NCBI GenBank assembly: GCA_027318915.1
Contig: DAHVOH010000001.1
Location: 50,411-114,410, forward strand
Direction: 5' to 3'
DNA length: 64,000 bases
Origin: Clostridiales bacterium
Lineage (GTDB): Bacteria; Bacillota_E; Sulfobacillia; Sulfobacillales; JAIMBI01
Shown: positions 1 through 64,000 of the stretch, in pieces
How positions within the stretch are numbered: the first letter of the stretch is position 1
Layout: every line of letters starts with the position of its first letter
The notes under the pieces: model-generated
Database searches by the model: none
What the model was told of the DNA's origin: nothing
The model's input: the letters and a program-made list of their open reading frames with translations, nothing else
Program-made: the position numbers and the translations under genes

Positions 1-714
1 GTTGCCGACCCCCGTCTCAATGACCGGGACGGTGGCGTATTGCTTCACATGCTGGATGAGGCCGGATCCGCCGCGGGGGATCAGCAGGTCCAAGCCTTCC
101 AGGTGCATCAGGCCGTCCACATAGGCTCGGTCGGTGTGGCCGACCAACTGGAGAAGGTCCGGAGCCAAACCCGCCTCGGTCAAGCTTTCGGTCAGAATTT
201 TATGCAGCATCCGGTTTGTGCCCAGCGCTTCACGTCCCCCGCGCAGAATCAGGGCATTGCCGGTTTTGATCGCCAGTCCGGCGGTCTCAATGGTCACGCC
301 GGGACGACTTTCGTAAATGAGGGCAATGACCCCCAACGGCACCGTCACGGCCTCCAGCCGCAGGCCATTGGGCAACGTGCGCAGACCTCGTCCCCGCCCG
401 AGCGGATCGGGCAGTCCCTGGAGCGTGTCCAGCGCTTGGGCCAGTCCCTCCAGCGCCTGCCCGTCCAATGCCAGACGTTTCAGCAGAGACGGGGCCATCG
501 CTTCCTGGCGGGCCTGCTCCACGTCTTGCCGGTTGGCGTCCACAATGTCCGCGGTGTGCGAGCGGATGGCATCCGCCATGCGGCCAAGGGCCGCATGGCG
601 CCCGGGAAGTCCCGCGGCCAGCCAGTCTCGCTGGACCCTCTGCGCTTGGCTCAGCAGGCCTTGGAGATGGGCCGTGACGGACTGGTCGCGCGTTTCGGTC
701 CTACTGGATGCCAT
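1..714 (-). CDS. proA: Gamma-glutamyl phosphate reductase (glutamate-5-semialdehyde dehydrogenase), partial
   Basis: Second enzyme of proline synthesis, reducing gamma-glutamyl phosphate with NADPH to glutamate-5-semialdehyde in the cytoplasm. About 238 N-terminal residues are present and the rest runs off the left edge. The family segments GVIALIYESRPGVT, ALILRGGREA and LIPRGGSGLI are readable in order. The ATG at 712-714 lies inside the end of proB: the two overlap by 14 bp, so they are transcribed together and probably translationally coupled, with proB first. Identification is firm from the motif set and the proB neighbour. What follows proA cannot be seen. Confidence 0.93.
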   Translation of the reverse strand, partial: MASSRTETRDQSVTAHLQGLLSQAQRVQRDWLAAGLPGRHAALGRMADAIRSHTADIVDANRQDVEQARQEAMAPSLLKRLALDGQALEGLAQALDTLQGLPDPLGRGRGLRTLPNGLRLEAVTVPLGVIALIYESRPGVTIETAGLAIKTGNALILRGGREALGTNRMLHKILTESLTEAGLAPDLLQLVGHTDRAYVDGLMHLEGLDLLIPRGGSGLIQHVKQYATVPVIETGVGN

Positions 715-1513
715 GGGATGCCTCCTCTCGGCAGGGGGCGGACGCGGGCCGGCCGGTGGGCTTTGGCCGCCCTATCCAGGTGCCGACCGAGGCGAACCGG
801 GCCACATCGAGCAGCACCTGCGGTTGACGGGCATAGGCGATCACAGTGGGGATGCCGTCTCTCGCGACATGCATGGCTGCCTCCAGTTTGCTACGCATCC
901 CGCCGCGACCCCACGAAGAGCCCTTGGCGAGGGACTCGGGGGAGGCCTCCAACAGGGCTTCGATGGCGGTCCAGTCCAAGCGGGACAGGGGCCGCGAGGG
1001 GCCGCGCGCCCCCGGCAGGGTCTCATAGACACCGTCCACATCGCTCAGCAAAACCAGCACGTCCGCCTGCACCAAACGGGCCAAGAGGGCCGCCACCCGA
1101 TCATTTTCGCCCAATTCCGTGTCGGGCCGGCTGACGACGTCGTTCTCGTTGACCACCGGCAGGACTCCGGCCGCCCACAAATCTTCGAGGGTGTATCGCA
1201 GCGGCGACGGCGTTTGAGGCTCCAGATCCGGTTTGAGGACGAGAACTTGAGCGATGCTCCGCGTGCCTAAAAACCGCCGATAGACACCCATGAGATGTGC
1301 CTGTCCCACCGCCGCCTGCGCCGACCGATTGCTGGAACGCGCGCCGATGAGCGCGGAACCGGTGGCCACCGCACCCGAGGACACCAGCACGACTTCGTGC
1401 GCTTCGGCCATCAAACGTCGAATCTGCAGGCACAGCTGCCCGATGACCGTGGAGTCCGGCCAGCCATCGGGGCCCACCAGGCTCGAACTCCCCACTTTGA
1501 CCACCAGACGCAA
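701..1513 (-). CDS. proB: Glutamate 5-kinase, short form without PUA domain
   Basis: Phosphorylates glutamate to gamma-glutamyl phosphate, the first step of proline synthesis. The 270-residue protein is an amino-acid-kinase fold: it opens with VVKVGSSSLV, has VLVSSGAVATG near residue 45, VVNENDVVS in the middle and GRGGMRSKLEAA near residue 215. Many ProB proteins of about 370 residues carry a C-terminal PUA domain; this one stops after the kinase domain, as the short forms do. The start is TTG at 1511-1513, supported by GAGGAGGT eight to nine bases upstream; no ATG fits. It overlaps proA by 14 bp. A promoter with phased repeats lies just upstream. Confidence 0.93.
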   Translation of the reverse strand: MRLVVKVGSSSLVGPDGWPDSTVIGQLCLQIRRLMAEAHEVVLVSSGAVATGSALIGARSSNRSAQAAVGQAHLMGVYRRFLGTRSIAQVLVLKPDLEPQTPSPLRYTLEDLWAAGVLPVVNENDVVSRPDTELGENDRVAALLARLVQADVLVLLSDVDGVYETLPGARGPSRPLSRLDWTAIEALLEASPESLAKGSSWGRGGMRSKLEAAMHVARDGIPTVIAYARQPQVLLDVARFASVGTWIGRPKPTGRPASAPCREEASHGIQ

Positions 1514-1535
1514 GGAAGACCTCCTCAGGGCACAA

Positions 1536-1564
1536 AGTATGCAATACTATGCATGACTATGCAA
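1536..1564 (-). promoter_or_regulatory. proBA promoter overlaid by three 10-bp-phased TATGCA repeats
   Basis: On the minus strand a -35-like TTGCAT (1559-1564) is separated by 17 bases from a -10-like CATACT (1536-1541), upstream of the proB ribosome binding site. On the plus strand TATGCA occurs three times with exact 10-bp spacing (1538, 1548, 1558), so the repeats sit on one face of the helix and cover both promoter boxes. This could be an operator, or simply repetitive promoter sequence. No regulator is implied by the sequence. Confidence 0.45.
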
Positions 1565-1648
1565 GAGGTTCATTAAAAAGGCTGTGGCGTCGTGGCCTGC
1601 GTTTGCCTCGATGCTAAATAGGGTCGGCTCGCATCCTTCATGGGCCGG

Positions 1649-2905
1649 CTAGCGAGACTCATCGTCATCGGGTTCGGGTTCGTGGCGGCGAAAGGTCGAC
1701 GGGCTGTGGGCGCCGTGCCGGCGGGCCGCCAACGGACCAATGGCGCCCGTGCCAAACCGTCGCCGGATGTCGTCCACGGCCCGTTCCAATGCCAGATCGC
1801 GTGGATTTTCGAAGAGATCCCCGGGCGTTTCCGCCAGACGGCTGACGCCCAGGCCCAGAAGCCGCACGGGTTCGGGATGAGGACGCGACGCAAACAGGCC
1901 CAGCGCCGTCTGATACAGACGGTCCCGGTCCTGGGTCGGGGACGCCAGCAGCGTTTGCCGCGTGTGCAGGACGAATCGGGCGGTTTTGTACTTGAGAATC
2001 ACTGTCCGGCCCCAGCGTCGGTGAGAGCGCAGCCGACTCGCCAGCTCGTCGGCCAGGCTGAGGAGATAGGGCCGCGCGTCAGCCGTGTCGCGTACGTCAT
2101 GGGCCAAGGTGCGTTCAACGCTGACGGACTGCTCGTCGCCCGGAACGGGCACGGACACCCGCGAAGGGTCAAGCCCGCGAGCTCTGAGCTGCAAAGGGCC
2201 GGCGTGGCCCCCCAGCACCGTACCCAGCGTCGCCGCCGGAGCCCGGGCCAGGTCACCGATGGAATGGATGCCGGCGGCCTCGAGACGCGCGCTCCCTTTG
2301 GGACCGACGCCATACAATGCGCGCACCGGCAGGGGCCATAGACGCGTCGGGACATCCTCCGGCCACAGGGCCGTGATGCCGGCCGGTTTCTCCATGTCGC
2401 TGGCCTGCTTGGCCAGCATCTTGTTGGAACTGACGCCGATGCTGACCGAGATGCCTATCTCCTCGCGCACGCGGCTCTGCAACCGTCGGGCGCCCTGCAC
2501 CGGATCGTAGGCGTAGGGCCGGAGGGCCCCTCCGCCCATATCGAGCCATGCCTCATCGATGGAGCACGGTTCCACGACCGGGGAAAATTCGGCGAACAGG
2601 TCCATCAGGCGCCGGCTGAAAGCCCCGTACAAGGCACCGTCAGGGGGAATGACCACCAGATCGGGACAGAGGCGAAGCGCCTGGGCCAACGGCATCGCCG
2701 TTTTCACGCCATAAGGGCGCGCCTCATAGGTGGCGGTCAGGACAATGCCGTGACGCGTTGCCGGATCGCCGCCCACCACCAGAGGACGCCCACGCAGCGT
2801 GGGGTCGACGGCGAGATGACAGGCGGCAAAAAAAGCATCGGCGTCGCAGTGCCAGACAACCGGGCGGAGGCCGCCCGCATTTTCCGATGGCTCATGCGTT
2901 CGCAT
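1649..2905 (-). CDS. dinB: DNA polymerase IV (Y-family translesion polymerase)
   Basis: Error-prone polymerase that copies past damaged template bases. The 418-residue protein has the Y-family catalytic motifs: DADAFFA near residue 18 (first metal ligand) and SIDEAWLDM near residue 115, followed by ISVSIGVSSNKMLAKQASD and a helix-hairpin-helix stretch ALYGVGPKGSARLEAAGI. A little-finger region with GLGVSRL near the end completes the fold. Reading could extend upstream to 3079, but the ATG at 2903-2905 has a GAGG site seven bases before it and matches the family N-terminus, so that start is used. It stands alone between proB and a divergent VOC gene. No LexA-type operator was recognised. Confidence 0.92.
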   Translation of the reverse strand: MRTHEPSENAGGLRPVVWHCDADAFFAACHLAVDPTLRGRPLVVGGDPATRHGIVLTATYEARPYGVKTAMPLAQALRLCPDLVVIPPDGALYGAFSRRLMDLFAEFSPVVEPCSIDEAWLDMGGGALRPYAYDPVQGARRLQSRVREEIGISVSIGVSSNKMLAKQASDMEKPAGITALWPEDVPTRLWPLPVRALYGVGPKGSARLEAAGIHSIGDLARAPAATLGTVLGGHAGPLQLRARGLDPSRVSVPVPGDEQSVSVERTLAHDVRDTADARPYLLSLADELASRLRSHRRWGRTVILKYKTARFVLHTRQTLLASPTQDRDRLYQTALGLFASRPHPEPVRLLGLGVSRLAETPGDLFENPRDLALERAVDDIRRRFGTGAIGPLAARRHGAHSPSTFRRHEPEPDDDESR

Positions 2906-3060
2906 TATGGCCTCATGGTAGATCGTTGAGGCGCGGTCGGCAAGGATTGCGGACCACCGAAACGGTATAATGCCACTGGTGCGGATGCGAGAGGGATCGG
3001 GCTGGCCGGGCGGTGCTCGCCGGTCACCGGTCGAGGGTGCGTTCCCCAAAGGAGGCGCGG

Positions 3061-3399
3061 ATGATGGTTGTGGGAGCATTGGATCATGTGGCGGTGCGCG
3101 TAGAGGATCCCGCCGCCCTCCATCAGTTTCTGCAAGAGGTGCTCGGGCTCGAGCGCAAGGGAACGGCCCTGCGCGGAGTGTATGCGCTGCCGGGCGGCGT
3201 GAGTCTGGCCGTGTTTCCGGTTGGCGCGGAGTCGGGTGGACAAGGCGATCGCCAGTCTACCAGGCTGCCGGATCATGTGGCGCTGCGGGTGGACAGTCTT
3301 CGCGCCGCAGAAGAGAAGCTGGCCGCACATGGCTATCACCTCACGGGAGACATGGTCGTGGCGCCGGGGGGCCTGTGCGTGCAGTTTGTGGAGTCGTGA
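3061..3399 (+). CDS. VOC (glyoxalase/bleomycin-resistance) superfamily protein, small
   Basis: A 112-residue single-domain protein with two half-repeats of the VOC beta-alpha-beta-beta-beta fold: ALDHVAVRVEDPAALHQFL at the N-terminus and PDHVALRVDSLRAAEEKL in the second half. The His residues after each ALDH/PDH and the Glu in LCVQFVES are the usual metal ligands, so it may bind a divalent metal. Substrate is unknown; the family includes glyoxalase I, dioxygenases, epimerases and antibiotic-binding proteins. AAAGGAGG lies about six bases before ATG 3061, and a second ATG follows directly. It is monocistronic and divergent from dinB. Confidence 0.75.
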   Translation: MMVVGALDHVAVRVEDPAALHQFLQEVLGLERKGTALRGVYALPGGVSLAVFPVGAESGGQGDRQSTRLPDHVALRVDSLRAAEEKLAAHGYHLTGDMVVAPGGLCVQFVES

Positions 3400-3457
3400 G
3401 CGGCTTCCGTCTCTCGGTGGCGGATGTCGACGGGTCGGTTAAGGGTTCACGTGTCGG

Positions 3458-3600
3458 TTACCGATAGAGGTTGAGGGCCCGGACCTCGGCGGGGGTGCAG
3501 GGGATGCCCGTCGGATAGGTCCCTGGGGTCCATTCCGCCCACACGGTGAGGCCGGCCCCGTCGTGGCGTGACCGCTGAGGGGGACGTCTCCAAGGGGATC
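3458..3600 (-). pseudogene. Remnant of an ISAzo13-like transposase C-terminus
   Basis: On the minus strand a stretch ending in a TAA at 3458-3460 reads GLTVWAEWTPGTYPTGIP followed by CTPAEVRALNLYR. The pattern of TGL-V-A-LD-GTYPTG-then-acidic residues resembles the C-terminal end of ISAzo13-family DDE transposases. Only about 45 residues can be followed, and the upstream part needs a frame change, so this is a decayed fragment. The assignment rests on remembered family motifs. Confidence 0.4.
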
Positions 3601-3892
3601 ACCGGCCATCTCCGCCCGTTGCGGCCGCGGAAGCTGACGAGCCGGTGCGCGAAGCGCGAGCGAATGCTGCAGGCGCGTGCCCGGGAGGATTATTCCCAGG
3701 CACGCGGAGGCCCGTCGCATTGGCGCGCTGCCGTTCGACCGGCCAGGGCCGTCCGCGGTACCCGGGGCTCCCGCCCCGTCCGCGACCAGGTCCAGTGCCT
3801 GCGCGTCCGAGTGCCGAGCCCGGCCCTGCTCCTGCCATCACTCGACTTAAGTCCAGTCCTTGGCATTCGTAGCAACGATGGCCGAGTGGGCC
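3601..3892 (+). other. Gene-free stretch between transposase remnant and hom
   Basis: About 290 bases with no reading frame of convincing composition. A region near 3790-3835 faintly resembles a tRNA T-arm but does not fold as one. No promoter or terminator could be supported. Confidence 0.4.
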
Positions 3893-5179
3893 CTAAGGTC
3901 CGGCCCACTCCAACTCGGGGGCGCTGAGAGGACTGACGGATGGTCCCAGGCCGGGGCCCAGCCAGAGTGGCTCGCCGGCCCCGCCGAGCAGACCCGGGGG
4001 CAGTTCGTGGCTCGGCAGCGGTCCCATCACAATTCCTTCGAACGATCCTTCGAACGCGATGCCCCACGGGAACGAGCGCGAGCGGCGGCTGGGCCATCCC
4101 CGCCGCTCGGCCACCGTCTCCACGTGACGCCGTTGGGCATCGTCATCGGGCGCGATGGGTACAAACGCGTAGAGGCGGGGGGCCTCCGCGCGGTGAGGAC
4201 GGACGGTTGGAAAATACGGGGGCGGTGCGCCCAATACAACCGCCGCCGCTTCCAACACGTCGCTCAAGACCGCGCTGGCAGTGGCCGCACCGCCTGCTCC
4301 CAGGCCCAAGAGTCCCGTGGGTCCCCCTGGGTCTCCAGCCACTAGCACCGCGTTTTCCGGTCCTTGCGGACCGGCGAAGAGATGGTGCCGGGGGATGAGG
4401 GTCGGGCCGACCAGGCCTTGAATCCCCCCGTCTTGACGCCATGCCTGCGCCAGCAGCTTGACGGCAAAGTGGGGTTGCAGCCGTGTCAGCGCGGGTGCGC
4501 TGAGTCCCCGGATTCCTCTCAGCGGCCAGGACGTGGGCGGGATGTCGGCACCAAAGGCGGCTTGGACCAAAATAGAGAGTTTTCGGGCCGTGTCCATGCC
4601 GTCCACATCGTCGGTGGGGTCCGACTCGGCGTAACCCAAGCGCTGCGCCTGTTGCAGCGCGAGCGCGTACTCGTGTCCTTGGCTCATCGCCCCCAGCAGA
4701 TAATTCGCGGTGCCGTTGAGCACGCCTCCCACGTAGCGGATGTTCTCGCCGGCTCGTGAGCGGGCGAGGACACGCATGATGGGAATGGCTCCGCCTACGG
4801 CGGCTTCCTGGAACAGGGCGGTTTCGCTGCGCCGCGCCGTGCGCTGCAGTTCCGCGCCTCTCTCCGCCAACAGCGCTTTGTTGGCGGTGACGACCGGCCG
4901 CCGGCTGGCCAATACGCGGGTCAGGACGGGAAACCACTCCGGACCGCCCGCCAGTTCCACCACCACGTGAATGTGGGGATCGCGCAACAGGTCTTCCACA
5001 TCGGTGGTGTAGCCCAGATCGGGCGGCGGGCAGGGACGCGGAGCATGGGGTGTGCGCACGACGGCACGGCGCACGCGCAGGGGCTCGCCGAGACGGCCCT
5101 GGATCTCGGCCTCGCCCGCGGCGATCTGGGTCAGCAGGGCCGCCCCCACATGGCCCACGCCAATGACGCCGATGTTCAC
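3893..5179 (-). CDS. hom: Homoserine dehydrogenase
   Basis: Reduces aspartate semialdehyde to homoserine, the branch point for threonine and methionine. The 428 residues open with the Rossmann motif GVGHVG (residues 6-11), followed by VTANKALLA (catalytic Lys near residue 100), FQEAAVGGAIPI and GGVLNGTANYLL near 150, and ESDPTDDVDGMDTARKL. The C-terminal 80 or so residues occupy the place of the regulatory ACT domain but are divergent and rich in Pro and Gly, so feedback control cannot be judged. The start is GTG at 5177-5179, overlapping the TGA of metX in a GTGA, so the two are translationally coupled and homoserine supply is tied to its acylation. Confidence 0.93.
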   Translation of the reverse strand: MNIGVIGVGHVGAALLTQIAAGEAEIQGRLGEPLRVRRAVVRTPHAPRPCPPPDLGYTTDVEDLLRDPHIHVVVELAGGPEWFPVLTRVLASRRPVVTANKALLAERGAELQRTARRSETALFQEAAVGGAIPIMRVLARSRAGENIRYVGGVLNGTANYLLGAMSQGHEYALALQQAQRLGYAESDPTDDVDGMDTARKLSILVQAAFGADIPPTSWPLRGIRGLSAPALTRLQPHFAVKLLAQAWRQDGGIQGLVGPTLIPRHHLFAGPQGPENAVLVAGDPGGPTGLLGLGAGGAATASAVLSDVLEAAAVVLGAPPPYFPTVRPHRAEAPRLYAFVPIAPDDDAQRRHVETVAERRGWPSRRSRSFPWGIAFEGSFEGIVMGPLPSHELPPGLLGGAGEPLWLGPGLGPSVSPLSAPELEWAGP

Positions 5180-6267
5180 GAAACGTCCTCGGCCAAGCAG
5201 ACGTCGGCCACGTCCGCCATGACCGTTCCGAGCCAGTGCCGCATTTCGGGTGAGTCAATCAAGAAGGCGTCGTGCCCGATGTCCGAATCCAGTTCCTCGT
5301 AGTGCACGGTCACGCCGGCGCTGGCCAAACGGCCGGCGAGGGCCTGGATATCGTCCGGGGGAAACAGCCAATCGTGGGAGATTCCGGCCAGATGGAGGCG
5401 GGCTTGAATGCCGGCGTCGGGGCGGTCCCGACCGGCCCACAGATCGTACAGGTCCATGGCCCGGCTGAGCAGGAGGTAGGTCATGGCGTCGAACCGGCGG
5501 GCCAGCTTGTCGCCCTGGTAGGTGAGGTAGGACTCGACGGCAAAGTGCACCCCTTCGGGTCCGGCGGCCAGGTCCCCGTCCGGCTGCCGGCGGCGTCCGA
5601 AGCGGGCGCTGATGTGGGTGGACGAGCGATATGTCAGCATGGCCAGCATCCGAGCGGCCTGAATGCCGCCGGCCGGGTCGCCGTGCCGGAGACCCAGGGC
5701 CACCGCCGCTCGCTGGGCGGCGTTTAGGCCGACGCTGAGCGGGGAGAGGGCATCGCTCGCCCCGATGGCCGCCGCGACCGCGACCCGTTCCGGATAGAGC
5801 GCCGCCCACTCCAACGCCTGCATGCCGCCCAGCGAGCCGCCGATGGCCAGGGCCAAGCGCGGCACCTCCAGCACATCGAGGACGCGTGCCTGCACCCGCA
5901 CCATGTCGCGCACCGTCACCACCGGGAATCGCCGACCAAAGGGCCGGCCATCGGGGGCAAGGGATTGCGGACCGGTGGTCCCCGCGGACCCGCCCAGAAC
6001 ATTCATGCCCAGCACCCACCAGGAATCCGTGTCCAAGGGCCGGCCCGGGCCGACAAACGCCTCCCACCAGCCGGGACGATCCTCGGCGCCGTGACGCGCG
6101 ACATGCGCGTCGCCGGTCAAGGCATGCAACACCAGACACGCCCGATTCGGCCGACACCGGCCAAACCCCTCGACGCGCACCACAATCGGCCCCAGGGGCA
6201 CGCCGCACTCCAGAATCAGAGGCTCATCGCCGTATACCTCGATGTCTTCTGTCACCGCCGCCTCCAT
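5176..6267 (-). CDS. metX: Homoserine O-acetyltransferase (alpha/beta hydrolase type)
   Basis: Acylates homoserine with acetyl-CoA to make the activated ester used by the MetY sulfhydrylase encoded at 12.65 kb. The 363-residue protein shows LVLHALTGDAHV near residue 46, NVLGGSAGTTGPQS near 90, the nucleophile elbow AIGGSLGGMQALEW with Ser145, and the Asp/His end DSDIGHDAFL. Some MetX proteins use succinyl-CoA; the sequence alone does not settle this. Reading continues upstream to 7479 across hemQ, which cannot be real; the ATG at 6265-6267 gives the family length. It heads a two-gene operon with hom, divergent from the haem operon. Confidence 0.93.
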   Translation of the reverse strand: MEAAVTEDIEVYGDEPLILECGVPLGPIVVRVEGFGRCRPNRACLVLHALTGDAHVARHGAEDRPGWWEAFVGPGRPLDTDSWWVLGMNVLGGSAGTTGPQSLAPDGRPFGRRFPVVTVRDMVRVQARVLDVLEVPRLALAIGGSLGGMQALEWAALYPERVAVAAAIGASDALSPLSVGLNAAQRAAVALGLRHGDPAGGIQAARMLAMLTYRSSTHISARFGRRRQPDGDLAAGPEGVHFAVESYLTYQGDKLARRFDAMTYLLLSRAMDLYDLWAGRDRPDAGIQARLHLAGISHDWLFPPDDIQALAGRLASAGVTVHYEELDSDIGHDAFLIDSPEMRHWLGTVMADVADVCLAEDVS

Positions 6268-6555
6268 TGCCGGGGCCTGCGAATCCTGTGCAACCCGCGG
6301 CGCGGCCTTCCGCTCTACCGACAAGGGTGCCCGCAGGGTCAAGCTGGCATTAGGGTAGCCAGCCCGTTTCCCGGTGTCAACGAAGCGACGCGGCATGGGC
6401 GCGAGACGCGATGACGCCGGCGCACGCGCTGAGCCTTGTAGGAAGCGGACGCGCTCGGGGATTTCGCCGGCCGTCCGCCGGGCCGCCCACAGCCCGGCCA
6501 TTCTTGCGCGTGCTATTGTGTTGGGGGAGCGGGAATGCGGCAGGGGGGCGAGGCC
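6268..6555 (-). other. Divergent intergenic region metX / hemQ
   Basis: About 290 bases that must hold the promoters for metX-hom and for the haem operon. No SAM-I or other SAM riboswitch core was recognised upstream of metX, in contrast to metY. A GC-rich interrupted inverted pattern around 6310-6360 is compatible with a structured leader but matches nothing known to me. Confidence 0.4.
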
Positions 6556-7320
6556 ATGAGCGAGCCGGTGGAGACCCTGGAGGGTTGGTGGGTTTTGCAT
6601 GATTTGCGGCGCGTCGACTGGGAGCGGTGGCGGGCGACGGACGCGATCACCCGCCGATCGGTGGTTCGCCAGACCCAGGAACTGGTGGGACAGTGGCAGG
6701 AGCTCGACCGGGCGCGTGCGGGCGGATTTGCTCTGTATCGCATCGCCGGTCACAAGGCTGACGTGCTGTGGCTGCATCTGCGCCCGACGTTGAATGATCT
6801 GGTGGATCTGAAAGCCACCTTCGATAAGGGGGCATGGGCCCCGTTCATGCCCGCCGCCTACTCGTACGTGTCGGTGGTTGAACTCTCGGCCTACCAGGCG
6901 CGGGGCAATCCCGACCCGGAAACCAACCCCTACTTGAAGTCTCGCCTCTATCCGGAAGTGCCGCCCTCGCCCTATGTCTGCTTCTATCCCATGTCGAAAC
7001 GCCGCGAGGGGGCTGACAACTGGTACATGATGGATCGGGCGGACCGAGCTCACCTCATGCGCGGACACGGAGCGGTGGGCCACAAGTACCACGACCGGGT
7101 GATCCAGATTATTTCCGGCTCCCAAGGGTTGGATGACTGGGAGTGGGGGGTGACGTTGTTTGCCGAGGACGCCTTGGACTTTAAAAAGTTGATTTATGAA
7201 ATGCGATTTGATGAGGCCAGCGCGCGCTTTGCCGACTTTGGCCCCTTCTATCTCGGAAGCCGGCTGGACGCGGCGGGATTGGGCGATTGGCTGGATCTGG
7301 ACGGGACCGACCGCGCATGA
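6556..7320 (+). CDS. hemQ: Coproheme decarboxylase (chlorite-dismutase fold)
   Basis: Last enzyme of the coproporphyrin-dependent haem route: oxidatively decarboxylates two propionates of coproheme to make protoheme. The 254-residue protein has the chlorite-dismutase fold: LWLHLRPTLNDLVDL in the middle, YPMSKRREGADNWY (the loop carrying the Tyr that reacts) near residue 145, and MRGHGAVGHKYHDRVIQ with the proximal His near 178. The ATG at 6556 follows GGGGGGCGAGG; an upstream ATG at 6535 would add seven residues. It overlaps hemE by ATGA. It leads a tight four-gene haem operon typical of Bacillota and Actinobacteria. Confidence 0.93.
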   Translation: MSEPVETLEGWWVLHDLRRVDWERWRATDAITRRSVVRQTQELVGQWQELDRARAGGFALYRIAGHKADVLWLHLRPTLNDLVDLKATFDKGAWAPFMPAAYSYVSVVELSAYQARGNPDPETNPYLKSRLYPEVPPSPYVCFYPMSKRREGADNWYMMDRADRAHLMRGHGAVGHKYHDRVIQIISGSQGLDDWEWGVTLFAEDALDFKKLIYEMRFDEASARFADFGPFYLGSRLDAAGLGDWLDLDGTDRA

Positions 7321-8354
7321 GCCACCAGGACCGCTTCTTGAAAGCGTGCCGAGGCCAACCCACGGATCGGGTGCCGGTGTGGTTGATGCGGCAGGCGGGC
7401 CGTTATCAGCCGACGTATCGCGCACTGCGCCAAACCAAAAGTCTCCTGGAGCTGGCCGGCACCCCCTCGTTGGCCGCACAAATCACCGTCCGCCCGGTGG
7501 AAGAGTTCGGGCTGGATGCGGCGATCCTGTTTTCCGACATCATGGTGCCGCTGGGTCCGGCGGGCGTGGTTTACGAGATTCGGGAGGGTGTCGGGCCGGT
7601 CGTGGCGGATCCCATTCGCTCGGGGATCCAGGCGGCGCGGCTGAAGGTCTTGGATCCGCCCCGGGATCAGCCGACCACCGGGGAGGCTGTGGCCCGTGCG
7701 GTGGAGTTGCTGGACGGCGTCCCGCTCATTGGTTTCGCCGGGGCTCCATTCACGCTGGCCAGCTACCTGGTGGAAGGTCGGCCGAGCCGGACCTATGCCT
7801 ACAGCAAACGGCTCATGTGGACCGATCCGGACACGTGGGACCGGCTCATGACGGTGCTGGGCGACATCGTTATCGCGCACCTCAAGGCTCAATTGCAGGC
7901 CGGGGCGCGGGCGTGGCAGCTGTTTGATTCCTGGATTGGCGCCCTGAGCCGGGAAGACTACGAAACCCGGGTGTTCCCGTACACGCGCCGGATTTTTGAC
8001 AGTCTGTCCCCCCTCGGGGCGCCGGGCATCTACTTCGGCGTCGGGGCGGGCCATTTGTTGGCGTCGATGACCCGCGTCGGGGCTGAGGTGATCGGGGTCG
8101 ACTGGCGTCAGCCGCTGGGCGAGGTGCGGCGGACGCTGGGATCCGGCATCGCCCTGCAGGGCAACTTGGATCCGGTGGCGCTCTTGGCGCCGTGGGACAC
8201 CACGGCGGTCCAGGCCCGGCGGGTGCTGGCCGAACTGGCGGGGCAGCCCGGATACGTGTTCAATCTGGGACATGGGGTGTTGCCGGACACCGACCCCGAA
8301 CAGGTGCGGCGCCTGGTTCGCCTGGTCCACACCGAAGGCGAGCCCGGCCGCTGA
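7317..8354 (+). CDS. hemE: Uroporphyrinogen III decarboxylase
   Basis: Removes four acetate carboxyls from uroporphyrinogen III to give coproporphyrinogen III. The 345-residue protein carries the N-terminal signature VPVWLMRQAGRYQPTYR near residue 17, the Asp motif ILFSDIMVPLGP near 70, GFAGAPFTLASYLVEG near 140, and VFNLGHGVLPDTDPEQV at the end. ATG 7317 sits in ATGA, overlapping the hemQ stop by four bases, which indicates coupling. The order hemQ-E-H-Y differs from the more familiar hemEHY layout by having hemQ first. Confidence 0.96.
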   Translation: MSHQDRFLKACRGQPTDRVPVWLMRQAGRYQPTYRALRQTKSLLELAGTPSLAAQITVRPVEEFGLDAAILFSDIMVPLGPAGVVYEIREGVGPVVADPIRSGIQAARLKVLDPPRDQPTTGEAVARAVELLDGVPLIGFAGAPFTLASYLVEGRPSRTYAYSKRLMWTDPDTWDRLMTVLGDIVIAHLKAQLQAGARAWQLFDSWIGALSREDYETRVFPYTRRIFDSLSPLGAPGIYFGVGAGHLLASMTRVGAEVIGVDWRQPLGEVRRTLGSGIALQGNLDPVALLAPWDTTAVQARRVLAELAGQPGYVFNLGHGVLPDTDPEQVRRLVRLVHTEGEPGR

Positions 8355-8377
8355 CCGTGCAGGAGGGATGACAAGCC

Positions 8378-9322
8378 ATGGCGCACGGAGTCTTGTTGAT
8401 GGCGCACGGAGTGGCCAGCGACGTGAATGACATTCCCCGCTACTATGCCCACATTCGGGGTGGGCGACCGCTCAGCGCCGCCGTCCAAGCGGAGTTGGAG
8501 GACCGCTACCGGAGTATCGGCGGCCATTCGCCCTTGCCGGAAATCACGGCCCGGCTCGGACAGCGGCTGAGCGCAGAATTGGACCGCCGACAGGGTCCCG
8601 GACGCTCTCGCGTGTATGTGGGATACCGACATTCGGCGCCCTTTATTGCCGACGCCTTGGCGGCGATGGCGCAGGACGGCATCGAGGCGGCCACCGCGCT
8701 GGTGCTGGCGCCGCATTACTCCGACATGAGCGTGGGGGCTTACATTCGCGCCGGCGAGGCCGGGGTGGCGACGCTGCCCCAGCCGTTGGACCTGCGCTAC
8801 ATTTTGTCGTGGCACCGAGAGCCGTCGCTGATTGACCTGCTCGCCGATCGTGTGCAGGAGGCTCGCCAGGCCCTGGGCACCGACCCGATGGTGGTGTTTA
8901 CCGCCCACAGCCTGCCCGTGGTCATTCTGGAGCGTGGCGACCCCTATCCGGATCAAGTGCGGGAAACCGGGGAGGCGGTGGCGGCCCACATGGCTCTGCC
9001 ACGGTACGAGTTCGCCTGGCAGAGCGCCGGCCGCACGGCCGAACCGTGGCTGGGGCCCGACGTGCTGGACCGGATCCGTGAGCTCGGGTCAGCCGGCGAA
9101 CCGGCCGTGCTGGTCTGTCCCATCGGTTTCGTGTCCGACCACCTGGAGGTGCTGTACGACTTGGACATCGAGGCCAAGCGGGTGGCCGACGCGGCCGGCA
9201 TCCGGTTTGCGCGCACGCGTTCCTTGAACGATGATCCGCGCTTGGCAGCCGTCCTGGCGGACGTGCTGGCCCGGGGCGACACACGGCGGGCGAGCGAGAC
9301 GCGGGTGGGCAGCCATGCGTAA
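8378..9322 (+). CDS. hemH: Coproporphyrin III ferrochelatase
   Basis: Inserts ferrous iron into coproporphyrin III; called CpfC in this pathway. The 314-residue protein starts GVLLMAHGVASDVNDIPRYY and has YVGYRHSAPFIADALAAM near residue 85, the catalytic His in VFTAHSLPVVIL near 175 and the acidic metal-side motif SDHLEVLYDLDIEA near 260. AGGAGGGA lies nine bases before ATG 8378; an internal ATG at 8399 is possible but lacks a good site. No C-terminal 2Fe-2S cysteines are seen. The last eight bases overlap hemY. Context with hemQ favours coproporphyrin over protoporphyrin as substrate. Confidence 0.94.
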   Translation: MAHGVLLMAHGVASDVNDIPRYYAHIRGGRPLSAAVQAELEDRYRSIGGHSPLPEITARLGQRLSAELDRRQGPGRSRVYVGYRHSAPFIADALAAMAQDGIEAATALVLAPHYSDMSVGAYIRAGEAGVATLPQPLDLRYILSWHREPSLIDLLADRVQEARQALGTDPMVVFTAHSLPVVILERGDPYPDQVRETGEAVAAHMALPRYEFAWQSAGRTAEPWLGPDVLDRIRELGSAGEPAVLVCPIGFVSDHLEVLYDLDIEAKRVADAAGIRFARTRSLNDDPRLAAVLADVLARGDTRRASETRVGSHA

Positions 9323-10715
9323 GGTGGCGGTCATTGGCGCCGGCATCACCGGCCTGGCGGCCGCCCACCGTCTGTTGGAGCGGCGCGCGGCCGGCGACCC
9401 GGTGGAGGTCATGGTGTACGAGGCCAAGGAGCGGCCCGGTGGCGTCATTGTCACCGACCGCTCACAGCAGGTGCCGCTGGAGGGCGGCCCGGACTCCTTG
9501 CTGACGCGAAAGCCCGCCGCCGTCCGCTTGGCCACGGACTTGGGCTTGGCGGACCAGCTCATCCCGACGCATCCCCAGGCGCGAGGCGCGGACATCTATT
9601 GGAACGGACGCCTGCATCCGATTCCCGCCGGCCTTTTGGCGGGCGTGCCGGGAAAATTCGTGCCGCTCCTGCGATCGCCGCTGTTGGGTCCGGGGGCCAA
9701 GGTGCGGCTGTTGGCGGACGTGTTTCTGCCCCGACTGCGCCGCAAGGGATCTGACGTGAGCCTGGGCCGCTTGCTGGAGCATCATTTCGGGGCGGCGTTG
9801 GTCGACCGGGTGGCGGCGCCGATGTTGTCGGGGATTTATGCGGGCGACATTCGCCAGCTGTCGGCCCGGGCCGCCTACCCGCAGGTGCTGGAGTGGGAGG
9901 CTCAGTATCGAAGTCTGATCCGGGCGGTGGCGTCGCTCCCGGCTGCGCCTCCGGGCCCCCGACCTCCGGTGTTCATGACGTTGGCGAGCGGTCTGGAGAC
10001 GTTGCCCGACGAACTGGCTCGGCGCCTCGGGGACCGGCTGCGGCTGGGGGTCGTTGTCCGCGCGCTGGAGCCTGATGCCGGCGGCTATCGCGTCATGACC
10101 GACGTGGACCGGGAGCGCTATGACGGCGTCATCGTCGCCACCCCCGCCGCCGCCGCCTCCGAGTTGGTGGAGGGATTGGAGCCGGCCGCCGCGGCGTTGC
10201 TCAAGACGATTCCCTATGCGCGCCTGGCGGTGGTTGGCCTGGTGTTTGATCCGAGCGCCATTCGGCTTCCGGCGGGCAAGACCGGATTTCTCGTCCCGGC
10301 CGGCCAGGCCTTGGCCATGACGGCGGCGACCTACGTGAGTCAAAAGTGGCAATATCCCGCTCCTCTGCCCTATTGGCCGCTCAGGGTCTTCTATGGCCGG
10401 AGCGGGGACGAGGCGGCCGTGGACCAGGATGACGCGGCCCTCATTGCCCGGGCGCTGTCCGAATTGAAGCAGGTGGTTGACCTCCGCGCTGATCCCCGGC
10501 ATGTGCGGGTGTTTCGGCATACACCCGGCATGCCTCAGTACACGGTGGGCCACGGAGAGCGGATACAGGCCCTGCAGCGGTTGACGGGGGACGCCGTGCC
10601 GCTCAAGTTGGCGGGCGCCGCGTATCGCGGTGTGGGAATACCCGATTGTGTCCGGGACGGCGAGGCGGCCGCCGAAGCCGTGCTGCAAACGTTGGACCTG
10701 ACCCGGCCGGCCTGA
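9315..10715 (+). CDS. hemY: Coproporphyrinogen III oxidase, FAD type (HemY/CgoX)
   Basis: Oxidises coproporphyrinogen III to coproporphyrin III with FAD and oxygen. The 466-residue protein opens with the FAD dinucleotide motif VAVIGAGITGLAAAHRL, followed by YEAKERPGGVIVT, then the substrate-domain segment APMLSGIYAGDIRQLSARAA near residue 170 and a C-terminal FAD-contact stretch LAGAAYRGVGIPDCVRDGE. ATG 9315 lies inside the end of hemH (8-bp overlap). With HemQ present, this enzyme acts on coproporphyrinogen and not protoporphyrinogen. It is the last gene of the haem operon; a 120-base gap precedes the next gene. Confidence 0.93.
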   Translation: MRKVAVIGAGITGLAAAHRLLERRAAGDPVEVMVYEAKERPGGVIVTDRSQQVPLEGGPDSLLTRKPAAVRLATDLGLADQLIPTHPQARGADIYWNGRLHPIPAGLLAGVPGKFVPLLRSPLLGPGAKVRLLADVFLPRLRRKGSDVSLGRLLEHHFGAALVDRVAAPMLSGIYAGDIRQLSARAAYPQVLEWEAQYRSLIRAVASLPAAPPGPRPPVFMTLASGLETLPDELARRLGDRLRLGVVVRALEPDAGGYRVMTDVDRERYDGVIVATPAAAASELVEGLEPAAAALLKTIPYARLAVVGLVFDPSAIRLPAGKTGFLVPAGQALAMTAATYVSQKWQYPAPLPYWPLRVFYGRSGDEAAVDQDDAALIARALSELKQVVDLRADPRHVRVFRHTPGMPQYTVGHGERIQALQRLTGDAVPLKLAGAAYRGVGIPDCVRDGEAAAEAVLQTLDLTRPA

Positions 10716-10835
10716 GCCCGGCCGCATGAGCGGGCAGCGGGCTGACGAATCCGGGAGGGCTGGCGCGCCCGGGCGGGTGCATGGGACGCGGGACGCCGGG
10801 GGAGAGTGAAAACGACATCCCCAACGGGAGGCGCC

Positions 10836-11573
10836 ATGGTCACCACCACCCGTGGCCACCGGTTCGGCGGCCGCCAACCCGGGCGACGATTCGCCGTCCA
10901 TCCCGGCAGTTTGTTGCGCGAGGCCGTCTTTGGCATCAACGACGGGTTGGTGGCCACGGTGGGCTTGGTGTCCGGCGAGGTGCTGTCCGGCCAGCCGCGG
11001 GCATCCGTGCTGATTGCGGCGCTCTCGGCGGTAGGGGCCGCCACCGTGTCGATGGCGATAGGCTCGTATCTGGCCTCCAGCTCCCAAAATGACCTGGTCA
11101 AAAAGCAGATTCATGAGCAGCACATCCGGATTCGGCGTCAGCCCCGCCAGGAACGCGCGGTCGTGGACGCCCTGCTGGACGAGATGGGCGTGGCTCGCGG
11201 GCTCCGGCGGGCCATGAGCGAGACCATCACCGGCGATCGGGGGCGATGGCTGCGCTTTTTGGTGCGGCAACGCCTCGGGTGGCATGAGGACCGCACGGAG
11301 CGGCCGGTGGCCAACGCCGTCATTATGGCCATCGGCGTGGTGCTCGGATCCATTCCGCCCACGCTGCCGTTCCTGCTCCCGCTAACCGAACCCCTGGCGC
11401 GCAACCTCGCGTGGAGCCTATCCTTGGCGGCCGCTTTCGCGCTGGGCGCGGTGAAGGGCAAGACGACCGCCAGTCCCGTATGGAGGAGCGGGTTGCAGTT
11501 CATGCTGCTGGCCGGGGCCTCCTCCACGGTGGGGGCCAGCATCGGCCTCGCGCTCGGACACCGTGTGGGCTGA
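10836..11573 (+). CDS. VIT1/CCC1-family metal transporter
   Basis: A 245-residue integral membrane protein of the family that moves Fe2+ or Mn2+. It shows the family opening SLLREAVFGINDGLVATVGLVSG, then ASVLIAALSAVGAATVSMAIGSYLASSSQND, a cytosolic metal-binding-type region with EQHIRIRRQPRQERAVVDALLDEM, and three more hydrophobic segments at the C-terminus (five in total). ATG 10836 follows GGGAGG at seven bases; a GTG at 10806 would add ten residues. It lies downstream of the haem operon in the same direction, suggesting a role in iron handling, but the 120-base gap leaves co-transcription open. Confidence 0.82.
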   Translation: MVTTTRGHRFGGRQPGRRFAVHPGSLLREAVFGINDGLVATVGLVSGEVLSGQPRASVLIAALSAVGAATVSMAIGSYLASSSQNDLVKKQIHEQHIRIRRQPRQERAVVDALLDEMGVARGLRRAMSETITGDRGRWLRFLVRQRLGWHEDRTERPVANAVIMAIGVVLGSIPPTLPFLLPLTEPLARNLAWSLSLAAAFALGAVKGKTTASPVWRSGLQFMLLAGASSTVGASIGLALGHRVG

Positions 11574-11740
11574 GAGTACCCGGGGCCGGGCACGGCATGC
11601 GCCGAGACCCCGAGTCGGCACCGCCGTACGGTCGCCGGCCGGGAAAGTTCGGGGAGAGCCGCGAGTGGGCTCGCGGCTTAGGGCCCGGCACGCCATGGCT
11701 GCGCCAGGCTGCGGCCCGACCACGGGAGGAGAGAGTCGGC

Positions 11741-12298
11741 TTAGGGATGAGCCATGCCCTGGCGTGCATCCCATTCTCGTCGCAGCAGGCCGTAGAGATA
11801 CATGTCGTACGTTTGGCCGTCGCGCTGAATGAACTCGCGAAACGCTCCCTCGCGCTGAAAGCCGGCGCTTTCATAGAGGCGAACGGCGCGCGGATTGTAG
11901 GCAAAGACGGTCAGCTGCACGCGCCTCACGTTCAACTCTCCGAACGCGTAGGCCAAGAGGAGATGCAGCGCTTCGCGCCCATACCCCTGCCCCCAGTAGG
12001 GCCGGCCGAGCGCCATGGACAACCCCGCCACACCTTGGAAGGGCAGCACTTCGTCCAGACCGATGATGCCGAAAAAACCGTCCTCGTCTCGGGGACGCAC
12101 CGCCAGGAGAAAGTTCTGCGGCGGCTTTTGGTCCTGCAGCCAAGCACCGATGTCGGCGGCGCTGCGGGGCCAGGCCGGATCGGCCGCGTACAGGCGGAGG
12201 AACTCGCTGTCGTCGTACCAGGCGGCCAATCGCGGCGCATCGTCGGGGCAGATGGCGGACAAGCGTACCCGACGGCCCCAAAACAAGGAATCCGCCAT
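11741..12298 (-). CDS. GNAT N-acetyltransferase, RimJ/RimL-like
   Basis: A 185-residue acetyltransferase that uses acetyl-CoA, probably on an amine of a protein N-terminus or small molecule. It begins FWGRRVRLSAICPDDAPRLAAW, has the acetyl-CoA-binding P-loop PYWGQGYGREALHLLLAYAF near residue 100 and the family ending YNPRAVRLYESAGFQREGAFRE. Substrate cannot be read from sequence. It is a single gene; an imperfect palindrome lies just upstream of the start and may regulate it. It is divergent from the SAM-riboswitch-controlled metY. Confidence 0.87.
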   Translation of the reverse strand: MADSLFWGRRVRLSAICPDDAPRLAAWYDDSEFLRLYAADPAWPRSAADIGAWLQDQKPPQNFLLAVRPRDEDGFFGIIGLDEVLPFQGVAGLSMALGRPYWGQGYGREALHLLLAYAFGELNVRRVQLTVFAYNPRAVRLYESAGFQREGAFREFIQRDGQTYDMYLYGLLRREWDARQGMAHP

Positions 12299-12313
12299 GC
12301 GGGACCCCCCTCG

Positions 12314-12340
12314 CTATCGTGATGACCCCCATCACGTTAG
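12314..12340. promoter_or_regulatory. Inverted repeat upstream of the GNAT gene
   Basis: CGTGATG (12318-12324) and CATCACG (12330-12336) form a perfect 7-bp inverted repeat around ACCCC, and the arms extend by three more pairs (CTA/TAG) across one mismatch. It sits 16 bases before the GNAT start, where an operator or a leader hairpin would act. Confidence 0.4.
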
Positions 12341-12464
12341 CACAGCGGGATGTTCGATGCGCGGGCCGGGCCGCACCCGTTTTGACGCCCGTTCGTTGGG
12401 TGTCGGAGCCACGGCTTGCGCCATCGGAAGGCCTTTGATAAGATACCGGCAATTTCATAGTTGG

Positions 12465-12565
12465 CCTCTTATGGAGAGCGGCGGAGGGACTGGCCCGATG
12501 ATGCCCGGCAACCGGACTGATGTCACGGTGCCAAATCCTGCAGCCAATCGCTGAGAGATGAGAGG
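12465..12565 (+). ncRNA. SAM-I riboswitch (S-box leader) of metY
   Basis: The S-box core is plain: a P1 stem CCTCT (12465) with AGAGG (12561-12565), then TTATGGAGAGCGGCGGAGGG, the GGCCCGATGATGCCCGGCAACC region, and the closing CCAATCGCTGAGAGATGAGAGG. It lies directly before an intrinsic terminator and metY on the same strand. By family knowledge, S-adenosylmethionine binding favours the terminator, so metY is expressed when SAM is low. Confidence 0.95.
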
Positions 12566-12583
12566 GCCGCGATACCTGGTGTC

Positions 12584-12608
12584 GCCGCCGCATCGTCGGC
12601 GGCTTTTT
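12584..12608 (+). terminator. Intrinsic terminator of the SAM-I expression platform
   Basis: A 7-bp GC stem, GCCGCCG (12584-12590) with CGGCGGC (12597-12603), encloses CATCGT and is followed by TTTTT. It stands between the aptamer and metY and is the expected off-switch. Confidence 0.9.
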
Positions 12609-12650
12609 GGCGTCTGGGCCGGCCAAGAGTGACCGAAGGGGGAGTGGGCG

Positions 12651-14423
12651 ATGTCGGAACCTCGGGAGTATCATTTTGACACGGTGGCCATTCATGGGGG
12701 CGCGGCGCCCGATCCGGCCACCGGTGCGCGTTCGGTCCCGATCTATCAGACCACCGCCTACGTTTTTCAAAGCACGCAGCATGCCGCGGAGCTCTTCAAC
12801 CTGGACGAGGCGGGCAATATCTACACCCGCATCATGAACCCCACCACCGATGTGTTGGAGAAGCGGGTGGCGCTGTTGGAAGGTGGTGTGGCGGCCGTCG
12901 CCTTTGCCAGCGGACAGGCCGCCACGACGGCGGCCGTGCTGAATTGCTGCCGCTCCGGGGACGAGGTGGTGGCTTCCTCACATCTCTACGGCGGCACATT
13001 CACACTGTTGTCCTCCACCCTGTCCGATCTGGGGATTCGGACCCGGTTCGCCGATTCGTTGGCGGAGGCGGCCACCCTGATGACCGAGCGGACCCGGATG
13101 GTTTTGGTGGAAACCTTGGGCAATCCCCGGCTGGACGTGTCCGACCTCGGCGCGTGGGCGCGGCTGGCTCACCATCACGGCGTACCCCTGGCGGTGGACA
13201 ACACCTTCGCGACGCCCTACTTGTGTCGGCCCCTGGAACATGGGGCGGATCTCGTCATCCATTCGGGCACCAAGTGGCTCGGCGGGCACGGGGCCGCCAT
13301 GGGCGGCGTGATTGTGGACGGCGGCGCCTTTGACTACGACCGGCCGGAGTTTCCGCAGTTTTCCGAGCCCGATCCCAGCTACCATGGGCTTCGTTTCGCA
13401 CGCGAAATGGGGAGCCTGGCGTTCGCCACGCGCCTTCGGGTCAAGCTGCTGCGCGACATGGGAGCGGCGCTGGCACCGCTGAACGCTTGGCTCATTCTGC
13501 AGGGCATCGAAACCCTGTCCATTCGGATGGAGCGGCACTCGGCCAACGCGGCCGAATTGGCCAACCGTCTTCGGACGCATCCCGGCGTCGCCTGGGTCAA
13601 TTATCCCGGCCTGCCGGACCACCCGTCTCATGAGCTGGCGGTTCAATACTTGGACCGGGGTTTGTACGGGGGCATGCTCAATTTCGGGATTCGCGGCGGG
13701 GTGGAGGCGGGCAAGCGGTTCATCAACGCACTCGGGCTCTGGTCGCATGTCGCCAATGTGGGGGACGTCCGTTCCTTGGTCATTCATCCGGCCTCCACCA
13801 CCCATCAGCAGCTATCGCCGGAGGAGCAAATTCGAGCCGGAGCCGATCCCGATCTGGTTCGGCTCTCGGCTGGCCTGGAGCATGTGGATGATTTGTGGGA
13901 AGACATGGAACAGGCGCTGGCCAAGGCGTCCGGGGATTGGCGCCCGTCGGTCCTCATCAATGACGAGGCGGTGATTCGATCCGTGGCGCAGTCGCCCACC
14001 CGCCCGGACGGGCGCCCTTGGACCATCGCCGTGGTGGGTCTCTCCCGGCAGCCCGGACGCCCCTCCTACCGCGTGGCCCGAAAGCTCCAGCGCCTCGGCT
14101 ACCGCATCATTCCCGTGAATCCCGCCTATGCCGGCCAAACCATTCTGGGCGTGCCGGCGGTTGCCCGATTGGGGGACATTGCGGAACCCGTCGATGTGGT
14201 CGAGGTCTTCCGCACATCGGACAAGGCGCCCGAGGTGGCGGGAGAAGCTGCCGGGATTTCGGCGCCCGTCTTCTGGATGCAAGAAGGCGTCGTCAGTCCG
14301 GTGGCCGCCCGGACGGCATCGGCGGCCGGCAAGCGCGTGGTGATGAACCGCTGCCTATTCAAGGAGATCCAGCGTCTGCGCGGCACCATCGCGACGTATC
14401 CGCGCTTTTCGGACCAGGGTTGA
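12651..14423 (+). CDS. metY: O-acetylhomoserine sulfhydrylase fused to a CoA-binding domain
   Basis: Makes homocysteine (or methionine from methanethiol) from O-acetylhomoserine, the product of MetX. The 590 residues have two parts. Residues 1 to about 435 are a Cys/Met-metabolism PLP enzyme: YQTTAYVFQSTQHAAELF, ASGQAATTAAVL, ETLGNPRLDVSD, VDNTFATPYLCRP and the PLP lysine in LVIHSGTKWLGGHG near residue 207. From about residue 455 a CoA_binding_2 Rossmann domain follows: IAVVGLSRQPGRPSYRVARK, IIPVNPAYAGQTILG, VDVVEVFR and VFWMQEGVVS. MetY is usually about 430 residues without this tail. ATG 12651 follows AAGGGGGAG. Expression is controlled by the SAM-I riboswitch. Confidence 0.93.
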   Translation: MSEPREYHFDTVAIHGGAAPDPATGARSVPIYQTTAYVFQSTQHAAELFNLDEAGNIYTRIMNPTTDVLEKRVALLEGGVAAVAFASGQAATTAAVLNCCRSGDEVVASSHLYGGTFTLLSSTLSDLGIRTRFADSLAEAATLMTERTRMVLVETLGNPRLDVSDLGAWARLAHHHGVPLAVDNTFATPYLCRPLEHGADLVIHSGTKWLGGHGAAMGGVIVDGGAFDYDRPEFPQFSEPDPSYHGLRFAREMGSLAFATRLRVKLLRDMGAALAPLNAWLILQGIETLSIRMERHSANAAELANRLRTHPGVAWVNYPGLPDHPSHELAVQYLDRGLYGGMLNFGIRGGVEAGKRFINALGLWSHVANVGDVRSLVIHPASTTHQQLSPEEQIRAGADPDLVRLSAGLEHVDDLWEDMEQALAKASGDWRPSVLINDEAVIRSVAQSPTRPDGRPWTIAVVGLSRQPGRPSYRVARKLQRLGYRIIPVNPAYAGQTILGVPAVARLGDIAEPVDVVEVFRTSDKAPEVAGEAAGISAPVFWMQEGVVSPVAARTASAAGKRVVMNRCLFKEIQRLRGTIATYPRFSDQG

Positions 14424-14440
14424 GCCGCGGTTCGCATAAA

Positions 14441-14480
14441 ACACACCGGGCGCCGGTTGGCGTCCGGTGTGCGTTCTTCG
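14441..14480. terminator. Bidirectional terminator hairpin between metY and yceI
   Basis: CACACCGG (14442-14449) pairs with CCGGTGTG (14464-14471), and the inner GCGCC/GGCGT extends the stem to 13 bp around a GGTT tetraloop. On the minus strand the hairpin is followed by TGTTTTATG; on the plus strand by GCGTTCTTCG. It lies between convergent genes and probably ends both. Confidence 0.75.
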
Positions 14481-14540
14481 GGGGCCTGCATGCCACAAGC
14501 CCGAGGGGCGGACGATCCGCCGTCGGTCCGGGAGGAACGT

Positions 14541-15092
14541 TCAGGCCCGCTTCACCGTCTCCAGCTCCACCGACACTTTGACCTGATCCCCCACCAGCAC
14601 GCCGCCGGCTTCGAGCGCCACATTCCACATGAGGCCAAAGTCCTTGCGGTTCAGGGTGGTGGCGGCGGTATAGCCGGCCCGGATGCCGCCCCAGGGATCC
14701 TTGCCCTGGCCCTCGTAGGTCACTCGACACACCACCTCTTTGGTGACGCCGTGAATGGTCAGATCGCCGGCGACGTCGTAGGTGTTGGTGCCGGTTCGGG
14801 TGATGCGACGGCTGGTGAATGTCATCGTGGGATACTTCTCCACGTCGAAGAAGTCAGCGGAGCGCAGGTGATTGTCACGCTCCGGCTGGCGCGTGTCCAC
14901 GGTGGCGAGATCAATTTCCAAATGCACGCGGGCGGCGGTGAGATCTTCGGGATCGCCCTCTACCGCTCCGGTGATGCCGCTGAACCGTCCCTTGACGGTG
15001 GTGATCATCATATGCCGGATCGAGAATTCTGCCGTGCTGTGATTCGGGTCGATGTCCCAGACGGTGGTGGAGGGGGCTGGTGCCTCGGCCAT
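14541..15092 (-). CDS. YceI-family lipid-binding protein
   Basis: A 183-residue protein of the YceI family, beta-barrel proteins that bind polyisoprenoid-type lipids. Family landmarks: WDIDPNHSTAEFSIRHMM near the N-terminus, VKGRFSGITGAVEGDPEDL, RDNHLRSADFFDVEKYPTMTF near residue 85 and DLTIHGVTKEVV near 125. No signal peptide is visible, so this copy looks cytoplasmic. It is a single gene ending at a shared terminator with metY. The cellular role of family members is often stress-related, but nothing here specifies it. Confidence 0.9.
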   Translation of the reverse strand: MAEAPAPSTTVWDIDPNHSTAEFSIRHMMITTVKGRFSGITGAVEGDPEDLTAARVHLEIDLATVDTRQPERDNHLRSADFFDVEKYPTMTFTSRRITRTGTNTYDVAGDLTIHGVTKEVVCRVTYEGQGKDPWGGIRAGYTAATTLNRKDFGLMWNVALEAGGVLVGDQVKVSVELETVKRA

Positions 15093-15688
15093 GCGGTCAC
15101 ACTCCTTTGAGAAGAGGGATAGAGCTACGAAAGATATAGTACCAGTGATATCGTAAGTAGTAAAGGGACCCGGTCAGGAGGAGATGAGAGGGGACCCACA
15201 TCGCCCACGGCTCCCAGCGGGTCCGCGGACGGGCCGGTCCGCTTGTGCGGCGATGGATCCCGCCAATTCGGGGATGCATGCCGCGGGGACAGTGGGCGGC
15301 GGCGACGCTGCGAACCCTGTCACGCGATCGGCGATGCCCTGGGGCGATTCCTTCCGGAGCGATTCCCGTCATTCCCGTCTCTGCCATTGTCTTCCAACGT
15401 CTTTCTGTTCTCGTTGATTGGGATGGGGTCGAACGGCGCCCAGATGTCCCCGACGGCCCCGACGGGCTTTTCGCCCTGGAGAGGCGGAGGACGCGGAAAG
15501 GTCGCGGACGAGCCGAGGCTGGCGGATATGGTGGGCGAGTGGCGACATCACTGTTGCATCCTAAGAATTAAATAGTAGCATGGGATAGATAAGACGAAGG
15601 CGCCGTCGTCGTCCGGGCGTGCCGGGAGTCGGGCGTCGTTCCCTGCCGGGTGGACGGACAGATCGTGGACGAAAGAGGAGGCGGGTCG
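15093..15688. other. Intergenic region yceI / cupin
   Basis: About 600 bases between divergent genes. The first 70 bases are AT-richer than the surroundings (around GATATAGTACCAGTGATATC) and probably hold the yceI promoter. Another AT-rich patch lies at 15560-15595 before the cupin gene. The middle shows no frame of convincing composition. Confidence 0.4.
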
Positions 15689-16096
15689 GTGGCAGTCGTG
15701 GATGTGGTGCGCCGGGGTGACCATTATACGGTCGGCCAGACGGGCCCTCTGAGCGATTTGGACAGCAAGCTGTTTCTTGGCCCCGCGCTGGAATTGACCG
15801 GCATGGAGGTTTCTCTGAACTGTCTTAAGGCCGGACAGGGCAGCTCTTTTGTGCACCAGCATCGCCAACATGAAGAACTCTACATATTTCTGAAGGGCCG
15901 CGGCCAATTTCAGGTGGACGGGGACATTGTCGGCGTTCAGCCCGGCACGGTTCTCCGCGTGACACCGGCGGGGAAGCGGGCCTGGCGCAACCACGGCCGT
16001 GAGGATTTGGAGTTTGTTGTCATTCAGGCCAACATCGGCACATTGACGGGACAAGACGGCGTCCGGCACGAGGGCCCCGTGGAGTGGCCCGAGTGA
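15689..16096 (+). CDS. Small cupin-domain protein
   Basis: A 135-residue single cupin. Motif 1 is HQHRQHEELYIFLKGRGQF near residue 60, with the His, His and Glu metal ligands in place; motif 2 is the stretch GTVLRVTPAGKRAWRNHG. Such proteins bind Fe, Mn or Zn and act as dioxygenases, isomerases or sensors; the substrate is not evident. The start is GTG 15689, chosen because GAGGAGG lies eight bases upstream; an ATG at 15650 has no such site. The LysR-type regulator gene begins about 30 bases after the stop and may share its transcript. Confidence 0.78.
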   Translation: MAVVDVVRRGDHYTVGQTGPLSDLDSKLFLGPALELTGMEVSLNCLKAGQGSSFVHQHRQHEELYIFLKGRGQFQVDGDIVGVQPGTVLRVTPAGKRAWRNHGREDLEFVVIQANIGTLTGQDGVRHEGPVEWPE

Positions 16097-16126
16097 GCGG
16101 GGGCGCGGAGAGGGGAGGGAATACGG

Positions 16127-17059
16127 ACGGACCTTGAGGATCTGGCACTGCTGCGGGCGGTTGCCCGGTGCGGAAGTGTCACGCGGGCGGCGTTGGCGCT
16201 CGGCATGACTCAATCCACCGCCAGTCGCCATTTGAAGCGTCTGGAGGAGTCGGTGGGGGAGATGCTCTTGGACCGGTCGGAGGTTCCCCTGCGGCCCACT
16301 GCGGCCGGCCGGCAGCTGTTGCAGTTCGCCGGCGACACGCTGGATCGCTGGGCGGTCTTGAGGCAGGAACTGGAGAGCGAGCCGGCGTTGGCGGGACCGC
16401 TCCGCATCGCCGCGAGCTCGGCGCCGGCGCTGGGGCCGGTGTCGGAATGGCTGGCGGAATTTGTGTCCCGCTACCCGCGTGTGCGGCCTCGTCTCAGCGT
16501 TCTGGGGTCGCACGCGGTGGAGGCCGCCCTGCTTCGCCATCACGCCGCCATCGGGTTCATGGGCTGTCCGCCGGCAGATTGTTGTCTGGACGCGCGGGCG
16601 GTGGCCACGGACCGCATTCGCCTCGCGGTGCCGGCGGCTTTGGCGGGCGAGCTGACCGCCCCGCTGGATCCAGCCATGTTGGCGGAGTTGCCGATCGTGG
16701 CTCGGGAGGATGGTTCGGGGACATGGCAGACGGTCAACGAGGCCCTGGCCGCGCAGGGATGGAGCCTGCCCGCGGAGCCCGTTCTGGTGGTGGACTCGGC
16801 CGACGGCGCTCTGGCCGCCGTGCGGTCGGGGATTGGGGCGACGTTTGCCTCGGCGGCTTCGTTGGAGCGCGAACGCGGCACGCAGGTGACGGTGATGGAT
16901 GTCGCGGGGGTGAATCTTCACCGCTGGCTCTACCTGGTCTGCGAGCCCGAAACCTTGTGGCGCGATCCCATCGCGCACCGTTTTCGCCAAATGGTGTTGG
17001 CGCGGGCCGACGCTCTCTTGCCGGCGGAATTGGAAACCGCGGCCGACCGGCGGCCGTAG
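16127..17059 (+). CDS. LysR-type transcriptional regulator with no canonical start codon
   Basis: A DNA-binding regulator of about 310 residues. The winged-helix N-terminus reads DLEDLALLRAVARCGSVTRA, then ALALGMTQSTASRHLKRLEE, followed by a periplasmic-binding-like ligand domain. The oddity is the start: the helix-turn-helix begins before the first TTG (16193) or ATG (16205). Upstream in frame there is no ATG, GTG or TTG, only ATA at 16121 and ACG at 16127, both behind a strong GAGGGGAGGG. Starting at ACG gives the usual LysR opening MDLEDL. A start at TTG 16193 would remove the first helix. Ligand unknown; likely local targets are the cupin or the glycosyltransferase. Confidence 0.8.
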   Translation, partial: TDLEDLALLRAVARCGSVTRAALALGMTQSTASRHLKRLEESVGEMLLDRSEVPLRPTAAGRQLLQFAGDTLDRWAVLRQELESEPALAGPLRIAASSAPALGPVSEWLAEFVSRYPRVRPRLSVLGSHAVEAALLRHHAAIGFMGCPPADCCLDARAVATDRIRLAVPAALAGELTAPLDPAMLAELPIVAREDGSGTWQTVNEALAAQGWSLPAEPVLVVDSADGALAAVRSGIGATFASAASLERERGTQVTVMDVAGVNLHRWLYLVCEPETLWRDPIAHRFRQMVLARADALLPAELETAADRRP

Positions 17060-17117
17060 CGGGACGCTCGGGCTTAGGAACGGCCGGTCTGCTGACACGG
17101 CGACGTGCAGGGAAAGG

Positions 17118-18116
17118 GTGAGCGCACTGAAAATTGCCATGGTGGTCCCGGACGGGACGCCGGTCGAGGGAGGAAACTGGTCGAGCGCCAAGCGGATAGC
17201 CGACGGTCTGCAGCGCTTCGGACACCAGGTTTGGATGGGCCATCTCTCCGAGTGGCGAGATGACGGCTTCGACGTGGTGCATGCCTTGAATGCCCGTACG
17301 ACCGCCCTGCCGTTGCTGCGGGCGGGACTGGCACCGGAGCGGCTGGTGGTGACCTGGACCGGCACCGACGTGTGGCGGCCGGAAACCTACGAGCCGGAGA
17401 ACCGCGCGGCGTTGACGGCGGTGCACCGGCATACCGTGCTGACTCCCGATGCGGTCGCGGTCGTGGCGGGTCGCCTCGGGTTGTCGTTCGAGCAAGTGCG
17501 CTATGTGCCGCCCTCCGTGGACCCGGAAAAGTTTTCGCCCAGCGGGCCCCGGCAGCCCTTGGCTCATCCGGTGCTTTTAATTCCCGGGGCCGGCCGACCG
17601 GAGAAAGGGGCGCTGGAGGCATTGGAGTTGGTGGACGCGCTGCAGGCGTTCAAACCGGTCCACTTGGCCATTGTGGGACCAAGCCGCGATGACGTGTATT
17701 GGGCCCGTGTGATGACGCGTCTCGAAGCGGCGCCGTGGGCCAGTTGGTACGGACCCGTGCCCCCGGCGGAAATGCCCCGGTGGTATCGGGCCGCCGACGT
17801 GGTCATCAATACGTCGCTGACCGAAGGTCTGTCCAATGCCTTGCTGGAGGCGCTGGCCGTGGGCCGTCCCGTCCTGGCGCGCGACATTCCGGGCAATCGC
17901 TCGCTCCTTGAGCCCGGAGCGGTGGGCCGTTTGTTTGACCAACCCGACGAGTTCGTGCGGGAGGCGGCCGAGCTGTTGGAGAATCCGGGCGAGGCGGAGG
18001 CTCTCGGCCGCCGGGCCCGCGCCTACGTGTTGGAGCACTTTCATGCCGCGGACGAGCTGGCCCGGTTCCAGGCGCTCTATCAGGAGTTGGAACCTTCATC
18101 ATGCCGGGCGCGCTGA
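17118..18116 (+). CDS. GT4-family glycosyltransferase, SenB-like in layout
   Basis: A 332-residue GT-B glycosyltransferase, probably cytosolic. N-terminal half: PVEGGNWSSAKRIADGLQ, a HALNART motif, and VVTWTGTDVWRPETY near residue 80. C-terminal half has the GT4 nucleotide-sugar site: LIPGAGRPEKGALEALELV, then INTSLTEGLSNALLEALAVG with the EX7E-type acidic pair, and ARDIPGNRSLLEPG. The GNW-then-TGTD layout recalls the family that includes the selenosugar synthase SenB of selenoneine synthesis, but no SenA-like gene is adjacent, so an ordinary sugar transferase is equally possible. The start is GTG 17118. It follows the LysR gene by about 60 bases. Confidence 0.8.
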   Translation: MSALKIAMVVPDGTPVEGGNWSSAKRIADGLQRFGHQVWMGHLSEWRDDGFDVVHALNARTTALPLLRAGLAPERLVVTWTGTDVWRPETYEPENRAALTAVHRHTVLTPDAVAVVAGRLGLSFEQVRYVPPSVDPEKFSPSGPRQPLAHPVLLIPGAGRPEKGALEALELVDALQAFKPVHLAIVGPSRDDVYWARVMTRLEAAPWASWYGPVPPAEMPRWYRAADVVINTSLTEGLSNALLEALAVGRPVLARDIPGNRSLLEPGAVGRLFDQPDEFVREAAELLENPGEAEALGRRARAYVLEHFHAADELARFQALYQELEPSSCRAR

Positions 18117-18147
18117 CGGTCGATGGCCCCGCTGCCCGAGTCGCGGT

Positions 18148-19449
18148 TTACGGCCCCGCATCCCGGGTCCAGACCATGCCGGCATCGCGGGTGGCCCGTA
18201 CCGCCCACGCCCCGGCGTTCTGGGTCGCCAGCCAGCCGACCTCGGCATTGACGGCGGACAGTCCTGCCGGCGGGACCAAGCCGGGGACGGTGGCGCCGGT
18301 GGTCCAGGTGCGCCCGCCATTTTGGGTCACGGCTACCGTTGTGGTACCCACCCCGCACGCGGCGCACACACCGCTAACCCAGGCGGTTTCGGGGCTGACG
18401 GCGACCAGGGGTCCTGGACTCAACCCCGGAGCGGTGGCCGTGCCGTTGGGATTCCCCGGGGCCGGCCCGTCGGCGGTCGAGCGACTCAAGACGGCGGTCC
18501 AGGACTGTCCGTTGCCGGAGCGAAAGACCGTGTAACTGTCCTGATTCATGCCCGGCACGCCGCGCAGAAGAACCCAGACGGTCCCATCCGGCAGCGCCGC
18601 AATCTGTCCTCCGAAGACGGACCCGGAGGCACCGGCGACAATGGTCGAAGCGGACCAGCTGCGCCCGCCATTGGTCGTGTGCCAGGCCGTCTCCCCGTTC
18701 AGGGCCCAGCCCCGGTTGGGCCCCACGAAGCTCACTGAGCTGGCGGACTGGCGGAGAATGGTCCAGCGTCTGCCCCCGTCGGTCGTCTTCAACAGCGGAC
18801 CGTTCCCCTCGCCCACGGCGTAGCCCACGTTGTCCGTGACCCAGTCGATGGATTGGAGTGTCTCCTGGACGCTGCCCGCCAGCGTCCACTGCAAGCCGCC
18901 GTCCACCGTGCTCAAGATGTCGTGATACCCCCAGGCAAACCCTATGGAGGGGTTGACGAACGTGAGACCTTGGATGCCGGCGGAGCCGGTGTAGACCGGC
19001 ACCCACTGACGCCCCGCGTCGGCGCTGAAATAAATGCCGTGGCCGGCCGCAAAGCCGTCCTGGGGTGTCAGGAACGTCAGAGCCGTTATCGCGGCGGACG
19101 CCGGCAGGCTGCCGGGCCGGCTGCCCGCCGGCCACGTGGACAGCGGAGTGGTGCGCACCGCCCGTGTCGGCGTGGGGAGGGCCGCCTGGTGGCGGACTGG
19201 GGCGCCGGCGAAGGAGGGGGCCGGGGCACGCTGGTGCAGCGTAAGCCAGCCGGCAGCCAGCAGCAGCGCCGCCACCAAACCGGCCGCACCGGAAAACAGT
19301 CGCCGGGAGCGGATGCGGGGAATGCGGCGGGCTCGCGGCCACGTGGACCGCGCCCACAGGTCGCGGTCGAACGACAAATCCCCCGGCAGGGGAGGAAGCC
19401 GTTCCGACAGCCAGCGCTTGAGCTCACCATCCGGGATGCGCCTATGCAT
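18148..19449 (-). CDS. Membrane-anchored BNR/Asp-box beta-propeller protein, partner of the ECF sigma factor
   Basis: A 433-residue protein with a short basic cytosolic head (residues 1-50), one membrane helix (about 51-71, SGAAGLVAALLLAAGWLTL) and a large extracytoplasmic domain. That domain holds about seven Asp-box-type repeats, for example YFSADAGRQW, LSTVDGGLQW, KTTDGGRRW, HTTNGGRSW, FRSGNGQSW, VTQNGGRTW and ATRDAGMVW, typical of BNR or YCF48-like propellers. The gene starts inside the end of the sigma factor gene (ATG 19449), so the two are coupled. The cytosolic head lacks a recognisable zinc anti-sigma motif. By position and topology it may act as anti-sigma or sensor; this is inference. 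Confidence 0.75.
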   Translation of the reverse strand: MHRRIPDGELKRWLSERLPPLPGDLSFDRDLWARSTWPRARRIPRIRSRRLFSGAAGLVAALLLAAGWLTLHQRAPAPSFAGAPVRHQAALPTPTRAVRTTPLSTWPAGSRPGSLPASAAITALTFLTPQDGFAAGHGIYFSADAGRQWVPVYTGSAGIQGLTFVNPSIGFAWGYHDILSTVDGGLQWTLAGSVQETLQSIDWVTDNVGYAVGEGNGPLLKTTDGGRRWTILRQSASSVSFVGPNRGWALNGETAWHTTNGGRSWSASTIVAGASGSVFGGQIAALPDGTVWVLLRGVPGMNQDSYTVFRSGNGQSWTAVLSRSTADGPAPGNPNGTATAPGLSPGPLVAVSPETAWVSGVCAACGVGTTTVAVTQNGGRTWTTGATVPGLVPPAGLSAVNAEVGWLATQNAGAWAVRATRDAGMVWTRDAGP

Positions 19450-20089
19450 TGGGGTCATCTCCGTCGCCAGGCATCTCGCCCAATAACCGCGCCAGCTTCT
19501 GCCGCGCACGGAAGAGGCGCGTGCGCACCGTGTTCTCGGACAGTCGAAACTCCTGGGCAATGTGGCGGACCGGCCAGTCTTCGTAGTAGAAGAGCACGAC
19601 CAGCGTGCGTTCCCGACTGGGCAGACGGGCCAGCGCCTGTCTCAGATCTTCGGTCCGGTCGGGGTCCTCGGCCGGGCTCGGCGTGCCGGTGGCGACGTCC
19701 AACGGTAGTGTCGGGTGGCGCCGGTGAACGCGATGCCAATCGGCGAGCAGACGGCGCGCCACCGTGAACACCCAGCCGTCGGAAATGGCACGGTCCGGAT
19801 GTCGGGATAGATAAAGGTACACGCGCAAAAGCGTTTCCTGGGCAATGTCCTGCGCCAGTCCGTGGTCCTGGGTGTAGGCCCAGGCGAAACGGACCAGCCG
19901 GTCACCGTACGCCGCGACATAGCGCGTCATCCATTCCGGCTCGGGGCCGATCGCCGCCGATGCCGGCGCGTCTTCGGCGGAAACGCGGGCCGCCGGCGCA
20001 TCCGGCCCATGGTCCCAGCGCGTCAACCAGGCGCGCCCGGGCCAGAAACCGGGAGCGCCTGCGCGGAACTGCACCGCCGCCTCCGTCAT
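19442..20089 (-). CDS. ECF-family RNA polymerase sigma factor
   Basis: A 215-residue group 4 sigma factor. Region 2 is YVAAYGDRLVRFAWAYTQDH followed by GLAQDIAQETLLRVYLYL, and region 4 is LARLPSRERTLVVLFYYEDW followed by RHIAQEFRLSENTVRTRLFRARQKL. About 60 residues of unconserved sequence precede region 2. ATG 20089 has AAGGGGG upstream; longer readings extend into non-coding sequence. It is followed with overlap by the membrane BNR protein, as sigma/anti-sigma pairs often are. Its target promoters are unknown; autoregulation through the upstream gap is usual for the class. Confidence 0.9.
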   Translation of the reverse strand: MTEAAVQFRAGAPGFWPGRAWLTRWDHGPDAPAARVSAEDAPASAAIGPEPEWMTRYVAAYGDRLVRFAWAYTQDHGLAQDIAQETLLRVYLYLSRHPDRAISDGWVFTVARRLLADWHRVHRRHPTLPLDVATGTPSPAEDPDRTEDLRQALARLPSRERTLVVLFYYEDWPVRHIAQEFRLSENTVRTRLFRARQKLARLLGEMPGDGDDPNA

Positions 20090-20846
20090 GACGATGACCC
20101 CCTTCACCTCGGAGCGCCAGGAGCCGGTATTCTGACGAAGACAACGCCGCCGGCGGCAGAAATATTTCATCGGGAGCGAGGAAATATTTGTGGCGTCGGT
20201 AGGGGACGGGCCACGCCCGTCGGAGCCCCGTGGACTCATGGGGCCTGGAGCGAGCCCGCCTGAACACGTCGCTCGCCATCGGGCTGTCGCGCGGCGGGCG
20301 CCGCGGCGGGAGAACACGGTGCGGACGGCAAGCGGTGAGGATGGCGGCCCGCCCGTGTGAGCGCCCGTGGATGCGGATGGCGGGAAAGGGGCCCCTTTGA
20401 ACGTTCGGGGCGGTCGGGCATCAAGACGGCCGGTGGCTCAGGGCGTGGCGTCGCACGAGGATGAGCCCGGGCCGACGGTCGCCGCGCGCGCATCCTGCCG
20501 CGTCGGCGGACAGCCCTGTTATGATGAAGCCATGAATAAGACCGGCCCGCCGTCCGGCCGTGGGCTCAATCCGGCGGATGTTGTGCGGATCGTCGGGGCT
20601 CGGCCTCCGGCCGTCCATCCCGGCGAACCCCGCATTTTCTCTGTCGTCGGACGGCGTTGGCTTCGCTGGCCAGGATGACACCTGGCCGCCATGGAGGGGC
20701 ATGGTGTGGGTGGCCTTCCGTTGCGCCGGGAAATCCGGTGGAGTGGCTTCGCTATCCAGGGGAGTCGGCGGATTGGTGTGGGCGCCCTCTTGCCGAAGTG
20801 AATGGGCGAACGCGACGGGCAAGGGTGGAACAAGGGAGACGGAGCG
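20090..20846. other. Intergenic region sigma factor / CDF transporter
   Basis: About 750 bases between divergent genes without a convincing coding frame. The first 100 bases upstream of the sigma gene contain the AT-rich repeats AGAAATATTTC and GGAAATATTTG, a pair of similar sequences 18 bases apart that could be promoter or operator elements. Another AT-rich patch lies at 20515-20540. Confidence 0.4.
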
Positions 20847-21782
20847 ATGGCCGAGGACCGGTCGAAGGGGCCGGAGGCTTCCGAGGCCGTGGGAATGGTC
20901 CCCGCCCAGCAGGCCGGGGACCGGGCGATGGGAAGCCGGCTGCAATGGGCGTTGTGGGTGACGATCGGGCTCATCGCCGTCAAAGCGATCGGGGCGTGGC
21001 TGTCTCACAGCTTGGCCCTCTGGGCCGATGCCGGCCACTCGCTTACCGACGTCGCCGCCATCGCCCTATCGTGGTATGCCTGGCGCCAGGCGCAGCGTCC
21101 CCCCACACCCTCGATGACATTCGGATACGCGCGCATGGAAGTCCTGGTGGCGCTGCTCAACGGCGTCGTGCTGCTTGGCCTCGCCGGGGCCCTGGTGGTG
21201 GAGGCGGTCGTCCGCGCCCTTCATCCCACGGCGGTGAGCCCGGCCATCATGCTGGCTGCTGCCACGGTCGCCCTCGGTGTGGACATGGTGTTGGCGCTCT
21301 GGTTCCACGGCAGTCGCAATGTCAACATCCGGGCCACCTGGATTCACCTGTTGACCGACGCGCTCAGTTCATTCGGGGTGCTGGTGGGCGCAGTGCTGAT
21401 TTGGGTCAGCCGATCAGGGATTGTCGACCCGGTCCTTACCGTGCTGATTGCCGCCGCGATGGTCATCGGCACGTGGCGGGTCCTGCAGGAGGCGATTGCC
21501 ATTCTGCTGGAAGCCACCCCACCCGGAATCGCCATTCCCCGGGTGGAGGCGGCTTTGTCCGCGGTGAGCGGCGTGTCCCGGGTTCATGACTTGCACGTGT
21601 GGCGCATCGGCAGCGGACAGACCGCGCTGGCGTGTCATGTGGCGGTGCCCGAGAGCCTCTTGGTGGCCGACAGTCAGGATCTCCTCTGCCGGCTGCATGA
21701 CGCGTTGGAACCTCTCGGAGTGACCCATGTCACCATCCAATTGGAGACTGAACGTGAAGCCCACGACGAACCGGACTGGTAG
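20847..21782 (+). CDS. Cation diffusion facilitator (CDF) metal/proton antiporter
   Basis: A 311-residue inner-membrane exporter for Zn, Co, Fe or Mn. Six membrane segments are visible. The transport-site motifs are SLALWADAGHSLTDVAAIAL in helix 2 (with the HxxxD pair) and ATWIHLLTDALSSFGVL in helix 5 (HxxxD). A cytosolic ferredoxin-like domain follows with VHDLHVWRIGSGQTALACHV. The D/H pair in helix 2 reads DxxHxxxD, which favours zinc-type specificity, though this is not decisive. ATG 20847 follows GGGAGACGGAG; an upstream ATG at 20802 adds a hydrophilic tail. It stands alone. Confidence 0.88.
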   Translation: MAEDRSKGPEASEAVGMVPAQQAGDRAMGSRLQWALWVTIGLIAVKAIGAWLSHSLALWADAGHSLTDVAAIALSWYAWRQAQRPPTPSMTFGYARMEVLVALLNGVVLLGLAGALVVEAVVRALHPTAVSPAIMLAAATVALGVDMVLALWFHGSRNVNIRATWIHLLTDALSSFGVLVGAVLIWVSRSGIVDPVLTVLIAAAMVIGTWRVLQEAIAILLEATPPGIAIPRVEAALSAVSGVSRVHDLHVWRIGSGQTALACHVAVPESLLVADSQDLLCRLHDALEPLGVTHVTIQLETEREAHDEPDW

Positions 21783-22090
21783 GGGCGCGATACCGGCAGG
21801 TTCGCGCTGGGTCATGCCGGGGCCATTGGCCCCCTCGGAAGCGGAGTGCACAGGCCCGGTGCGCGGCCGCCGGACTGAGAGCCGGGGCATGCGCGGCCAG
21901 TCCGTGAGCGTTGCTCCACGTAGAGAGGGGCTGAGGCTTCCGACGGCGCCCGACGACGGGAGCACTCGCCGGCGGCCGCGGCCCAATAGCGAGGGTGTCG
22001 CGCCCCGGGAACGTTTTACACGATCCGCCGGGACGTTATCGTTATCTGCGGCGAGTGGCGTCGCCGGCCGCCGGAAGGGAGGAATGGGAG

Positions 22091-22600
22091 GTGAGTTCGG
22101 GCGTCGGGCCGCCGTTGGGGGTGAACCACCGAATGGCCCTACGTCACGTGTACGATGTGTTGGGCGGGGCGGACGTCGTGTGGGCGCTGACCGGGAGTAC
22201 AGCCTTCGCCCTGCGGGGGATGGATGTGGTACCGCACGACGTCGACATTCAGACCGATGCCCACGGCGCGTACGCTATCGAACGGATCTTGGCGCCATAT
22301 ATGGTGTGGCCGGTGCGGTACCGGACGGCCCTCAGCATTCGCTCCCATTTCGGTCGAGCGCGGGTGGCCGGGGTCTCGGTGGAGATCATGGGCGCCATCG
22401 AAACACGCCGAGCAGATGGATCTTGGACGCCGCCCGTGGATTTGCGGCTGCTCGTCGAATGGGTGGAGTGGGAAGGTCGCGCCTGGCCAGTCCTTGCCTT
22501 GGCGCACGAAATTGCCGCCTATCGCGCGCTGGGTCGGGAAGACAGGGCGGCGTGGTTAGAGCGCATGCGGCCGAACGGGGAGGAAGCTGATGGACGCTGA
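22091..22600 (+). CDS. Nucleotidyltransferase-like protein
   Basis: A 169-residue protein with a polymerase-beta-like nucleotidyltransferase signature: VWALTGSTAFALRGM near residue 32 followed by VPHDVDIQTD, the GS and DxD-type metal-binding residues. The layout resembles stand-alone nucleotidyltransferases used to modify small molecules or as antitoxin-like MNT proteins, but no HEPN partner is beside it. The start is GTG 22091, preceded by GGAAGGGAGG; ATG 22133 is a shorter alternative. Its last ten bases overlap the O-methyltransferase gene, so the two are probably co-expressed. Confidence 0.65.
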   Translation: MSSGVGPPLGVNHRMALRHVYDVLGGADVVWALTGSTAFALRGMDVVPHDVDIQTDAHGAYAIERILAPYMVWPVRYRTALSIRSHFGRARVAGVSVEIMGAIETRRADGSWTPPVDLRLLVEWVEWEGRAWPVLALAHEIAAYRALGREDRAAWLERMRPNGEEADGR

Positions 22601-23180
22601 ACGAGAGGCTTTTCTGGCGCGACTGAAGGCGTTTGGTGAAGAGAATGACCGTATCGCGGCCAGCCGGGCGGAGAAAATGCTCAACATTACCGCCGATACC
22701 GGGCTGCTGATTGGCATGCTGATTCGGGCGTGGAAGCCGCGATGGATATTGGAGGTGGGGACCTCAAACGGATATTCGACCATCTGGTGGGCCGATGCCC
22801 TCACGGATGCCGGGCAAGTATTGGTCACGCTGGAGGTCAATCCCGACAAAGCGGCTCAAGCCACCGCGAATTTTGAACGGGCGGGGGTGGCGGACCGGGT
22901 TCGTGTCGTGCAGGGTGATGCCGCGGAGTTTCTGCGCCGGTCGGCGGCTGCCTCTTGGGACCTCATCTTTTTGGATGCGGAACGTGCCGAGTACATACGC
23001 TACTGGCCTGATCTGACGCGAATTCTTACGACCGACGGCCTCATCATCGTCGACAACGCGGTGGACAAAGCGGCCGAACTGGAAGCCTTTCGGCAGCGGG
23101 TGGCCGATACATCCGGGTACCGGCAGGTACTGGTCCCCATTGGTAATGGAGAGCTGTTCATCCAGCGTGACCGCCCGTAG
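22590..23180 (+). CDS. SAM-dependent O-methyltransferase, CCoAOMT/TrmR type
   Basis: A 196-residue class I methyltransferase of the caffeoyl-CoA O-methyltransferase family. Motif I is ILEVGTSNGYSTIWWADAL near residue 54, the acidic end of strand 2 is TLEVNPDKAAQA, and the metal-binding loop is LIFLDAERAEYIRYW followed by LIIVDNAVD. Family members methylate catechol-like compounds with a divalent metal or the wobble uridine of tRNA. The start ATG 22590 lies inside the preceding nucleotidyltransferase gene. Substrate is not evident from the neighbours. Confidence 0.87.
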   Translation: MDAEREAFLARLKAFGEENDRIAASRAEKMLNITADTGLLIGMLIRAWKPRWILEVGTSNGYSTIWWADALTDAGQVLVTLEVNPDKAAQATANFERAGVADRVRVVQGDAAEFLRRSAAASWDLIFLDAERAEYIRYWPDLTRILTTDGLIIVDNAVDKAAELEAFRQRVADTSGYRQVLVPIGNGELFIQRDRP

Positions 23181-23536
23181 CCTTTTGATTGTGGACACCT
23201 CCGCATGATCGTGGAGTCGTTGGAGGCTTGGCTGCTCCCCATCAGGGGCCGATCTTGGGGTCGCATACAGCGGAGCCGAGGGGTTCACCCTTTGCCAAGG
23301 GCGGACACTGAGCAATCCGTCGCGACCGAATCGGCGGGATGTCACTACCCCGGTCGCCACATCGTCGCCGCAGACGTCTTAGGGCATGTCGATAACCGGC
23401 TCGGCGCGAGGACGACGCGGCTCCCTTCGTCGTTCCCGTAAGATGCCGGTGACCATGACGTGGGCCGGGGCGATGGCTACCGCCAGGATATCCGTTGTCG
23501 GCCATTGAACTGAAGGGAAGCCTGGAGGTGTTGCCC

Positions 23537-24289
23537 ATGCGTCCGGAACGGGGATCCGACGCTGACCGGCCTGCTGTGTTGATTTGTGGGACGGTGCACT
23601 TGACTGACCGCGGCGATTGGCGGTCCTTCGACTTCGGGGATGTTCGAGCTGGGCGTCGCGCCGAAGAAGTGGCTGACCTTGCGGCGCGATTGGGGGCTTT
23701 TGCCCCCACCGCCGTGGCGGTCGAAGTGGAGACACGGGTCCAATCCACACTGACGCAGCGGTATGACGCCTTTCGGGCCGGAGCCCAAGCAGCGGGGGAC
23801 AGCGAAGTCGAGCAAATTGCCTTTCGGGTAGCCCGGGCAGCAGGGCTTCCCCGTGTCCACGCCATCGACTGGATGGGCACTTTGCCCGGTCAGAAGGCGT
23901 ACGGCGAGGTGATGGAATGGGCCCAAGCCCATCAGCCGGCTCTGTACCGGGCATTAAGCGAGAGACCCGGCCTTACGCCGGTCGTCGAGACCGACCCCCT
24001 GCTTGATATCTTTCGGGCCGTCAACAACACGATGTACGACGCCCTCACCGAACAACACTACTTGCGCCTTGCCGAAGTCGGCCAGGGAGACGCCTATGTC
24101 GGACTGGATTGGCTTCAGTGGTGGTATCGCCGCAATCTTATCCTCTTCGTGAACATCACCCGCTTGGCGGCATCCTCTGGCGACAGGGTGTTCGTGCTGA
24201 TCGGAGCCGGCCATCGCTACATCCTGCATCAGTTTTTGCGGGGGGCGAGGCGCTTTACGCTTCATGAGACGGAGGAGTACCTGGGGTAA
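23537..24289 (+). CDS. TraB/DUF5694-like protein
   Basis: A 250-residue soluble protein. It begins AVLICGTVHLTDRGDWRSF and ends with VFVLIGAGHRYILHQFL, the GTxH and GxGH pair that brackets TraB/Tiki-like and DUF5694 proteins. Between them lie conserved-looking Glu residues (AVAVEVETRVQS) and IDWMGTLPGQ. The TraB fold includes metal-dependent proteases, but activity here is not proven. GGAGGTG lies six bases before ATG 23537, a clear start. A second protein of similar layout is encoded at 56317. It stands between the methyltransferase and a decayed region. Confidence 0.7.
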   Translation: MRPERGSDADRPAVLICGTVHLTDRGDWRSFDFGDVRAGRRAEEVADLAARLGAFAPTAVAVEVETRVQSTLTQRYDAFRAGAQAAGDSEVEQIAFRVARAAGLPRVHAIDWMGTLPGQKAYGEVMEWAQAHQPALYRALSERPGLTPVVETDPLLDIFRAVNNTMYDALTEQHYLRLAEVGQGDAYVGLDWLQWWYRRNLILFVNITRLAASSGDRVFVLIGAGHRYILHQFLRGARRFTLHETEEYLG

Positions 24290-25600
24290 GCGCTAGAAAG
24301 AAGACCCGCGCTCGCCAAGGCCATGACATCCTGTGGCGATTCCCACTGAGGCATGGCTGGCCTGATCCGCGTTCAGCCCGGACTCGGCATCGACGTGCGG
24401 CCGGCTTTTGTTTCGCCCTCCAACCTCTTGGACGAGGGCCGTTGGCCGTGGATTTGGGTGGGAGTGGCGTGTGGCCGGCGGTGGCCGATCCCGTCGGCCG
24501 CATGGTCCGGTACACGACCGTGGTACATCGGCCCGGTGTGCCCGGATCCGGTCGTATGGACGGGGATGTGCGTGAGCATCGGCCCTGTGGCGTATGTTCG
24601 GTGGATGCGCAGGGGTGCATTGGCTGACGTGGCCGGTACCTGCCAAGGATTGGGCCCACGCTTTCAATCTCGGACCGGGTTGGATGGGCGGGCATGGTCG
24701 CTGCTGGCGTCCGCGGCGACATTGTCGGGGAGAACGGCGCCGGGGAGGCTACCTAGCTCAAGATTCTGGCAGGGTTGACAACGTCCGCGGCGAGGGGGGC
24801 GCATGGGCTCGACCTGCCGTTCCGGCCGGGCGGCACCAGGTGCCGCCCGGCCCCGGGCTGGTGCTGGAGGCCTTCCCACTCCTTCCGCCGTTGAGGACTT
24901 GGAAAATCTGCCGATGTTGGCCGCGCGAATGGCTCGTTCTCGGGGCGAGGTCTGGAGGCGCTACAACGGGACGTGGGGCTTGACCCTGACGACCGCCGCA
25001 AGGTCGGCCACTACGTGCTCGGCATGCGCCCACGGCTGAATGCGGCCCAAGTGCTGGTGCCGCGGCCACGCCGACCAACGGTCTCGATCCGGACGGTCAC
25101 GGGGTTTGAGCAGTGGCTTCGGCAGCTCGGCGATATCCCATTCGTCATGCCCAGCCATCGGCGGGACGAAAGCGCTGCGACCTGCACCGAGGTGTGGCGC
25201 CTCCCACAGGGCCGGCAGGTCCCGGTGCCCGATGGCTGGACGCCAAAGTCACCTCCTGTGCCGAGAGGATGCCGCCTCGAGTGGCGTGGCAAGGAGGTGC
25301 TGTCGTGGGGCTGGACCTCGTCCGGCTCACCCCGAACCAGTTGATGGTCCTGCCGCCGTCGGTGGGCGTGTTGGTCGGGAGCGCACGGATCCATTGGATT
25401 CCGGTGGATGCGGCGCACACACCTCCTCCCGCCAACGGATGGGACCTCGTGCTGATCCTGCCGCACAATGGATGCACCCGATCCCCGGCGGTGACGGTAC
25501 CTTTCGCGCGATGCCTTGGCGAACGGTTCCATGGAGCAGGTGGACGATCCACTTGGCAACGCTTAGTCTCTGTTTAAAGCCGCCGGCCCTGGGCGACCCG
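24290..25600 (+). other. Decayed coding region, several frames
   Basis: About 1.3 kb without an intact gene. Protein-like stretches appear in succession in different plus-strand frames: around 24880-24970 (LENLPMLAARMARSRGE), 24970-25250 (DPDDRRKVGHYVLGMRPRL, then TGFEQWLRQLGDIPFVM), and 25310-25450 (VRLTPNQLMVLPPSVGVLVG). Joining them needs frameshifts, as in a gene that has lost function. I do not recognise the parent family. No terminal inverted repeats were seen. Confidence 0.45.
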
Positions 25601-25739
25601 GTTGCCTTGACGGGCCCGGATGCCGCTTTCGGTGTTCACGCCGGTGTCGACAGCGGTGGGACCTTTGGGCGGTATTTTCGTGCGGTGCCGGAAGACCCGA
25701 TCAGCAGCGCGTCGGCGCGGACGGCGCGCGCCCCTCCTG

Positions 25740-26096
25740 GAGCCCACCGGCCTGGGCTTGCCGGCGCTGTTGAATATCGTCCGTGCCATTGAGGCCATCG
25801 ACTGGTTGCCCGGAGCCGGTCAACTGCTGCGGGGCGCTGTCAACGGATTCTATTTTGCCACGGCGACCGCCGCCGCGTTGGTCCTGGCCCTCGCACCCGC
25901 GGTGGGCCACCTCCTTGCCGACCCGGTCCACGGACTCATCGGTCCGCGCATTCAGCGCCCCGAAGAATCCGGTGCCGATCCGTCCCCGCTCTGCCCGGGG
26001 GGCGTCGGCGTACACACCCGGCCAAAGCGTCTGCACCGACTGCGTTGTTCGCAGGCCGTCTCAGCGGCACATACCCGGCGGCGTATCAAAATGTGA
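25740..26096 (+). pseudogene. Fragment of an unrecognised membrane protein
   Basis: In one plus-strand frame the segment LLNIVRAIEAIDWLPGAGQ, NGFYFATATAAALVLALA and VGHLLADPVHGLIGPRI gives one clear hydrophobic helix of about 20 residues flanked by amphipathic sequence, then the composition turns random. There is no start codon with a ribosome site. It looks like a piece of a former gene; family unknown. Confidence 0.35.
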
Positions 26097-26200
26097 AGGA
26101 TCACCCTTGACGGACTGCCGCGTGAACTGCGTCGACTTGGCCGTTCAGTGAGGACTTACCAATAGTGTCGGACGCGAAAGATGGCGAGAAGCAATCAATG

Positions 26201-26228
26201 TTGGGACTTTATCGGGGGGGATTAACAT
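26201..26228 (+). promoter_or_regulatory. Candidate promoter of the qox operon
   Basis: TTGGGA (26201-26206) and TAACAT (26223-26228) are 16 bases apart in an AT-richer patch about 65 bases before qoxA. The match to sigma-70 boxes is partial. Confidence 0.35.
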
Positions 26229-26292
26229 AACGAGCGCCGGATGATAACGTATGACCGGGTTTTGAGCATTGGTTCACAAGGTGGTGGCGTAG

Positions 26293-27180
26293 GTGGGTAG
26301 ACGCCTCGGCGCGCTTCGGGGCCGTCTGTTGCTGGCGGGCTTGGCCGTGGGCTTGCTGGCGACCGGCTGCGGTCCGCAGTACGTGGTGCTTCATCCCGCG
26401 GGGCCGGTGGGCCGGAGCGAGCTTAATCTGATGGTGCTGTCCGCAGCCGCCATGGGACTCGTGATCCTCGCCGTGTTCATTCTGTTTGCCATTGTCATCA
26501 TTCGCTTTCGGGAGCGGCCGGGCAATCGGGCACCGTACATGCCCAAATGGGAAGGCCAACCCTGGCTGGAGCGGCTGTGGTTCTTGGTTCCCGCGATTTT
26601 GCTCACGATCATCGCCATCCCCACCGTCCAGGTGACGTTTGCTCTGAGCCATGTCCCCCGCGGGAAAGATCCCGTCGTCATCGACGTGACCTCCCTTCAA
26701 TGGAAGTGGTTCTTCGAGTATCCCGGGCAGCACATCGCCACCGTCAACTACGTGGTGATTCCGGCCGGCAAGCCGGTTTTGTTCGAGTTGACGGCCGACT
26801 CGCCCATGAACACGTTTTGGGTGCCGCAGTTGGGCGGCATGGAATATACCATGCCGGGTAGGGTGCTTCCACTCTGGCTCCAGGCCAATCACCCCGGCAC
26901 CTACTGGGGTCACAGCGGTCAGTTCTCCGGGGTGGAATTCGAAAAGATGTTTTTCGACGTCAAGGCCGTGTCGCCGTCGGCATTTCGAGCTTGGGAGCAA
27001 AAGACCCGACGAGCCCCGCCGCTGACGCTGGTGGCGTACCGCCGGCTGCTCCAGTTCAACACCGTGGGTCGCGAAACCTTCGGGGCATATCCCGCCGACA
27101 CTTTTCCGTCCGTGTCGCATGGATTCACCCTCAAGGGCGGGATGTACATGCTCATGTCCAACGATCCGCGGAAGAACTGA
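26293..27180 (+). CDS. qoxA: aa3-type quinol oxidase subunit II (lipoprotein)
   Basis: Subunit II of a haem-copper terminal oxidase. The 295-residue protein begins with a lipoprotein signal ending LLATGC (lipobox Cys near 26), then two membrane helices, then an external cupredoxin-like domain: SLQWKWFFEYP, NTFWVPQLGGMEYTMPG and GTYWGHSGQFSGVEFEKMFF. The last segment is where cytochrome c oxidases have the CuA ligands (CSELCGxxH); both cysteines are missing, so this subunit does not bind CuA and the enzyme should oxidise quinol. The start is GTG 26293. It leads qoxABCD-ctaA. Confidence 0.88.
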   Translation: MGRRLGALRGRLLLAGLAVGLLATGCGPQYVVLHPAGPVGRSELNLMVLSAAAMGLVILAVFILFAIVIIRFRERPGNRAPYMPKWEGQPWLERLWFLVPAILLTIIAIPTVQVTFALSHVPRGKDPVVIDVTSLQWKWFFEYPGQHIATVNYVVIPAGKPVLFELTADSPMNTFWVPQLGGMEYTMPGRVLPLWLQANHPGTYWGHSGQFSGVEFEKMFFDVKAVSPSAFRAWEQKTRRAPPLTLVAYRRLLQFNTVGRETFGAYPADTFPSVSHGFTLKGGMYMLMSNDPRKN

Positions 27181-27201
27181 GCTGGGGAGGGAGTTTTGGT
27201 C

Positions 27202-29187
27202 ATGACTTTGCCATCGTGGGTCCTGTATCTGGTTCATACGTTCTTTCCTCATGACGTTCTTCGCCCGACCGAGCTCGGCGCCGACTTTCTCATCATCGTG
27301 ACGGGCGTCCTCATCACGGGATACCTCACCCGTCAGAAGAAGTGGCGATACCTGTGGGACGAGTGGCTGACCACGGTAGACCACAAGAAGATTGCCGTCA
27401 TGTATCTGATTGCCGCGGTCGCCATGCTGTTCAGGGGCGGCGTGGACGCGTTGATGCTGCGCACGAACCTGGCGCTGCCCGGCCATCCCGTCATCAGCGC
27501 TTCGGAATATAACGAGGTGTTCACGACGCATGGCACCATCATGATTTTCTTCATGGCCATGCCGTTCATCTTCGCCCTGTTCAACGCCGTCATCCCGCTG
27601 ATGATCGGTTCGCGCGACGTGGCTTTTCCGCGGCTGAACGCCATGAGTTTTTGGCTCTTTGCTTTCGGCGCTCTGCTGCTCAACATCTCGTTTGTGATTG
27701 GCGGGTCGCCAAGCGCCGGGTGGACCGGGTATCCACCGTTGACCGAAGCGATTTTCACGCCGGGTCCGGGTCAGAACTACTACTTTCTGTCCCTGCTCAT
27801 TGCGGGCATCGGAACGCTGATGACGGGCATCAACTTCTTGGTGACGCTCGTTAACCTCCGGGCACCCGGCATGCGCCTCATGCGGCTCCCGATGTTTACG
27901 TGGACCGTGCTGGTGACCATGGTGCTGATCCTGTTCGCATTCCCGCCGCTGACCGTGGCGTTGGCGCTGAGCCTCATCGACCGCGTCTTCGGCTCCTCAT
28001 TCTTCACCTTGGGCCACGGCGGCATGCCCATGATGTATGTGAATCTCTTCTGGCTGTTCGGACACCCCGAGGTTTACATCGTGGTCCTGCCCGCCTTCGG
28101 CATCTTTTCTGAGGTGGTGTCCGTCTTTTCGCGCAAGGCCTTGTTCGGATACGAGGTGATGGTGGCGTCCATTGTGGCCATCATGTTCTTGGCCTACGGC
28201 ACTTGGGTGCATCACTTCTTTACGATGGGCGCGGGTCCCGCGGTCAACGCCTTCTTTGGACTGTCGACGATGTTGATCGCCATTCCCACCGGTGTGAAGA
28301 TTTTCAACTGGATCTTCACGATGTGGGGAGGGCGGATTCGGATGACGGTCGCGATGCTGTATCAGTTGGCCTTCATCCCCACCTTTGTCATCGGAGGCGC
28401 CACCGGCATCCTCTTGGCCACGGTCCCGGCCGACTACCAGTTGCACAACAGCTACTTCCTGGTGGCGCACTTCCACAACGTGCTGATTGGGGGAACCCTG
28501 TTCGGCCTGCTGTCGGGGTTGTACTACTGGTGGCCGAAAATGTTCGGCCACAAGCTCGACGAGCATCAGGGCAAGTGGGCTTTCTGGCTGTACTTCATCG
28601 GCTTCTGGATCACGTTTGGGCCCCAGTATCTCTTGGGTCTCAAGGGAATGACGCGGCGCATGTACACCTATCCGCTGGGGTTCGGCTGGCACGGGCTGAA
28701 TGTCATTTCAACCCTGGGCGCCTTCATGATGGGAGCCGGGTTCTTGGTGATGGTGTACAACATCGTGTGGAGTCTGCGCTTTGGCGAGCGCGACGAAACC
28801 GGCGACCCCTGGGATGGCCGCACCCTGGAGTGGGCCCTGTCGTCCCCGGCGCCGGAATACAACTTCGCCCGCATTCCCGTGGTTCGGGCCCGGGATGCGT
28901 GGTGGGACATGAAGGAGCATGGCCAGTCGCTGGCCAACGCCCTGCGGCCGCGCGACATTTACGACCTGCACCTGCCCAAGAACACGCCGGTGCCGATTCT
29001 GCTGGGCTTCAGCTTCTTCGTCTTTGGATTCGGGGCGGTCTTCGAGTGGTGGATGGTGGCCGCCCTGGGGGCCCTGGGAGTGGCGGCCACCCTCATTTAC
29101 TCGGCGTTTGACACCGATGAGCACAAGCACATTCCGGCCGCGGAGATTCGGGAAACAGAAGTGGCGTTGGGGAGGATGCGCGCATGA
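27202..29187 (+). CDS. qoxB: aa3-type quinol oxidase subunit I
   Basis: Catalytic subunit with the low-spin haem and the haem-copper centre that reduces oxygen to water while pumping protons. The 661-residue protein has the expected array of membrane helices. Visible ligands: His of VFTTHGTIMIFFMAMPF (low-spin haem), the CuB motif FGHPEVYIVVLPAFG (His and cross-linked Tyr), the TWVHHFF histidine pair, and VAHFHNVLIGG (haem ligands). RGGVDALMLR near the N-terminus matches the quinone-site Arg/Asp of bo3/aa3 quinol oxidases. ATG 27202 follows GGGGAGGGAG. It overlaps qoxC by four bases. Confidence 0.94.
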   Translation: MTLPSWVLYLVHTFFPHDVLRPTELGADFLIIVTGVLITGYLTRQKKWRYLWDEWLTTVDHKKIAVMYLIAAVAMLFRGGVDALMLRTNLALPGHPVISASEYNEVFTTHGTIMIFFMAMPFIFALFNAVIPLMIGSRDVAFPRLNAMSFWLFAFGALLLNISFVIGGSPSAGWTGYPPLTEAIFTPGPGQNYYFLSLLIAGIGTLMTGINFLVTLVNLRAPGMRLMRLPMFTWTVLVTMVLILFAFPPLTVALALSLIDRVFGSSFFTLGHGGMPMMYVNLFWLFGHPEVYIVVLPAFGIFSEVVSVFSRKALFGYEVMVASIVAIMFLAYGTWVHHFFTMGAGPAVNAFFGLSTMLIAIPTGVKIFNWIFTMWGGRIRMTVAMLYQLAFIPTFVIGGATGILLATVPADYQLHNSYFLVAHFHNVLIGGTLFGLLSGLYYWWPKMFGHKLDEHQGKWAFWLYFIGFWITFGPQYLLGLKGMTRRMYTYPLGFGWHGLNVISTLGAFMMGAGFLVMVYNIVWSLRFGERDETGDPWDGRTLEWALSSPAPEYNFARIPVVRARDAWWDMKEHGQSLANALRPRDIYDLHLPKNTPVPILLGFSFFVFGFGAVFEWWMVAALGALGVAATLIYSAFDTDEHKHIPAAEIRETEVALGRMRA

Positions 29188-29810
29188 GCTGGCCACTCGC
29201 GAAAGAGACGCCGGAACCCGACACCCATCTGCCTCCCGAACTGGCGGATGAGGGCGAGAGTGTCAAGATCACCGGATTCTGGATGTTCCTGGTGACGGAC
29301 GTCCTGATTTTTGCCAGTCTGTTCTCGGTTTACGCCGTGTACAAGTCGCGGGTCGACGTGGGCCCGGGCCCGGCCCAGCTGTTTACACTGGGTCCCGTCC
29401 TGCTGGAGACGCTGCTCTTGCTGACGAGCAGCTTCACGGTCGGCATGGCCATCTGGTCGATGCGCACCAATCGCATACGGGCTCTCACCGTCTGGCTCGT
29501 GGCGACCCTGGTGCTGGGCGCCGGTTTCGTGACCAGTGAAATCCACGACTTCGTGACGTTTGTGTCGCAGGGGTACACGTGGCACGTGAGCGGATTTCTC
29601 TCCGCGTTCTACGTGCTGGTGGGCACGCACGGGAGTCACGTGACCGCCGGCATCCTGTGGGCCACCGCGCTCCTCATCCAGTTGGGGCGCCGCGGCCTCA
29701 CGCCGTCGCTCCGGCGCAAGATCTATTCGTTTTCTCTGTACTGGCACTTCCTGGACATCGTTTGGGTGTTCATTTTCACGTTCGTGTACTTGGGCGGGAA
29801 AATCGGCTAG
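29184..29810 (+). CDS. qoxC: Quinol oxidase subunit III
   Basis: A 208-residue membrane protein with five hydrophobic helices, as expected for the short quinol-oxidase form of subunit III. Family features are FWMFLVTDVLIFASLFSVY near residue 30, the Glu in VTSEIHDFVTFVSQGY near 115, FLSAFYVLVGTHGSHVTAG near 135 and YWHFLDIVWVFIFTFVYL at the end. It does not carry redox groups; it stabilises subunit I and its proton uptake. ATG 29184 overlaps the qoxB stop in ATGA. Confidence 0.92.
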   Translation: MSWPLAKETPEPDTHLPPELADEGESVKITGFWMFLVTDVLIFASLFSVYAVYKSRVDVGPGPAQLFTLGPVLLETLLLLTSSFTVGMAIWSMRTNRIRALTVWLVATLVLGAGFVTSEIHDFVTFVSQGYTWHVSGFLSAFYVLVGTHGSHVTAGILWATALLIQLGRRGLTPSLRRKIYSFSLYWHFLDIVWVFIFTFVYLGGKIG

Positions 29811-29849
29811 CCGTCGGGAGCCAAGCGCGAACTTAGGAAGGTGGGGCGA

Positions 29850-30224
29850 ATGGCCGAAACGTTTGGTCCCCGGACGGGACCGGAGGAGAGCGCGGCGGAA
29901 GAGGGCCTCTTGTTTCTTGCCCCCAAAATCGAATCGGAAGGATTTCCGTGGCTCCAGATCTGGGGCTATATCGGTTCGCTGGTGCTGACCTTCGGCGCGT
30001 TCGGCTTGGTCGTGTATCATCTGATGACGCCCTTGATGCTGCTGGTGGTGATTCTGACCTTGGCCGTGGGGCAAGCGGCGCTGCAGCTTGGGGTCTTCAT
30101 GCACCTGCGGGAAGCGCGCGGTCCAGCGTGGCAGATTGTGCCGCTCGGGCTGGCCTTTTTCATCGCCCTCGGGATGGTGGGGATGTCCATCTGGATCATG
30201 CTGTTCAAGTCCGGGGTGTCATGA
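29850..30224 (+). CDS. qoxD: Quinol oxidase subunit IV
   Basis: A small 124-residue membrane protein of the cytochrome o/aa3 quinol oxidase subunit IV family. It has about 35 hydrophilic residues and then three hydrophobic segments: IWGYIGSLVLTFGAFGLVVY, LMLLVVILTLAVGQAALQL and LAFFIALGMVGMSIWIMLF. The middle segment ends with LGVFMHLR, the usual family landmark. It assists assembly of the haem-copper centre. ATG 29850 follows GGAAGG; a GTG nine bases upstream is less likely. It is 39 bases after qoxC. Confidence 0.88.
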   Translation: MAETFGPRTGPEESAAEEGLLFLAPKIESEGFPWLQIWGYIGSLVLTFGAFGLVVYHLMTPLMLLVVILTLAVGQAALQLGVFMHLREARGPAWQIVPLGLAFFIALGMVGMSIWIMLFKSGVS

Positions 30225-30290
30225 CGCGCCGGCTGCTGGAGGCTCCTCCGTCCCGGTGAGGGCGGGGCGGCCGGCGAGGGAGGCGGTGGC

Positions 30291-31265
30291 ATGAAGGCAT
30301 GGTCCGCTTGGGGCTGGGTCACCGCGGGCAGCATTTTTCTGATCAACCTCATTGGCTTCATTGATGCCGAAACCAACTCGGCTCTCGGGTGCGGATCCGA
30401 ATGGCCGCTGTGCAACGGGCGCGTGGTGCCCGACTTCTCCAATCCGCACGTTCTCATCGAGTGGACTCACCGCATGCTGGTCGCCGTCGGCGCGACGCTG
30501 GCGTTTGTCTATCTGACGTGGGCCTGGATTCGGTTTCGCCGCGTGGCGTCCGTGGTCCGGCTGGCCCAGGTGGCGCTGGCCTTCATCGTTATCCAGTCCA
30601 TCATGGGCGCCCTGGCGGTCTTGTTTGTGAACCCCCCCACGATCTTGGCCCTCCATTTGGGCTTCGGCTTGATGGCATTCGGCGCCGCCGCACTGGTGGC
30701 CGTGGTCATGGGGCAAATCGAACAGGAGCGGTCGGGCCGGCCATCAGGTTGGAGCGCGCGCGGGGAATCTCTGTCGCCTCGCGTCCGCCTGGTCGCCTGG
30801 GGTCTTTGGGTCTACCTGTACGCCGCCATTTACCTGGGGTCTTACGTGGCCTTCCGGCAGGCCGGCCCGGCGTGCCCCACCTGGCCCACCTGTCCGGTGT
30901 CTTGGCCGCCCTGGAACAGCGCGGCCGACTTGGACATGGCCCATCGGCTCGTGGCGGTCGGTTTGCTGGCGGCGGCCGCCGGCGTTTGGATCGTCATCGC
31001 GCGCCGGGCGGCCGATCGCATCGATCTGCGCCGAGGCGTCCAATGGGTGATGGCGTTCGTGCTGGCGCAGATCCTGAGCGGGGCGGTGCTGGTGTGGTCT
31101 CACTTGGCGCTCTGGGCCTACACCATCCACGTCGGTCTGCTGATGGGCCTCTTCATGGCCATCTCCTATCTGGCGTGGCAAACTGTGGGCAGAAGCTCGG
31201 ACGCGGTCGGGGCGCCGATGGGTCGGGCGGCGGCCAATCCCCGTGCGGCGCCGGTGCGTCGTTAG
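30291..31265 (+). CDS. ctaA: Heme A synthase
   Basis: Oxidises the methyl group of heme O to the formyl of heme A, supplying the haems of the adjacent aa3 oxidase. The 324-residue, eight-helix protein has the two extracytoplasmic Cys pairs CGSEWPLC (near residue 34) and CPTWPTC (near 195), the carboxylate and His of LIEWTHRMLVAVGA, the His in ALHLGFGLMAFG, and the second-half pair MAHRLVAVGLL and TIHVGLLMGLFM. All four cysteines use TGC, relevant to the UGA codons downstream. No ctaB (heme O synthase) is in the window. It follows qoxD by 66 bases. Confidence 0.94.
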   Translation: MKAWSAWGWVTAGSIFLINLIGFIDAETNSALGCGSEWPLCNGRVVPDFSNPHVLIEWTHRMLVAVGATLAFVYLTWAWIRFRRVASVVRLAQVALAFIVIQSIMGALAVLFVNPPTILALHLGFGLMAFGAAALVAVVMGQIEQERSGRPSGWSARGESLSPRVRLVAWGLWVYLYAAIYLGSYVAFRQAGPACPTWPTCPVSWPPWNSAADLDMAHRLVAVGLLAAAAGVWIVIARRAADRIDLRRGVQWVMAFVLAQILSGAVLVWSHLALWAYTIHVGLLMGLFMAISYLAWQTVGRSSDAVGAPMGRAAANPRAAPVRR

Positions 31266-31544
31266 GCGGCCGCGGGCGCCCCAAAAGACCGGAGAAACAC
31301 GTCCAACGGCAGGATCGGACAGGCGCCGAAGCGCTGCCGGAACTTGGGGCCGGCGGCTCCACAGGTCCGGGCGGCGCGCGTTCTGGTGATCGTCTCGCAA
31401 GGTGCGTCGCCCGGCGCGGGCGAACGGGCCGGATCGGGGACACTCTGGATAGCCCGGGCGGACTCTCGGCCCGCCCGGCATGGGCCGGCGGGCACGCGTT
31501 CCGGCTGCCGACAGCGTGGTCGAGCGACCGTCGGAGGGAGGATG

Positions 31545-31573
31545 TTGCATACCAGGCGGGGTATTGTTACTAT
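31545..31573 (+). promoter_or_regulatory. Candidate promoter of the thiol-redox cluster
   Basis: TTGCAT (31545-31550) and TACTAT (31568-31573) are exactly 17 bases apart, 20 bases before the DUF302 gene start. The -35 box is identical to the one proposed for proBA. Confidence 0.5.
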
Positions 31574-31593
31574 CGACCAAGGGGAGGGACCAA

Positions 31594-32034
31594 ATGACCA
31601 CGGCATCGGCCAACTATTTCAGCCGTTCCACCTCCAAAAGCGTGGCGCAGGCTATTGCGGCCGTGGAACGGGCGCTGGCCGCTCGGCAGTTTGCGGTGCT
31701 CTGGCATCTCGACATCAATGAGAAGTTGAGGGAGAAGGGCTTGCCGGAGGGCCCCCCGTTTCACGTCCTGGAGGTCTGCAGTGCGCCGCGCGCGCAACAG
31801 GCCTTGGAGACCAACCAACAGGTGGGCTATTTCCTGCCCTGCAAGATCGTCGTCTACCAGGATGCCAGGACAGGCGGGACGGAGGTCGGCCTGCAACGCC
31901 CCCAACTGATGGTGGATCTGCTGGGCGATCCGGCGCTGGAGCCGTTGGCGCAAGAGGTGGAAACCTTGCTGAGCGCGGCGGTCGCCGAGGCGGCCGGTCC
32001 TGACGGCGGAGGAGGAGGAGTGGGCGCATGGTGA
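31594..32034 (+). CDS. DUF302-family protein
   Basis: A 146-residue protein of the DUF302 family. It has the family elements VAQAIAAVERALAARQF near the N-terminus, FHVLEVCSAPRAQQALETN in the middle and VGYFLPCKIVVYQD, with the conserved LPC cysteine, then VDLLGDPALEPLAQEVE. The function of DUF302 is unknown; members are often found near sulfur and redox genes and may bind a metal or act as chaperones. GGGGAGGG lies before ATG 31594. Its stop overlaps the start region of the glutaredoxin gene by seven bases, so the two are coupled. Confidence 0.82.
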   Translation: MTTASANYFSRSTSKSVAQAIAAVERALAARQFAVLWHLDINEKLREKGLPEGPPFHVLEVCSAPRAQQALETNQQVGYFLPCKIVVYQDARTGGTEVGLQRPQLMVDLLGDPALEPLAQEVETLLSAAVAEAAGPDGGGGGVGAW

Positions 32035-32267
32035 CGGTGTACACCACCCCCACCTGACCCCATTGCCGGACGCTCAAGCGCTATTTGAAGGACCGCCGAG
32101 TTCCCTTCAAAGAGGTGGACGTCACCACGTCCGCCACAGGACTGGCGGCGTTGAAGCGCAAGTCCGGACAGACCGGGGTCCCGGTCACGGATGTCAATGG
32201 GGTGGTGGTGGTCGGCTTCAATCGGCCGAAACTGGATCGGGCGCTCGGCCTGCGTTCGGCGGAGTAG
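32028..32267 (+). CDS. Glutaredoxin-like protein with in-frame UGA at the active-site cysteine (probable selenoprotein)
   Basis: A 79-residue glutaredoxin/NrdH-like protein if the UGA at 32055-32057 is read through. From ATG 32028 it reads MVTVYTTPT, then UGA (residue 10), then PHCRTLKRYL, KRKSGQTGVPVTDVNG with the cis-Pro, and VVGFNRPKLDRAL. The UGA stands exactly where the first Cys of the CPxC motif belongs; the second Cys is present. Sequence before and after is in one frame and of full family length, so this is not a truncated gene. Selenocysteine is the likeliest meaning; UGA read as cysteine is possible. It overlaps the DUF302 gene. Confidence 0.88.
32055..32090 (+). promoter_or_regulatory. 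Recoded UGA with weak SECIS-like hairpin (glutaredoxin)
   Basis: The UGA at 32055-32057 is followed by a possible stem, C73-UCAA (32073-32077) with UUGA-(A)-G (32085-32090), carrying a loop GCGCUAU that starts with G twenty bases after the UGA. Distance and the leading G suit a bacterial SECIS, but the stem is only four to five pairs. Confidence 0.4.
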
Positions 32268-32325
32268 TCGCCGGCCGGTCACCCCTTTGATACCATTGCG
32301 GGTATTATGAGAGGGGGGTGACCGT

Positions 32326-33090
32326 GTGATCTGGCTGGTGCTGAGTGATCCCGATCTCGGATGCAATTCCTACCTGCTGGGGGACGAGGTGGCAGGCATC
32401 GGCATGGTGGTGGATCCGCTGGGCCGGGTCGGAGCTGAGGCCTATATCTTGGCCGCCCAGGACGTGGGACTGACGCTGGAGCATGTCGTCGAAACGCACG
32501 TTCATGCGGATCACGCCTCGGCCGCTCAGGAACTGGCCGATCTGCTGGGGTTGCGGGTAACGTTGTCGCGTCATGCTCCGGCAGCTTTTCCGTTCATACC
32601 GGTGGCCGACGGCGACGTCATTCCGGTGGGAGCCGTGCAGGTGACGGCTTGGGAGACGCCCGGGCACACCCCCGACAGCCTCTCGCTTTTGGTGCACGAT
32701 ACCGGGCGGGGTGAGGAGCCTTGGCTGGTGATGACCGGCGACAGCCTGTTTGTGGGGGATGTGGGCCGTCCCGATCTGGCGGACGCGGATGCCGAAGCCG
32801 TTCGCGCGGCGGCGGCCCAGCAGTTCCAGAGCGTGAGGCGGCTGCTGTCGCTGCCCGACTTTGTGGAGGTGCATCCCGCCCATTACGGATCCTCTCCCTG
32901 CGGCGGATTGTTCATGAGCCGCAAGCCCAGTTCCACCATTGGATACGAGCGGCGCATGAATCGGATGGCGCAATTCACGGAGGAATTTCCGTTCATCGAG
33001 CAGCAGCTGGCGCTGTTGAAGCCGCCGCCGGAAGAAGCCGCGGCACTGCGGCGGCGGAATCTGGGGCGCGGCGAGGAGCGCGCCGGGTGA
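32326..33090 (+). CDS. Persulfide-dioxygenase-like metallo-beta-lactamase protein
   Basis: A 254-residue MBL-fold protein resembling ETHE1/CstB-type persulfide dioxygenases, which oxidise glutathione or low-molecular-weight persulfide to sulfite. Motifs: VVETHVHADHASAAQELAD near residue 55 (HxHxDH), WETPGHTPDSLSLLV near 105 and MTGDSLFVGDVGRPDL near 140, the last being characteristic of this subgroup, then EVHPAHYGSS with the final His. The C-terminal 45 residues form an extra helical tail. The start is GTG 32326 behind GGGGGG. It follows the glutaredoxin by 58 bases and precedes the rhodanese, a context that fits sulfane-sulfur oxidation. Confidence 0.87.
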   Translation: MIWLVLSDPDLGCNSYLLGDEVAGIGMVVDPLGRVGAEAYILAAQDVGLTLEHVVETHVHADHASAAQELADLLGLRVTLSRHAPAAFPFIPVADGDVIPVGAVQVTAWETPGHTPDSLSLLVHDTGRGEEPWLVMTGDSLFVGDVGRPDLADADAEAVRAAAAQQFQSVRRLLSLPDFVEVHPAHYGSSPCGGLFMSRKPSSTIGYERRMNRMAQFTEEFPFIEQQLALLKPPPEEAAALRRRNLGRGEERAG

Positions 33091-33208
33091 GCCGAAGGGT
33101 GCCCGGCGCGGGACGGGCACAGAAGGGGCTTTGGCAAAGGCATGGTCGCATGGATGGTGTATGGCCGCAGGAGCGCCTGGTGATTGAAGGAGAAAGGGGG
33201 ATCTGACC

Positions 33209-33865
33209 ATGAGCGAATTGGCGCCTGACGGGTGGGACGAGCTCTTTCGCCGGGTGGCGGCGGGGCATGTGGTGATGGTGGATGTCCGGCCGGGTCACGC
33301 TTACGCGCGAGGCCACATTCCCCACAGCATATCGGCCCCCTACGCGCGGATGGGGTGGGGCAGGCGGCTGAAAAACTGGCTTGGCCCGGGAGCCTCCCTG
33401 ACGTTGGCGGTGGTGGCCGACAACCCGGTCGTGGCCAACGCCGCCCGACAGGCCCTCGAGCAGGAAGGCATCGCGGTCGGTGCGGTTTTGGACGGGGGTC
33501 TCGGCGCATGGGAGGCCCGGGGTCTGCCGCTAGTGGCCGCGGTCGACGTGACGGCGGACCGTCTTCGGCAGGAATTGGATTCGTGGACCGTCATCGATGT
33601 TCGGGAACCCTACGAGTGGCGCTCCGGCGTGATTCCGGGCGCGTTTCGGATCCCGTTGGGCCAGTTGCAGGAGAGAGTGTCCGAATTGGACAAGAACAGG
33701 CGTTACGCGGTCGTGTGCGCTACCGGCAGCCGCTCGCAAGCCGCCGCCGCCTACCTGGCCGATGCCGGGTATGAGGTGGCCAACGTGGTGGGGGGAATGT
33801 CCGTGTGGCTCGCCGGCCGTCATCCGGTCGAACGGCCAGCAGAGGAGCCAAGAGCATGGCGTTGA
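33209..33865 (+). CDS. Tandem rhodanese-domain protein
   Basis: A 218-residue protein of two rhodanese domains. The N-terminal domain (residues 1-105) has VMVDVRPGHAYARGHIPHS but its active-site position reads VVADNPVVAN without Cys, so it is inactive. The C-terminal domain (110-215) has VIDVREPYEWRSGVIPGAF and the catalytic loop VVCATGSRSQAAA with Cys, so it can carry a persulfide. It would pass or accept sulfane sulfur with the adjacent MBL protein and disulfide oxidoreductase. ATG 33209 follows AAAGGGGG. Its last ten bases overlap the PDO gene. Confidence 0.88.
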   Translation: MSELAPDGWDELFRRVAAGHVVMVDVRPGHAYARGHIPHSISAPYARMGWGRRLKNWLGPGASLTLAVVADNPVVANAARQALEQEGIAVGAVLDGGLGAWEARGLPLVAAVDVTADRLRQELDSWTVIDVREPYEWRSGVIPGAFRIPLGQLQERVSELDKNRRYAVVCATGSRSQAAAAYLADAGYEVANVVGGMSVWLAGRHPVERPAEEPRAWR

Positions 33866-34506
33866 TGTCGGATTCCGTCCGAGACGAGGTGGCCCAGTTT
33901 CTGGAGAAGCTGGACCAGCCGGTGGTGTGTCGATTTTATCCCAAGGCCGAGCACCCCGCATCCGAGGCGATGGGCCAGCTGCTGGAGGAGCTGGCCAGTC
34001 TCAATCCCAAGATTCACGTGCAGCGCGAGAACGAAATGCCGGCCCCGGTGCCGCCGGAGACGGCCGACGAGTTGGAGAGTTCGATCACGGTGATCGGGCT
34101 GGACGGTCAAAAGAGCGGTGTCCGCTACCTGGGTTTTCCGGGCGGCCACGAGTTTGGAGCCTTTCTGGAGGACCTGCTGCGCGTGTCCTCCAATGCGGCC
34201 CCCAATTTGGCGGCGGCTACCGTGGAGTATTTGCAGGGACTGAAGGACCCGGTGCATCTCCAGGTGTTTGTCACCCCCACCTGACCCTATTGCCCCCAGG
34301 CCGTGCGCCTGGCTCATGAAATGGCAAGGGTGAACCCCGCCGTCATCACGGCGGATATGGTGGACGCACAGAGCTTTGAGACGCTGTCCATGCGTTTTGG
34401 CGTGATGAGCGTGCCGCTTACGGTCGTCAACGGGGAGGAACAGGTGCTGGGCGCGGTGCCCGAAGAGCAGTTCCTCGCGCAGGTGAAAGCGGCGGTGGGT
34501 GGATAG
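33856..34506 (+). CDS. Two-domain protein disulfide oxidoreductase (PDO) with in-frame UGA at the active-site cysteine (probable selenoprotein)
   Basis: A 216-residue protein of the glutaredoxin-like PDO family when the UGA at 34282-34284 is read through. The first thioredoxin-fold unit (residues 1-115) lacks CxxC. The second begins LQVFVTPT, then UGA (residue 143), then PYCPQAVRLAHEMA, a typical CPYC active site with the first Cys replaced. It continues TADMVDAQSFETLSMRFGV and MSVPLTVVNGEEQVLGAV, ending at TAG 34504-34506. Length and both folds match the family, so decay is unlikely. ATG 33856 overlaps the rhodanese end; ATG 33865 is an alternative. Selenocysteine is the favoured reading. 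Confidence 0.9.
34282..34312 (+). promoter_or_regulatory. Recoded UGA with SECIS-like hairpin (PDO)
   Basis: After the UGA (34282-34284), CCAGGC (34296-34301) and GCCTGG (34307-34312) form a perfect 6-bp stem with loop CGUGC. The loop begins 17 bases after the UGA and has G in its second position. These match the spacing and loop G reported for bacterial SECIS elements. No bulged U is evident in the stem. Confidence 0.6.
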
Positions 34507-34657
34507 CCTGACGGCATCCGCCGGCGGAGCCGTCGGTCCTGGCCGCTGGGCGAGGGCCGGCGGCTCCTGTGCGATGTTGCCCGCGACAGGTCCACGGACC
34601 GCCGTCCGTTGGGGCGGAAACGGCCCGGCGGAGAGGCGGAGCCCCGGGCGCAACGCT

Positions 34658-34686
34658 CCGGCTCCGCCAAGGAAGGGCGGAGCCGG
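34658..34686. terminator. GC hairpin between convergent PDO and DsrE genes
   Basis: CCGGCTCCGCC (34658-34668) and GGCGGAGCCGG (34676-34686) form a perfect 11-bp stem with a seven-base loop. It lies between convergent genes and probably ends transcription or protects 3' ends, though no U-tract follows. The bases from 34507 to 34657 hold nothing else recognisable. Confidence 0.5.
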
Positions 34687-34738
34687 TTGAGCTGCCCATG
34701 GAGCGTACGGACCTTGCTGGTCCGGCCGAGGGTCGTCG

Positions 34739-35083
34739 TCAGACGCCGATCACCTGGTAGCCGTCCTCGACCAATTGAATGAGCACTTCGCCGGCCGGCT
34801 GGTCGATGTTGACGCCGACGGCCGTCACGGTCTCGGTGTCCACACCCTGCTGCTTCACATTAAAAGGGCAGGCCTGCACCGGGATGGCACCGGAACGGAG
34901 CGCCGTCAACGCTTCGGCGATGTCCGGACGGTCAGTCGCAGCCAGCCGGACGCCCGGGCCATAGAGGAATACCTTCACATCCTGCTGGCGGCCGGTGGCG
35001 AGCCGTTCCGCCAAGCGCAGTCCGGCCAGAGCCTTGTCCGCCTGGTCCGGCCCCGCCGTGATCCAAAACGCAATGCGCGCCAT
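34739..35083 (-). CDS. DsrE-family protein (sulfur relay type)
   Basis: A 114-residue single-domain DsrE-like protein. It begins ARIAFWITAGPDQADKALAG, has VKVFLYGPGVRLAA in the middle and a single conserved-position Cys in PVQACPFNVKQQGVD, the site that carries persulfide in sulfur-transferring DsrE/TusD proteins. It ends LIQLVEDGYQVIGV. A longer start at 35125 is possible, but ATG 35083 follows AAAGGAC. The gene converges on the rhodanese/PDO operon and probably shares its sulfur-handling role, although it is transcribed separately. Confidence 0.82.
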   Translation of the reverse strand: MARIAFWITAGPDQADKALAGLRLAERLATGRQQDVKVFLYGPGVRLAATDRPDIAEALTALRSGAIPVQACPFNVKQQGVDTETVTAVGVNIDQPAGEVLIQLVEDGYQVIGV

Positions 35084-35341
35084 GGCTGATTTCTGTCCTT
35101 TCTCGTCTCCGGTCCCGCTTCCCAAAGGTCTCCGCCGCGCGCCGTCAGGGTTTCCACCCGGTCGGTGGATCGCGCCGGCGGGACACCGTCACGCGGCCGG
35201 AAGGGCCGCGAACCACGCCTTGACTGTACGCTACCCGCGTGAGGCTCGAAAGAGGGAGAATGGGAACGGAGCTTGACCGGCCCCGCAGTCGGGGCGCGAG
35301 CTTGTCGCCGCCCTCTCGGCGGCAGAAAGGGGGCCACGACC

Positions 35342-36547
35342 ATCAATATCGAGGGGATCCGCGTGTGGGATGGCGAGCGGGATCGCGGCGTGATGCGCGT
35401 GTCCGTCGAAGACGACCTGGTGGTGGAGATGGAGCCGTACGCCCAGGATCGTTACCCGGGCTTCTCCCTGATTCCCGGTCTCATCGACACCCATGTTCAC
35501 CTGATGGGCTATGCCGGTGCCGACGCGGTGGATTACCTCACCTGGCCCTTGGTCACCCCGGTGGAAGAGCGGGTCCTGCATGCGGTCGCCCAAGCGCAGC
35601 GCGCACTGCGGGTGGGGGTGACCACGGTTCGGGATATGGCCGGGGGCCAAGCCCAGGTCTCCGTGGCCCGGGCTCTGAACCAAGGCATATTGCTCGGCCC
35701 GCGGGTGCTGGTGCATGGCATGGTGGGCATGACCGCCGGTCACGGCGACCTGTTCACCCCGCCCACGGTGGCTGACCGGCCGCCGACCGCGGACGGTGCG
35801 GACGCCTGCCGGCGTTTGGTGCGGCAATATGCGCGCATGGGTGTCGACGGCATCAAAATCACGACCAGCGGTGGAGTCCTGTCCACCGGCGATCGCAGTG
35901 AATGGCGCAACTATACGGCCGCGGAACTGGACGCCATCGTGGACGAGGCGCACGCCTTGGCCCTGCCGGTGGCCGCTCATGCGCATACCGAGAGCGGAAT
36001 CCAGGCCGCGTTGGATGCCGGGGTGGACAGTCTCGAGCACGCCACGCAAATCACGGCCGACCAGGCCAAGACGGCGGCGGCGCGCGACATCACGGTGGCG
36101 CCCACCCTGCTCATCTTAGAGCGGATCGTCGCCGGACAAGCCCGAACGGCTCCGGAGATGCAGCGGAAGGCCGAGGCCCTCCATGGGGGCCGCCGGATCG
36201 CCTTGCGTCGGGCCTATCAGGCCGGTGTCCCCTTCGTGCTGGGCACGGATTCCAGCGGCAGCGCGATGCCGTTTGGGCAGCAGTGGGAGGAATTGGCCGC
36301 CATGGTGACCCAAATCGGTCTCAGTGCCGAAGAGGCGTTGGTGGCGGCCACCAGTCGCGCCGCCCGGGCCGTGGGTCTGGCGGGGCGCATAGGCCGCATT
36401 GCACCCCGGTGCGCGGCCGACTTGGTGCTGGTGCAGGGACGCCCGTGGGAAGACGCCCGGGCCTTGGCCGCGGAACGGGTGGCCGCCGTCATGACCGGGG
36501 GACGCCTGGCTTACGGCACCTGGCCGGATCCGGTGTCAGTGGGATAG
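35342..36547 (+). CDS. Metal-dependent amidohydrolase, apparent AUC start
   Basis: A 401-residue amidohydrolase of the imidazolonepropionase/prolidase-like group. Metal ligands: LIDTHVHLMGYAG near residue 50 (HxH), GIKITTSGGVLSTG near 178 with the usual Lys, AAHAHTESGIQAAL near 213, SLEHATQIT near 233 and LGTDSSGSAM near 302. It probably hydrolyses a cyclic amide or peptide-like bond. The first residues NIEGIRVWDGERDRG look like a normal start, yet the codon before is ATC (35342), eight bases after AAAGGGGG; the nearest canonical choice is a TTG at 35273 that adds an unlikely Arg/Gly-rich tail. Confidence 0.82.
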   Translation: MNIEGIRVWDGERDRGVMRVSVEDDLVVEMEPYAQDRYPGFSLIPGLIDTHVHLMGYAGADAVDYLTWPLVTPVEERVLHAVAQAQRALRVGVTTVRDMAGGQAQVSVARALNQGILLGPRVLVHGMVGMTAGHGDLFTPPTVADRPPTADGADACRRLVRQYARMGVDGIKITTSGGVLSTGDRSEWRNYTAAELDAIVDEAHALALPVAAHAHTESGIQAALDAGVDSLEHATQITADQAKTAAARDITVAPTLLILERIVAGQARTAPEMQRKAEALHGGRRIALRRAYQAGVPFVLGTDSSGSAMPFGQQWEELAAMVTQIGLSAEEALVAATSRAARAVGLAGRIGRIAPRCAADLVLVQGRPWEDARALAAERVAAVMTGGRLAYGTWPDPVSVG

Positions 36548-36966
36548 CAGGGGGCCCATGACGGATTCGCTCCGGAGCCCGGGCGTGGCGGTGGGGCGGG
36601 GCCGATGGCCGCCGGATGAAAGAGCCGGGGTGAGGCGCGCGGCCGCGGTGGGACAAGCCGTCTCGACCACGCGACCCGAGGCCTCGTCCCGGACCCGGGT
36701 TGAGGCGTGTCCGCGAGACGCCGTCTTTGGCGCCGGACGGGACCTTCGCGCGCGGAATGGGGGTCCACCGATGGACCGGCGAGTGGCCCGGTCCGGCCTG
36801 CGGGACCCGGCCTCGGGGTTTTGCCCGGCGGTCCTCCGGCGAACGATGGACGGGTCCCTGCCGGCGACAGACATGATATGGTCGGGTGGACCAATCCTCC
36901 GCCGGGCGCGGCGGGGCGCCCGGCCGCGGCCGCCGCGGAGCAGGATGGAGGCGGGAGGAGGCGATC
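36548..36966 (+). other. Gap between amidohydrolase and MFS genes
   Basis: About 420 bases, GC-rich. Open frames exist but are rich in Arg, Pro and Gly and look like chance frames. No terminator or promoter stands out. Confidence 0.4.
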
Positions 36967-38256
36967 ATTACGCGAAAAGGGCTGTCTCTGCGGCTTCCGT
37001 ATTATGGGTGGGTTGTCGTGGGCATCGGGTGGCTCACCGGATTCATGGCGGGACCCGGTCAGTCCTACGCGTTGGCCGAGTTTACCACCTCCTACGAGCA
37101 CACCTGGCACCTGACCCGGGCGGCCGTGTCGGGCCTGTTTGCCATTGCGACCATGGGGGCCGGGCTTTTGGCGCTGCCGGCGGGCCGTCTCCTGGATCGA
37201 TACGGGTCGCGGCGCGCGTTGACGCTGACGGCCATTTTGTTTGGACTGGCGGCCATCGTCAACGGCCTCGTCGCCACGCCCTGGGAGTTTTTGGGCGCCC
37301 TGTTTTTGGTCCGCTTCCTGGGCATGGGCGTGTTGACCCTCATTCCCAACACGCTCATCCCCCAATGGTTCATTCGCCTTCGGGGCCGCGCCCTGAGCCT
37401 GGCCGCTCTCGGCGGGGTGGCGGCGGTGGCGGTGATCCCGTCGCTCAATCTGTGGCTCATTCGCCGCCTGTCCTGGCAGGGCGCGTGGGAGGTGTGGGGC
37501 GTGGGCATCCTCGTGATTCTCGCCCCGCTGGCCGCCTGGCTGGTGCGCGACACGCCGGAGCGCGTGGGTTTGGAGCCCGACGGGGCGATGGGCCCCGGCG
37601 TGGGGGCGCCGACGGTTCCATCCAAGGCGCCGCCCCGAGACTGGCCATTGGAGGAGGTCATGCGGGTGCCGGCGTTTTGGCGCCTCCTGCTGGCCTTGAT
37701 GGTGTCGTCCACCATCAGCACCGGCCTCATCTATCAAATCTTTTCGATTTTGGGTCACGACGGCATTGCCGCCACGACGACCGCCCACCTGCTGGGGCTT
37801 TTCGCCCTCGCCGGTCTGGTGGCGACGATGGGCACAGGGTGGTGGGTGGACCGCTGGTCGCCGGAACGGGTGTGGGCGGTGGCTTTCGGGGTGATGGCCG
37901 TGGAGCTGGTGGTCCTGCGCTGGACGACGAACGGCGGCTTGGCGGCCCTCTTCGTCATCCTGTTCGGCTTGGCGCAGAGCATGGGAGCGCTCAGCAGCAG
38001 CGCCCTCTGGCCCGCTTTCTTCGGGCGGCGGCATCTGGGCAGTATTCGCGGCGTCGTGCTGCTGGCCGGCGTGGTGGGTTCCGCCCTGGGCCCCGCCTTG
38101 TTCGGCTGGGCGGTGACGGTGTCCCACAGCTATCGCCCGCTGTTGGACGTGTTGATCGTGTTGCCGTTCCTGGCCGGTTGGATGGTGTGGACGAGCCGGC
38201 CGCCGAGTCGAGAGGCGCTCATGGGCTCTGTCGTCCATCGAGGCTCGGCCGGCTGA
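36967..38256 (+). CDS. Major facilitator superfamily transporter, apparent AUU start
   Basis: A 429-residue, 12-helix inner-membrane transporter of the MFS oxalate/formate or monocarboxylate-like type. Landmarks: YYGWVVVGIGWLTGFMAGPG in helix 1, the loop motif LPAGRLLDRYGSRRALTLTA between helices 2 and 3, RGRALSLAALGG in helix 5, and WWVDRWSPERV in the mirrored position after helix 8. The first helix is preceded by TRKGLSLRLP and codons ATC ATT; GGAGGAGG ends five bases before the ATT at 36967. An ATG at 36886 is in frame but adds an Arg/Gly-rich stretch. Substrate unknown; possibly a product of the preceding amidohydrolase. Confidence 0.83.
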   Translation: MTRKGLSLRLPYYGWVVVGIGWLTGFMAGPGQSYALAEFTTSYEHTWHLTRAAVSGLFAIATMGAGLLALPAGRLLDRYGSRRALTLTAILFGLAAIVNGLVATPWEFLGALFLVRFLGMGVLTLIPNTLIPQWFIRLRGRALSLAALGGVAAVAVIPSLNLWLIRRLSWQGAWEVWGVGILVILAPLAAWLVRDTPERVGLEPDGAMGPGVGAPTVPSKAPPRDWPLEEVMRVPAFWRLLLALMVSSTISTGLIYQIFSILGHDGIAATTTAHLLGLFALAGLVATMGTGWWVDRWSPERVWAVAFGVMAVELVVLRWTTNGGLAALFVILFGLAQSMGALSSSALWPAFFGRRHLGSIRGVVLLAGVVGSALGPALFGWAVTVSHSYRPLLDVLIVLPFLAGWMVWTSRPPSREALMGSVVHRGSAG

Positions 38257-38305
38257 CGGCCGGGATCCTGGATGCGTGTCGGTGCGGGAGATGGGAGGTC
38301 GTCAA

Positions 38306-38989
38306 GTGTCTTCGTCCAATCCGTTTGACCGGTTGGCCGGTCATTATGACTGCATGAGCCTGGGCATTTCCGGGACAGCCATCGCTCAGTGGCGCGACCG
38401 AGCCGCGGACATGCTCCTGGTTCCCGAGGGAGGCGCGGTGCTGGACGTCGGCTGCGGCACCGGCGTGGGCACGATCCGGTTGGCGGAGCGAGCCGGTGTG
38501 ACGGGACGCGTGGTGGGGCTTGATCCCTCCGAGGCCATGCTGACCGAAGCGAGGCGGCGCCGGCTCTCGCCTGGGGCGGCTCCCGTCGCATGGACGCTCG
38601 GGCAGGGGGAGCGTCTTCCTTTTGCCGACAAGACGTTTGATCGGGTGATTGCCCAGTTCACGCTGCGCCATATGAGCGATTGGCGGCAAGGATTGTCCGA
38701 GATGGCGAGGGTCACGGCGGACGACGGGCGCTTGGTTGTGGTGGATTTGGTCAGGCCCGTGAGCGTCGCCGGCCGCATCGCCCTGCGCGCGATGCAGCTG
38801 GCCGTGGCGCCGCTCGTATTGCCCCAGTGGCGCCCCTATCGCTCGCTGGTGGACACGCTGCCGGAAGGACCGGCCGCCCGGGACCTGGTGGAGCATCTGG
38901 GCCCTTTGGGCTGGCGGACTGCCGGCGAGCGGAGATGGATTGGCGACCTGGTGACGGCGCTGGTGTGGACCGGCCCGGCCGCCGCCTGA
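38306..38989 (+). CDS. Class I methyltransferase, UbiE/MenG-like
   Basis: A 227-residue SAM-dependent methyltransferase. It opens NPFDRLAGHYDCM, with motif I VLDVGCGTGVGTIRLAERAG near residue 48, the second-strand acid in VVGLDPSEAMLTEA, motif II ERLPFADKTFDRVIAQFTLR near 105 and the motif III region LVVVDLVRP. It resembles menaquinone/ubiquinone C-methyltransferases, but the C-terminus is divergent and no quinone genes are adjacent, so the substrate is uncertain. The start is GTG 38306, eight bases after GGAGGT; an earlier GTG at 38276 has no good site. Confidence 0.85.
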   Translation: MSSSNPFDRLAGHYDCMSLGISGTAIAQWRDRAADMLLVPEGGAVLDVGCGTGVGTIRLAERAGVTGRVVGLDPSEAMLTEARRRRLSPGAAPVAWTLGQGERLPFADKTFDRVIAQFTLRHMSDWRQGLSEMARVTADDGRLVVVDLVRPVSVAGRIALRAMQLAVAPLVLPQWRPYRSLVDTLPEGPAARDLVEHLGPLGWRTAGERRWIGDLVTALVWTGPAAA

Positions 38990-39304
38990 CGTGGGCCAGG
39001 TCGTGCTGCGCTGAACCCGGATCCGCTCCTGACACCACCGGTCCGCGGCCCGTCTCGAGATGGGCCACCGCGCGCAATCCCCTCGGGTGGACCGCTGATG
39101 CGCCGGCGACGGCCATCCCGGCGTGGCCGGGGGCGGGACGGTGTTCTCCGTGGTCGGCGGCGGGTCCGGAGCTCCGGGATTCGGTTGACCGTGATCGCCA
39201 GCGATCCCTCGGACTTCCGGGAGAGGGAGGCGGCGAGACCGGAGAGGGAGAACTCCAGGCCGCCGATGAGCGAAAGCCGGCTCTTTCGTGTCGGCAGTGG
39301 ACGC
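38990..39304. other. Gap between methyltransferase and questin-oxidase-like gene
   Basis: About 315 bases between convergent genes. No frame of convincing composition and no clear terminator hairpin with a U-tract. Confidence 0.4.
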
Positions 39305-40393
39305 TCAGGGCACGATAAGAGCCGCCGCGCGCCGGATGGCCGCCAGAGCTTGAGGCGACCGGGTACGCCGAAAGACGTCCAAAGCCGCATCCGCCAATTT
39401 AATGACATGCTCGTCCCCGTGGGCGGCCGCCCGCGAAAACACGGCCAGAGCCGCATCGTCGCCTGTCTCGGGCACCTCCGGCGGCAGGGCCGCGGGCACC
39501 GCTGCTGCCGGCGCGTAGAGGGCGGTGAGCGTCGCCACGGCCACCCAGGCAGCCGCCGCGCTTGGCCGCCACCAGCGATGGTCCAAGGCCGGGAGGGTGC
39601 GGCGCACGGCGGTGGGCGCGGTCACGGCATGCACCAACATGATGGGCTCGCCGTGGCCATATCGGAGGTATTGGGCGAGGGCCTGCTCCACCACGGCATC
39701 GAGCCAGGCGCCAATCGCCTCGGGATCATGGGGGATGAGGGGTCCCCGCACCGTCTCCAGCCATCCGGGGATCAGCGGCATTCGCGTGGCCCAGGCGTCC
39801 AAACCGCCTTCGGGGTCTGGCACCCGGGGCAAGGCAGCCAGCGCATCCGCCACGGTCACGGACCCGCCGGCACGCGACTCTTCATGGGCGGCTGCCTCGC
39901 GGGTGCCGGCGTGCGGGACAGCCATGGGCTGCCAACGGGCCGCCCAATACGCGAGCCCGTGCGCCAATTCTGCGACCCGGAGGGGCGTCTCTCCGTCCGT
40001 CCAGAGGACGCGGACCGCATGCCCGACCCGGATGACGCCGTGCGTGGCGCCCGCCGCGATGCCCGGCAGCAACCGGGGCCACCAGACGTTTAATACCGCC
40101 GGCCAAGGGTGCTCGGCGAGCTCGGCCTGAAAAAACGCGGTCCAGTCGGCGACACGGCGCACATCCCCCAACGCCTCTTGCCATCCGGGACCAATGGGCC
40201 CGACCCCGCCGGGAAACGGTTCAAGGCGCCGAACGTAGCCGTCCAGCCACTGGTGCACGATTCGCTGGTGGCCGTGGCGGATCAGCGCTTCGGCCGCCAT
40301 CGGCCCGTGATTGGAGAGCCATCCGCGAAATTCCGGGCCGGTCCGATGCAGGCGGCCATACACGTCATCCAAGACGCTCCCGTCGAACTCCAT
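39305..40393 (-). CDS. Questin-oxidase-like protein (DUF4243)
   Basis: A 362-residue soluble protein of the questin oxidase family, named after a fungal Baeyer-Villiger-type enzyme. Family features: FRGWLSNHGPMAAEALIRHG near residue 22, QWLDGYVRRLEPFP, then WPAVLNVWWPRLLPGIAAGA followed by THGVIRVGHAVRVL with clustered His near 115, and YLRYGHGEPIMLVHAVTAPT near 240. Bacterial members are common but their substrates are unknown. ATG 40393 gives the full family N-terminus. It stands alone; its left neighbour converges and a long gap lies to its right. Confidence 0.8.
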   Translation of the reverse strand: MEFDGSVLDDVYGRLHRTGPEFRGWLSNHGPMAAEALIRHGHQRIVHQWLDGYVRRLEPFPGGVGPIGPGWQEALGDVRRVADWTAFFQAELAEHPWPAVLNVWWPRLLPGIAAGATHGVIRVGHAVRVLWTDGETPLRVAELAHGLAYWAARWQPMAVPHAGTREAAAHEESRAGGSVTVADALAALPRVPDPEGGLDAWATRMPLIPGWLETVRGPLIPHDPEAIGAWLDAVVEQALAQYLRYGHGEPIMLVHAVTAPTAVRRTLPALDHRWWRPSAAAAWVAVATLTALYAPAAAVPAALPPEVPETGDDAALAVFSRAAAHGDEHVIKLADAALDVFRRTRSPQALAAIRRAAALIVP

Positions 40394-41516
40394 GATCCCC
40401 TCCTGTGCGGGCTCGGCGCATCGGCGGCGGACCGGGGCGCCCTTTTTGCCCCGTCACCCGGGAACGGGTCCGGCACGCCCGCTCGCAGCGTCATGGTATC
40501 AACTGCGGAGGATCGCCACATCCGTCCCGCGACGGATCCGAGCGGGGAGGTCCCGGTCCTTGCCTCTTGCGGCGCGCCGTGCGAGCTGCGGCGCTCGCAT
40601 CGGGTGGATCGAAAGGCGTTGGCTGGCCTCAGCGTTTCCCTGCCGGATTGGAGCCGGCGAGGCCCGACCGCAGGTCCGCTCAAGCACATGGGGGGATCGT
40701 CGCGGTGATCGTAGCGCCCGCCGCGTTGCTGTGGATCTCAGTCGCGCGACGAGAGGGCATCATGACCGGCACCCCCGCTTGGTCCGAGCGCCTTCGTAGC
40801 CAATGCCGCCGCAAGGCCCGCGGACAGGGTCCTCGTCCGAGCGGTCAAGGCGCCGCGGGACCCTTCACGATGCGCCGGCGGGCCCCTGCCCCGCCGGAGG
40901 CTCCCGGCGGGGCGGCGGCGCCGGAAGCGCTTGGGCCAACGAGCAATCCCTTGGACGACCCTCGTCACGCCCCCGCCCGAAGGGCGGGGCTTGGAGATGC
41001 CTCGGGGAGAAACCGCGCGTCTGGCCGGTTGACGGCAACCCGGCGACCAAGGGGAATGGTGGCGATGGTGTCGGCGGGCCAGCGGCCCCGCAGCCGATAC
41101 CCCGAAAGGGGGTTTCATGGGGAGGGTTGGGCGGATCGATCAGTCGACACGGCGGAGAGGTCCGCGAGGTGTTCCGATCACGTTCGGACACGTGGTGGAA
41201 CAGTGGGTGCAGCGAAGGATGGCGACGTCCCCGCCCATACCGGCAGCGGCGGACCGTGTCACTCGGGCGCATGTTGTCCGGTCGACCCGAGCGGCGACGC
41301 CGAGGGACTCGACCCGGAGCGATGAGGAGGGGTGCGGCGGCGATGACTCCCGCTCCCCGTGCGTCCCCGCGGGATCGGACCCGAAAGGCCGGCGGGTCTC
41401 GGCGGTCCCAGGTCGCCGGCCCGGGCCTTGAGCGGGTCGCCCCCGGGGAAGCGGTGGCGGGCTCTTCGTCCATCAGTCCGGGGCGGGGATCGGTGATGGC
41501 CTGGCGGTGCGCGCGT
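40394..41516. other. 1.1-kb gene-free gap
   Basis: Long open frames here are GC artefacts rich in Arg, Gly and Pro, with no family resemblance. The one structured item is the CCCCGCCC hairpin at 40971. The gap separates the divergently oriented 5' side of the questin-oxidase-like gene from the 3' end of the Sdh/Frd operon. Confidence 0.4.
40971..40989. repeat. Compact hairpin resembling an IS200/IS605-type end
   Basis: CCCCGCCC (40971-40978) and GGGCGGGG (40982-40989) form a perfect 8-bp stem with a GAA loop, followed by CTTGGAGATGCC. Without a U-tract it is not an ordinary terminator. Such hairpins occur at the right ends of IS200/IS605 elements; no transposase or TnpB gene is adjacent, so at most this is a solo end. 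Confidence 0.3.
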
Positions 41517-42293
41517 TCACCGGGGTCCCGGGCTTTTGGTGTCCTCCGCCGCGACGGGGACCCGTCGGCGCAGCCGATCGCGAAGTGGGTCCCAGTAGCG
41601 GTCGGCGACCCGCTCTTTGAGCGGGATGATGGCGTTGCCCGTGATCTCAATGCCCTCCGGGCACACCTCCGAACAGCAGCGGGTCACGTTGCACCAGTCG
41701 ATGCCCGCCTGTTCCCGAATGTAGGGCACCCGGTCCAGACGGTCCAGGGGGTGCATGGCCAGCTCCGCCAAGCGAAGAATGAAGCGCGGCCCCACATATT
41801 GGTCTGCCCGCTCGTGATCGCGCAGGACATGGCAGACGTCCTGACAGAGAAAGCATTCGATGCAGCGGCGAAACTCCTGGATGCGGTCCACGTCGCGCTG
41901 CCAGAGCGCAAACGGAGCGGGATGCGCGGGCGCGAAAGGGGGAATGCGACGCGCGGTCTGGTAATTGATGCTCACATCGGCCACCAGATCGCGGATGAGG
42001 GGAAAGGTTTTCAGGGGTCGGACGTGGATCGTCTCTCCCTGGGCGACATAGTCGTCGACGCGGGTTTTGCAGAGGAGTCGCGGCCGCCCGTTGACCTCCG
42101 CGCCGCACGAGCCGCAATGGGCCGCCTTGCAGTTCCAGCGCACGGCCAGGTCCGGCGCCCCATGGGCTTGGACGTAATGGACGGCGTCCAGCACCACCAT
42201 GCCGGGAGCCGTCTCCACGGTATAGGACTGCTCTTGCCCGTGCTGCCGGTCGCCGCGAAAGATCCACAGGGTGATGGTCCCGGGCGCGCTCAT
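41517..42293 (-). CDS. sdhB: Succinate dehydrogenase / fumarate reductase iron-sulfur subunit
   Basis: Electron-transfer subunit linking the flavoprotein to the membrane subunit. The 258-residue protein has the 2Fe-2S motif WNCKAAHCGSCGAE with a later LLCKT near residues 55-75, and the C-terminal ferredoxin region CIECFLCQDVC near 145 and CNVTRCCSEVCPEGI near 200 for the 4Fe-4S and 3Fe-4S clusters. The stop of sdhA overlaps a TTG at 42299; ATG 42293 is preferred because GGAGGG is about ten bases upstream. Direction of the reaction (succinate oxidation or fumarate reduction) cannot be told, but the nearby aerobic oxidase favours succinate oxidation. Confidence 0.92.
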   Translation of the reverse strand: MSAPGTITLWIFRGDRQHGQEQSYTVETAPGMVVLDAVHYVQAHGAPDLAVRWNCKAAHCGSCGAEVNGRPRLLCKTRVDDYVAQGETIHVRPLKTFPLIRDLVADVSINYQTARRIPPFAPAHPAPFALWQRDVDRIQEFRRCIECFLCQDVCHVLRDHERADQYVGPRFILRLAELAMHPLDRLDRVPYIREQAGIDWCNVTRCCSEVCPEGIEITGNAIIPLKERVADRYWDPLRDRLRRRVPVAAEDTKSPGPR

Positions 42294-42295
42294 GT

Positions 42296-44074
42296 TCAAG
42301 CGCCCTCCGACTCGGAGCGCGGAGCGGGTCCCCGTCGAGCCCTGAGAACACCTGGCGCCGCCGGGGCGTCAAAGAGCTGCGCGAGGTCGGGCGGCATTGT
42401 CGGGACCGGTTCGCGCCGCCAGACGATGCCGGAGGGCGTCCAGACCTGGACAATACTGTAACGGCCCGCGGCATCCTCTTCGTTCGGAAAGTCGGTCCGC
42501 CAGTGAGCGCCGCAGCTCTCTCGGCGAGCCAGCGCGCCGGTCAGGATCGCGGCGGCCAGCGTCAACATGTTCCGCACGTCGAAGACCAGGCCCCAGCCTT
42601 CGTTGAAGGGCAGACCGCCACCGGCCGCCATGTGTTGCGCGCGGTCTTCAAGCGCCTTGAGTTTGTCCAGCCCTTCCTGCAGACCCGGACCCGAGCGCAG
42701 GATGCCGGCGTGGGCATCCATGATTTGCTGCAGGGCCGCATGGACGGCGAACGGGCTTTCGCCGCGATCGGTTTCCAAGGGGCGCATGACCCGCCGGTGT
42801 TCCTCCGCAAGGAGAGACGGCGAGACGGCGGCGTGGCTCTGCGCCAGCGCGGCCTGGGCGGCGGCCATGCCGGCCCGGCGTCCGAAGACGAGGAGATCAC
42901 CCAGGCTGTTGCCCCCGAGGCGGTTGCCGCCATGGAGACCGGCCGCCGTTTCGCCGGCGGCGTAAAGGCCAGGCACATTGGTGGCGCCGGTTTCCGGGGC
43001 GACCCGAAGGCCGCCCATGGTGTAGTGGGTGGTGGGTGCCACCTCGAAGCGCTGGCGCGTGATATCCACATCCGCCAACTTCAAGAACTGCTCGTACATG
43101 CCCGGCAGCTTCCGCTTGATGTAGGCCGCGCCCTTGTGCGTGATGTCCAGCCATGCCCCGCCGTGAGGGGTGCCGCGCCCGGCCTGGACTTCCGCGAAAA
43201 TGGCGCGGGCCACCACGTCCCGGGACGAGAGTTCTTTCCGCTCCGGATCGTAGCGCAGCATAAAGCGCTCGTTCTCGCTATTGAAGAGCAGTCCTCCCTC
43301 GCCTCTGACGCCTTCCGTGACCAGTATGCCGCGGACGCCGGGCGGCCACACCATGCCGGTGGGATGAAACTGCACCATTTCCATGTCCATGAGCTCGGCC
43401 CCGGCGCGAAACCCCATCGCCGCCCCGTCGCCGGTGGACTCCCACGAATTGGAGTGGACGCGATACAGACGTCCCCAGCCTCCGGTGGCCAGAATCAGGG
43501 ATTTGGCCTCGAACACCAGGAAGCGCCCATCGTCCCGCCGATAGGCGAACAGACCGGCGATGCGGCCGGCGTCGTCCCGGAACAGGGTGGTGGTGACCAC
43601 TTCCGCGAACACGTCGACGTTGGCGGCGGCGAAAATCTTGTATTCCAGGGTGCGCAGGATCTCCTTGCCGGTGCGGTCGCCGACGTGAGCCAGACGACGG
43701 AAGGAGTGCGCGCCGAAGGGACGCTGCATGATCCGGCCGCTGGGCGTGCGGTCGAAGACGGCGCCCCATGTCTCCAGCTCCAACACGCGCTCGGGCGCCT
43801 CCCGGGTGTAGATCTGCACCATCCGGTAGTGGTTGATGAAGTGCCCGCTCTTCATGGTGTCGTAAAAGTGCGTGTCCCAACTGTCGTCCGGATCGAGACT
43901 GCCGAGGGCGGCGGCGATGCCGCCCTCGGCCATGACGGTGTGGGCCTTGCCCAACAGCGACTTGGAGAGCACCGCCACCCGGACACCCGTCTCCGCGGCG
44001 GCGACTGCGGCCCGAAGGCCCGCGCCGCCGGCGCCGACGATGACGACATCGTAGCGAAGCCTCTCAATGTCCAT
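42296..44074 (-). CDS. sdhA: Succinate dehydrogenase / fumarate reductase flavoprotein subunit
   Basis: Catalytic FAD subunit. The 592-residue protein begins YDVVIVGAGGAGLRAAVAAA, followed by the covalent-FAD His segment KAHTVMAEGGIAAALG, the substrate-site HPTGMVWPPGVRGILVTEG near residue 245, the active-site Arg region RDVVARAIF, THYTMGGLRVAPET near 350 and the FAD-binding end GGNSLGDLLVFGRRAG. The C-terminal helical domain is complete. ATG 44074 gives the usual N-terminus. It lies between the membrane subunit (138-base gap) and sdhB (overlap). Confidence 0.95.
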   Translation of the reverse strand: MDIERLRYDVVIVGAGGAGLRAAVAAAETGVRVAVLSKSLLGKAHTVMAEGGIAAALGSLDPDDSWDTHFYDTMKSGHFINHYRMVQIYTREAPERVLELETWGAVFDRTPSGRIMQRPFGAHSFRRLAHVGDRTGKEILRTLEYKIFAAANVDVFAEVVTTTLFRDDAGRIAGLFAYRRDDGRFLVFEAKSLILATGGWGRLYRVHSNSWESTGDGAAMGFRAGAELMDMEMVQFHPTGMVWPPGVRGILVTEGVRGEGGLLFNSENERFMLRYDPERKELSSRDVVARAIFAEVQAGRGTPHGGAWLDITHKGAAYIKRKLPGMYEQFLKLADVDITRQRFEVAPTTHYTMGGLRVAPETGATNVPGLYAAGETAAGLHGGNRLGGNSLGDLLVFGRRAGMAAAQAALAQSHAAVSPSLLAEEHRRVMRPLETDRGESPFAVHAALQQIMDAHAGILRSGPGLQEGLDKLKALEDRAQHMAAGGGLPFNEGWGLVFDVRNMLTLAAAILTGALARRESCGAHWRTDFPNEEDAAGRYSIVQVWTPSGIVWRREPVPTMPPDLAQLFDAPAAPGVLRARRGPAPRSESEGA

Positions 44075-44212
44075 GGGAACGCGCCCCGAACGGCATCCGG
44101 CCGATGCCCGCGGGCGCTCCCTCCCCTCTGGTCAGGTGACCTGTGTGTTCCGGCATCGCCGCCTCGGGTCCCGTGCTCAAAACAGCGGCGGCTGATCCGC
44201 CGACGGCCGTGA

Positions 44213-44965
44213 TCACCGGAGGATCCTCGGATCATGCAGCATCCCTAAAATCAGCAGGCGCACATACAGGTCAGTGCCCCAGACCCAGAACATCGACACC
44301 CACGCGAAGAGACCGTGGCGGCGATTCAAGTCGGTTACGGTGCGCCAGAGTCGGTACCGAGTCCGCGGTCGGCCGCGGCAGGTGAAGCAGTCGAGTTCCC
44401 CGCCCACCAAGTGGCGGAGCGCATGGCAGGAAAAGGTGTAGAGCGACAGGAACACGGCGTCCGCGAGGATGATCAGGGACCCGACTCCCACGCCGAAGTG
44501 GCCGTTGAAATCGAAGGCCTGCACAGCGTCCACCCACAGGAAGATCACCACCGCGAAGGATAGGTACAAAAAGAATCGATGCAGGTACGACCACGACATG
44601 GGCGGACGGGTCTCACCCACGTAGCGGCGGTGCGCGTCGGCGATGGAGCATGCCCGCGGATCACCGAAAAAGGCCCGATAGTATTCACGGCGATAGTAGT
44701 AGCACGTGGCGCGAAAGAGGAGCGGAACCCAGGCCACCCACAGTGCGGGAAGGAACGTGACGTGCACCCACGAGGCGATGTTGGGTGAAAAGTACGGGGA
44801 GAGATAGGCGCCGAAGCGCCCCCGGACGTGAAAGAAAATCTCCCACAGGGAGTAGAGGACAAAGAGGCTGAAGGCCACAACCGTGACCGCCGGTTCCCAC
44901 CACCAGCCGGTCTCGGTCGCTCGTTTCGCATGGGGTCCGGATGCGGCGTCGAACAAAGCCTGCAC
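44213..44965 (-). CDS. Membrane subunit of the succinate dehydrogenase / fumarate reductase complex
   Basis: A 250-residue protein with about five hydrophobic segments, beginning WWWEPAVTVVAFSLFVLYSL, with later helices LHRFFLYLSFAVVIFLWVD and SLIILADAVFLSLYTFSCHA. Several His residues sit near helix ends (FFHVRGRFG, WVHVTFLPALW, SYLHRFF, SCHALRHLVGG) and could bind haem. It is not the familiar SdhC or SdhD pair; the assignment comes mainly from its place at the head of the sdhA-sdhB operon and its topology. The start is GTG 44963-44965, four bases after AAGGAGAAC. A CFTC motif near the end is unexplained. Confidence 0.72.
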   Translation of the reverse strand: MQALFDAASGPHAKRATETGWWWEPAVTVVAFSLFVLYSLWEIFFHVRGRFGAYLSPYFSPNIASWVHVTFLPALWVAWVPLLFRATCYYYRREYYRAFFGDPRACSIADAHRRYVGETRPPMSWSYLHRFFLYLSFAVVIFLWVDAVQAFDFNGHFGVGVGSLIILADAVFLSLYTFSCHALRHLVGGELDCFTCRGRPRTRYRLWRTVTDLNRRHGLFAWVSMFWVWGTDLYVRLLILGMLHDPRILR

Positions 44966-45248
44966 GTTCTCCTTACGGGGCCGAGTCTGTCCCGTCTGAG
45001 CGTGCCCATTTGTTTCTTCCCCTACCCGCTGACCGTCGCAGAACGCGGTGCGCGCACGGCGAAGCCAGCCGCTTTTTGTGGCCTGGGCGTGATACCGGGG
45101 CGACGTGGCGGGACTTGGTGGAACGGCTCAGCCCACTCCCAGGTTTTATTCAGGAAAGGCTGGCAAGATGGATGGCAGGAAGCGGCACGGACGCAGCCAC
45201 ACTTGGGCTGAATGCTCCGGAGAGAACGCAAATGAGGGGGAGAAGGGG
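44966..45248. other. Divergent intergenic region sdh operon / htrA
   Basis: About 280 bases expected to hold the promoters of the sdh operon and of the protease gene. An open frame in the plus direction continues upstream from htrA but reads as chance sequence. No regulatory box could be named. Confidence 0.35.
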
Positions 45249-46568
45249 ATGGCGATGCACGACGCGTTTGACGAACGCCCGATAATGTCGCCGGATGACG
45301 GCGCGGATCGTCAAGGGGATGCCGCGGTGTCGTCGGGAAACCCCGGTGCCGAAAGCGGTGCCGCGTTCACGCCGACGGAGCCGGCGGCCGGCGGACCCGC
45401 GCATGGCGGTGGCGGCCACGGCGGTCGTGGTCGACGCCCGATGAGGTGGGCCGCGGGAATCGCGGCGCTGGCGCTGCTGGCGGGGAGTGCCGGCGCGGGC
45501 ATCGTCTTGGCTTACAACCATTGGCATCCGAACAACACCGTGGCGGTTGCCCGGCCGGTCACGCCGCAGCGCCTGCAGGCCGTGAGTTCCACAAAATTGA
45601 ATGCCTCGGCGCTCGCGGCCAAGGTTGAGCCGGCCGTGGTCGACATCACGGTCACTCTGGCCGACGGCAATGGATCGGCTGCGGGCACCGGCATGATATT
45701 GACGCCGTCCGGCGAAGTTCTGACCAACAATCACGTGGTGGAGGGTGCCTCGACCATTGAGGTCAAGATTCCCGGCCACGCCGGCCGCTACAGCGCCCGG
45801 GTTTTGGGCGTCGATCCCACCCGGGATGTGGCGCTCCTGCAGATCAACGGCGTGTCCGGCCTGCCCACCGTCACGCTGTCGGGAACGCCCCCTTACGTGG
45901 GCGAGCAGGTGGTGGCCATCGGCAACGCGCTGGACTTGAAGGGAGCGCCGACGGTGACGGAAGGCACCATCACGGCGTTGAACCGATCGATTACCGCCAC
46001 CAACGATCTGGGCGGCAACAGCGAGAATCTGGTGGGGATGCTGCAGACGGACGCCGCTTTGGCGCCCGGCGACTCGGGTGGCCCGCTCATTAATGTGCTG
46101 GGGCAAGTGGTGGGCATGGACACCGCGGCATACAGCGGCGGGGCCACGCCTCGGTTCACCGACGTGGGCTTTGCGATACCCATCAACACGGCGCTGGGGA
46201 TTGTGCGCCAGATTCAGGCGGGTCATGCCAGCTCGACCGTGCTGATCGGCACCCGTCCGGTGATGGGCGTCGGCGTCATCAATGCCGCGGCCGCGCAAGC
46301 CGACCCGTTTGCGTTCCAGCTGCAGCCGGCCACCAACTCCGGCGCGCTGGTGGTGCAGGTGAACCCGGGTAGTCCGGCTGCGGGCGCGGGCATGGTGCCG
46401 GGTGACGTGATTGTCGGGTTCGACGGGCAGACCATCACCTCAATTACTCAGCTGAGCCGCATCGAAGCGGGCCTCAAGGTGGGCCAGACCGTGAGCGTCA
46501 CCTGGGTCACGCCCGCGGGTCAGTCGGAAACCGCATCCGTCCAGTTGGTGCCGGGGCCGCCGGCCTAA
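45249..46568 (+). CDS. htrA: Membrane-anchored HtrA/DegP-type serine protease
   Basis: A 439-residue protease of protein quality control at the cell surface. A hydrophilic head (1-65, low complexity with GGGGHGGRGRR) is followed by one membrane helix (about 66-90, AAGIAALALLAGSAGAGIVL). The trypsin-like domain has the triad His in LTNNHVVEGAS (near 162), Asp in DPTRDVALLQI (near 195) and Ser in LAPGDSGGPLINV (near 276). A PDZ domain follows from about 340: GALVVQVNPGSPAAGAGM, then GDVIVGFDGQTITS. ATG 45249 follows GAGAAGGGG. One PDZ domain and an N-terminal anchor match the Gram-positive HtrA type. Confidence 0.93.
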   Translation: MAMHDAFDERPIMSPDDGADRQGDAAVSSGNPGAESGAAFTPTEPAAGGPAHGGGGHGGRGRRPMRWAAGIAALALLAGSAGAGIVLAYNHWHPNNTVAVARPVTPQRLQAVSSTKLNASALAAKVEPAVVDITVTLADGNGSAAGTGMILTPSGEVLTNNHVVEGASTIEVKIPGHAGRYSARVLGVDPTRDVALLQINGVSGLPTVTLSGTPPYVGEQVVAIGNALDLKGAPTVTEGTITALNRSITATNDLGGNSENLVGMLQTDAALAPGDSGGPLINVLGQVVGMDTAAYSGGATPRFTDVGFAIPINTALGIVRQIQAGHASSTVLIGTRPVMGVGVINAAAAQADPFAFQLQPATNSGALVVQVNPGSPAAGAGMVPGDVIVGFDGQTITSITQLSRIEAGLKVGQTVSVTWVTPAGQSETASVQLVPGPPA

Positions 46569-49074
46569 CACACGGCGATAGCAGCATCACGGCCGCTCCG
46601 ATGAGCTTCGGCTCGCAGGAGCGGCCGTTGCCGTCGGGGGGAGTAGCGGGCGGGCGACGCCTGTCCGGATCGCGCCGGGATGACGGAGTGGTGGGCGGTC
46701 GGCTCCCCGGCGATCGCGGCCGACCCTGGGGATGAGATAGGGCCCGTTCTATGGGCATCAACACGTCGGCGTACCCTATCCACGCGCCGATCGGCCGGCA
46801 CGGCGACAGCGATCCTGAACAAAACCGCCCAGCCGGGTGCACGCTGGATCTCGCGAGTGAGACGCGGGGGAGGAGGATAGTGCCCGTCACGCCGTGCAAC
46901 GATGGTTAACCGCAGTGACGACACGCGTGGAAATCCGAGGGAGTCGGAGGAGGTCGTCCACGGGTGTCAGCTGGACGTCGGATGTCCGGACATGGCGTGC
47001 TCATGCAGGCCGTTGCGGGGCGATGGGGCGAGCCCGATACAAGCTTCGGTTCGCTGGATATTCGCGAAGGGCAGCCGGCCGTCGGGTTCGGCCAGGAAGG
47101 CTCGCAATAGACCGTGCTCCGCGTTCTTCCATCGGTGGTCTCGTGCCAAGCTATCACCAGGTCGGCAGGAAAAAACGTAGCGTCCGCCCCGGTGGCCCAC
47201 TCGTTTACGACGACCAACAAGATGGGGACGTGCCTTGGCTGCACCGCGGCGAAGCGGACACGGTCCGCCCTCGTGTCGATTCCCATGGGCAACGGTTGGC
47301 GTTCTGGGAGCGGGCGATTGTGTTAACGGCCGGTTCCCCCCTCAACAAAGCTCACGTCAAATGACGGGAGGCGACCGTCATTGCCCGGGCGAAGGACGCG
47401 GGGCGCTGTGCGGTTACGCATCCCCGGGGGGTCCAACCGACCCCGCCGGAACGAGTCCGAAATAGCGGATCTGGACGCCCTCCTGGCCGAAGGGCTCGCC
47501 ATTTTGCCCGTGGTCGAGTTCCGCATCTTTGAGCCCAAGGGGCCCGTCGGACTCCGAGCACGGATGGGGTGCCCAGCAAGCGCTCGGAGTTCGATACCAT
47601 CATTGTACCGGCGCGGCTGGAGGGCTTTCCGCTGGGGAAGCCAGCCACTTGGCCGACATCCAGAAGGGACCGAAAGCTCATGAGGTGTTCTTCTTCAGTC
47701 AACAACCGGTGGGTCTATGAGGAGTCGCTTGGGATGCTCTTGAACGCTGCTTCTAGAGATCGCCCCGCTACGCCCGGATGCTGTCGGCCTTCGCCTACCG
47801 GAAGTTCTTCCAGTTGCTGTTCTCCCGGGCGGCCCGGTGCGGCGGCGGTGGCGATAGCCCGGCGAGGCTTGAGATTTGGGGAGCGTCTTCGGTCCCGATC
47901 CGCCTTTCCGCCACCTGCAAGGAATCGCGGGAAGCACATCTGGAGCGACTGGAGGCGTGTGGCCCAGAGGCTGCGGGCCGAAAGGGTCCGTGGTCGGTGT
48001 CCCTCCGAGGGAGGCCGCGGCGGGGGGAAACCCCTATCCTCGGCGGCACCCGCCAGGGGCTCGGGTCCTGGCGAAGGCCCGCCTTGGGATGGTTTTACCG
48101 CGGCACCGGGGCGCGACACCCCGGCGCAAACGGTCGGGAAAACTGTTCGTCCGGCCTGCGTGGTATAAATGGCCATGGGTTTCAGGAACGGTGATGCTCG
48201 GATCGTTCGCGAGGCCCGCATCGGCTAGCGTGTGAATCGGGCTCACAATTTCGCCGGCGTTGCCTGACTCATCATTGACTCGGATTACGAGGAGGATGCC
48301 ATGAGTTGCTTGTCGACGGCTCAAAATGTCGCGCAACGTGCCCGAGCCGTCGACGAGCCGGACTCGACGTTGGTCATGCGCTTCGGCTATCCCATCGATG
48401 GTCACGTGGATCCCCGCGAGACCTTTGGCCGCCCACTCCCGCACTTCGTCGACACCACGGCGCCACAGCAGGGCGGCCCCCGTCGAACACGCGCCGGCCA
48501 GCGGCCGCGGGACCGCCTCCGCTACCCGGCGCTCTATGGCGGCCTCGTCTCACAGACCTGGTCGCGTGCGTGCAGCGGCTTGCTCGACCCCGCGGGCCCG
48601 GAGTCCCCCACCATCCCCCATGCCGGGGGCGCCTGAGCCCCGTGTCGACCCGACATGAATCCGGAACGCCGGTCGGATACTGTCGGACGGGACCCGACCG
48701 ACGCGGGACCAGCCGCCGGTCGCCGAGGATGGATTCGCCGGACCGCCGGCCCGAGCGGACTGCTTGAGCCCGACCGGTCCCCCGGATCGCTCCGCACGTT
48801 CTGGGGACTCCGCTCGCCGGGCGTTGTCCGCGGTTCCTTTCGAACCCCGTCGCCCAGTCGATTCGGTTTCGCCCGCCGCTCCGCATGCCTGATGACTGGC
48901 GATGGAAAAATTTTGCCCACTCCGATCGCGGACGGCAGGAATCCTCGGCACAATTCCCGAAGGGCACGCCACCTTACCGACCGGCCGGGGGACTGACGGG
49001 ACCGCGTGCCCGGAGGCCGGCTCTCCGTCACCATCCTCAGGTCCCACGACACAGAACAGGAGGGGCGGCACGGG
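46569..49074. other. 2.5-kb decayed region
   Basis: No intact gene. Plus-strand fragments near 47460-47640 read ESEIADLDALLAEGLAILPV and, in another frame, SEFDTIIVPARLEGF, as from one frameshifted gene of unknown family. A minus-strand stretch near 46970-47200 (HRWKNAEHGLLRAFLAEPD) also looks once-coding. A radical-SAM remnant is listed separately. No insertion sequence boundary or direct repeat was seen. Confidence 0.45.
48156..48520 (-). pseudogene. Remnant of a radical SAM / SPASM-type protein
   Basis: One minus-strand frame reads GVDEVREWAAKGLAGIHVTI, then DGIAEAHDQRRVRLVDGSGT, then LRDILSRRQATHG, ILLVIRVNDESGNAGEI and ITVPETHGHLY. This is the middle of the barrel of radical SAM maturases, where GL-x-x-V-x-VTIDG-x-x-x-x-HD-x-RR, GTF-x-x-I and RVN-x-x-x-x-N are typical. 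The CxxxCxxC cluster motif and the C-terminal SPASM domain are absent, so it is a fragment. A TGA lies in frame near 48558, but here it is best taken as decay. Confidence 0.5.
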
Positions 49075-49977
49075 ATGCCAAGGAGGTTCCCTCGGCCGTG
49101 TAGAAGGCCGCGGCAGGGGTGGGGCGTGGTGGAGGACCAGGCGGTCACGAGTCCGAGTGCCCTCGGCGTCGTACGCTGGCGCCGCGTCGTCCGCGTGCTG
49201 CTGCCCGTGCAGGCCGCTCTGGTGCTGACCGGGGGGGTGTGGGCCGAAACGCGTGGCGGGGGTGCGACCGTCGACCCGCTGTCCGGCTACCTGCACGGGG
49301 CCGCCCCCTTCGGCCCCGGCGCTACCCCGTTGCTGGCGATGACCCTCGCGGTGGCGGCCGTCGCCGTCGCCGTACCGGCCTGGCTGCACCGCAACGTGCA
49401 GGCGGCCGATCGCCTGCTGCGGTGGGGACACTACTGGCTGCTGCTGATCGTGCCGGCGTTGTTCGGCAACCTGTTCGATGCGTTTATCGGCCACGGTCTG
49501 TTCGTTCTGGCGTTCATCGGCGCCGCCCTGGCCTGCTACCTCGGTTGGCATGGCGCCGGCAAGGCCGGATTGATCGTCGGTCTGTTCGTCAGCGTCTTCT
49601 ACGGAACGGATGGAACCGGGGACTTCGTGCGCGGCGGTCCCTGGAACACGCGAGCGGTGACTCTATCCTCGCCGGCCGTCACGCACACGGCCTGGGGACT
49701 GCTGGCGTTCGTCTCTGACATGGTTGTGCTCATGGCGCTGGCGCCGTTGACCTACGACTTGCTGGGGATGGTGAGGCCGCTCGCCACCTGGCTGTGGGGA
49801 GTTGCCCTGTTGCTGGCCGTGGTGCCGCGCCTGGCGTTGCTGCCGGTCGTGGGCTTCCAGCCCGCCTTCAGCGGTTGGGTGTCGCTGCTCTCGGGCCTGG
49901 CCTGGCCGGCTGTCCTGACCGCCATCGTCCTGGTCGCCGCTACGCCCGCCGCTGCCCTAGGACCCGGCGGGACGTGA
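49075..49977 (+). CDS. Polytopic membrane protein of unknown function
   Basis: About 300 residues with seven or eight hydrophobic segments, including VLLPVQAALVLTGGVWAETR, TPLLAMTLAVAAVAVAVPAW, HYWLLLIVPALFGNLFDAFI, LFVLAFIGAALACYLGWHGA, TWLWGVALLLAVVPRLALLP and GLAWPAVLTAIVLVAATPAA. No family was recognised. ATG 49075 follows AGGAGG by about eleven bases; a GTG near 49129 would start closer to the first helix and is a real alternative. The 3' end and stop codon lie inside a perfect inverted repeat. It lies between a decayed region and the convergent MMPL gene. Confidence 0.6.
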   Translation: MPRRFPRPCRRPRQGWGVVEDQAVTSPSALGVVRWRRVVRVLLPVQAALVLTGGVWAETRGGGATVDPLSGYLHGAAPFGPGATPLLAMTLAVAAVAVAVPAWLHRNVQAADRLLRWGHYWLLLIVPALFGNLFDAFIGHGLFVLAFIGAALACYLGWHGAGKAGLIVGLFVSVFYGTDGTGDFVRGGPWNTRAVTLSSPAVTHTAWGLLAFVSDMVVLMALAPLTYDLLGMVRPLATWLWGVALLLAVVPRLALLPVVGFQPAFSGWVSLLSGLAWPAVLTAIVLVAATPAAALGPGGT

Positions 49978-49998
49978 GCGCCGCCGGGTCCTAGGGCA
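49953..49998. terminator. Perfect 18-bp inverted repeat around a stop codon
   Basis: TGCCCTAGGACCCGGCGG (49953-49970) is repeated exactly in reverse complement at 49981-49998, with a ten-base loop GACGTGAGCG that contains the TGA stop (49975-49977) of the membrane protein gene. It lies between convergent genes and is probably a transcription end or RNA stabiliser; no U-tract follows. Confidence 0.65.
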
Positions 49999-50083
49999 GG
50001 GTGCAGGAGCGCAGTTGGCCGAGCTTCACCTGCCGTTCGGCGCCTTCGGCCCGGTGGGGACGGGCCGGCCGGTTTTTGACGCC

Positions 50084-52207
50084 TCACGCCGACGAAGCGA
50101 CACGCGACCGGCGCTGTCCGAAGGGCCAGAAGGCGGCCGGACCCAATAAGGCGATGCTGGCCGGGACCAACACGGTGCGCACGATCCAGGTGTCCAGCAG
50201 GATGGCGGCCGCCAACCCCAGCCCCAGCGTCCGCATGATTTGGAGCGGGCTCACCAGCAGCGCCGCAAACACGACGGTCATGATAAGCCCGGCGCCGGTA
50301 ATCATGCCGCCCGTGGCGGCAAGCCCCGATCCGGCCGCGTTGCGGCTGGATCCGCCGCCATGCAGCACTTCTTGGATGCGGTGGAGCAAAATGACCTCGT
50401 AGTCCATGGAAAGACCGAACAGCAGCGCGAAGATGAGCGGCGTGATGGAACTGTCCAGCGGCGCTGCCTCAAATCCCCAGTGCCCGTGCTGAACCGCGTA
50501 AACGAGAATCCCGGCCGTGGCTAACGCCACCAGACCGTCAAACACCACCCCCAGCAGGGCCTGCAGCAGAGACCCGGTGGAGACGAACAGCACCACCAGC
50601 GCCACCAGCGCGACCGCAGCCAACACCCAGGGTAAGCGGGCCCGCGTCAGATGGTTGAAGCTGTCTAAGGCGGCGGTGAGACCGCCCACGCCAAAGCGCG
50701 CGGAGGCAGGGACGGAACGTCCCACCACCTGGGAGATGCGGTGGATGAGGGTGAGCGTGGCGGCTTGGTCGGGTCCGCTGCGCGCGGTGACGAAGAGTGC
50801 CACCAGATGGGGATCGTAGCGGGGCTGGATGAAGTGGCTGAGAAGACCGGCCAAGGCGGGCGAGACCGAGCCGTGGGGTCCGGCGGCGGCCGCCAGCATC
50901 TGCGGGGGCATTCCCAGCAGGGTCGGCGACGCCACACCGGCGACATTGGGCAATTTTTCGAGACGGTCGGCCACCACGCCCACGGTGCGCCAACTGGCCG
51001 GCTGATTGACGGTGGTTGGCAGGTCGATGGCCACGGCGATGGGGGCGATGCTGCCGGGGCCGTTGACGCGCTGCTGCACGGCCACCGCCTGACGCTGCAC
51101 GGCGGACGGCGGCAGCATGGTGGCAAGGTTGGCGGGTGTCTGCATGGCCAGATGCACGCCGAGGCGCGCGGGGATCAAGAGGAGGATGACGCCGATGATG
51201 AGCGCGGGCCACGGTCGGCGAGAGACGGCACGGCCAACCCAGGGCCAAAACGCATCGGGACGGCGATGATGGGGCAGGGTGCCCCAACCGATGCGCGGAC
51301 CGGCCCAAGCCAGGACGGCCGGCAACAACGAGTGGGTCGCCAGCAGGGTGGCCAGCACGGCAACCCCTCCACCCACGGCCAGCCCGCGCCAATAGGCCGT
51401 GCCGCCCAGCAACAGGGTGCCGATGGCCAGTGCCACCGCCAGACCGGAATAAAACACCGAACGCCCGGCCCGTTTCATGGCCACGGCGAGAGCGTCCCGG
51501 GTCGAGGCTCCGTCGTCCAACTCGCGACGAAAGCGCGAACTGATGAACAGCGCGTAGTCGATGCCCACGCCGAGGGCCAGAAAACTGACAATGTCCGTCA
51601 GGTAGACCGAAAGGGTCATGTGGGTCTCGAGCAGGTCGATGAGGGCCAGCGCCAGTTCCGAGCCCGCGATGGCCATCAAGAGCGGCAACAGGGCCGCGGC
51701 GATCGAGCCGAAGACCCAGAGCAGCAGCAGAATCAGGAACGGGACCGCCAAGACACCGCTGGTACTCAGCGTGCGCGTCGCTTCGCGAATCACCTCCTGC
51801 CCCACCGCACCGGTGTTCACACCGGTGACGCGGGCACCCTGGCTGGTCAGGGCATGCTGAAACCGGTCGGCCGACGCGACCGTCATGCCGGAAGGCGGCA
51901 GGAACAGGATTCCTCCCGCGCGAAGAGCGTACAGACGGCGGGCGTCGGTCGGAACGGTGCGGGCAACGTCTTCGATGCGGGTCAGGGGCAGACGCTGGAT
52001 CAACAAGGGATGGGGACTGGGGGGCGGGGTCAGTTGGCTGACTTGGTTGTTGGCCCACACCGCTGAACTGGCGGGGTCCTCAAATCCGCTCGAGGACAGG
52101 TGATGGGTGACATGAAGCGCGAGCGGAAGGGCCAAAGCGGCCGCGAGCACCCACACAGCGACGATGAGTCGAGGCCGTCGCGCCAACAGTGACACCCACC
52201 AGGACAC
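50084..52207 (-). CDS. MMPL-family RND exporter
   Basis: A 707-residue inner-membrane exporter of the MMPL family, which moves lipids or hydrophobic compounds using the proton gradient. It has the two-half RND layout: helix 1 at RLIVAVWVLAAALALPLALH, an external domain, a five-helix block with LGVGIDYALFISSRFRREL near residue 235 (the Asp-Tyr proton-relay pair), a second helix and external domain, and a second block with LLFGLSMDYEVILLHRIQEV near 590. The start is GTG 52205-52207 after AAGGGGG; longer readings overlap the divergent ABC gene and are rejected. Cargo unknown. Confidence 0.87.
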   Translation of the reverse strand: MSWWVSLLARRPRLIVAVWVLAAALALPLALHVTHHLSSSGFEDPASSAVWANNQVSQLTPPPSPHPLLIQRLPLTRIEDVARTVPTDARRLYALRAGGILFLPPSGMTVASADRFQHALTSQGARVTGVNTGAVGQEVIREATRTLSTSGVLAVPFLILLLLWVFGSIAAALLPLLMAIAGSELALALIDLLETHMTLSVYLTDIVSFLALGVGIDYALFISSRFRRELDDGASTRDALAVAMKRAGRSVFYSGLAVALAIGTLLLGGTAYWRGLAVGGGVAVLATLLATHSLLPAVLAWAGPRIGWGTLPHHRRPDAFWPWVGRAVSRRPWPALIIGVILLLIPARLGVHLAMQTPANLATMLPPSAVQRQAVAVQQRVNGPGSIAPIAVAIDLPTTVNQPASWRTVGVVADRLEKLPNVAGVASPTLLGMPPQMLAAAAGPHGSVSPALAGLLSHFIQPRYDPHLVALFVTARSGPDQAATLTLIHRISQVVGRSVPASARFGVGGLTAALDSFNHLTRARLPWVLAAVALVALVVLFVSTGSLLQALLGVVFDGLVALATAGILVYAVQHGHWGFEAAPLDSSITPLIFALLFGLSMDYEVILLHRIQEVLHGGGSSRNAAGSGLAATGGMITGAGLIMTVVFAALLVSPLQIMRTLGLGLAAAILLDTWIVRTVLVPASIALLGPAAFWPFGQRRSRVASSA

Positions 52208-52424
52208 ACCTGCACCCCCTTGTCCGCGTCGCGACCACTTTAGCAGATACCACCGGGCGGCGGGTGGACAAATCGCCGGCCGCCCGCTCCCGTCCTCGGT
52301 GGGTCGCCCAAATCCGCCGGCGGGCGCGGCGGCGATCCGCCGGGCGTTCGGGCGACGCGGACGGTCAAGAGGTGCCGGCGAGCGTGTTCGGGAATACATC
52401 AAGGGCGATGGGAGCGTGGGGACC

Positions 52425-54152
52425 ATGCTGAAATTATGGAAATTTCTACAGCCGGACCGGACGCTGGTCGTCCTGGTGCTGGTGCTGACCTTTCTGCAGA
52501 CGATGTCGTCGCTGTACTTGCCCACGTTGATGTCCGACATTGTGGACAAGGGGGTCATCCCCGGCCACATCCCCTACATCATTCACGTGGGAGCCTTCAT
52601 GCTGGCGGTGACGCTGGCCGGAGGCGCCGCGGCCGTCTATGCCAGCCTCTACGGGGCAAAAGCCACGGCCGGCTTCGGCCAGCGCATCCGAAGCCGCCTC
52701 TTTGGGCATGTGGAGGATTTCACGCTGCACGAATTCGATCAGATTGGCACCTCATCCCTCATCGTTCGCACCACGAACGACGTGATGCAGGTGCAGCAGC
52801 TGGTCAACATGCTGCTGCGGATGATGGTCATGGCGCCCCTGACCGCGTTCGGCGGCATCATCCTGGCGGTCTACACCGACGCCCGGCTGGCCTGGATCGT
52901 GTTGGTGTCGATTCCGGTGCTGGGCTTGGCCATCTACCTCCTGATGCGGCGTGGGTTGGCGCTGTTCCGAGCCATTCAGAACAAGGTCGACGGCTTGAAT
53001 CGGGTGCTCCGCGAGAACTTGACCGGCACCCGCGTGATTCGGGCGTTCAATCGCACGACCTACGAAGTGGCCCGGTTCGATGACGCCAACGTGGGGCTGA
53101 CGGACACCTCCGTGGAAGTGTTTCAACTGATGGCGATGGTGATGCCGGCGGTCATGCTGGTGATGAACTTGTCGACGGTGGCGATCGTGTGGTTCGGCGG
53201 GCTCGAGATCAATGCCGGGACGCTGCAGATCGGGCAGTTCATGGCGTTTATTCAGTATGTCATGCAAATCATGTTTGCGGTCATGATGGTGTCGATGATG
53301 GCGTTCATGATTCCGCGCGGTCAGGCCTCGGCGCTGCGCATCAACGAAGTGCTGGCGATGGAGGCGGAGATCACGGATCCCGCCGAGCCGCAGGAATCGG
53401 GAATGCTCCGGGGCCAAGTGGAATTTGACCACGTGACGTTCTATTATCCCGGAGCCGAGGAGCCGGCCGTGGCCGACGTGACGTTCACCGCGCGGGCCGG
53501 GGAGACCACCGCCATCATTGGCGGCACCGGCGCCGGGAAGTCGACCGTGGTCAATCTGATTCCCCGCTTCTACGACGTCAGCGGGGGCACGCTGCGCGTC
53601 GACGGGGTGGACGTGCGCGCCATGTCCCAGGAGCGTCTTAGGGCGAAGATCGGCTATGTGCCCTCGCGCCCCGTCCTGTTCACGGGCACCGTCGCCGACA
53701 ACATCCGCTATGGCGATCTGGGCGCCGACGACGCCGCCGTGCAGCGGGCGGCGGCGACAGCGCAGGCGACGGAGTTCATCGACACCTTGGGGGATGGCTT
53801 CCAGTCCGTCATCGCGCAGGGCGGAGCCAACTTATCGGGCGGACAAAAGCAGCGCCTCGCGATCGCGCGGGCGCTGGTGCGGCGCGCCGAGATTTACGTG
53901 TTGGACGACTGTTTTTCGGCGCTCGACTACAAAACGGACGCGCTCCTGCGCCAGGCGCTGCGGCGGGAAGTGAAGGCGGCCACGGTGCTGATCGTGGCCC
54001 AGCGCGTGAGCACGGTCATGGACGCCGACCAGATCGTGGTGATGGATGACGGCCGCGTCGCCGGTGTGGGCACCCACCGACAGCTAATGGAGTCGTGCGC
54101 GGTGTACCGGGAAATCGTGTCGTCGCAGTTGACGCCGGAGGAAATCGCATGA
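52425..54152 (+). CDS. ABC exporter half-transporter with degenerate ATP site
   Basis: A 575-residue half-transporter: six membrane helices (about residues 15-310) then a nucleotide-binding domain. Walker A is IGGTGAGKSTVVN and the signature NLSGGQKQRLAIARAL is canonical, but the Q-loop reads GYVPSRPVLF (Ser for Gln), Walker B reads YVLDDCFSALD (Asp for catalytic Glu) and the H-loop reads VAQRVST (Gln for His). This set is typical of the degenerate partner in heterodimeric exporters. It overlaps the next gene by four bases (ATGA), which encodes the complementary half. Cargo may be a drug, lipid or peptide. Confidence 0.92.
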   Translation: MLKLWKFLQPDRTLVVLVLVLTFLQTMSSLYLPTLMSDIVDKGVIPGHIPYIIHVGAFMLAVTLAGGAAAVYASLYGAKATAGFGQRIRSRLFGHVEDFTLHEFDQIGTSSLIVRTTNDVMQVQQLVNMLLRMMVMAPLTAFGGIILAVYTDARLAWIVLVSIPVLGLAIYLLMRRGLALFRAIQNKVDGLNRVLRENLTGTRVIRAFNRTTYEVARFDDANVGLTDTSVEVFQLMAMVMPAVMLVMNLSTVAIVWFGGLEINAGTLQIGQFMAFIQYVMQIMFAVMMVSMMAFMIPRGQASALRINEVLAMEAEITDPAEPQESGMLRGQVEFDHVTFYYPGAEEPAVADVTFTARAGETTAIIGGTGAGKSTVVNLIPRFYDVSGGTLRVDGVDVRAMSQERLRAKIGYVPSRPVLFTGTVADNIRYGDLGADDAAVQRAAATAQATEFIDTLGDGFQSVIAQGGANLSGGQKQRLAIARALVRRAEIYVLDDCFSALDYKTDALLRQALRREVKAATVLIVAQRVSTVMDADQIVVMDDGRVAGVGTHRQLMESCAVYREIVSSQLTPEEIA

Positions 54153-56053
54153 GCGTCGACAACCAGAACCGCGATCGGCCGGGCCTGCCCGGCGGAGCGG
54201 GCCGCGGCGGATGGGGCGGCGGTGGCCCCATGGGCTTGGCCATGCCCGTGGAGAAGCCCAAAAACGCCAAGGCCACCTTGTTCCGGCTCCTCGCCTATTT
54301 TCGGCCGTATACCTTCCTGCTGTCGGTGGTCTTGGCGGCGGCCATGCTGAGCACCGTGTTCAGCATCCTGAGCCCGAAGCTCTTGGGCAACATCACCACC
54401 GATCTGTTCCAGGGCTTTGTGGAGAAGATGCGCCACGTCCCGGGTGGCGGCGTCAACTTCCCCGAAATCCTGCACCTCCTCGCGGTGTTGGCTTTTCTCT
54501 ACGTGTCCAGCGCCATCTTCAGCTGGCTGCAGCAGTACGTCATGGCCGGCGTTGCCCAGCGCGCGGTGTACACCATGCGTCGCCAAGTGATGGGGAAGTT
54601 GACGCGCTTGCCCATCAGCTTTTTCGACACGCACCCTCACGGGGAGGTTCTGAGCCGGTTTGTGAATGACTTCGACAATATCAGCAGCACGTTGCAGCAG
54701 AGCCTGACCCAGGCCATCACCGCCGTCGTCACCTTCATCGGCGTGGTGGTGATGATGCTGACCATCAGCCCCATGCTGACCCTGGTGATTGCCCTCACGC
54801 TGCCGCTCAGCTTCGTGCTGACCAAGGGCATCGCCACGCGCTCCCAGCGCTACTTTCTGGCGCGGCAGCGCCGGTTGGGCGAGCTGAACGGGCATGTGGA
54901 AGAAATGTACACGGGACACGTGATCGTCAAAGCGTTCGGACACGAGCGCCGCTCCATCCAGCACTTTGAGGAGATCAACACGCGGCTTTACGACTCAACC
55001 TGGAAGGCGCAGTTCGTCACGGGCATCATCATGCCGTTGATGAACGTGATTGGCAACCTGGGCTACGTGCTGGTGAGCGTCATCGGCGGCATTCTGGTCA
55101 CGCGCGGCAGCATGCCCATCGGCGATATCCAGGCCTTCATTCAGTATGCCCGCCAATTCAGTCAACCCATCACCCAGTTGTCCAGCATCTCCAACGTGAT
55201 TCAGTCGGCGCTGGCGTCGTCGGAGCGCGTGTTTGAGATCCTGGACGAGCCGGAGGAACCGGCCGATCCGGTCCCGGCCGCGGACATCCCGAACCCGCAG
55301 GGCGCCGTGGCGTTCCAGCATGTGGGCTTCCGCTATGACGCCGACCAGCCGCTGATTGAGGACCTGAACATCGATGTGCGGGCGGGCGAGATGGTCGCCG
55401 TGGTCGGACCCACCGGCGCGGGCAAGACGACGCTGGTGAATTTGCTCATGCGTTTCTACGAGGTGCAGCAGGGGCGCATCACCGTGGACGGACAGGACAT
55501 TGCGGGGCTGGCGCGCGGGCGCCTCCGGCAGCTGTTCGGGATGGTGCTGCAGGACACGTGGCTCTTCCACGGCACCATCCGCGACAACATCGCCTACGGG
55601 CGGCAGGGAGCGGACCGCGCGGCGATCGTGGCGGCGGCGCAGGCGGCGCACGCGGACCACTTCATTCGCACGTTGCCGGACGGGTACGACACGGTCCTGA
55701 ACGAGGAAGCCTCCAACATTTCCCAGGGTCAACGGCAGCTGCTGACCATCGCCCGGGCCTTTCTGGCCGATCCGCCCATCCTGATTCTGGACGAAGCCAC
55801 CAGCAGCGTGGACACGCGCACCGAGCTGGCCATTCAGGCCGCCATGGCCGCCCTGATGCGCGGTCGGACCAGCTTTGTCATTGCCCATCGCCTCTCCACG
55901 ATTCGCGGGGCGGATCTGATTCTGGTGATGAATCATGGGCGGATTGTCGAGCAGGGAACGCACGAGGCCTTGATGCAGCGCGGAGGGGTCTATGCCGATT
56001 TGTACAACAGCCAGTTCGCCGCCGCCGAACCCCTGCACCGGGCTGCCCTTTGA
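54149..56053 (+). CDS. ABC exporter half-transporter with canonical ATP site
   Basis: A 634-residue half-transporter with a Gly-rich N-terminal extension (about 40 residues), six membrane helices and a nucleotide-binding domain. Walker A VGPTGAGKTTLVN, Q-loop GMVLQDTWLF, Walker B LILDEATSSVD and H-loop VIAHRLSTI are all canonical, but the signature is NISQGQRQLLTIARAF instead of LSGGQ. Pairing with the upstream half would give one active site (its own Walker motifs with the partner's LSGGQ) and one degenerate site, as in BmrCD or TM287/288. ATG 54149 lies in the stop of the first gene. Confidence 0.93.
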   Translation: MSVDNQNRDRPGLPGGAGRGGWGGGGPMGLAMPVEKPKNAKATLFRLLAYFRPYTFLLSVVLAAAMLSTVFSILSPKLLGNITTDLFQGFVEKMRHVPGGGVNFPEILHLLAVLAFLYVSSAIFSWLQQYVMAGVAQRAVYTMRRQVMGKLTRLPISFFDTHPHGEVLSRFVNDFDNISSTLQQSLTQAITAVVTFIGVVVMMLTISPMLTLVIALTLPLSFVLTKGIATRSQRYFLARQRRLGELNGHVEEMYTGHVIVKAFGHERRSIQHFEEINTRLYDSTWKAQFVTGIIMPLMNVIGNLGYVLVSVIGGILVTRGSMPIGDIQAFIQYARQFSQPITQLSSISNVIQSALASSERVFEILDEPEEPADPVPAADIPNPQGAVAFQHVGFRYDADQPLIEDLNIDVRAGEMVAVVGPTGAGKTTLVNLLMRFYEVQQGRITVDGQDIAGLARGRLRQLFGMVLQDTWLFHGTIRDNIAYGRQGADRAAIVAAAQAAHADHFIRTLPDGYDTVLNEEASNISQGQRQLLTIARAFLADPPILILDEATSSVDTRTELAIQAAMAALMRGRTSFVIAHRLSTIRGADLILVMNHGRIVEQGTHEALMQRGGVYADLYNSQFAAAEPLHRAAL

Positions 56054-56316
56054 ACATCGAGCCCGCCCATTTCCCGTGCCGGGCAGGCGCAAGCGGGTGG
56101 GCCCGCAGGGCGAGACACCCCGAAGCATGGGTGGTATCCTGACACGGTCGGATGGAACGGCCCCCATCGACGCGACGGTGGCTTATACCGCCGCAGAGCG
56201 GCCGGTGCCGGGAACGTCTGGAAGCGCCGTCATCCAATCGGGAGTTCGGCGGCGGGAGCGTTGATATCCCGGCCGGGCCCGCGCGCACCGTGGGACAGGG
56301 GAGGAGCAGGACAGTC

Positions 56317-56961
56317 TTGACGGTCATCGGGGTGCTGGGCACGACTCACGATCCTGCTCTACGCGCCCGGTATCATTATCCGCTGTCGCTCCTGAAAGAC
56401 GCCATCACGGCGTTTCGCCCCGACGTCATCTGCGGGGAGGTGATGCCGGAGAGTTGGCCGCGCCTTCAAGAAGATCCGCGGTATACGGCGGAGGACTTCA
56501 TCGAACCGCCCAGCGAATACGATGAGCTCATCTTTCCGCTTTGCCGGGAGCGGGGCATCGAATTTGTGCCGATCGACTGGTGCGAACTGGACGTATGGGG
56601 TAACTTTGACCCTCTGGAGCCTTATTCGCCCGACGCGCGCCCGGCGCTTGAGGCCCGCTTGGCGGAGTGGGACGATCGCATACGGGCCACCTGGGACCAG
56701 AGTGCCATCCCCTTCAACTCGCAGGCCTACGATGACTTGGCTCGGGCCAAATACGAATGGATCGCCTCGATCAACCCCGTTGCCGCCATGGTCCAGTGGA
56801 CGAGCCGCAACCACATCATGGCCCAGCGTATCAGGAATGCCGCCGCCCGGCATGCGGGACGCCGGATTTTGGTGGTCGTGGGCGCCGACCATACTTACCT
56901 CGTGGCGGATTTGCTGCGCGGCGGGGACTGGGAGCTGGTGTACCCGCTCCGTCCGATCTGA
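56317..56961 (+). CDS. TraB-like protein of unknown function
   Basis: A 214-residue soluble protein beginning VIGVLGTTHDPALRARYHYP and ending VVVGADHTYLVADLLRGGD, with CGEVMPESW near residue 37 and VPIDWCELD near 85. The GTTH near the start and GADH near the end parallel the GTxH/GxGH pair of TraB/Tiki and DUF5694 proteins, and the layout is like the protein at 23537. Activity is not established. The start is TTG 56317, with GGGGAGGAGCAGGA just upstream; no ATG fits. The region 56054-56316 before it holds no other gene. Confidence 0.6.
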   Translation: MTVIGVLGTTHDPALRARYHYPLSLLKDAITAFRPDVICGEVMPESWPRLQEDPRYTAEDFIEPPSEYDELIFPLCRERGIEFVPIDWCELDVWGNFDPLEPYSPDARPALEARLAEWDDRIRATWDQSAIPFNSQAYDDLARAKYEWIASINPVAAMVQWTSRNHIMAQRIRNAAARHAGRRILVVVGADHTYLVADLLRGGDWELVYPLRPI

Positions 56962-56980
56962 GCTCGGCCCCCGTCGATCG

Positions 56981-57790
56981 TCAGGACGCCAGAACCGCCT
57001 CCAGGAGCCGACCGATCCCCTGCAGGGCGGCGCCGACGTCCGGCGAGAGCCCGTAGCGGACGGCGATAGCCTGGGGATTCTGGTACATCACCACGCTGCC
57101 GGAAGAGCTTTCACGGACCAAAACCCTGGCCGGGAGATCCAATGCCAGGTCGGGTGCGGCCAGCATGGCCGGCGTTCCTTGGGCTGGGTGCCCCAGGATG
57201 ACCACCGTGGTTTCGGGCATCTCGAGGCCGACAGACCGGGCGCCGGCGGCATGATCGATCTCGGCAAAGACGGTGACACCTTTTGACCGAGCGGCCGAAA
57301 CGATTCGCCGTACCGTCTCGGCGACGCCGTAGGGGCTCGTCCGGCGGAGCACAGGCTCCACCGCATCCGCACCCGCGGGCACCGATGGGAGCGGGTCACC
57401 TTCCCACCACAGGGAGAGTTCGATGTGATCCGGGTCGTGAAAAGCGAGGACCGCGCTGCCCTCGGTATCCGTGATGGGCGCATGCTCCACGCCTAAGGAG
57501 ACAAAATGTTCCGCCCAGAGCGCGAGATCCTCGCGACGGGCCACCCGGAATCCCACGGGTCCCATGCCGATGTGCCGGTGGTCGGTGGGTTGCGGCACTT
57601 CAGCCAGGCCCGGGTGCAGTGTGAGAAGTAGTGCGGCGTGGGGATGGCGCAGGACGACGGTGGCCGACGTGTCTCGCTCTGTCGTCTCCACGGGCGTCAA
57701 GCCCAGGACATTTTCATACCAGCGCGCACTGGTGCGGACATTCGACACCGCGATATCCAGACGACCCACTCCATGAAGTTCCGGCGCCAT
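56981..57790 (-). CDS. VOC domain fused to a DUF302 domain
   Basis: A 269-residue two-domain protein. Residues 1 to about 132 are a VOC (glyoxalase-like) unit: VGRLDIAVSNVRTSARWYEN, IGMGPVGFRVARREDLALW and AVLAFHDPDHIELSLWW, with His and Glu metal ligands. Residues from about 145 to the end are DUF302-like: VAETVRRIVSAARSKGVTVF, EIDHAAGARSVGLEMPETT, ILGHPAQGTPAMLAAPDLAL, ALDLPARVLVRESSSGS. The LPC Cys of the DUF302 protein at 31594 is replaced by LPA here. ATG 57790 is chosen; a GTG three bases earlier is possible. Substrate unknown. Confidence 0.8.
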   Translation of the reverse strand: MAPELHGVGRLDIAVSNVRTSARWYENVLGLTPVETTERDTSATVVLRHPHAALLLTLHPGLAEVPQPTDHRHIGMGPVGFRVARREDLALWAEHFVSLGVEHAPITDTEGSAVLAFHDPDHIELSLWWEGDPLPSVPAGADAVEPVLRRTSPYGVAETVRRIVSAARSKGVTVFAEIDHAAGARSVGLEMPETTVVILGHPAQGTPAMLAAPDLALDLPARVLVRESSSGSVVMYQNPQAIAVRYGLSPDVGAALQGIGRLLEAVLAS

Positions 57791-57793
57791 CAC

Positions 57794-58399
57794 AGCATTC
57801 CTGCCTCTCGTCCAGCGGGGGCCGACCTCTACCCCCGAGTGTCTCTCTTGACATCATACGCCATCCCTGCTTTCCCCGATCGTTGGTTGTCCGATGGGCG
57901 ACGGACCTCGATCGCTCGCCGTCAGCTCCCGTGTCCGGGTGGAGCCCCATCGGGCGCCCCTCGGAGCGCCGCTGCCGTCCGGTGGGAGAGCAGGACTGAT
58001 GGGGTGTGCCCAGGGAGAACGCGGCCGTGTGGCGAAGGGTTCCTGCGGACAGCGCGCCGGATGGCCGTCGTGGCGTCGGCCGACGCGGCCTGTCGGGCAA
58101 CCGCTCCCGGTCGGCCGGTCGAAACGGGGGATGGGGCGGTGGCGGGACATACGGTTCGCCGCACGGTCTCCGCGGAGGGACAAGGCCGGCGTGCGGTGCT
58201 CGGCGGACGTGTTTTCCCGGGTGTGGTGCGGCGCAGGGGGTACGGCCGCGGCCGGGGATGGGGACGGCGGGCTGCCCTCGTGCGGGGCGTGGCCATTCCT
58301 CACGGACCTCATGCGGTTCGGCTCCGTCCGGGCGACGACTGTTCAGAGTCGGGGGCTGTTGGTCCCGGTGTCTTAAGGCAGGAGAGAGGGGTCCGAATC
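57794..58399. other. Gap between VOC-DUF302 and class V aminotransferase genes
   Basis: About 600 bases between divergent genes. A plus-strand frame is open into the aminotransferase but its composition (Arg, Gly, Pro) is that of chance sequence. AT-richer bases at 57845-57890 may hold the promoter for the minus-strand gene. Confidence 0.4.
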
Positions 58400-59536
58400 A
58401 TGGGGATGTCCTGGGAGTCGGTGCGGAGTCATTTTCCGGTGATGGAGCACACAACGTATCTCAATTCGTCGGCTGTGGGCCCGATGCCGGATTTTCTGGC
58501 CGATGCGCATCTGCGCGCGTTCCAGAACCGGGTTTCAGGCCCCCGTCGGGATGATGCCGCGTTGGCTCAGCAGCGGGCGGGCAGGGAGCGGATGGCACAA
58601 TATCTGCGCGTGTCGCCGGACGATCTCGCCTTCATGGGGACGACGACCGAGGCGATCAACATCGTGGCGCATTCACTTTCGTGGCAGACGGGCGACGAGG
58701 TGGTCGTCCATGACCACGACTTTCCGTCCAACCTCCTGCCCTGGGTTCGGCTGCGCGAACGAGGCGTGGTGGTGAAGCAGGCCCGTTCGGACGGCGGCCG
58801 GCTGTCCGTGCAGGCGGTGCTGGACCAGGTGACGGCACGCACCCGCGTGGTTGCGCTGTCCCACGTCTTCTACCAAACCGGGTACCGCGTGGATCTTGAC
58901 GCGCTGGGCGCGGAGCTGCATCGGCGCGGCGTGCTGCTCAGCGTGGACGGCATCCAGGCGCTGGGCCTGATCCGGCCCTCCTTGACCCACGTGGATTTCT
59001 ATATGGGGGCCACGTTCAAAAGCCTCCTGGGGTCGTTCGGCTTGGCGATGCTCTATGTCCGGCCCGATGTGGCGGACCGGCTCATTCCTTCGATGGTGGG
59101 CTATGCGTCGCTGATTAGCGAGGAGATCCCGTCGCCGGGCGAGCCCTTTGTCTACAAAGCGGGCGCGCAGCGGTTTCAATTGTCGCATGTCAACACGCCC
59201 GGGCTTTATGTCCTGGCCGATACCCTGGAATTTTTCGAGTCGCTGGGTTGGGACGCCATCACGGACCGGGTCCTGGCATTGTCCGGATCTTTGGTGGAAG
59301 CGTTGGACCATGTTGCCGGCGTGACCGTCATCACCCCTCGGGAGTCGTCCGCACGATTGGGCATTGTCGCGTTTGACGTGGACGGTCTCGATTCCGAGGA
59401 GGTCGTGGGGCGTCTGGACCAGGCGGGCATCGTGTGCGCGGCGCGGGAGGGCCATGTGCGCGCCTCCGTCCACGTGTACAACAACGAGGCCGACGTGATG
59501 CACCTGGTGCGCACGGTGGCGGACTTGGCCCGCTGA
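58400..59536 (+). CDS. Class V aminotransferase (PLP enzyme, epimerase/desulfurase-like)
   Basis: A 378-residue PLP fold-type I enzyme. It opens YLNSSAVGPMPDFLADAHL, has MGTTTEAINIVAHSL near residue 77 for phosphate binding, VVHDHDFPSNLLPW, SHVFYQTGYRVDLDALG near 158, and the PLP lysine in FYMGATFKSLLGSFGLAML near 210 after the Asp of LSVDGIQALG. No reactive-loop cysteine typical of IscS/SufS was recognised, so an isopenicillin-N-epimerase-like or kynureninase-like role is more likely than desulfuration. GGAGAGAGGGG precedes ATG 58400. It leads a four-gene run on the same strand. Confidence 0.83.
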   Translation: MGMSWESVRSHFPVMEHTTYLNSSAVGPMPDFLADAHLRAFQNRVSGPRRDDAALAQQRAGRERMAQYLRVSPDDLAFMGTTTEAINIVAHSLSWQTGDEVVVHDHDFPSNLLPWVRLRERGVVVKQARSDGGRLSVQAVLDQVTARTRVVALSHVFYQTGYRVDLDALGAELHRRGVLLSVDGIQALGLIRPSLTHVDFYMGATFKSLLGSFGLAMLYVRPDVADRLIPSMVGYASLISEEIPSPGEPFVYKAGAQRFQLSHVNTPGLYVLADTLEFFESLGWDAITDRVLALSGSLVEALDHVAGVTVITPRESSARLGIVAFDVDGLDSEEVVGRLDQAGIVCAAREGHVRASVHVYNNEADVMHLVRTVADLAR

Positions 59537-59653
59537 GATGACGGAGGGGTGCAAGCCCCGAGCCGAGACGTTCCGACGGAGGATCCGCGGCGCGTTGCCG
59601 GGCCGACCGCCGCTTCGACGCGGGTGCCGCGGCGAGAAAGGGGGTGCGTCGGG

Positions 59654-60682
59654 ATGAGGGCGGTGGTGGTGAGCAAGTTGGGAGGGCCGGAGGTGCTCCA
59701 GGCGCAGGATGTGGACGCACCGCGCCCGGCTGCCGGTGAACTGCTGATCCGTGTGCAGGGCACCTCGGTGAATTTCGCCGACATCATGATGCGGCGAGGC
59801 GGATATCACAGCGCCCGGCCGCTTCCTTTCATACCCGGCATGGACGCACTCGGCGTGGTGGAGGCTTGGGGCGAGGGTGTCGTCGGCTGGACGCGGGGAC
59901 AGCGGGTGATTGCGTATCCGTCGGGGTCGTATGCCGAATATGCCACGGTGGAGGCGACACTGGCGGTTTTGGTGCCGGAGTCGGTCGATGCGACCCAGGC
60001 TCAGGCCGCGGGTCTGGTGGGCGCCACCGCGTATGAGCTGGTGACCCGCGCCGCGCGGCTCAAGCCGGGAGAGACGGTGCTGGTGCACGCGGCGGCGGGC
60101 GGTGTGGGGACGGCCCTGGTGCAGATGGCGCGCCACCTCGGGGCGGGTCGGGTGATAGCGGCGGTGGGGCATGCGGAGAAGGCCGGCCTGCCTCGCGATC
60201 TGGGAGCCGACGCCGTCATCACCGGAGACTGGGCGACATGGGCGGAGCAGATGGGTGACGTGACGTCGGGCGGGGGCGTCGACGCCATCTTCAATCCTCT
60301 CGGGGGCGACGCCGTCGCCGCGGATCTGTCCGTGCTCAACGATTTTGGCCGCCTGGTGGTGTACGGTCAAGCGGTCGGCGCCGCCGGCGTCGCGGACACC
60401 TCGGCTCTTTACGCGAGAAATCAACGGGTGGTGGGATACAGCTTCGGGCACATCCGACGGACGAGGCCCCAATGGGTGCGCCCTGTCGCCGCCGCCATGC
60501 TGGAGTGGCTCCGGGCCGGCGTGTTTCGGCTGCCGGTGAGCGCCCGTTTTCCGCTGGAACAGGCCGGCGCGGCGCAGGCGCTGGTGGAGAGCGGCATGAG
60601 CGTGGGCAAGGTCTTGATTGACGTCAATCAGGTGGGGAGCGCGAGTTACGGCGAGGAGGATCCGGTCGATGGGACTGCATGA
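59654..60682 (+). CDS. Medium-chain (quinone oxidoreductase-type) reductase
   Basis: A 342-residue MDR-family NADPH-dependent reductase. It begins MRAVVVSKLGGPEVLQ, has VNFADIMMRRGGYHS near residue 42, GMDALGVVEAWGEGV near 65, and the NADPH motif VLVHAAAGGVGTALVQMARH near 145, followed by GADAVITGD and GGVDAIFNPLGGDA. Structural-zinc cysteines are absent, which points to the zinc-free quinone oxidoreductase branch. ATG 59654 follows AGAAAGGGGG. Its end overlaps the following acetamidase/formamidase-like gene by 14 bases, so the two are co-translated. Confidence 0.88.
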   Translation: MRAVVVSKLGGPEVLQAQDVDAPRPAAGELLIRVQGTSVNFADIMMRRGGYHSARPLPFIPGMDALGVVEAWGEGVVGWTRGQRVIAYPSGSYAEYATVEATLAVLVPESVDATQAQAAGLVGATAYELVTRAARLKPGETVLVHAAAGGVGTALVQMARHLGAGRVIAAVGHAEKAGLPRDLGADAVITGDWATWAEQMGDVTSGGGVDAIFNPLGGDAVAADLSVLNDFGRLVVYGQAVGAAGVADTSALYARNQRVVGYSFGHIRRTRPQWVRPVAAAMLEWLRAGVFRLPVSARFPLEQAGAAQALVESGMSVGKVLIDVNQVGSASYGEEDPVDGTA

Positions 60683-61595
60683 AGTGGCCTTGGATCGCCA
60701 CACGGTGCACGGGTCGTTTTGGCGGGAGCGAGAGCCCGTGCTGGAAATCGATCCCGGGGATACGGTGCGGTTTCGCACCCTGATTTCCAGCTGGACCACG
60801 GATCCCTCGGGAACCCCCTTCGAACGGCCCGATCCGGTCAACGACCGCGGCCATGCCTTGGTGGGTCCCATCTCCATCCGGGGCGCCGAACCGGGGCTCA
60901 TGCTGGCGGTGCACATCAAGACCGTGCGGCCCGCCGGCTGGGGTCAGTCAGGGGCGGGCGGAGGCCGTTGGGGACTCAATGACCGGCTTGGCTTGGCCGA
61001 ATCCCCCCGGGTGCGGCTGGATTGGCGTCTGGACGTGGAGGACGGGGTTGCGCGCGACCAATACGGGCATCAAGTGGCTCTGGCCCCGTTCATGGGGGTC
61101 ATGGGCATGCCGCCGGACACTCCGGGCAGGCACTCCACCATTCCGCCGCGCCGATGGGGCGGAAACATCGACTGCCGTGAACTGGTGGCCGGCAGTGTGC
61201 TGTATCTGCCCATCCCCGTGCCGGGAGGACTCTTTTCGGTGGGGGATGGCCACGCCGCCCAAGGGGATGGCGAGGTGGGGGGCATCGCCATTGAGTGTCC
61301 GATGGAGCAGGTGGACTTGGCTTTCGACGTGGTGGACAATCCCCCCATCGATTCCGCCCATGCCCTCACGCCGGTCGGATGGATCACGTTTGGCTTCCAT
61401 GAAGACTTGGATGAGGCGGCCATCGCCGCCTTGGACGCGATGCTGAACCTGATGGTTTCGCGGTATGCGGTGCCCGACCGTGCGCAGGCCCTGGCCTTGG
61501 CCACCGCCGCGGTCGATCTGCGGGTGACCCAGCTGGTCAATGGGGTTCGCGGCGTCCATGCGGTGCTCAACCCCGCGGCGGCCATCAATTCGTGA
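60669..61595 (+). CDS. Acetamidase/formamidase family protein
   Basis: A 308-residue protein of the FmdA/AmdA family, which hydrolyses short amides such as formamide to ammonia and the acid. Family segments: LEIDPGDTVRFRTLISSW near residue 30, RGHALVGPISIRGAEPGLML near 60, APFMGVMGMPPDTPG near 140, RRWGGNIDCRELVAGSVLYL near 160 and GGLFSVGDGHAAQGDGEVGG near 190 with the metal-binding Asp and His. ATG 60669 lies within the end of the MDR gene. With the neighbouring hydrolase it suggests catabolism of an amide compound. Confidence 0.9.
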   Translation: MGLHEVALDRHTVHGSFWREREPVLEIDPGDTVRFRTLISSWTTDPSGTPFERPDPVNDRGHALVGPISIRGAEPGLMLAVHIKTVRPAGWGQSGAGGGRWGLNDRLGLAESPRVRLDWRLDVEDGVARDQYGHQVALAPFMGVMGMPPDTPGRHSTIPPRRWGGNIDCRELVAGSVLYLPIPVPGGLFSVGDGHAAQGDGEVGGIAIECPMEQVDLAFDVVDNPPIDSAHALTPVGWITFGFHEDLDEAAIAALDAMLNLMVSRYAVPDRAQALALATAAVDLRVTQLVNGVRGVHAVLNPAAAINS

Positions 61596-61635
61596 TCGTC
61601 AATGTTGGACGTACGGACGGAGAGTGGGTGGCATT

Positions 61636-63102
61636 GTGCTGAACGGTGATGGGGCGAGGGCATTTGAGGCCTGGATGGAGGATTTCGCCGCGACGACCGC
61701 AGTACCCGGCGTCGCGGTAGCCGCTTCGCAGGATGGCCGCCTGGTCTATGAGCGGGGATTCGGATGGGCGGATCGGGAACGTCAGGCGCCCATTGACGGC
61801 GAGACCCTATTCGGCATTGGATCCATCACCAAGTCGGTGACCGCGGTGGCCATCCTGCAGTTGGCGGAACAGGGCCGCCTGCGCTTGGATGCGCCGGCCA
61901 GCGCCTATCTGCCGGAGTTGTCCGAATTCCTGGCGCCGCAAGGTCCGGGGCTGACCCTGCATCACTTCCTGACCCATACCACCGGCCTGCCCCCGCTGCC
62001 GTTGCTGACTTCGGCCATGGCCGGCAGTATGGCGCTGGATCCGACCGCCCAAGACCAGTTGGCGCACCTGGCCGACTTGGGGCTGCCGCCGGCCGATGAC
62101 CGGGCAACGTACCTGGACCTGCTGCGGCGCCTGCCGTTCCCGTGGTTGGGCCCGCCGGGGCGATGGTTCAGCTATTCGAACGACGCCTACGGGCTGTTGG
62201 GGGCCGTGATTGAACGAGTCAGCGGCACCCGCTACGAAGACTACGTGCAACGCCACATCCTGGGGCCAGCGGGGATGTCGCGCACGTTGTTTGACGCCAA
62301 GCGGCTGTCTTCGCTGGACAATGTGGCCACGCTGTATGCTCGGACGGCCCGCTCCGACGGATCCGAGGACCCGAGCCTCCCGGTGCCGTCGCCCATCTGG
62401 CGCGAGGCGCCGGCCCTGGTGGCGGCCGGCTTCTTGAAGTCGACGGTGCGCGACCTGCTGCGATACCTGACGCTGTTTGCCGACGGCGGCGTGGTCGGCG
62501 GGGCGCGCCTATTAGAGCCGGCAAGCGTGCGCACCATGACGCACGGCCACGTCGCCGTGCGCCCCGGGTACGATTACGGCTACGGTCTTGGGGTGACGCC
62601 GTATCGGGGCCTCACGGTGATTGGCCACAGCGGGGGACTCAAGGGGATCTCGGCCTATGTGGCTCTGGTGCCCGAGCGGCGCTGGGCAGTGGCCGTGCTG
62701 ATGAATTTGGCCGAGGTGGCTGCGAGCCGCGTGGGGGCCGCCCTCATCAATTGCTGGCTCGGCCTGGACCCGGACGCGCCGTTGACGGACATTCCGCCGA
62801 CGACTCCGCCCGACGACTTGTCGCCATATCTCGGGCGGTACTACTCGGGAGAGGATCGCGAAGACATTGAGATCCGGGCGCGGGATGGCGCCCTGGTGCT
62901 GCACACCGCCGACGGAGAGCAGATCTTGCGCGCGGCGGGACCGGAGGTCTTTGTGGCCGGATCGGGCAACGAGGTGACTTGGGTCCAACCGCGGCGGCGA
63001 GACGGCCGGGTATTTGCCGTGATGGTCCAAACGCGGACCTTGCCGCGCCGGTGTCTATGGGATGAGGTCGGCTATCCCGTCCTGCGGCCGGCCGGCGTTT
63101 AG
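61636..63102 (+). CDS. Serine beta-lactamase-like hydrolase (class C / esterase type)
   Basis: A 488-residue protein of the beta-lactamase/D-aminopeptidase family. The catalytic set is complete: SxxK in FGIGSITKSVTAVAILQLAE near residue 60, YxN in WFSYSNDAYGLLGAVIERVS near 180, and HxG in GLTVIGHSGGLKGISAYVAL near 335. From about 395 an extra C-terminal beta-rich domain follows (LGRYYSGEDREDIEIRARDG), as in many esterase or peptidase members. No signal peptide is seen, so it is probably intracellular. The start is uncertain: GTG 61636 is used, GTG 61624 is possible. It follows the acetamidase-like gene by 40 bases. Confidence 0.87.
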   Translation: MLNGDGARAFEAWMEDFAATTAVPGVAVAASQDGRLVYERGFGWADRERQAPIDGETLFGIGSITKSVTAVAILQLAEQGRLRLDAPASAYLPELSEFLAPQGPGLTLHHFLTHTTGLPPLPLLTSAMAGSMALDPTAQDQLAHLADLGLPPADDRATYLDLLRRLPFPWLGPPGRWFSYSNDAYGLLGAVIERVSGTRYEDYVQRHILGPAGMSRTLFDAKRLSSLDNVATLYARTARSDGSEDPSLPVPSPIWREAPALVAAGFLKSTVRDLLRYLTLFADGGVVGGARLLEPASVRTMTHGHVAVRPGYDYGYGLGVTPYRGLTVIGHSGGLKGISAYVALVPERRWAVAVLMNLAEVAASRVGAALINCWLGLDPDAPLTDIPPTTPPDDLSPYLGRYYSGEDREDIEIRARDGALVLHTADGEQILRAAGPEVFVAGSGNEVTWVQPRRRDGRVFAVMVQTRTLPRRCLWDEVGYPVLRPAGV

Positions 63103-64000
63103 CCGACCCCCGTCGACTCAAGCGGCGATCGTGAGGGGGTGTCGCGTTTGGGTCTCCGCATGTCCATGGCGGGGATGTGCCGGGGCCAGGGGTCGCCCAT
63201 CATCGGACAAGGCGTCGCCGAGGCGACGTCCATGGCCGTTTCGGTCGTTGGCAAGTCGGTTGGCCACGTCGGGCCGTGATCCGGCCCCGCCGGGCATGCC
63301 ATCGGTGTGGACAACGAATCGCACTCGGCTCTGTGGCCCAGGAGCCACAGTCCGCCAGGCGGCCGACCAACCCACGGCCGCGGCCGGCAGTGGATACGAT
63401 GGCGTGCCGTGCGGCCAGACGCGCCGCACAGGGGTGCGCCGGTTTGACTCGGGTCCCCGATGCTGGACTTGCCCACGGGATGCTTCGGTCGGTACCGGCC
63501 CCTAAACGCTCATGAGGGGCCGACGATGGCTAGATTGATGAAAATCGCCACATTCCGCTACGAGCGTGGTGGCGGTCAACCCATTAATTCCGCGGAGCGC
63601 TGGTCAGGCTTGGATATGCGGAGGAGCGGATGGGTGGGCCACACCGCTTGCAGGGTCCGGGTTAACCGATCCATGCGGACATCGGCCTCCTCCACGTAAC
63701 GGAGTCATTCCGCCCACCCTTGCGCGGGTCGTTCGGGCGGTGTCCCATGCCGAGTCCATCCCACGCACGGAGCCGTCCATTCCCGGCGAGGGCCAGGGAC
63801 CACGACCCCCCCGGGGTCAGGCACTCAGGCACTGTTCACCCGATGACGCCCCCGCGTCTGGTCTGCCACCGCGGCCGTGCGGACCCGGACAAGCAGCGCC
63901 TCCTGCAGTACGTGACTCGGGTGAATACGGACCCGGCGCCGCTTCGCCGGCGGGCCAAAGAGGTGCCGAAGGCCTCCTCCGGTACCGTGAGTGAGGAAGG
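63103..64000. other. Gene-poor right end
   Basis: About 900 bases without a recognised gene. A 57-residue frame from ATG 63526, beginning MARLMKIATFRYERGGG, has GAGGGG upstream but no family resemblance and loses coding character after about 20 residues. No hairpin, tRNA or repeat could be supported. Confidence 0.4.

Follow-up and report, generated by a model that had tools for sequence, protein, structure and literature searches.

A UGA codon predicted to encode selenocysteine in a protein disulfide oxidoreductase gene that neighbours a UGA-containing glutaredoxin gene

Two in-frame UGA codons in one gene cluster

The stretch of DNA analysed here (the window, 64 kb) carries five genes that overlap or lie close together on the forward strand: a DUF302 open reading frame (31480..32034), whose true start is perhaps further in, a YruB-like glutaredoxin gene identified by frame reading and orthologues (32028..32267), a metallo-beta-lactamase-fold hydrolase gene identified by domain matches (32326..33090), a tandem rhodanese gene (33209..33865) and a two-domain protein disulfide oxidoreductase (PDO) gene (33856..34506). 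The DUF302 frame overlaps the glutaredoxin start by 7 nt and the rhodanese gene overlaps the PDO start by 10 nt, with a GAGGAG read from the sequence within the rhodanese gene (33842..33847, +) as the likely PDO ribosome-binding site. Upstream of the cluster (27196-31262, +) are genes for terminal oxidase subunits I and III together with one that is CtaA-like, a DsrE-family gene is convergent with PDO (34739-35125, -; a similar gene lies near PDO in the related locus L011), and a SAM riboswitch (RF00162, 80.3 bits) is found at 12466-12564 (+), some 90 nt ahead of a long ORF (12651-14423).

The PDO frame opens with an ATG at 33856 and closes with a TAG at 34504-34506, and its sole internal stop is a UGA at codon 143 (34282..34284, +) in the context VFVTPT-UGA-PYCPQAVRL, which by frame reading and alignment of relatives replaces the first active-site Cys. 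The initial annotation had described a frame that reads through the UGA in this T-P-T-UGA-P-Y-C motif, and such a frame is confirmed in the sequence: no other in-frame stop precedes the TAG. The tail that it described is indeed family-like, although it comprises 73 residues after the UGA (142 precede it), the figure of 74 having included the UGA residue itself. In the glutaredoxin gene, 1.6 kb away, comparison with orthologues indicates that a UGA at codon 10 (32055..32057, +; YTTPT-U-PHC) replaces the first Cys of a C-P-H-C motif. Two copies of the string ACNCCNACNTGACC are present in the window, at 32046 and 34273, against an expectation of 0.04, and none of 100 shuffles gave two. Among the 12 rows listed by a scan for other UGA genes in the window, no further candidate was convincing by eye; the glutaredoxin UGA is not among these rows, so genes of this kind can escape the scan.

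Read through as Cys, PDO matches Pfam Thioredoxin_3 and, over residues 6-212, passes the NCBIfam model TIGR02187 'PDO_seleno_TRX' with 190.9 bits against a cut-off of 185, so that the profile search earlier suggested for the joined translation supports the family assignment. Its best solved relative by sequence is Pyrococcus furiosus PDO (1a8l, E 9.2e-33, over residues 1-213). An AlphaFold2 model from 17 sequences (pLDDT 95, pTM 0.91) has two fused thioredoxin domains, and 1a8l was also its top PDB match in Foldseek. The Cys-type archaeal PDOs 1a8l and 1j08 share the two-domain architecture (TM 0.87 to 1a8l), but in the alignment they have C-x-x-C in each half, whereas the window PDO has its predicted selenocysteine (Sec) in the second half and no such motif in the first. 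The first half holds one lone Cys, and the other 21 rows of the window PDO's set hold none. On a tree of 105 PDO rows, the N-terminal CxxC is missing from 42. Of the 46 Sec rows, 36 lack it, whereas 53 of the 59 Cys rows have it and 6 do not. U143-P-Y-C146 would therefore be the only such redox centre in the predicted product, and a PDO clade with a putative U-x-x-C as its sole motif of this kind looks new. We claim no correlation between Sec and loss of the N-terminal CxxC, because the tree holds only 3 CxxC changes, mostly in one clade, and independent pairs give no support.

Among the best 120 of 3221 database matches, ten clusters (P0001, P0002, P0006-P0010, P0016, P0018 and P0021) comprise 142-aa proteins that are 50-99% identical to the window PDO, and some entries of this product carry the name AhpF. 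The common end across this range of identity indicates that diverged genes share the stop, and the 142-aa entries are explained by gene callers truncating PDO at the UGA.

Codon 143 and the selenocysteine machinery in relatives

We scanned genome contigs for related PDO loci and retained the best 80 of 541. The closest 20 (L001-L020, in 19 genomes numbered G) are from Bacillota MAGs, one of them labelled Sulfobacillus acidophilus, and the group appears to be Sulfobacillus-like. Codon 143 is TGA in 17 of them (L001-L013, L015, L018-L020) and TGC in three (L014, L016, L017), so the Sec/Cys pairs that the initial annotation had suggested seeking at this column are present. The 19 UGA frames examined (17 loci, the window and L159) have no second stop and continue for 72-74 codons from the UGA to the end. 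Over the first 66 post-UGA codons in a gap-free comparison, dN/dS was 0.072, 0.016, 0.103, 0.109, 0.093 and 0.091 for the six UGA pairs with the smallest pS, and L008/L019 had a value of 0.034; wider pairs reached 0.45, with synonymous sites near saturation. Disabling mutations or relaxed selection had been named as evidence against read-through; the 19 frames contain no further stop, and the six closest pairs show purifying selection after the UGA. Among 44 PDO-bearing genomes of a wider set, a distant PDO match in G031 (C223:133-567) has a TAG as well as a TGA inside. G031 has no SelB match, and its PDO match is possibly a decayed copy.

The UGA state, found in 46 of the 105 tree rows (L077 was dropped, its motif missing; the long rows L219, L227 and L062 were flagged), requires 9 Sec/Cys changes by a quick method, at least 7 of them on starred branches. 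On this tree L020 (Sec) groups as the sister of L016/L017 (Cys; support 98*), the pattern to be expected if Sec had given way to Cys as the machinery was lost. Three genomes hold two PDO copies: G012 (L012, L159), G013 (L013, L018) and G014 (L014, L161). The copy adjoining a glutaredoxin gene has UGA in G012 and G014, and the other copy in G014 is of the Cys type.

All 16 genomes with the 17 UGA loci pass the SelB and SelD cut-offs. Across the 19 genomes, matches over cut-off were found for SelB in 17, SelD in 17, SelA in 15 and the tRNA-Sec model RF01852 in 15. Only G016 and G017, which harbour loci L016 and L017, fail both SelB and SelD; SelA is missing too (E 1e-40), and both genomes carry a Cys-PDO and a Cys-glutaredoxin. 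Across these relatives, the Sec/Cys state of the PDO column tracks SelB and SelD. The third Cys locus, L014, lies in G014, a genome that has SelB and also, at the edge of a contig, part of a second PDO that begins at a TGA. SelA is also absent from G004 and G006, both positive for SelB and SelD, which likely reflects MAG incompleteness. Each of the 17 SelD matches has one TGA, which in the one inspected is codon 11 of the match (SKSG-U-GCK).

We examined all 22 RF01852 matches over cut-off; weaker ones were mostly set aside and L098 and L099 were left out. They comprise 15 UCA tRNA-Sec copies in 13 of the 19 genomes, all with G before CCA, six GCA tRNAs, and one tRNA cut by a contig end (L095, G010) in which the same TCA is visible by eye. 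The lone match over cut-off in G012 is a GCA tRNA. The six GCA tRNAs have a long arm (L200:1064-1152, L201, L202, L203, L204 and L094:1503-1593, from G008, G018, G007, G004, G013 and G012) and T before CCA in five cases, L202 reading CCG. Five of these six genomes also have UCA tRNA-Sec and none was found in G012; the six tRNAs fit the selC* tRNA-Cys class described in PMC7609411.

A wider set of 121 genomes from the class of G010 contained 44 with a PDO match at E 1e-30. SelB (E 1e-70) was present in 26 of 27 genomes with a verified UGA-PDO vs 49 of 94 others (Fisher p 9e-6, with relatedness uncorrected, unverified TGA rows among the 94, and 6 of the 27 also among the close genomes above). 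The exception, G124, has a verified UGA-PDO and no SelB match. Within the 64 kb of the window we found no tRNA and nothing resembling SelA, SelB or SelD (best E 0.48); the window's own cell presumably has the machinery seen in its relatives.

A SECIS-like hairpin and competing readings of the UGA

Downstream of codon 143 lies a SECIS-like hairpin, CCAGGC-CGUGC-GCCUGG (34296..34312, +), with its loop 17 nt after the UGA and GU at loop positions 2-3. Its 5-nt loop, 6 bp stem, G at loop position 2, spacing and energy (-9.6 kcal/mol) all fall within the bacterial limits given in a 2026 review (a loop of 3-9 nt, a stem of 4-16 bp, a G at loop position 1 or 2, a distance of 16-37 nt to the UGA and an energy <= -7.5 kcal/mol; PMC13188914). 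We scored contiguous stems against 500 synonymous re-codings per gene, or 300 in a second set, which comprised L207-L230 plus five loci from other lineages (L078, the 46th UGA row, is unscored). Within the limits were 18 of 19 UGA-PDOs in the first set (L011 fails) and 25 of 26 in the second (L037 fails), as opposed to none of three Cys-PDOs in either. Mean hairpin energy among the 19 was -9.5 vs -3.9 kcal/mol for the re-codings, with single-gene p-values of 0.01-0.1 in 17 of 19, and the fold of the whole 51-nt stretch lay just a little under its null (mean z of -0.61, vs +0.57 for the Cys rows).

The hairpins share the motif CC(A/G)GGC-NGUNN-GCCUGG, 17-18 nt from UGA to loop, and L041, L055, L060 and L066 have other stem sequences at the same place. 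Across 45 related rows, the stem codons hardly vary at their third position (CCC for Pro in 41/45, CTG for Leu in 40/45), while each of the four bases occurs there in the Ala GCN and Val GTN codons of the loop. At the counterpart of the CTG, the three close Cys-PDOs have TTA/TTG, and the three distant ones keep CTG without the hairpin. Covariation in the stem was rejected as proof, since we found one both-sided change and 86 of 500 shuffles scored as high in a fixed register; the hairpin is instead supported by its energy, its synonymous sites and the contrast with Cys genes.

We consider it highly probable (about 0.92) that the UGA at residue 143 is read as Sec, and we infer both the insertion itself and the chemistry of the product. 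The hairpin, 12-28 nt after the UGA, is predicted to cue SelB and tRNA-Sec.

A sequencing or assembly error at 34282 would be an easy explanation, UGA being one base from UGC/UGU, but the same UGA is present at 17 loci from 16 other assemblies and the same pattern is seen in the neighbouring glutaredoxin gene. The relatives refute this reading in practice and uphold the earlier judgement that error is unlikely; its probability is negligible. Scarcely less improbable is a true stop, with only the 142-residue N-terminal domain made and the remainder a remnant. It would account for the database annotation, which gives exactly that product, and the extra stop in the distant match of G031 would suit it. 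The purifying selection and intact frames beyond the UGA, however, argue for a translated tail, the UGA recurs in 46 of the 105 tree rows, and the N-terminal domain alone would be without any CxxC.

Equally far-fetched is an ordinary Cys-PDO in which the UGA is read as cysteine by a selC*-type opal-suppressor tRNA-Cys. Such tRNAs are known in Firmicutes, some with a UCA anticodon (PMC7609411), and long-arm tRNA-Cys-like genes occur in six relatives. Yet all six, recovered as tRNA-Sec-model matches in the 19 relatives' genomes, have GCA, and the 15 UCA tRNAs of these relatives have G73 rather than the CysRS base U73, so that the selC* combination of U73 with UCA was not found among these matches. 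Reading by tRNA-Cys would also leave the tie to SelB/SelD and the hairpin unexplained.

The glutaredoxin partner and a possible sulfur-handling unit

The glutaredoxin scores 85.3 bits, just below the TIGR02196 cut-off of 88.55. Close orthologues (71-82% identity) occur in 15 of the 19 genomes, 11 with UGA and four with Cys (G007, G010, G016, G017); SelB is present in all 11 UGA genomes, and both SelB-less genomes have Cys. Contiguous-stem scoring found no SECIS in the UGA glutaredoxins (0/9 and 0/5; L180, L181 and L183 are unscored), a set of 12 glutaredoxins yielded no consensus fold, and one 48-nt fold of the window gene reaches only -7.5. These results are what one would expect if PDO were a selenoprotein and the glutaredoxin UGA simply ended translation, leaving no two-selenoprotein pair. 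A stop at codon 10 would, however, leave no protein, the UGA and Cys orthologues track SelB, and some bacterial SECIS elements lie outside the model (PMC13188914, SECIS passage), so we hold this reading to be improbable. In place of a convincing SECIS, the Sec assignment of the glutaredoxin draws on the occurrence of Sec and Cys forms that follow SelB, and it is less well supported than that of PDO. Overall, Sec in both genes is likely, with somewhat less assurance than for PDO by itself.

Both genes have UGA within about 1.6 kb in the window, in G012, G014 (where PDO is a fragment) and G015, and on opposite strands in G098, G068, G124, G131 and G081. A UGA-PDO adjoins a Cys-glutaredoxin in G007, G010 and G051, and both are Cys in G016 and G017; an adjacent pair with Sec in the glutaredoxin alone was not found among the loci examined. 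Around 21 wider-class UGA-PDO loci, flanks of about 1.5 kb contained a glutaredoxin motif in six (5 UGA, 1 Cys). In the other 8 of the 15 genomes that encode a close orthologue of the glutaredoxin, PDO is on a different contig or 25 kb off (G011), and no close glutaredoxin was found in G001, G002, G003 and G005. The repeated proximity of a putative Sec-glutaredoxin to a putative Sec-PDO, in the window and eight genomes, looks new.

The Sec-PDO family has been predicted before. The table of PMC13188914 lists TIGR02187 with UxxC as 'Predicted with high confidence', the family is also listed in PMC9312934, and a homologue of the AhpF N-terminal domain (Grx-like domain protein), counted as 2 selenoproteins in 2006 in a paper whose organism table includes Carboxydothermus and Symbiobacterium (PMC1794560), belongs to the same family model with the same U-x-x-C. 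Set beside this listed family, the window PDO is marked by the absence of the N-terminal CxxC, as in most Sec rows, and by a predicted Sec-glutaredoxin neighbour. The neighbour is of the same kind as the selenoprotein glutaredoxin (UxxC, PF00462), but YruB-like and below the TIGR02196 cut-off; the table of PMC13188914 places Sec-Grx higher than its 'predicted' heading, and the text of this review cites enzyme work on it. Selenoprotein operons (grdA-grdB, prdB-prdC, frhA-frhD-hdrA, SAO, Tso) likewise place genes with Sec codons side by side, and the window pair, on one strand among overlapping or close genes, is a candidate for joint transcription. The initial annotation held that no operon with both glutaredoxin and PDO as selenoproteins had been described: the pair is indeed absent from the operon passage of PMC13188914, but the novelty does not extend to Sec-PDO itself. 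The parts consulted of PMC1242214 hold nothing on the pair, and open-licence literature, as far as its accessible text goes, yielded neither such a pair nor a Sec-PDO in Sulfobacillus. For this genus, every genome is reported to encode a Sec formate dehydrogenase (PMC4378227), and S. thermotolerans a Sec peroxiredoxin (PMC7409299). Taken singly, both genes represent known selenoprotein families, but database entries for this PDO stop at residue 142.

The order hydrolase-rhodanese-PDO recurs in L001-L005 and L011, with DUF302 too in L002, L003 and L005. Against its nearest NCBIfam models the hydrolase scores 62.3 bits (GloB) and 39.6 (a sulfur transferase/dioxygenase), far below cut-off in each case. 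Judging from the rhodanese and metallo-hydrolase neighbours, PDO probably belongs to one sulfur-handling unit with the overlapping rhodanese, the hydrolase and the putative Sec-glutaredoxin, and would act as a selenolate-first thioredoxin-type enzyme that reduces disulfides or persulfides. A shared sulfur/persulfide function of the glutaredoxin-PDO unit is a tentative suggestion. Comparably speculative is a double-selenoprotein relay in Sulfobacillus-like sulfur bacteria and their relatives, in which a Sec-glutaredoxin and a one-centre Sec-PDO might be partners in selenium-dependent persulfide/disulfide reduction, fed by the tandem rhodanese and a persulfide-dioxygenase-like hydrolase, and in which loss of the N-terminal CxxC might mark the point at which a two-thiol PDO became an enzyme that relies on Sec only. 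The predicted one-centre Sec-PDO raises the question of whether a single U-x-x-C could replace the two CxxC of the classical PDO, and the Sec/Cys switches in the gene pair, one of which coincides with absence of the whole machinery, offer a natural experiment on Sec retention.

UGA-PDOs also occur beyond Bacillota, in Chloroflexi/Anaerolineae (L037, L041, L066, L078) and Neomarinimicrobiota (L060) and at L055. These six keep the N-terminal CxxC, and the SECIS-like hairpin lies within the limits in 4 of the 5 scored. A distant PDO group (L221-L226, L229 and L227) has UGA at the same site and an N-terminal domain that likewise lacks CxxC.
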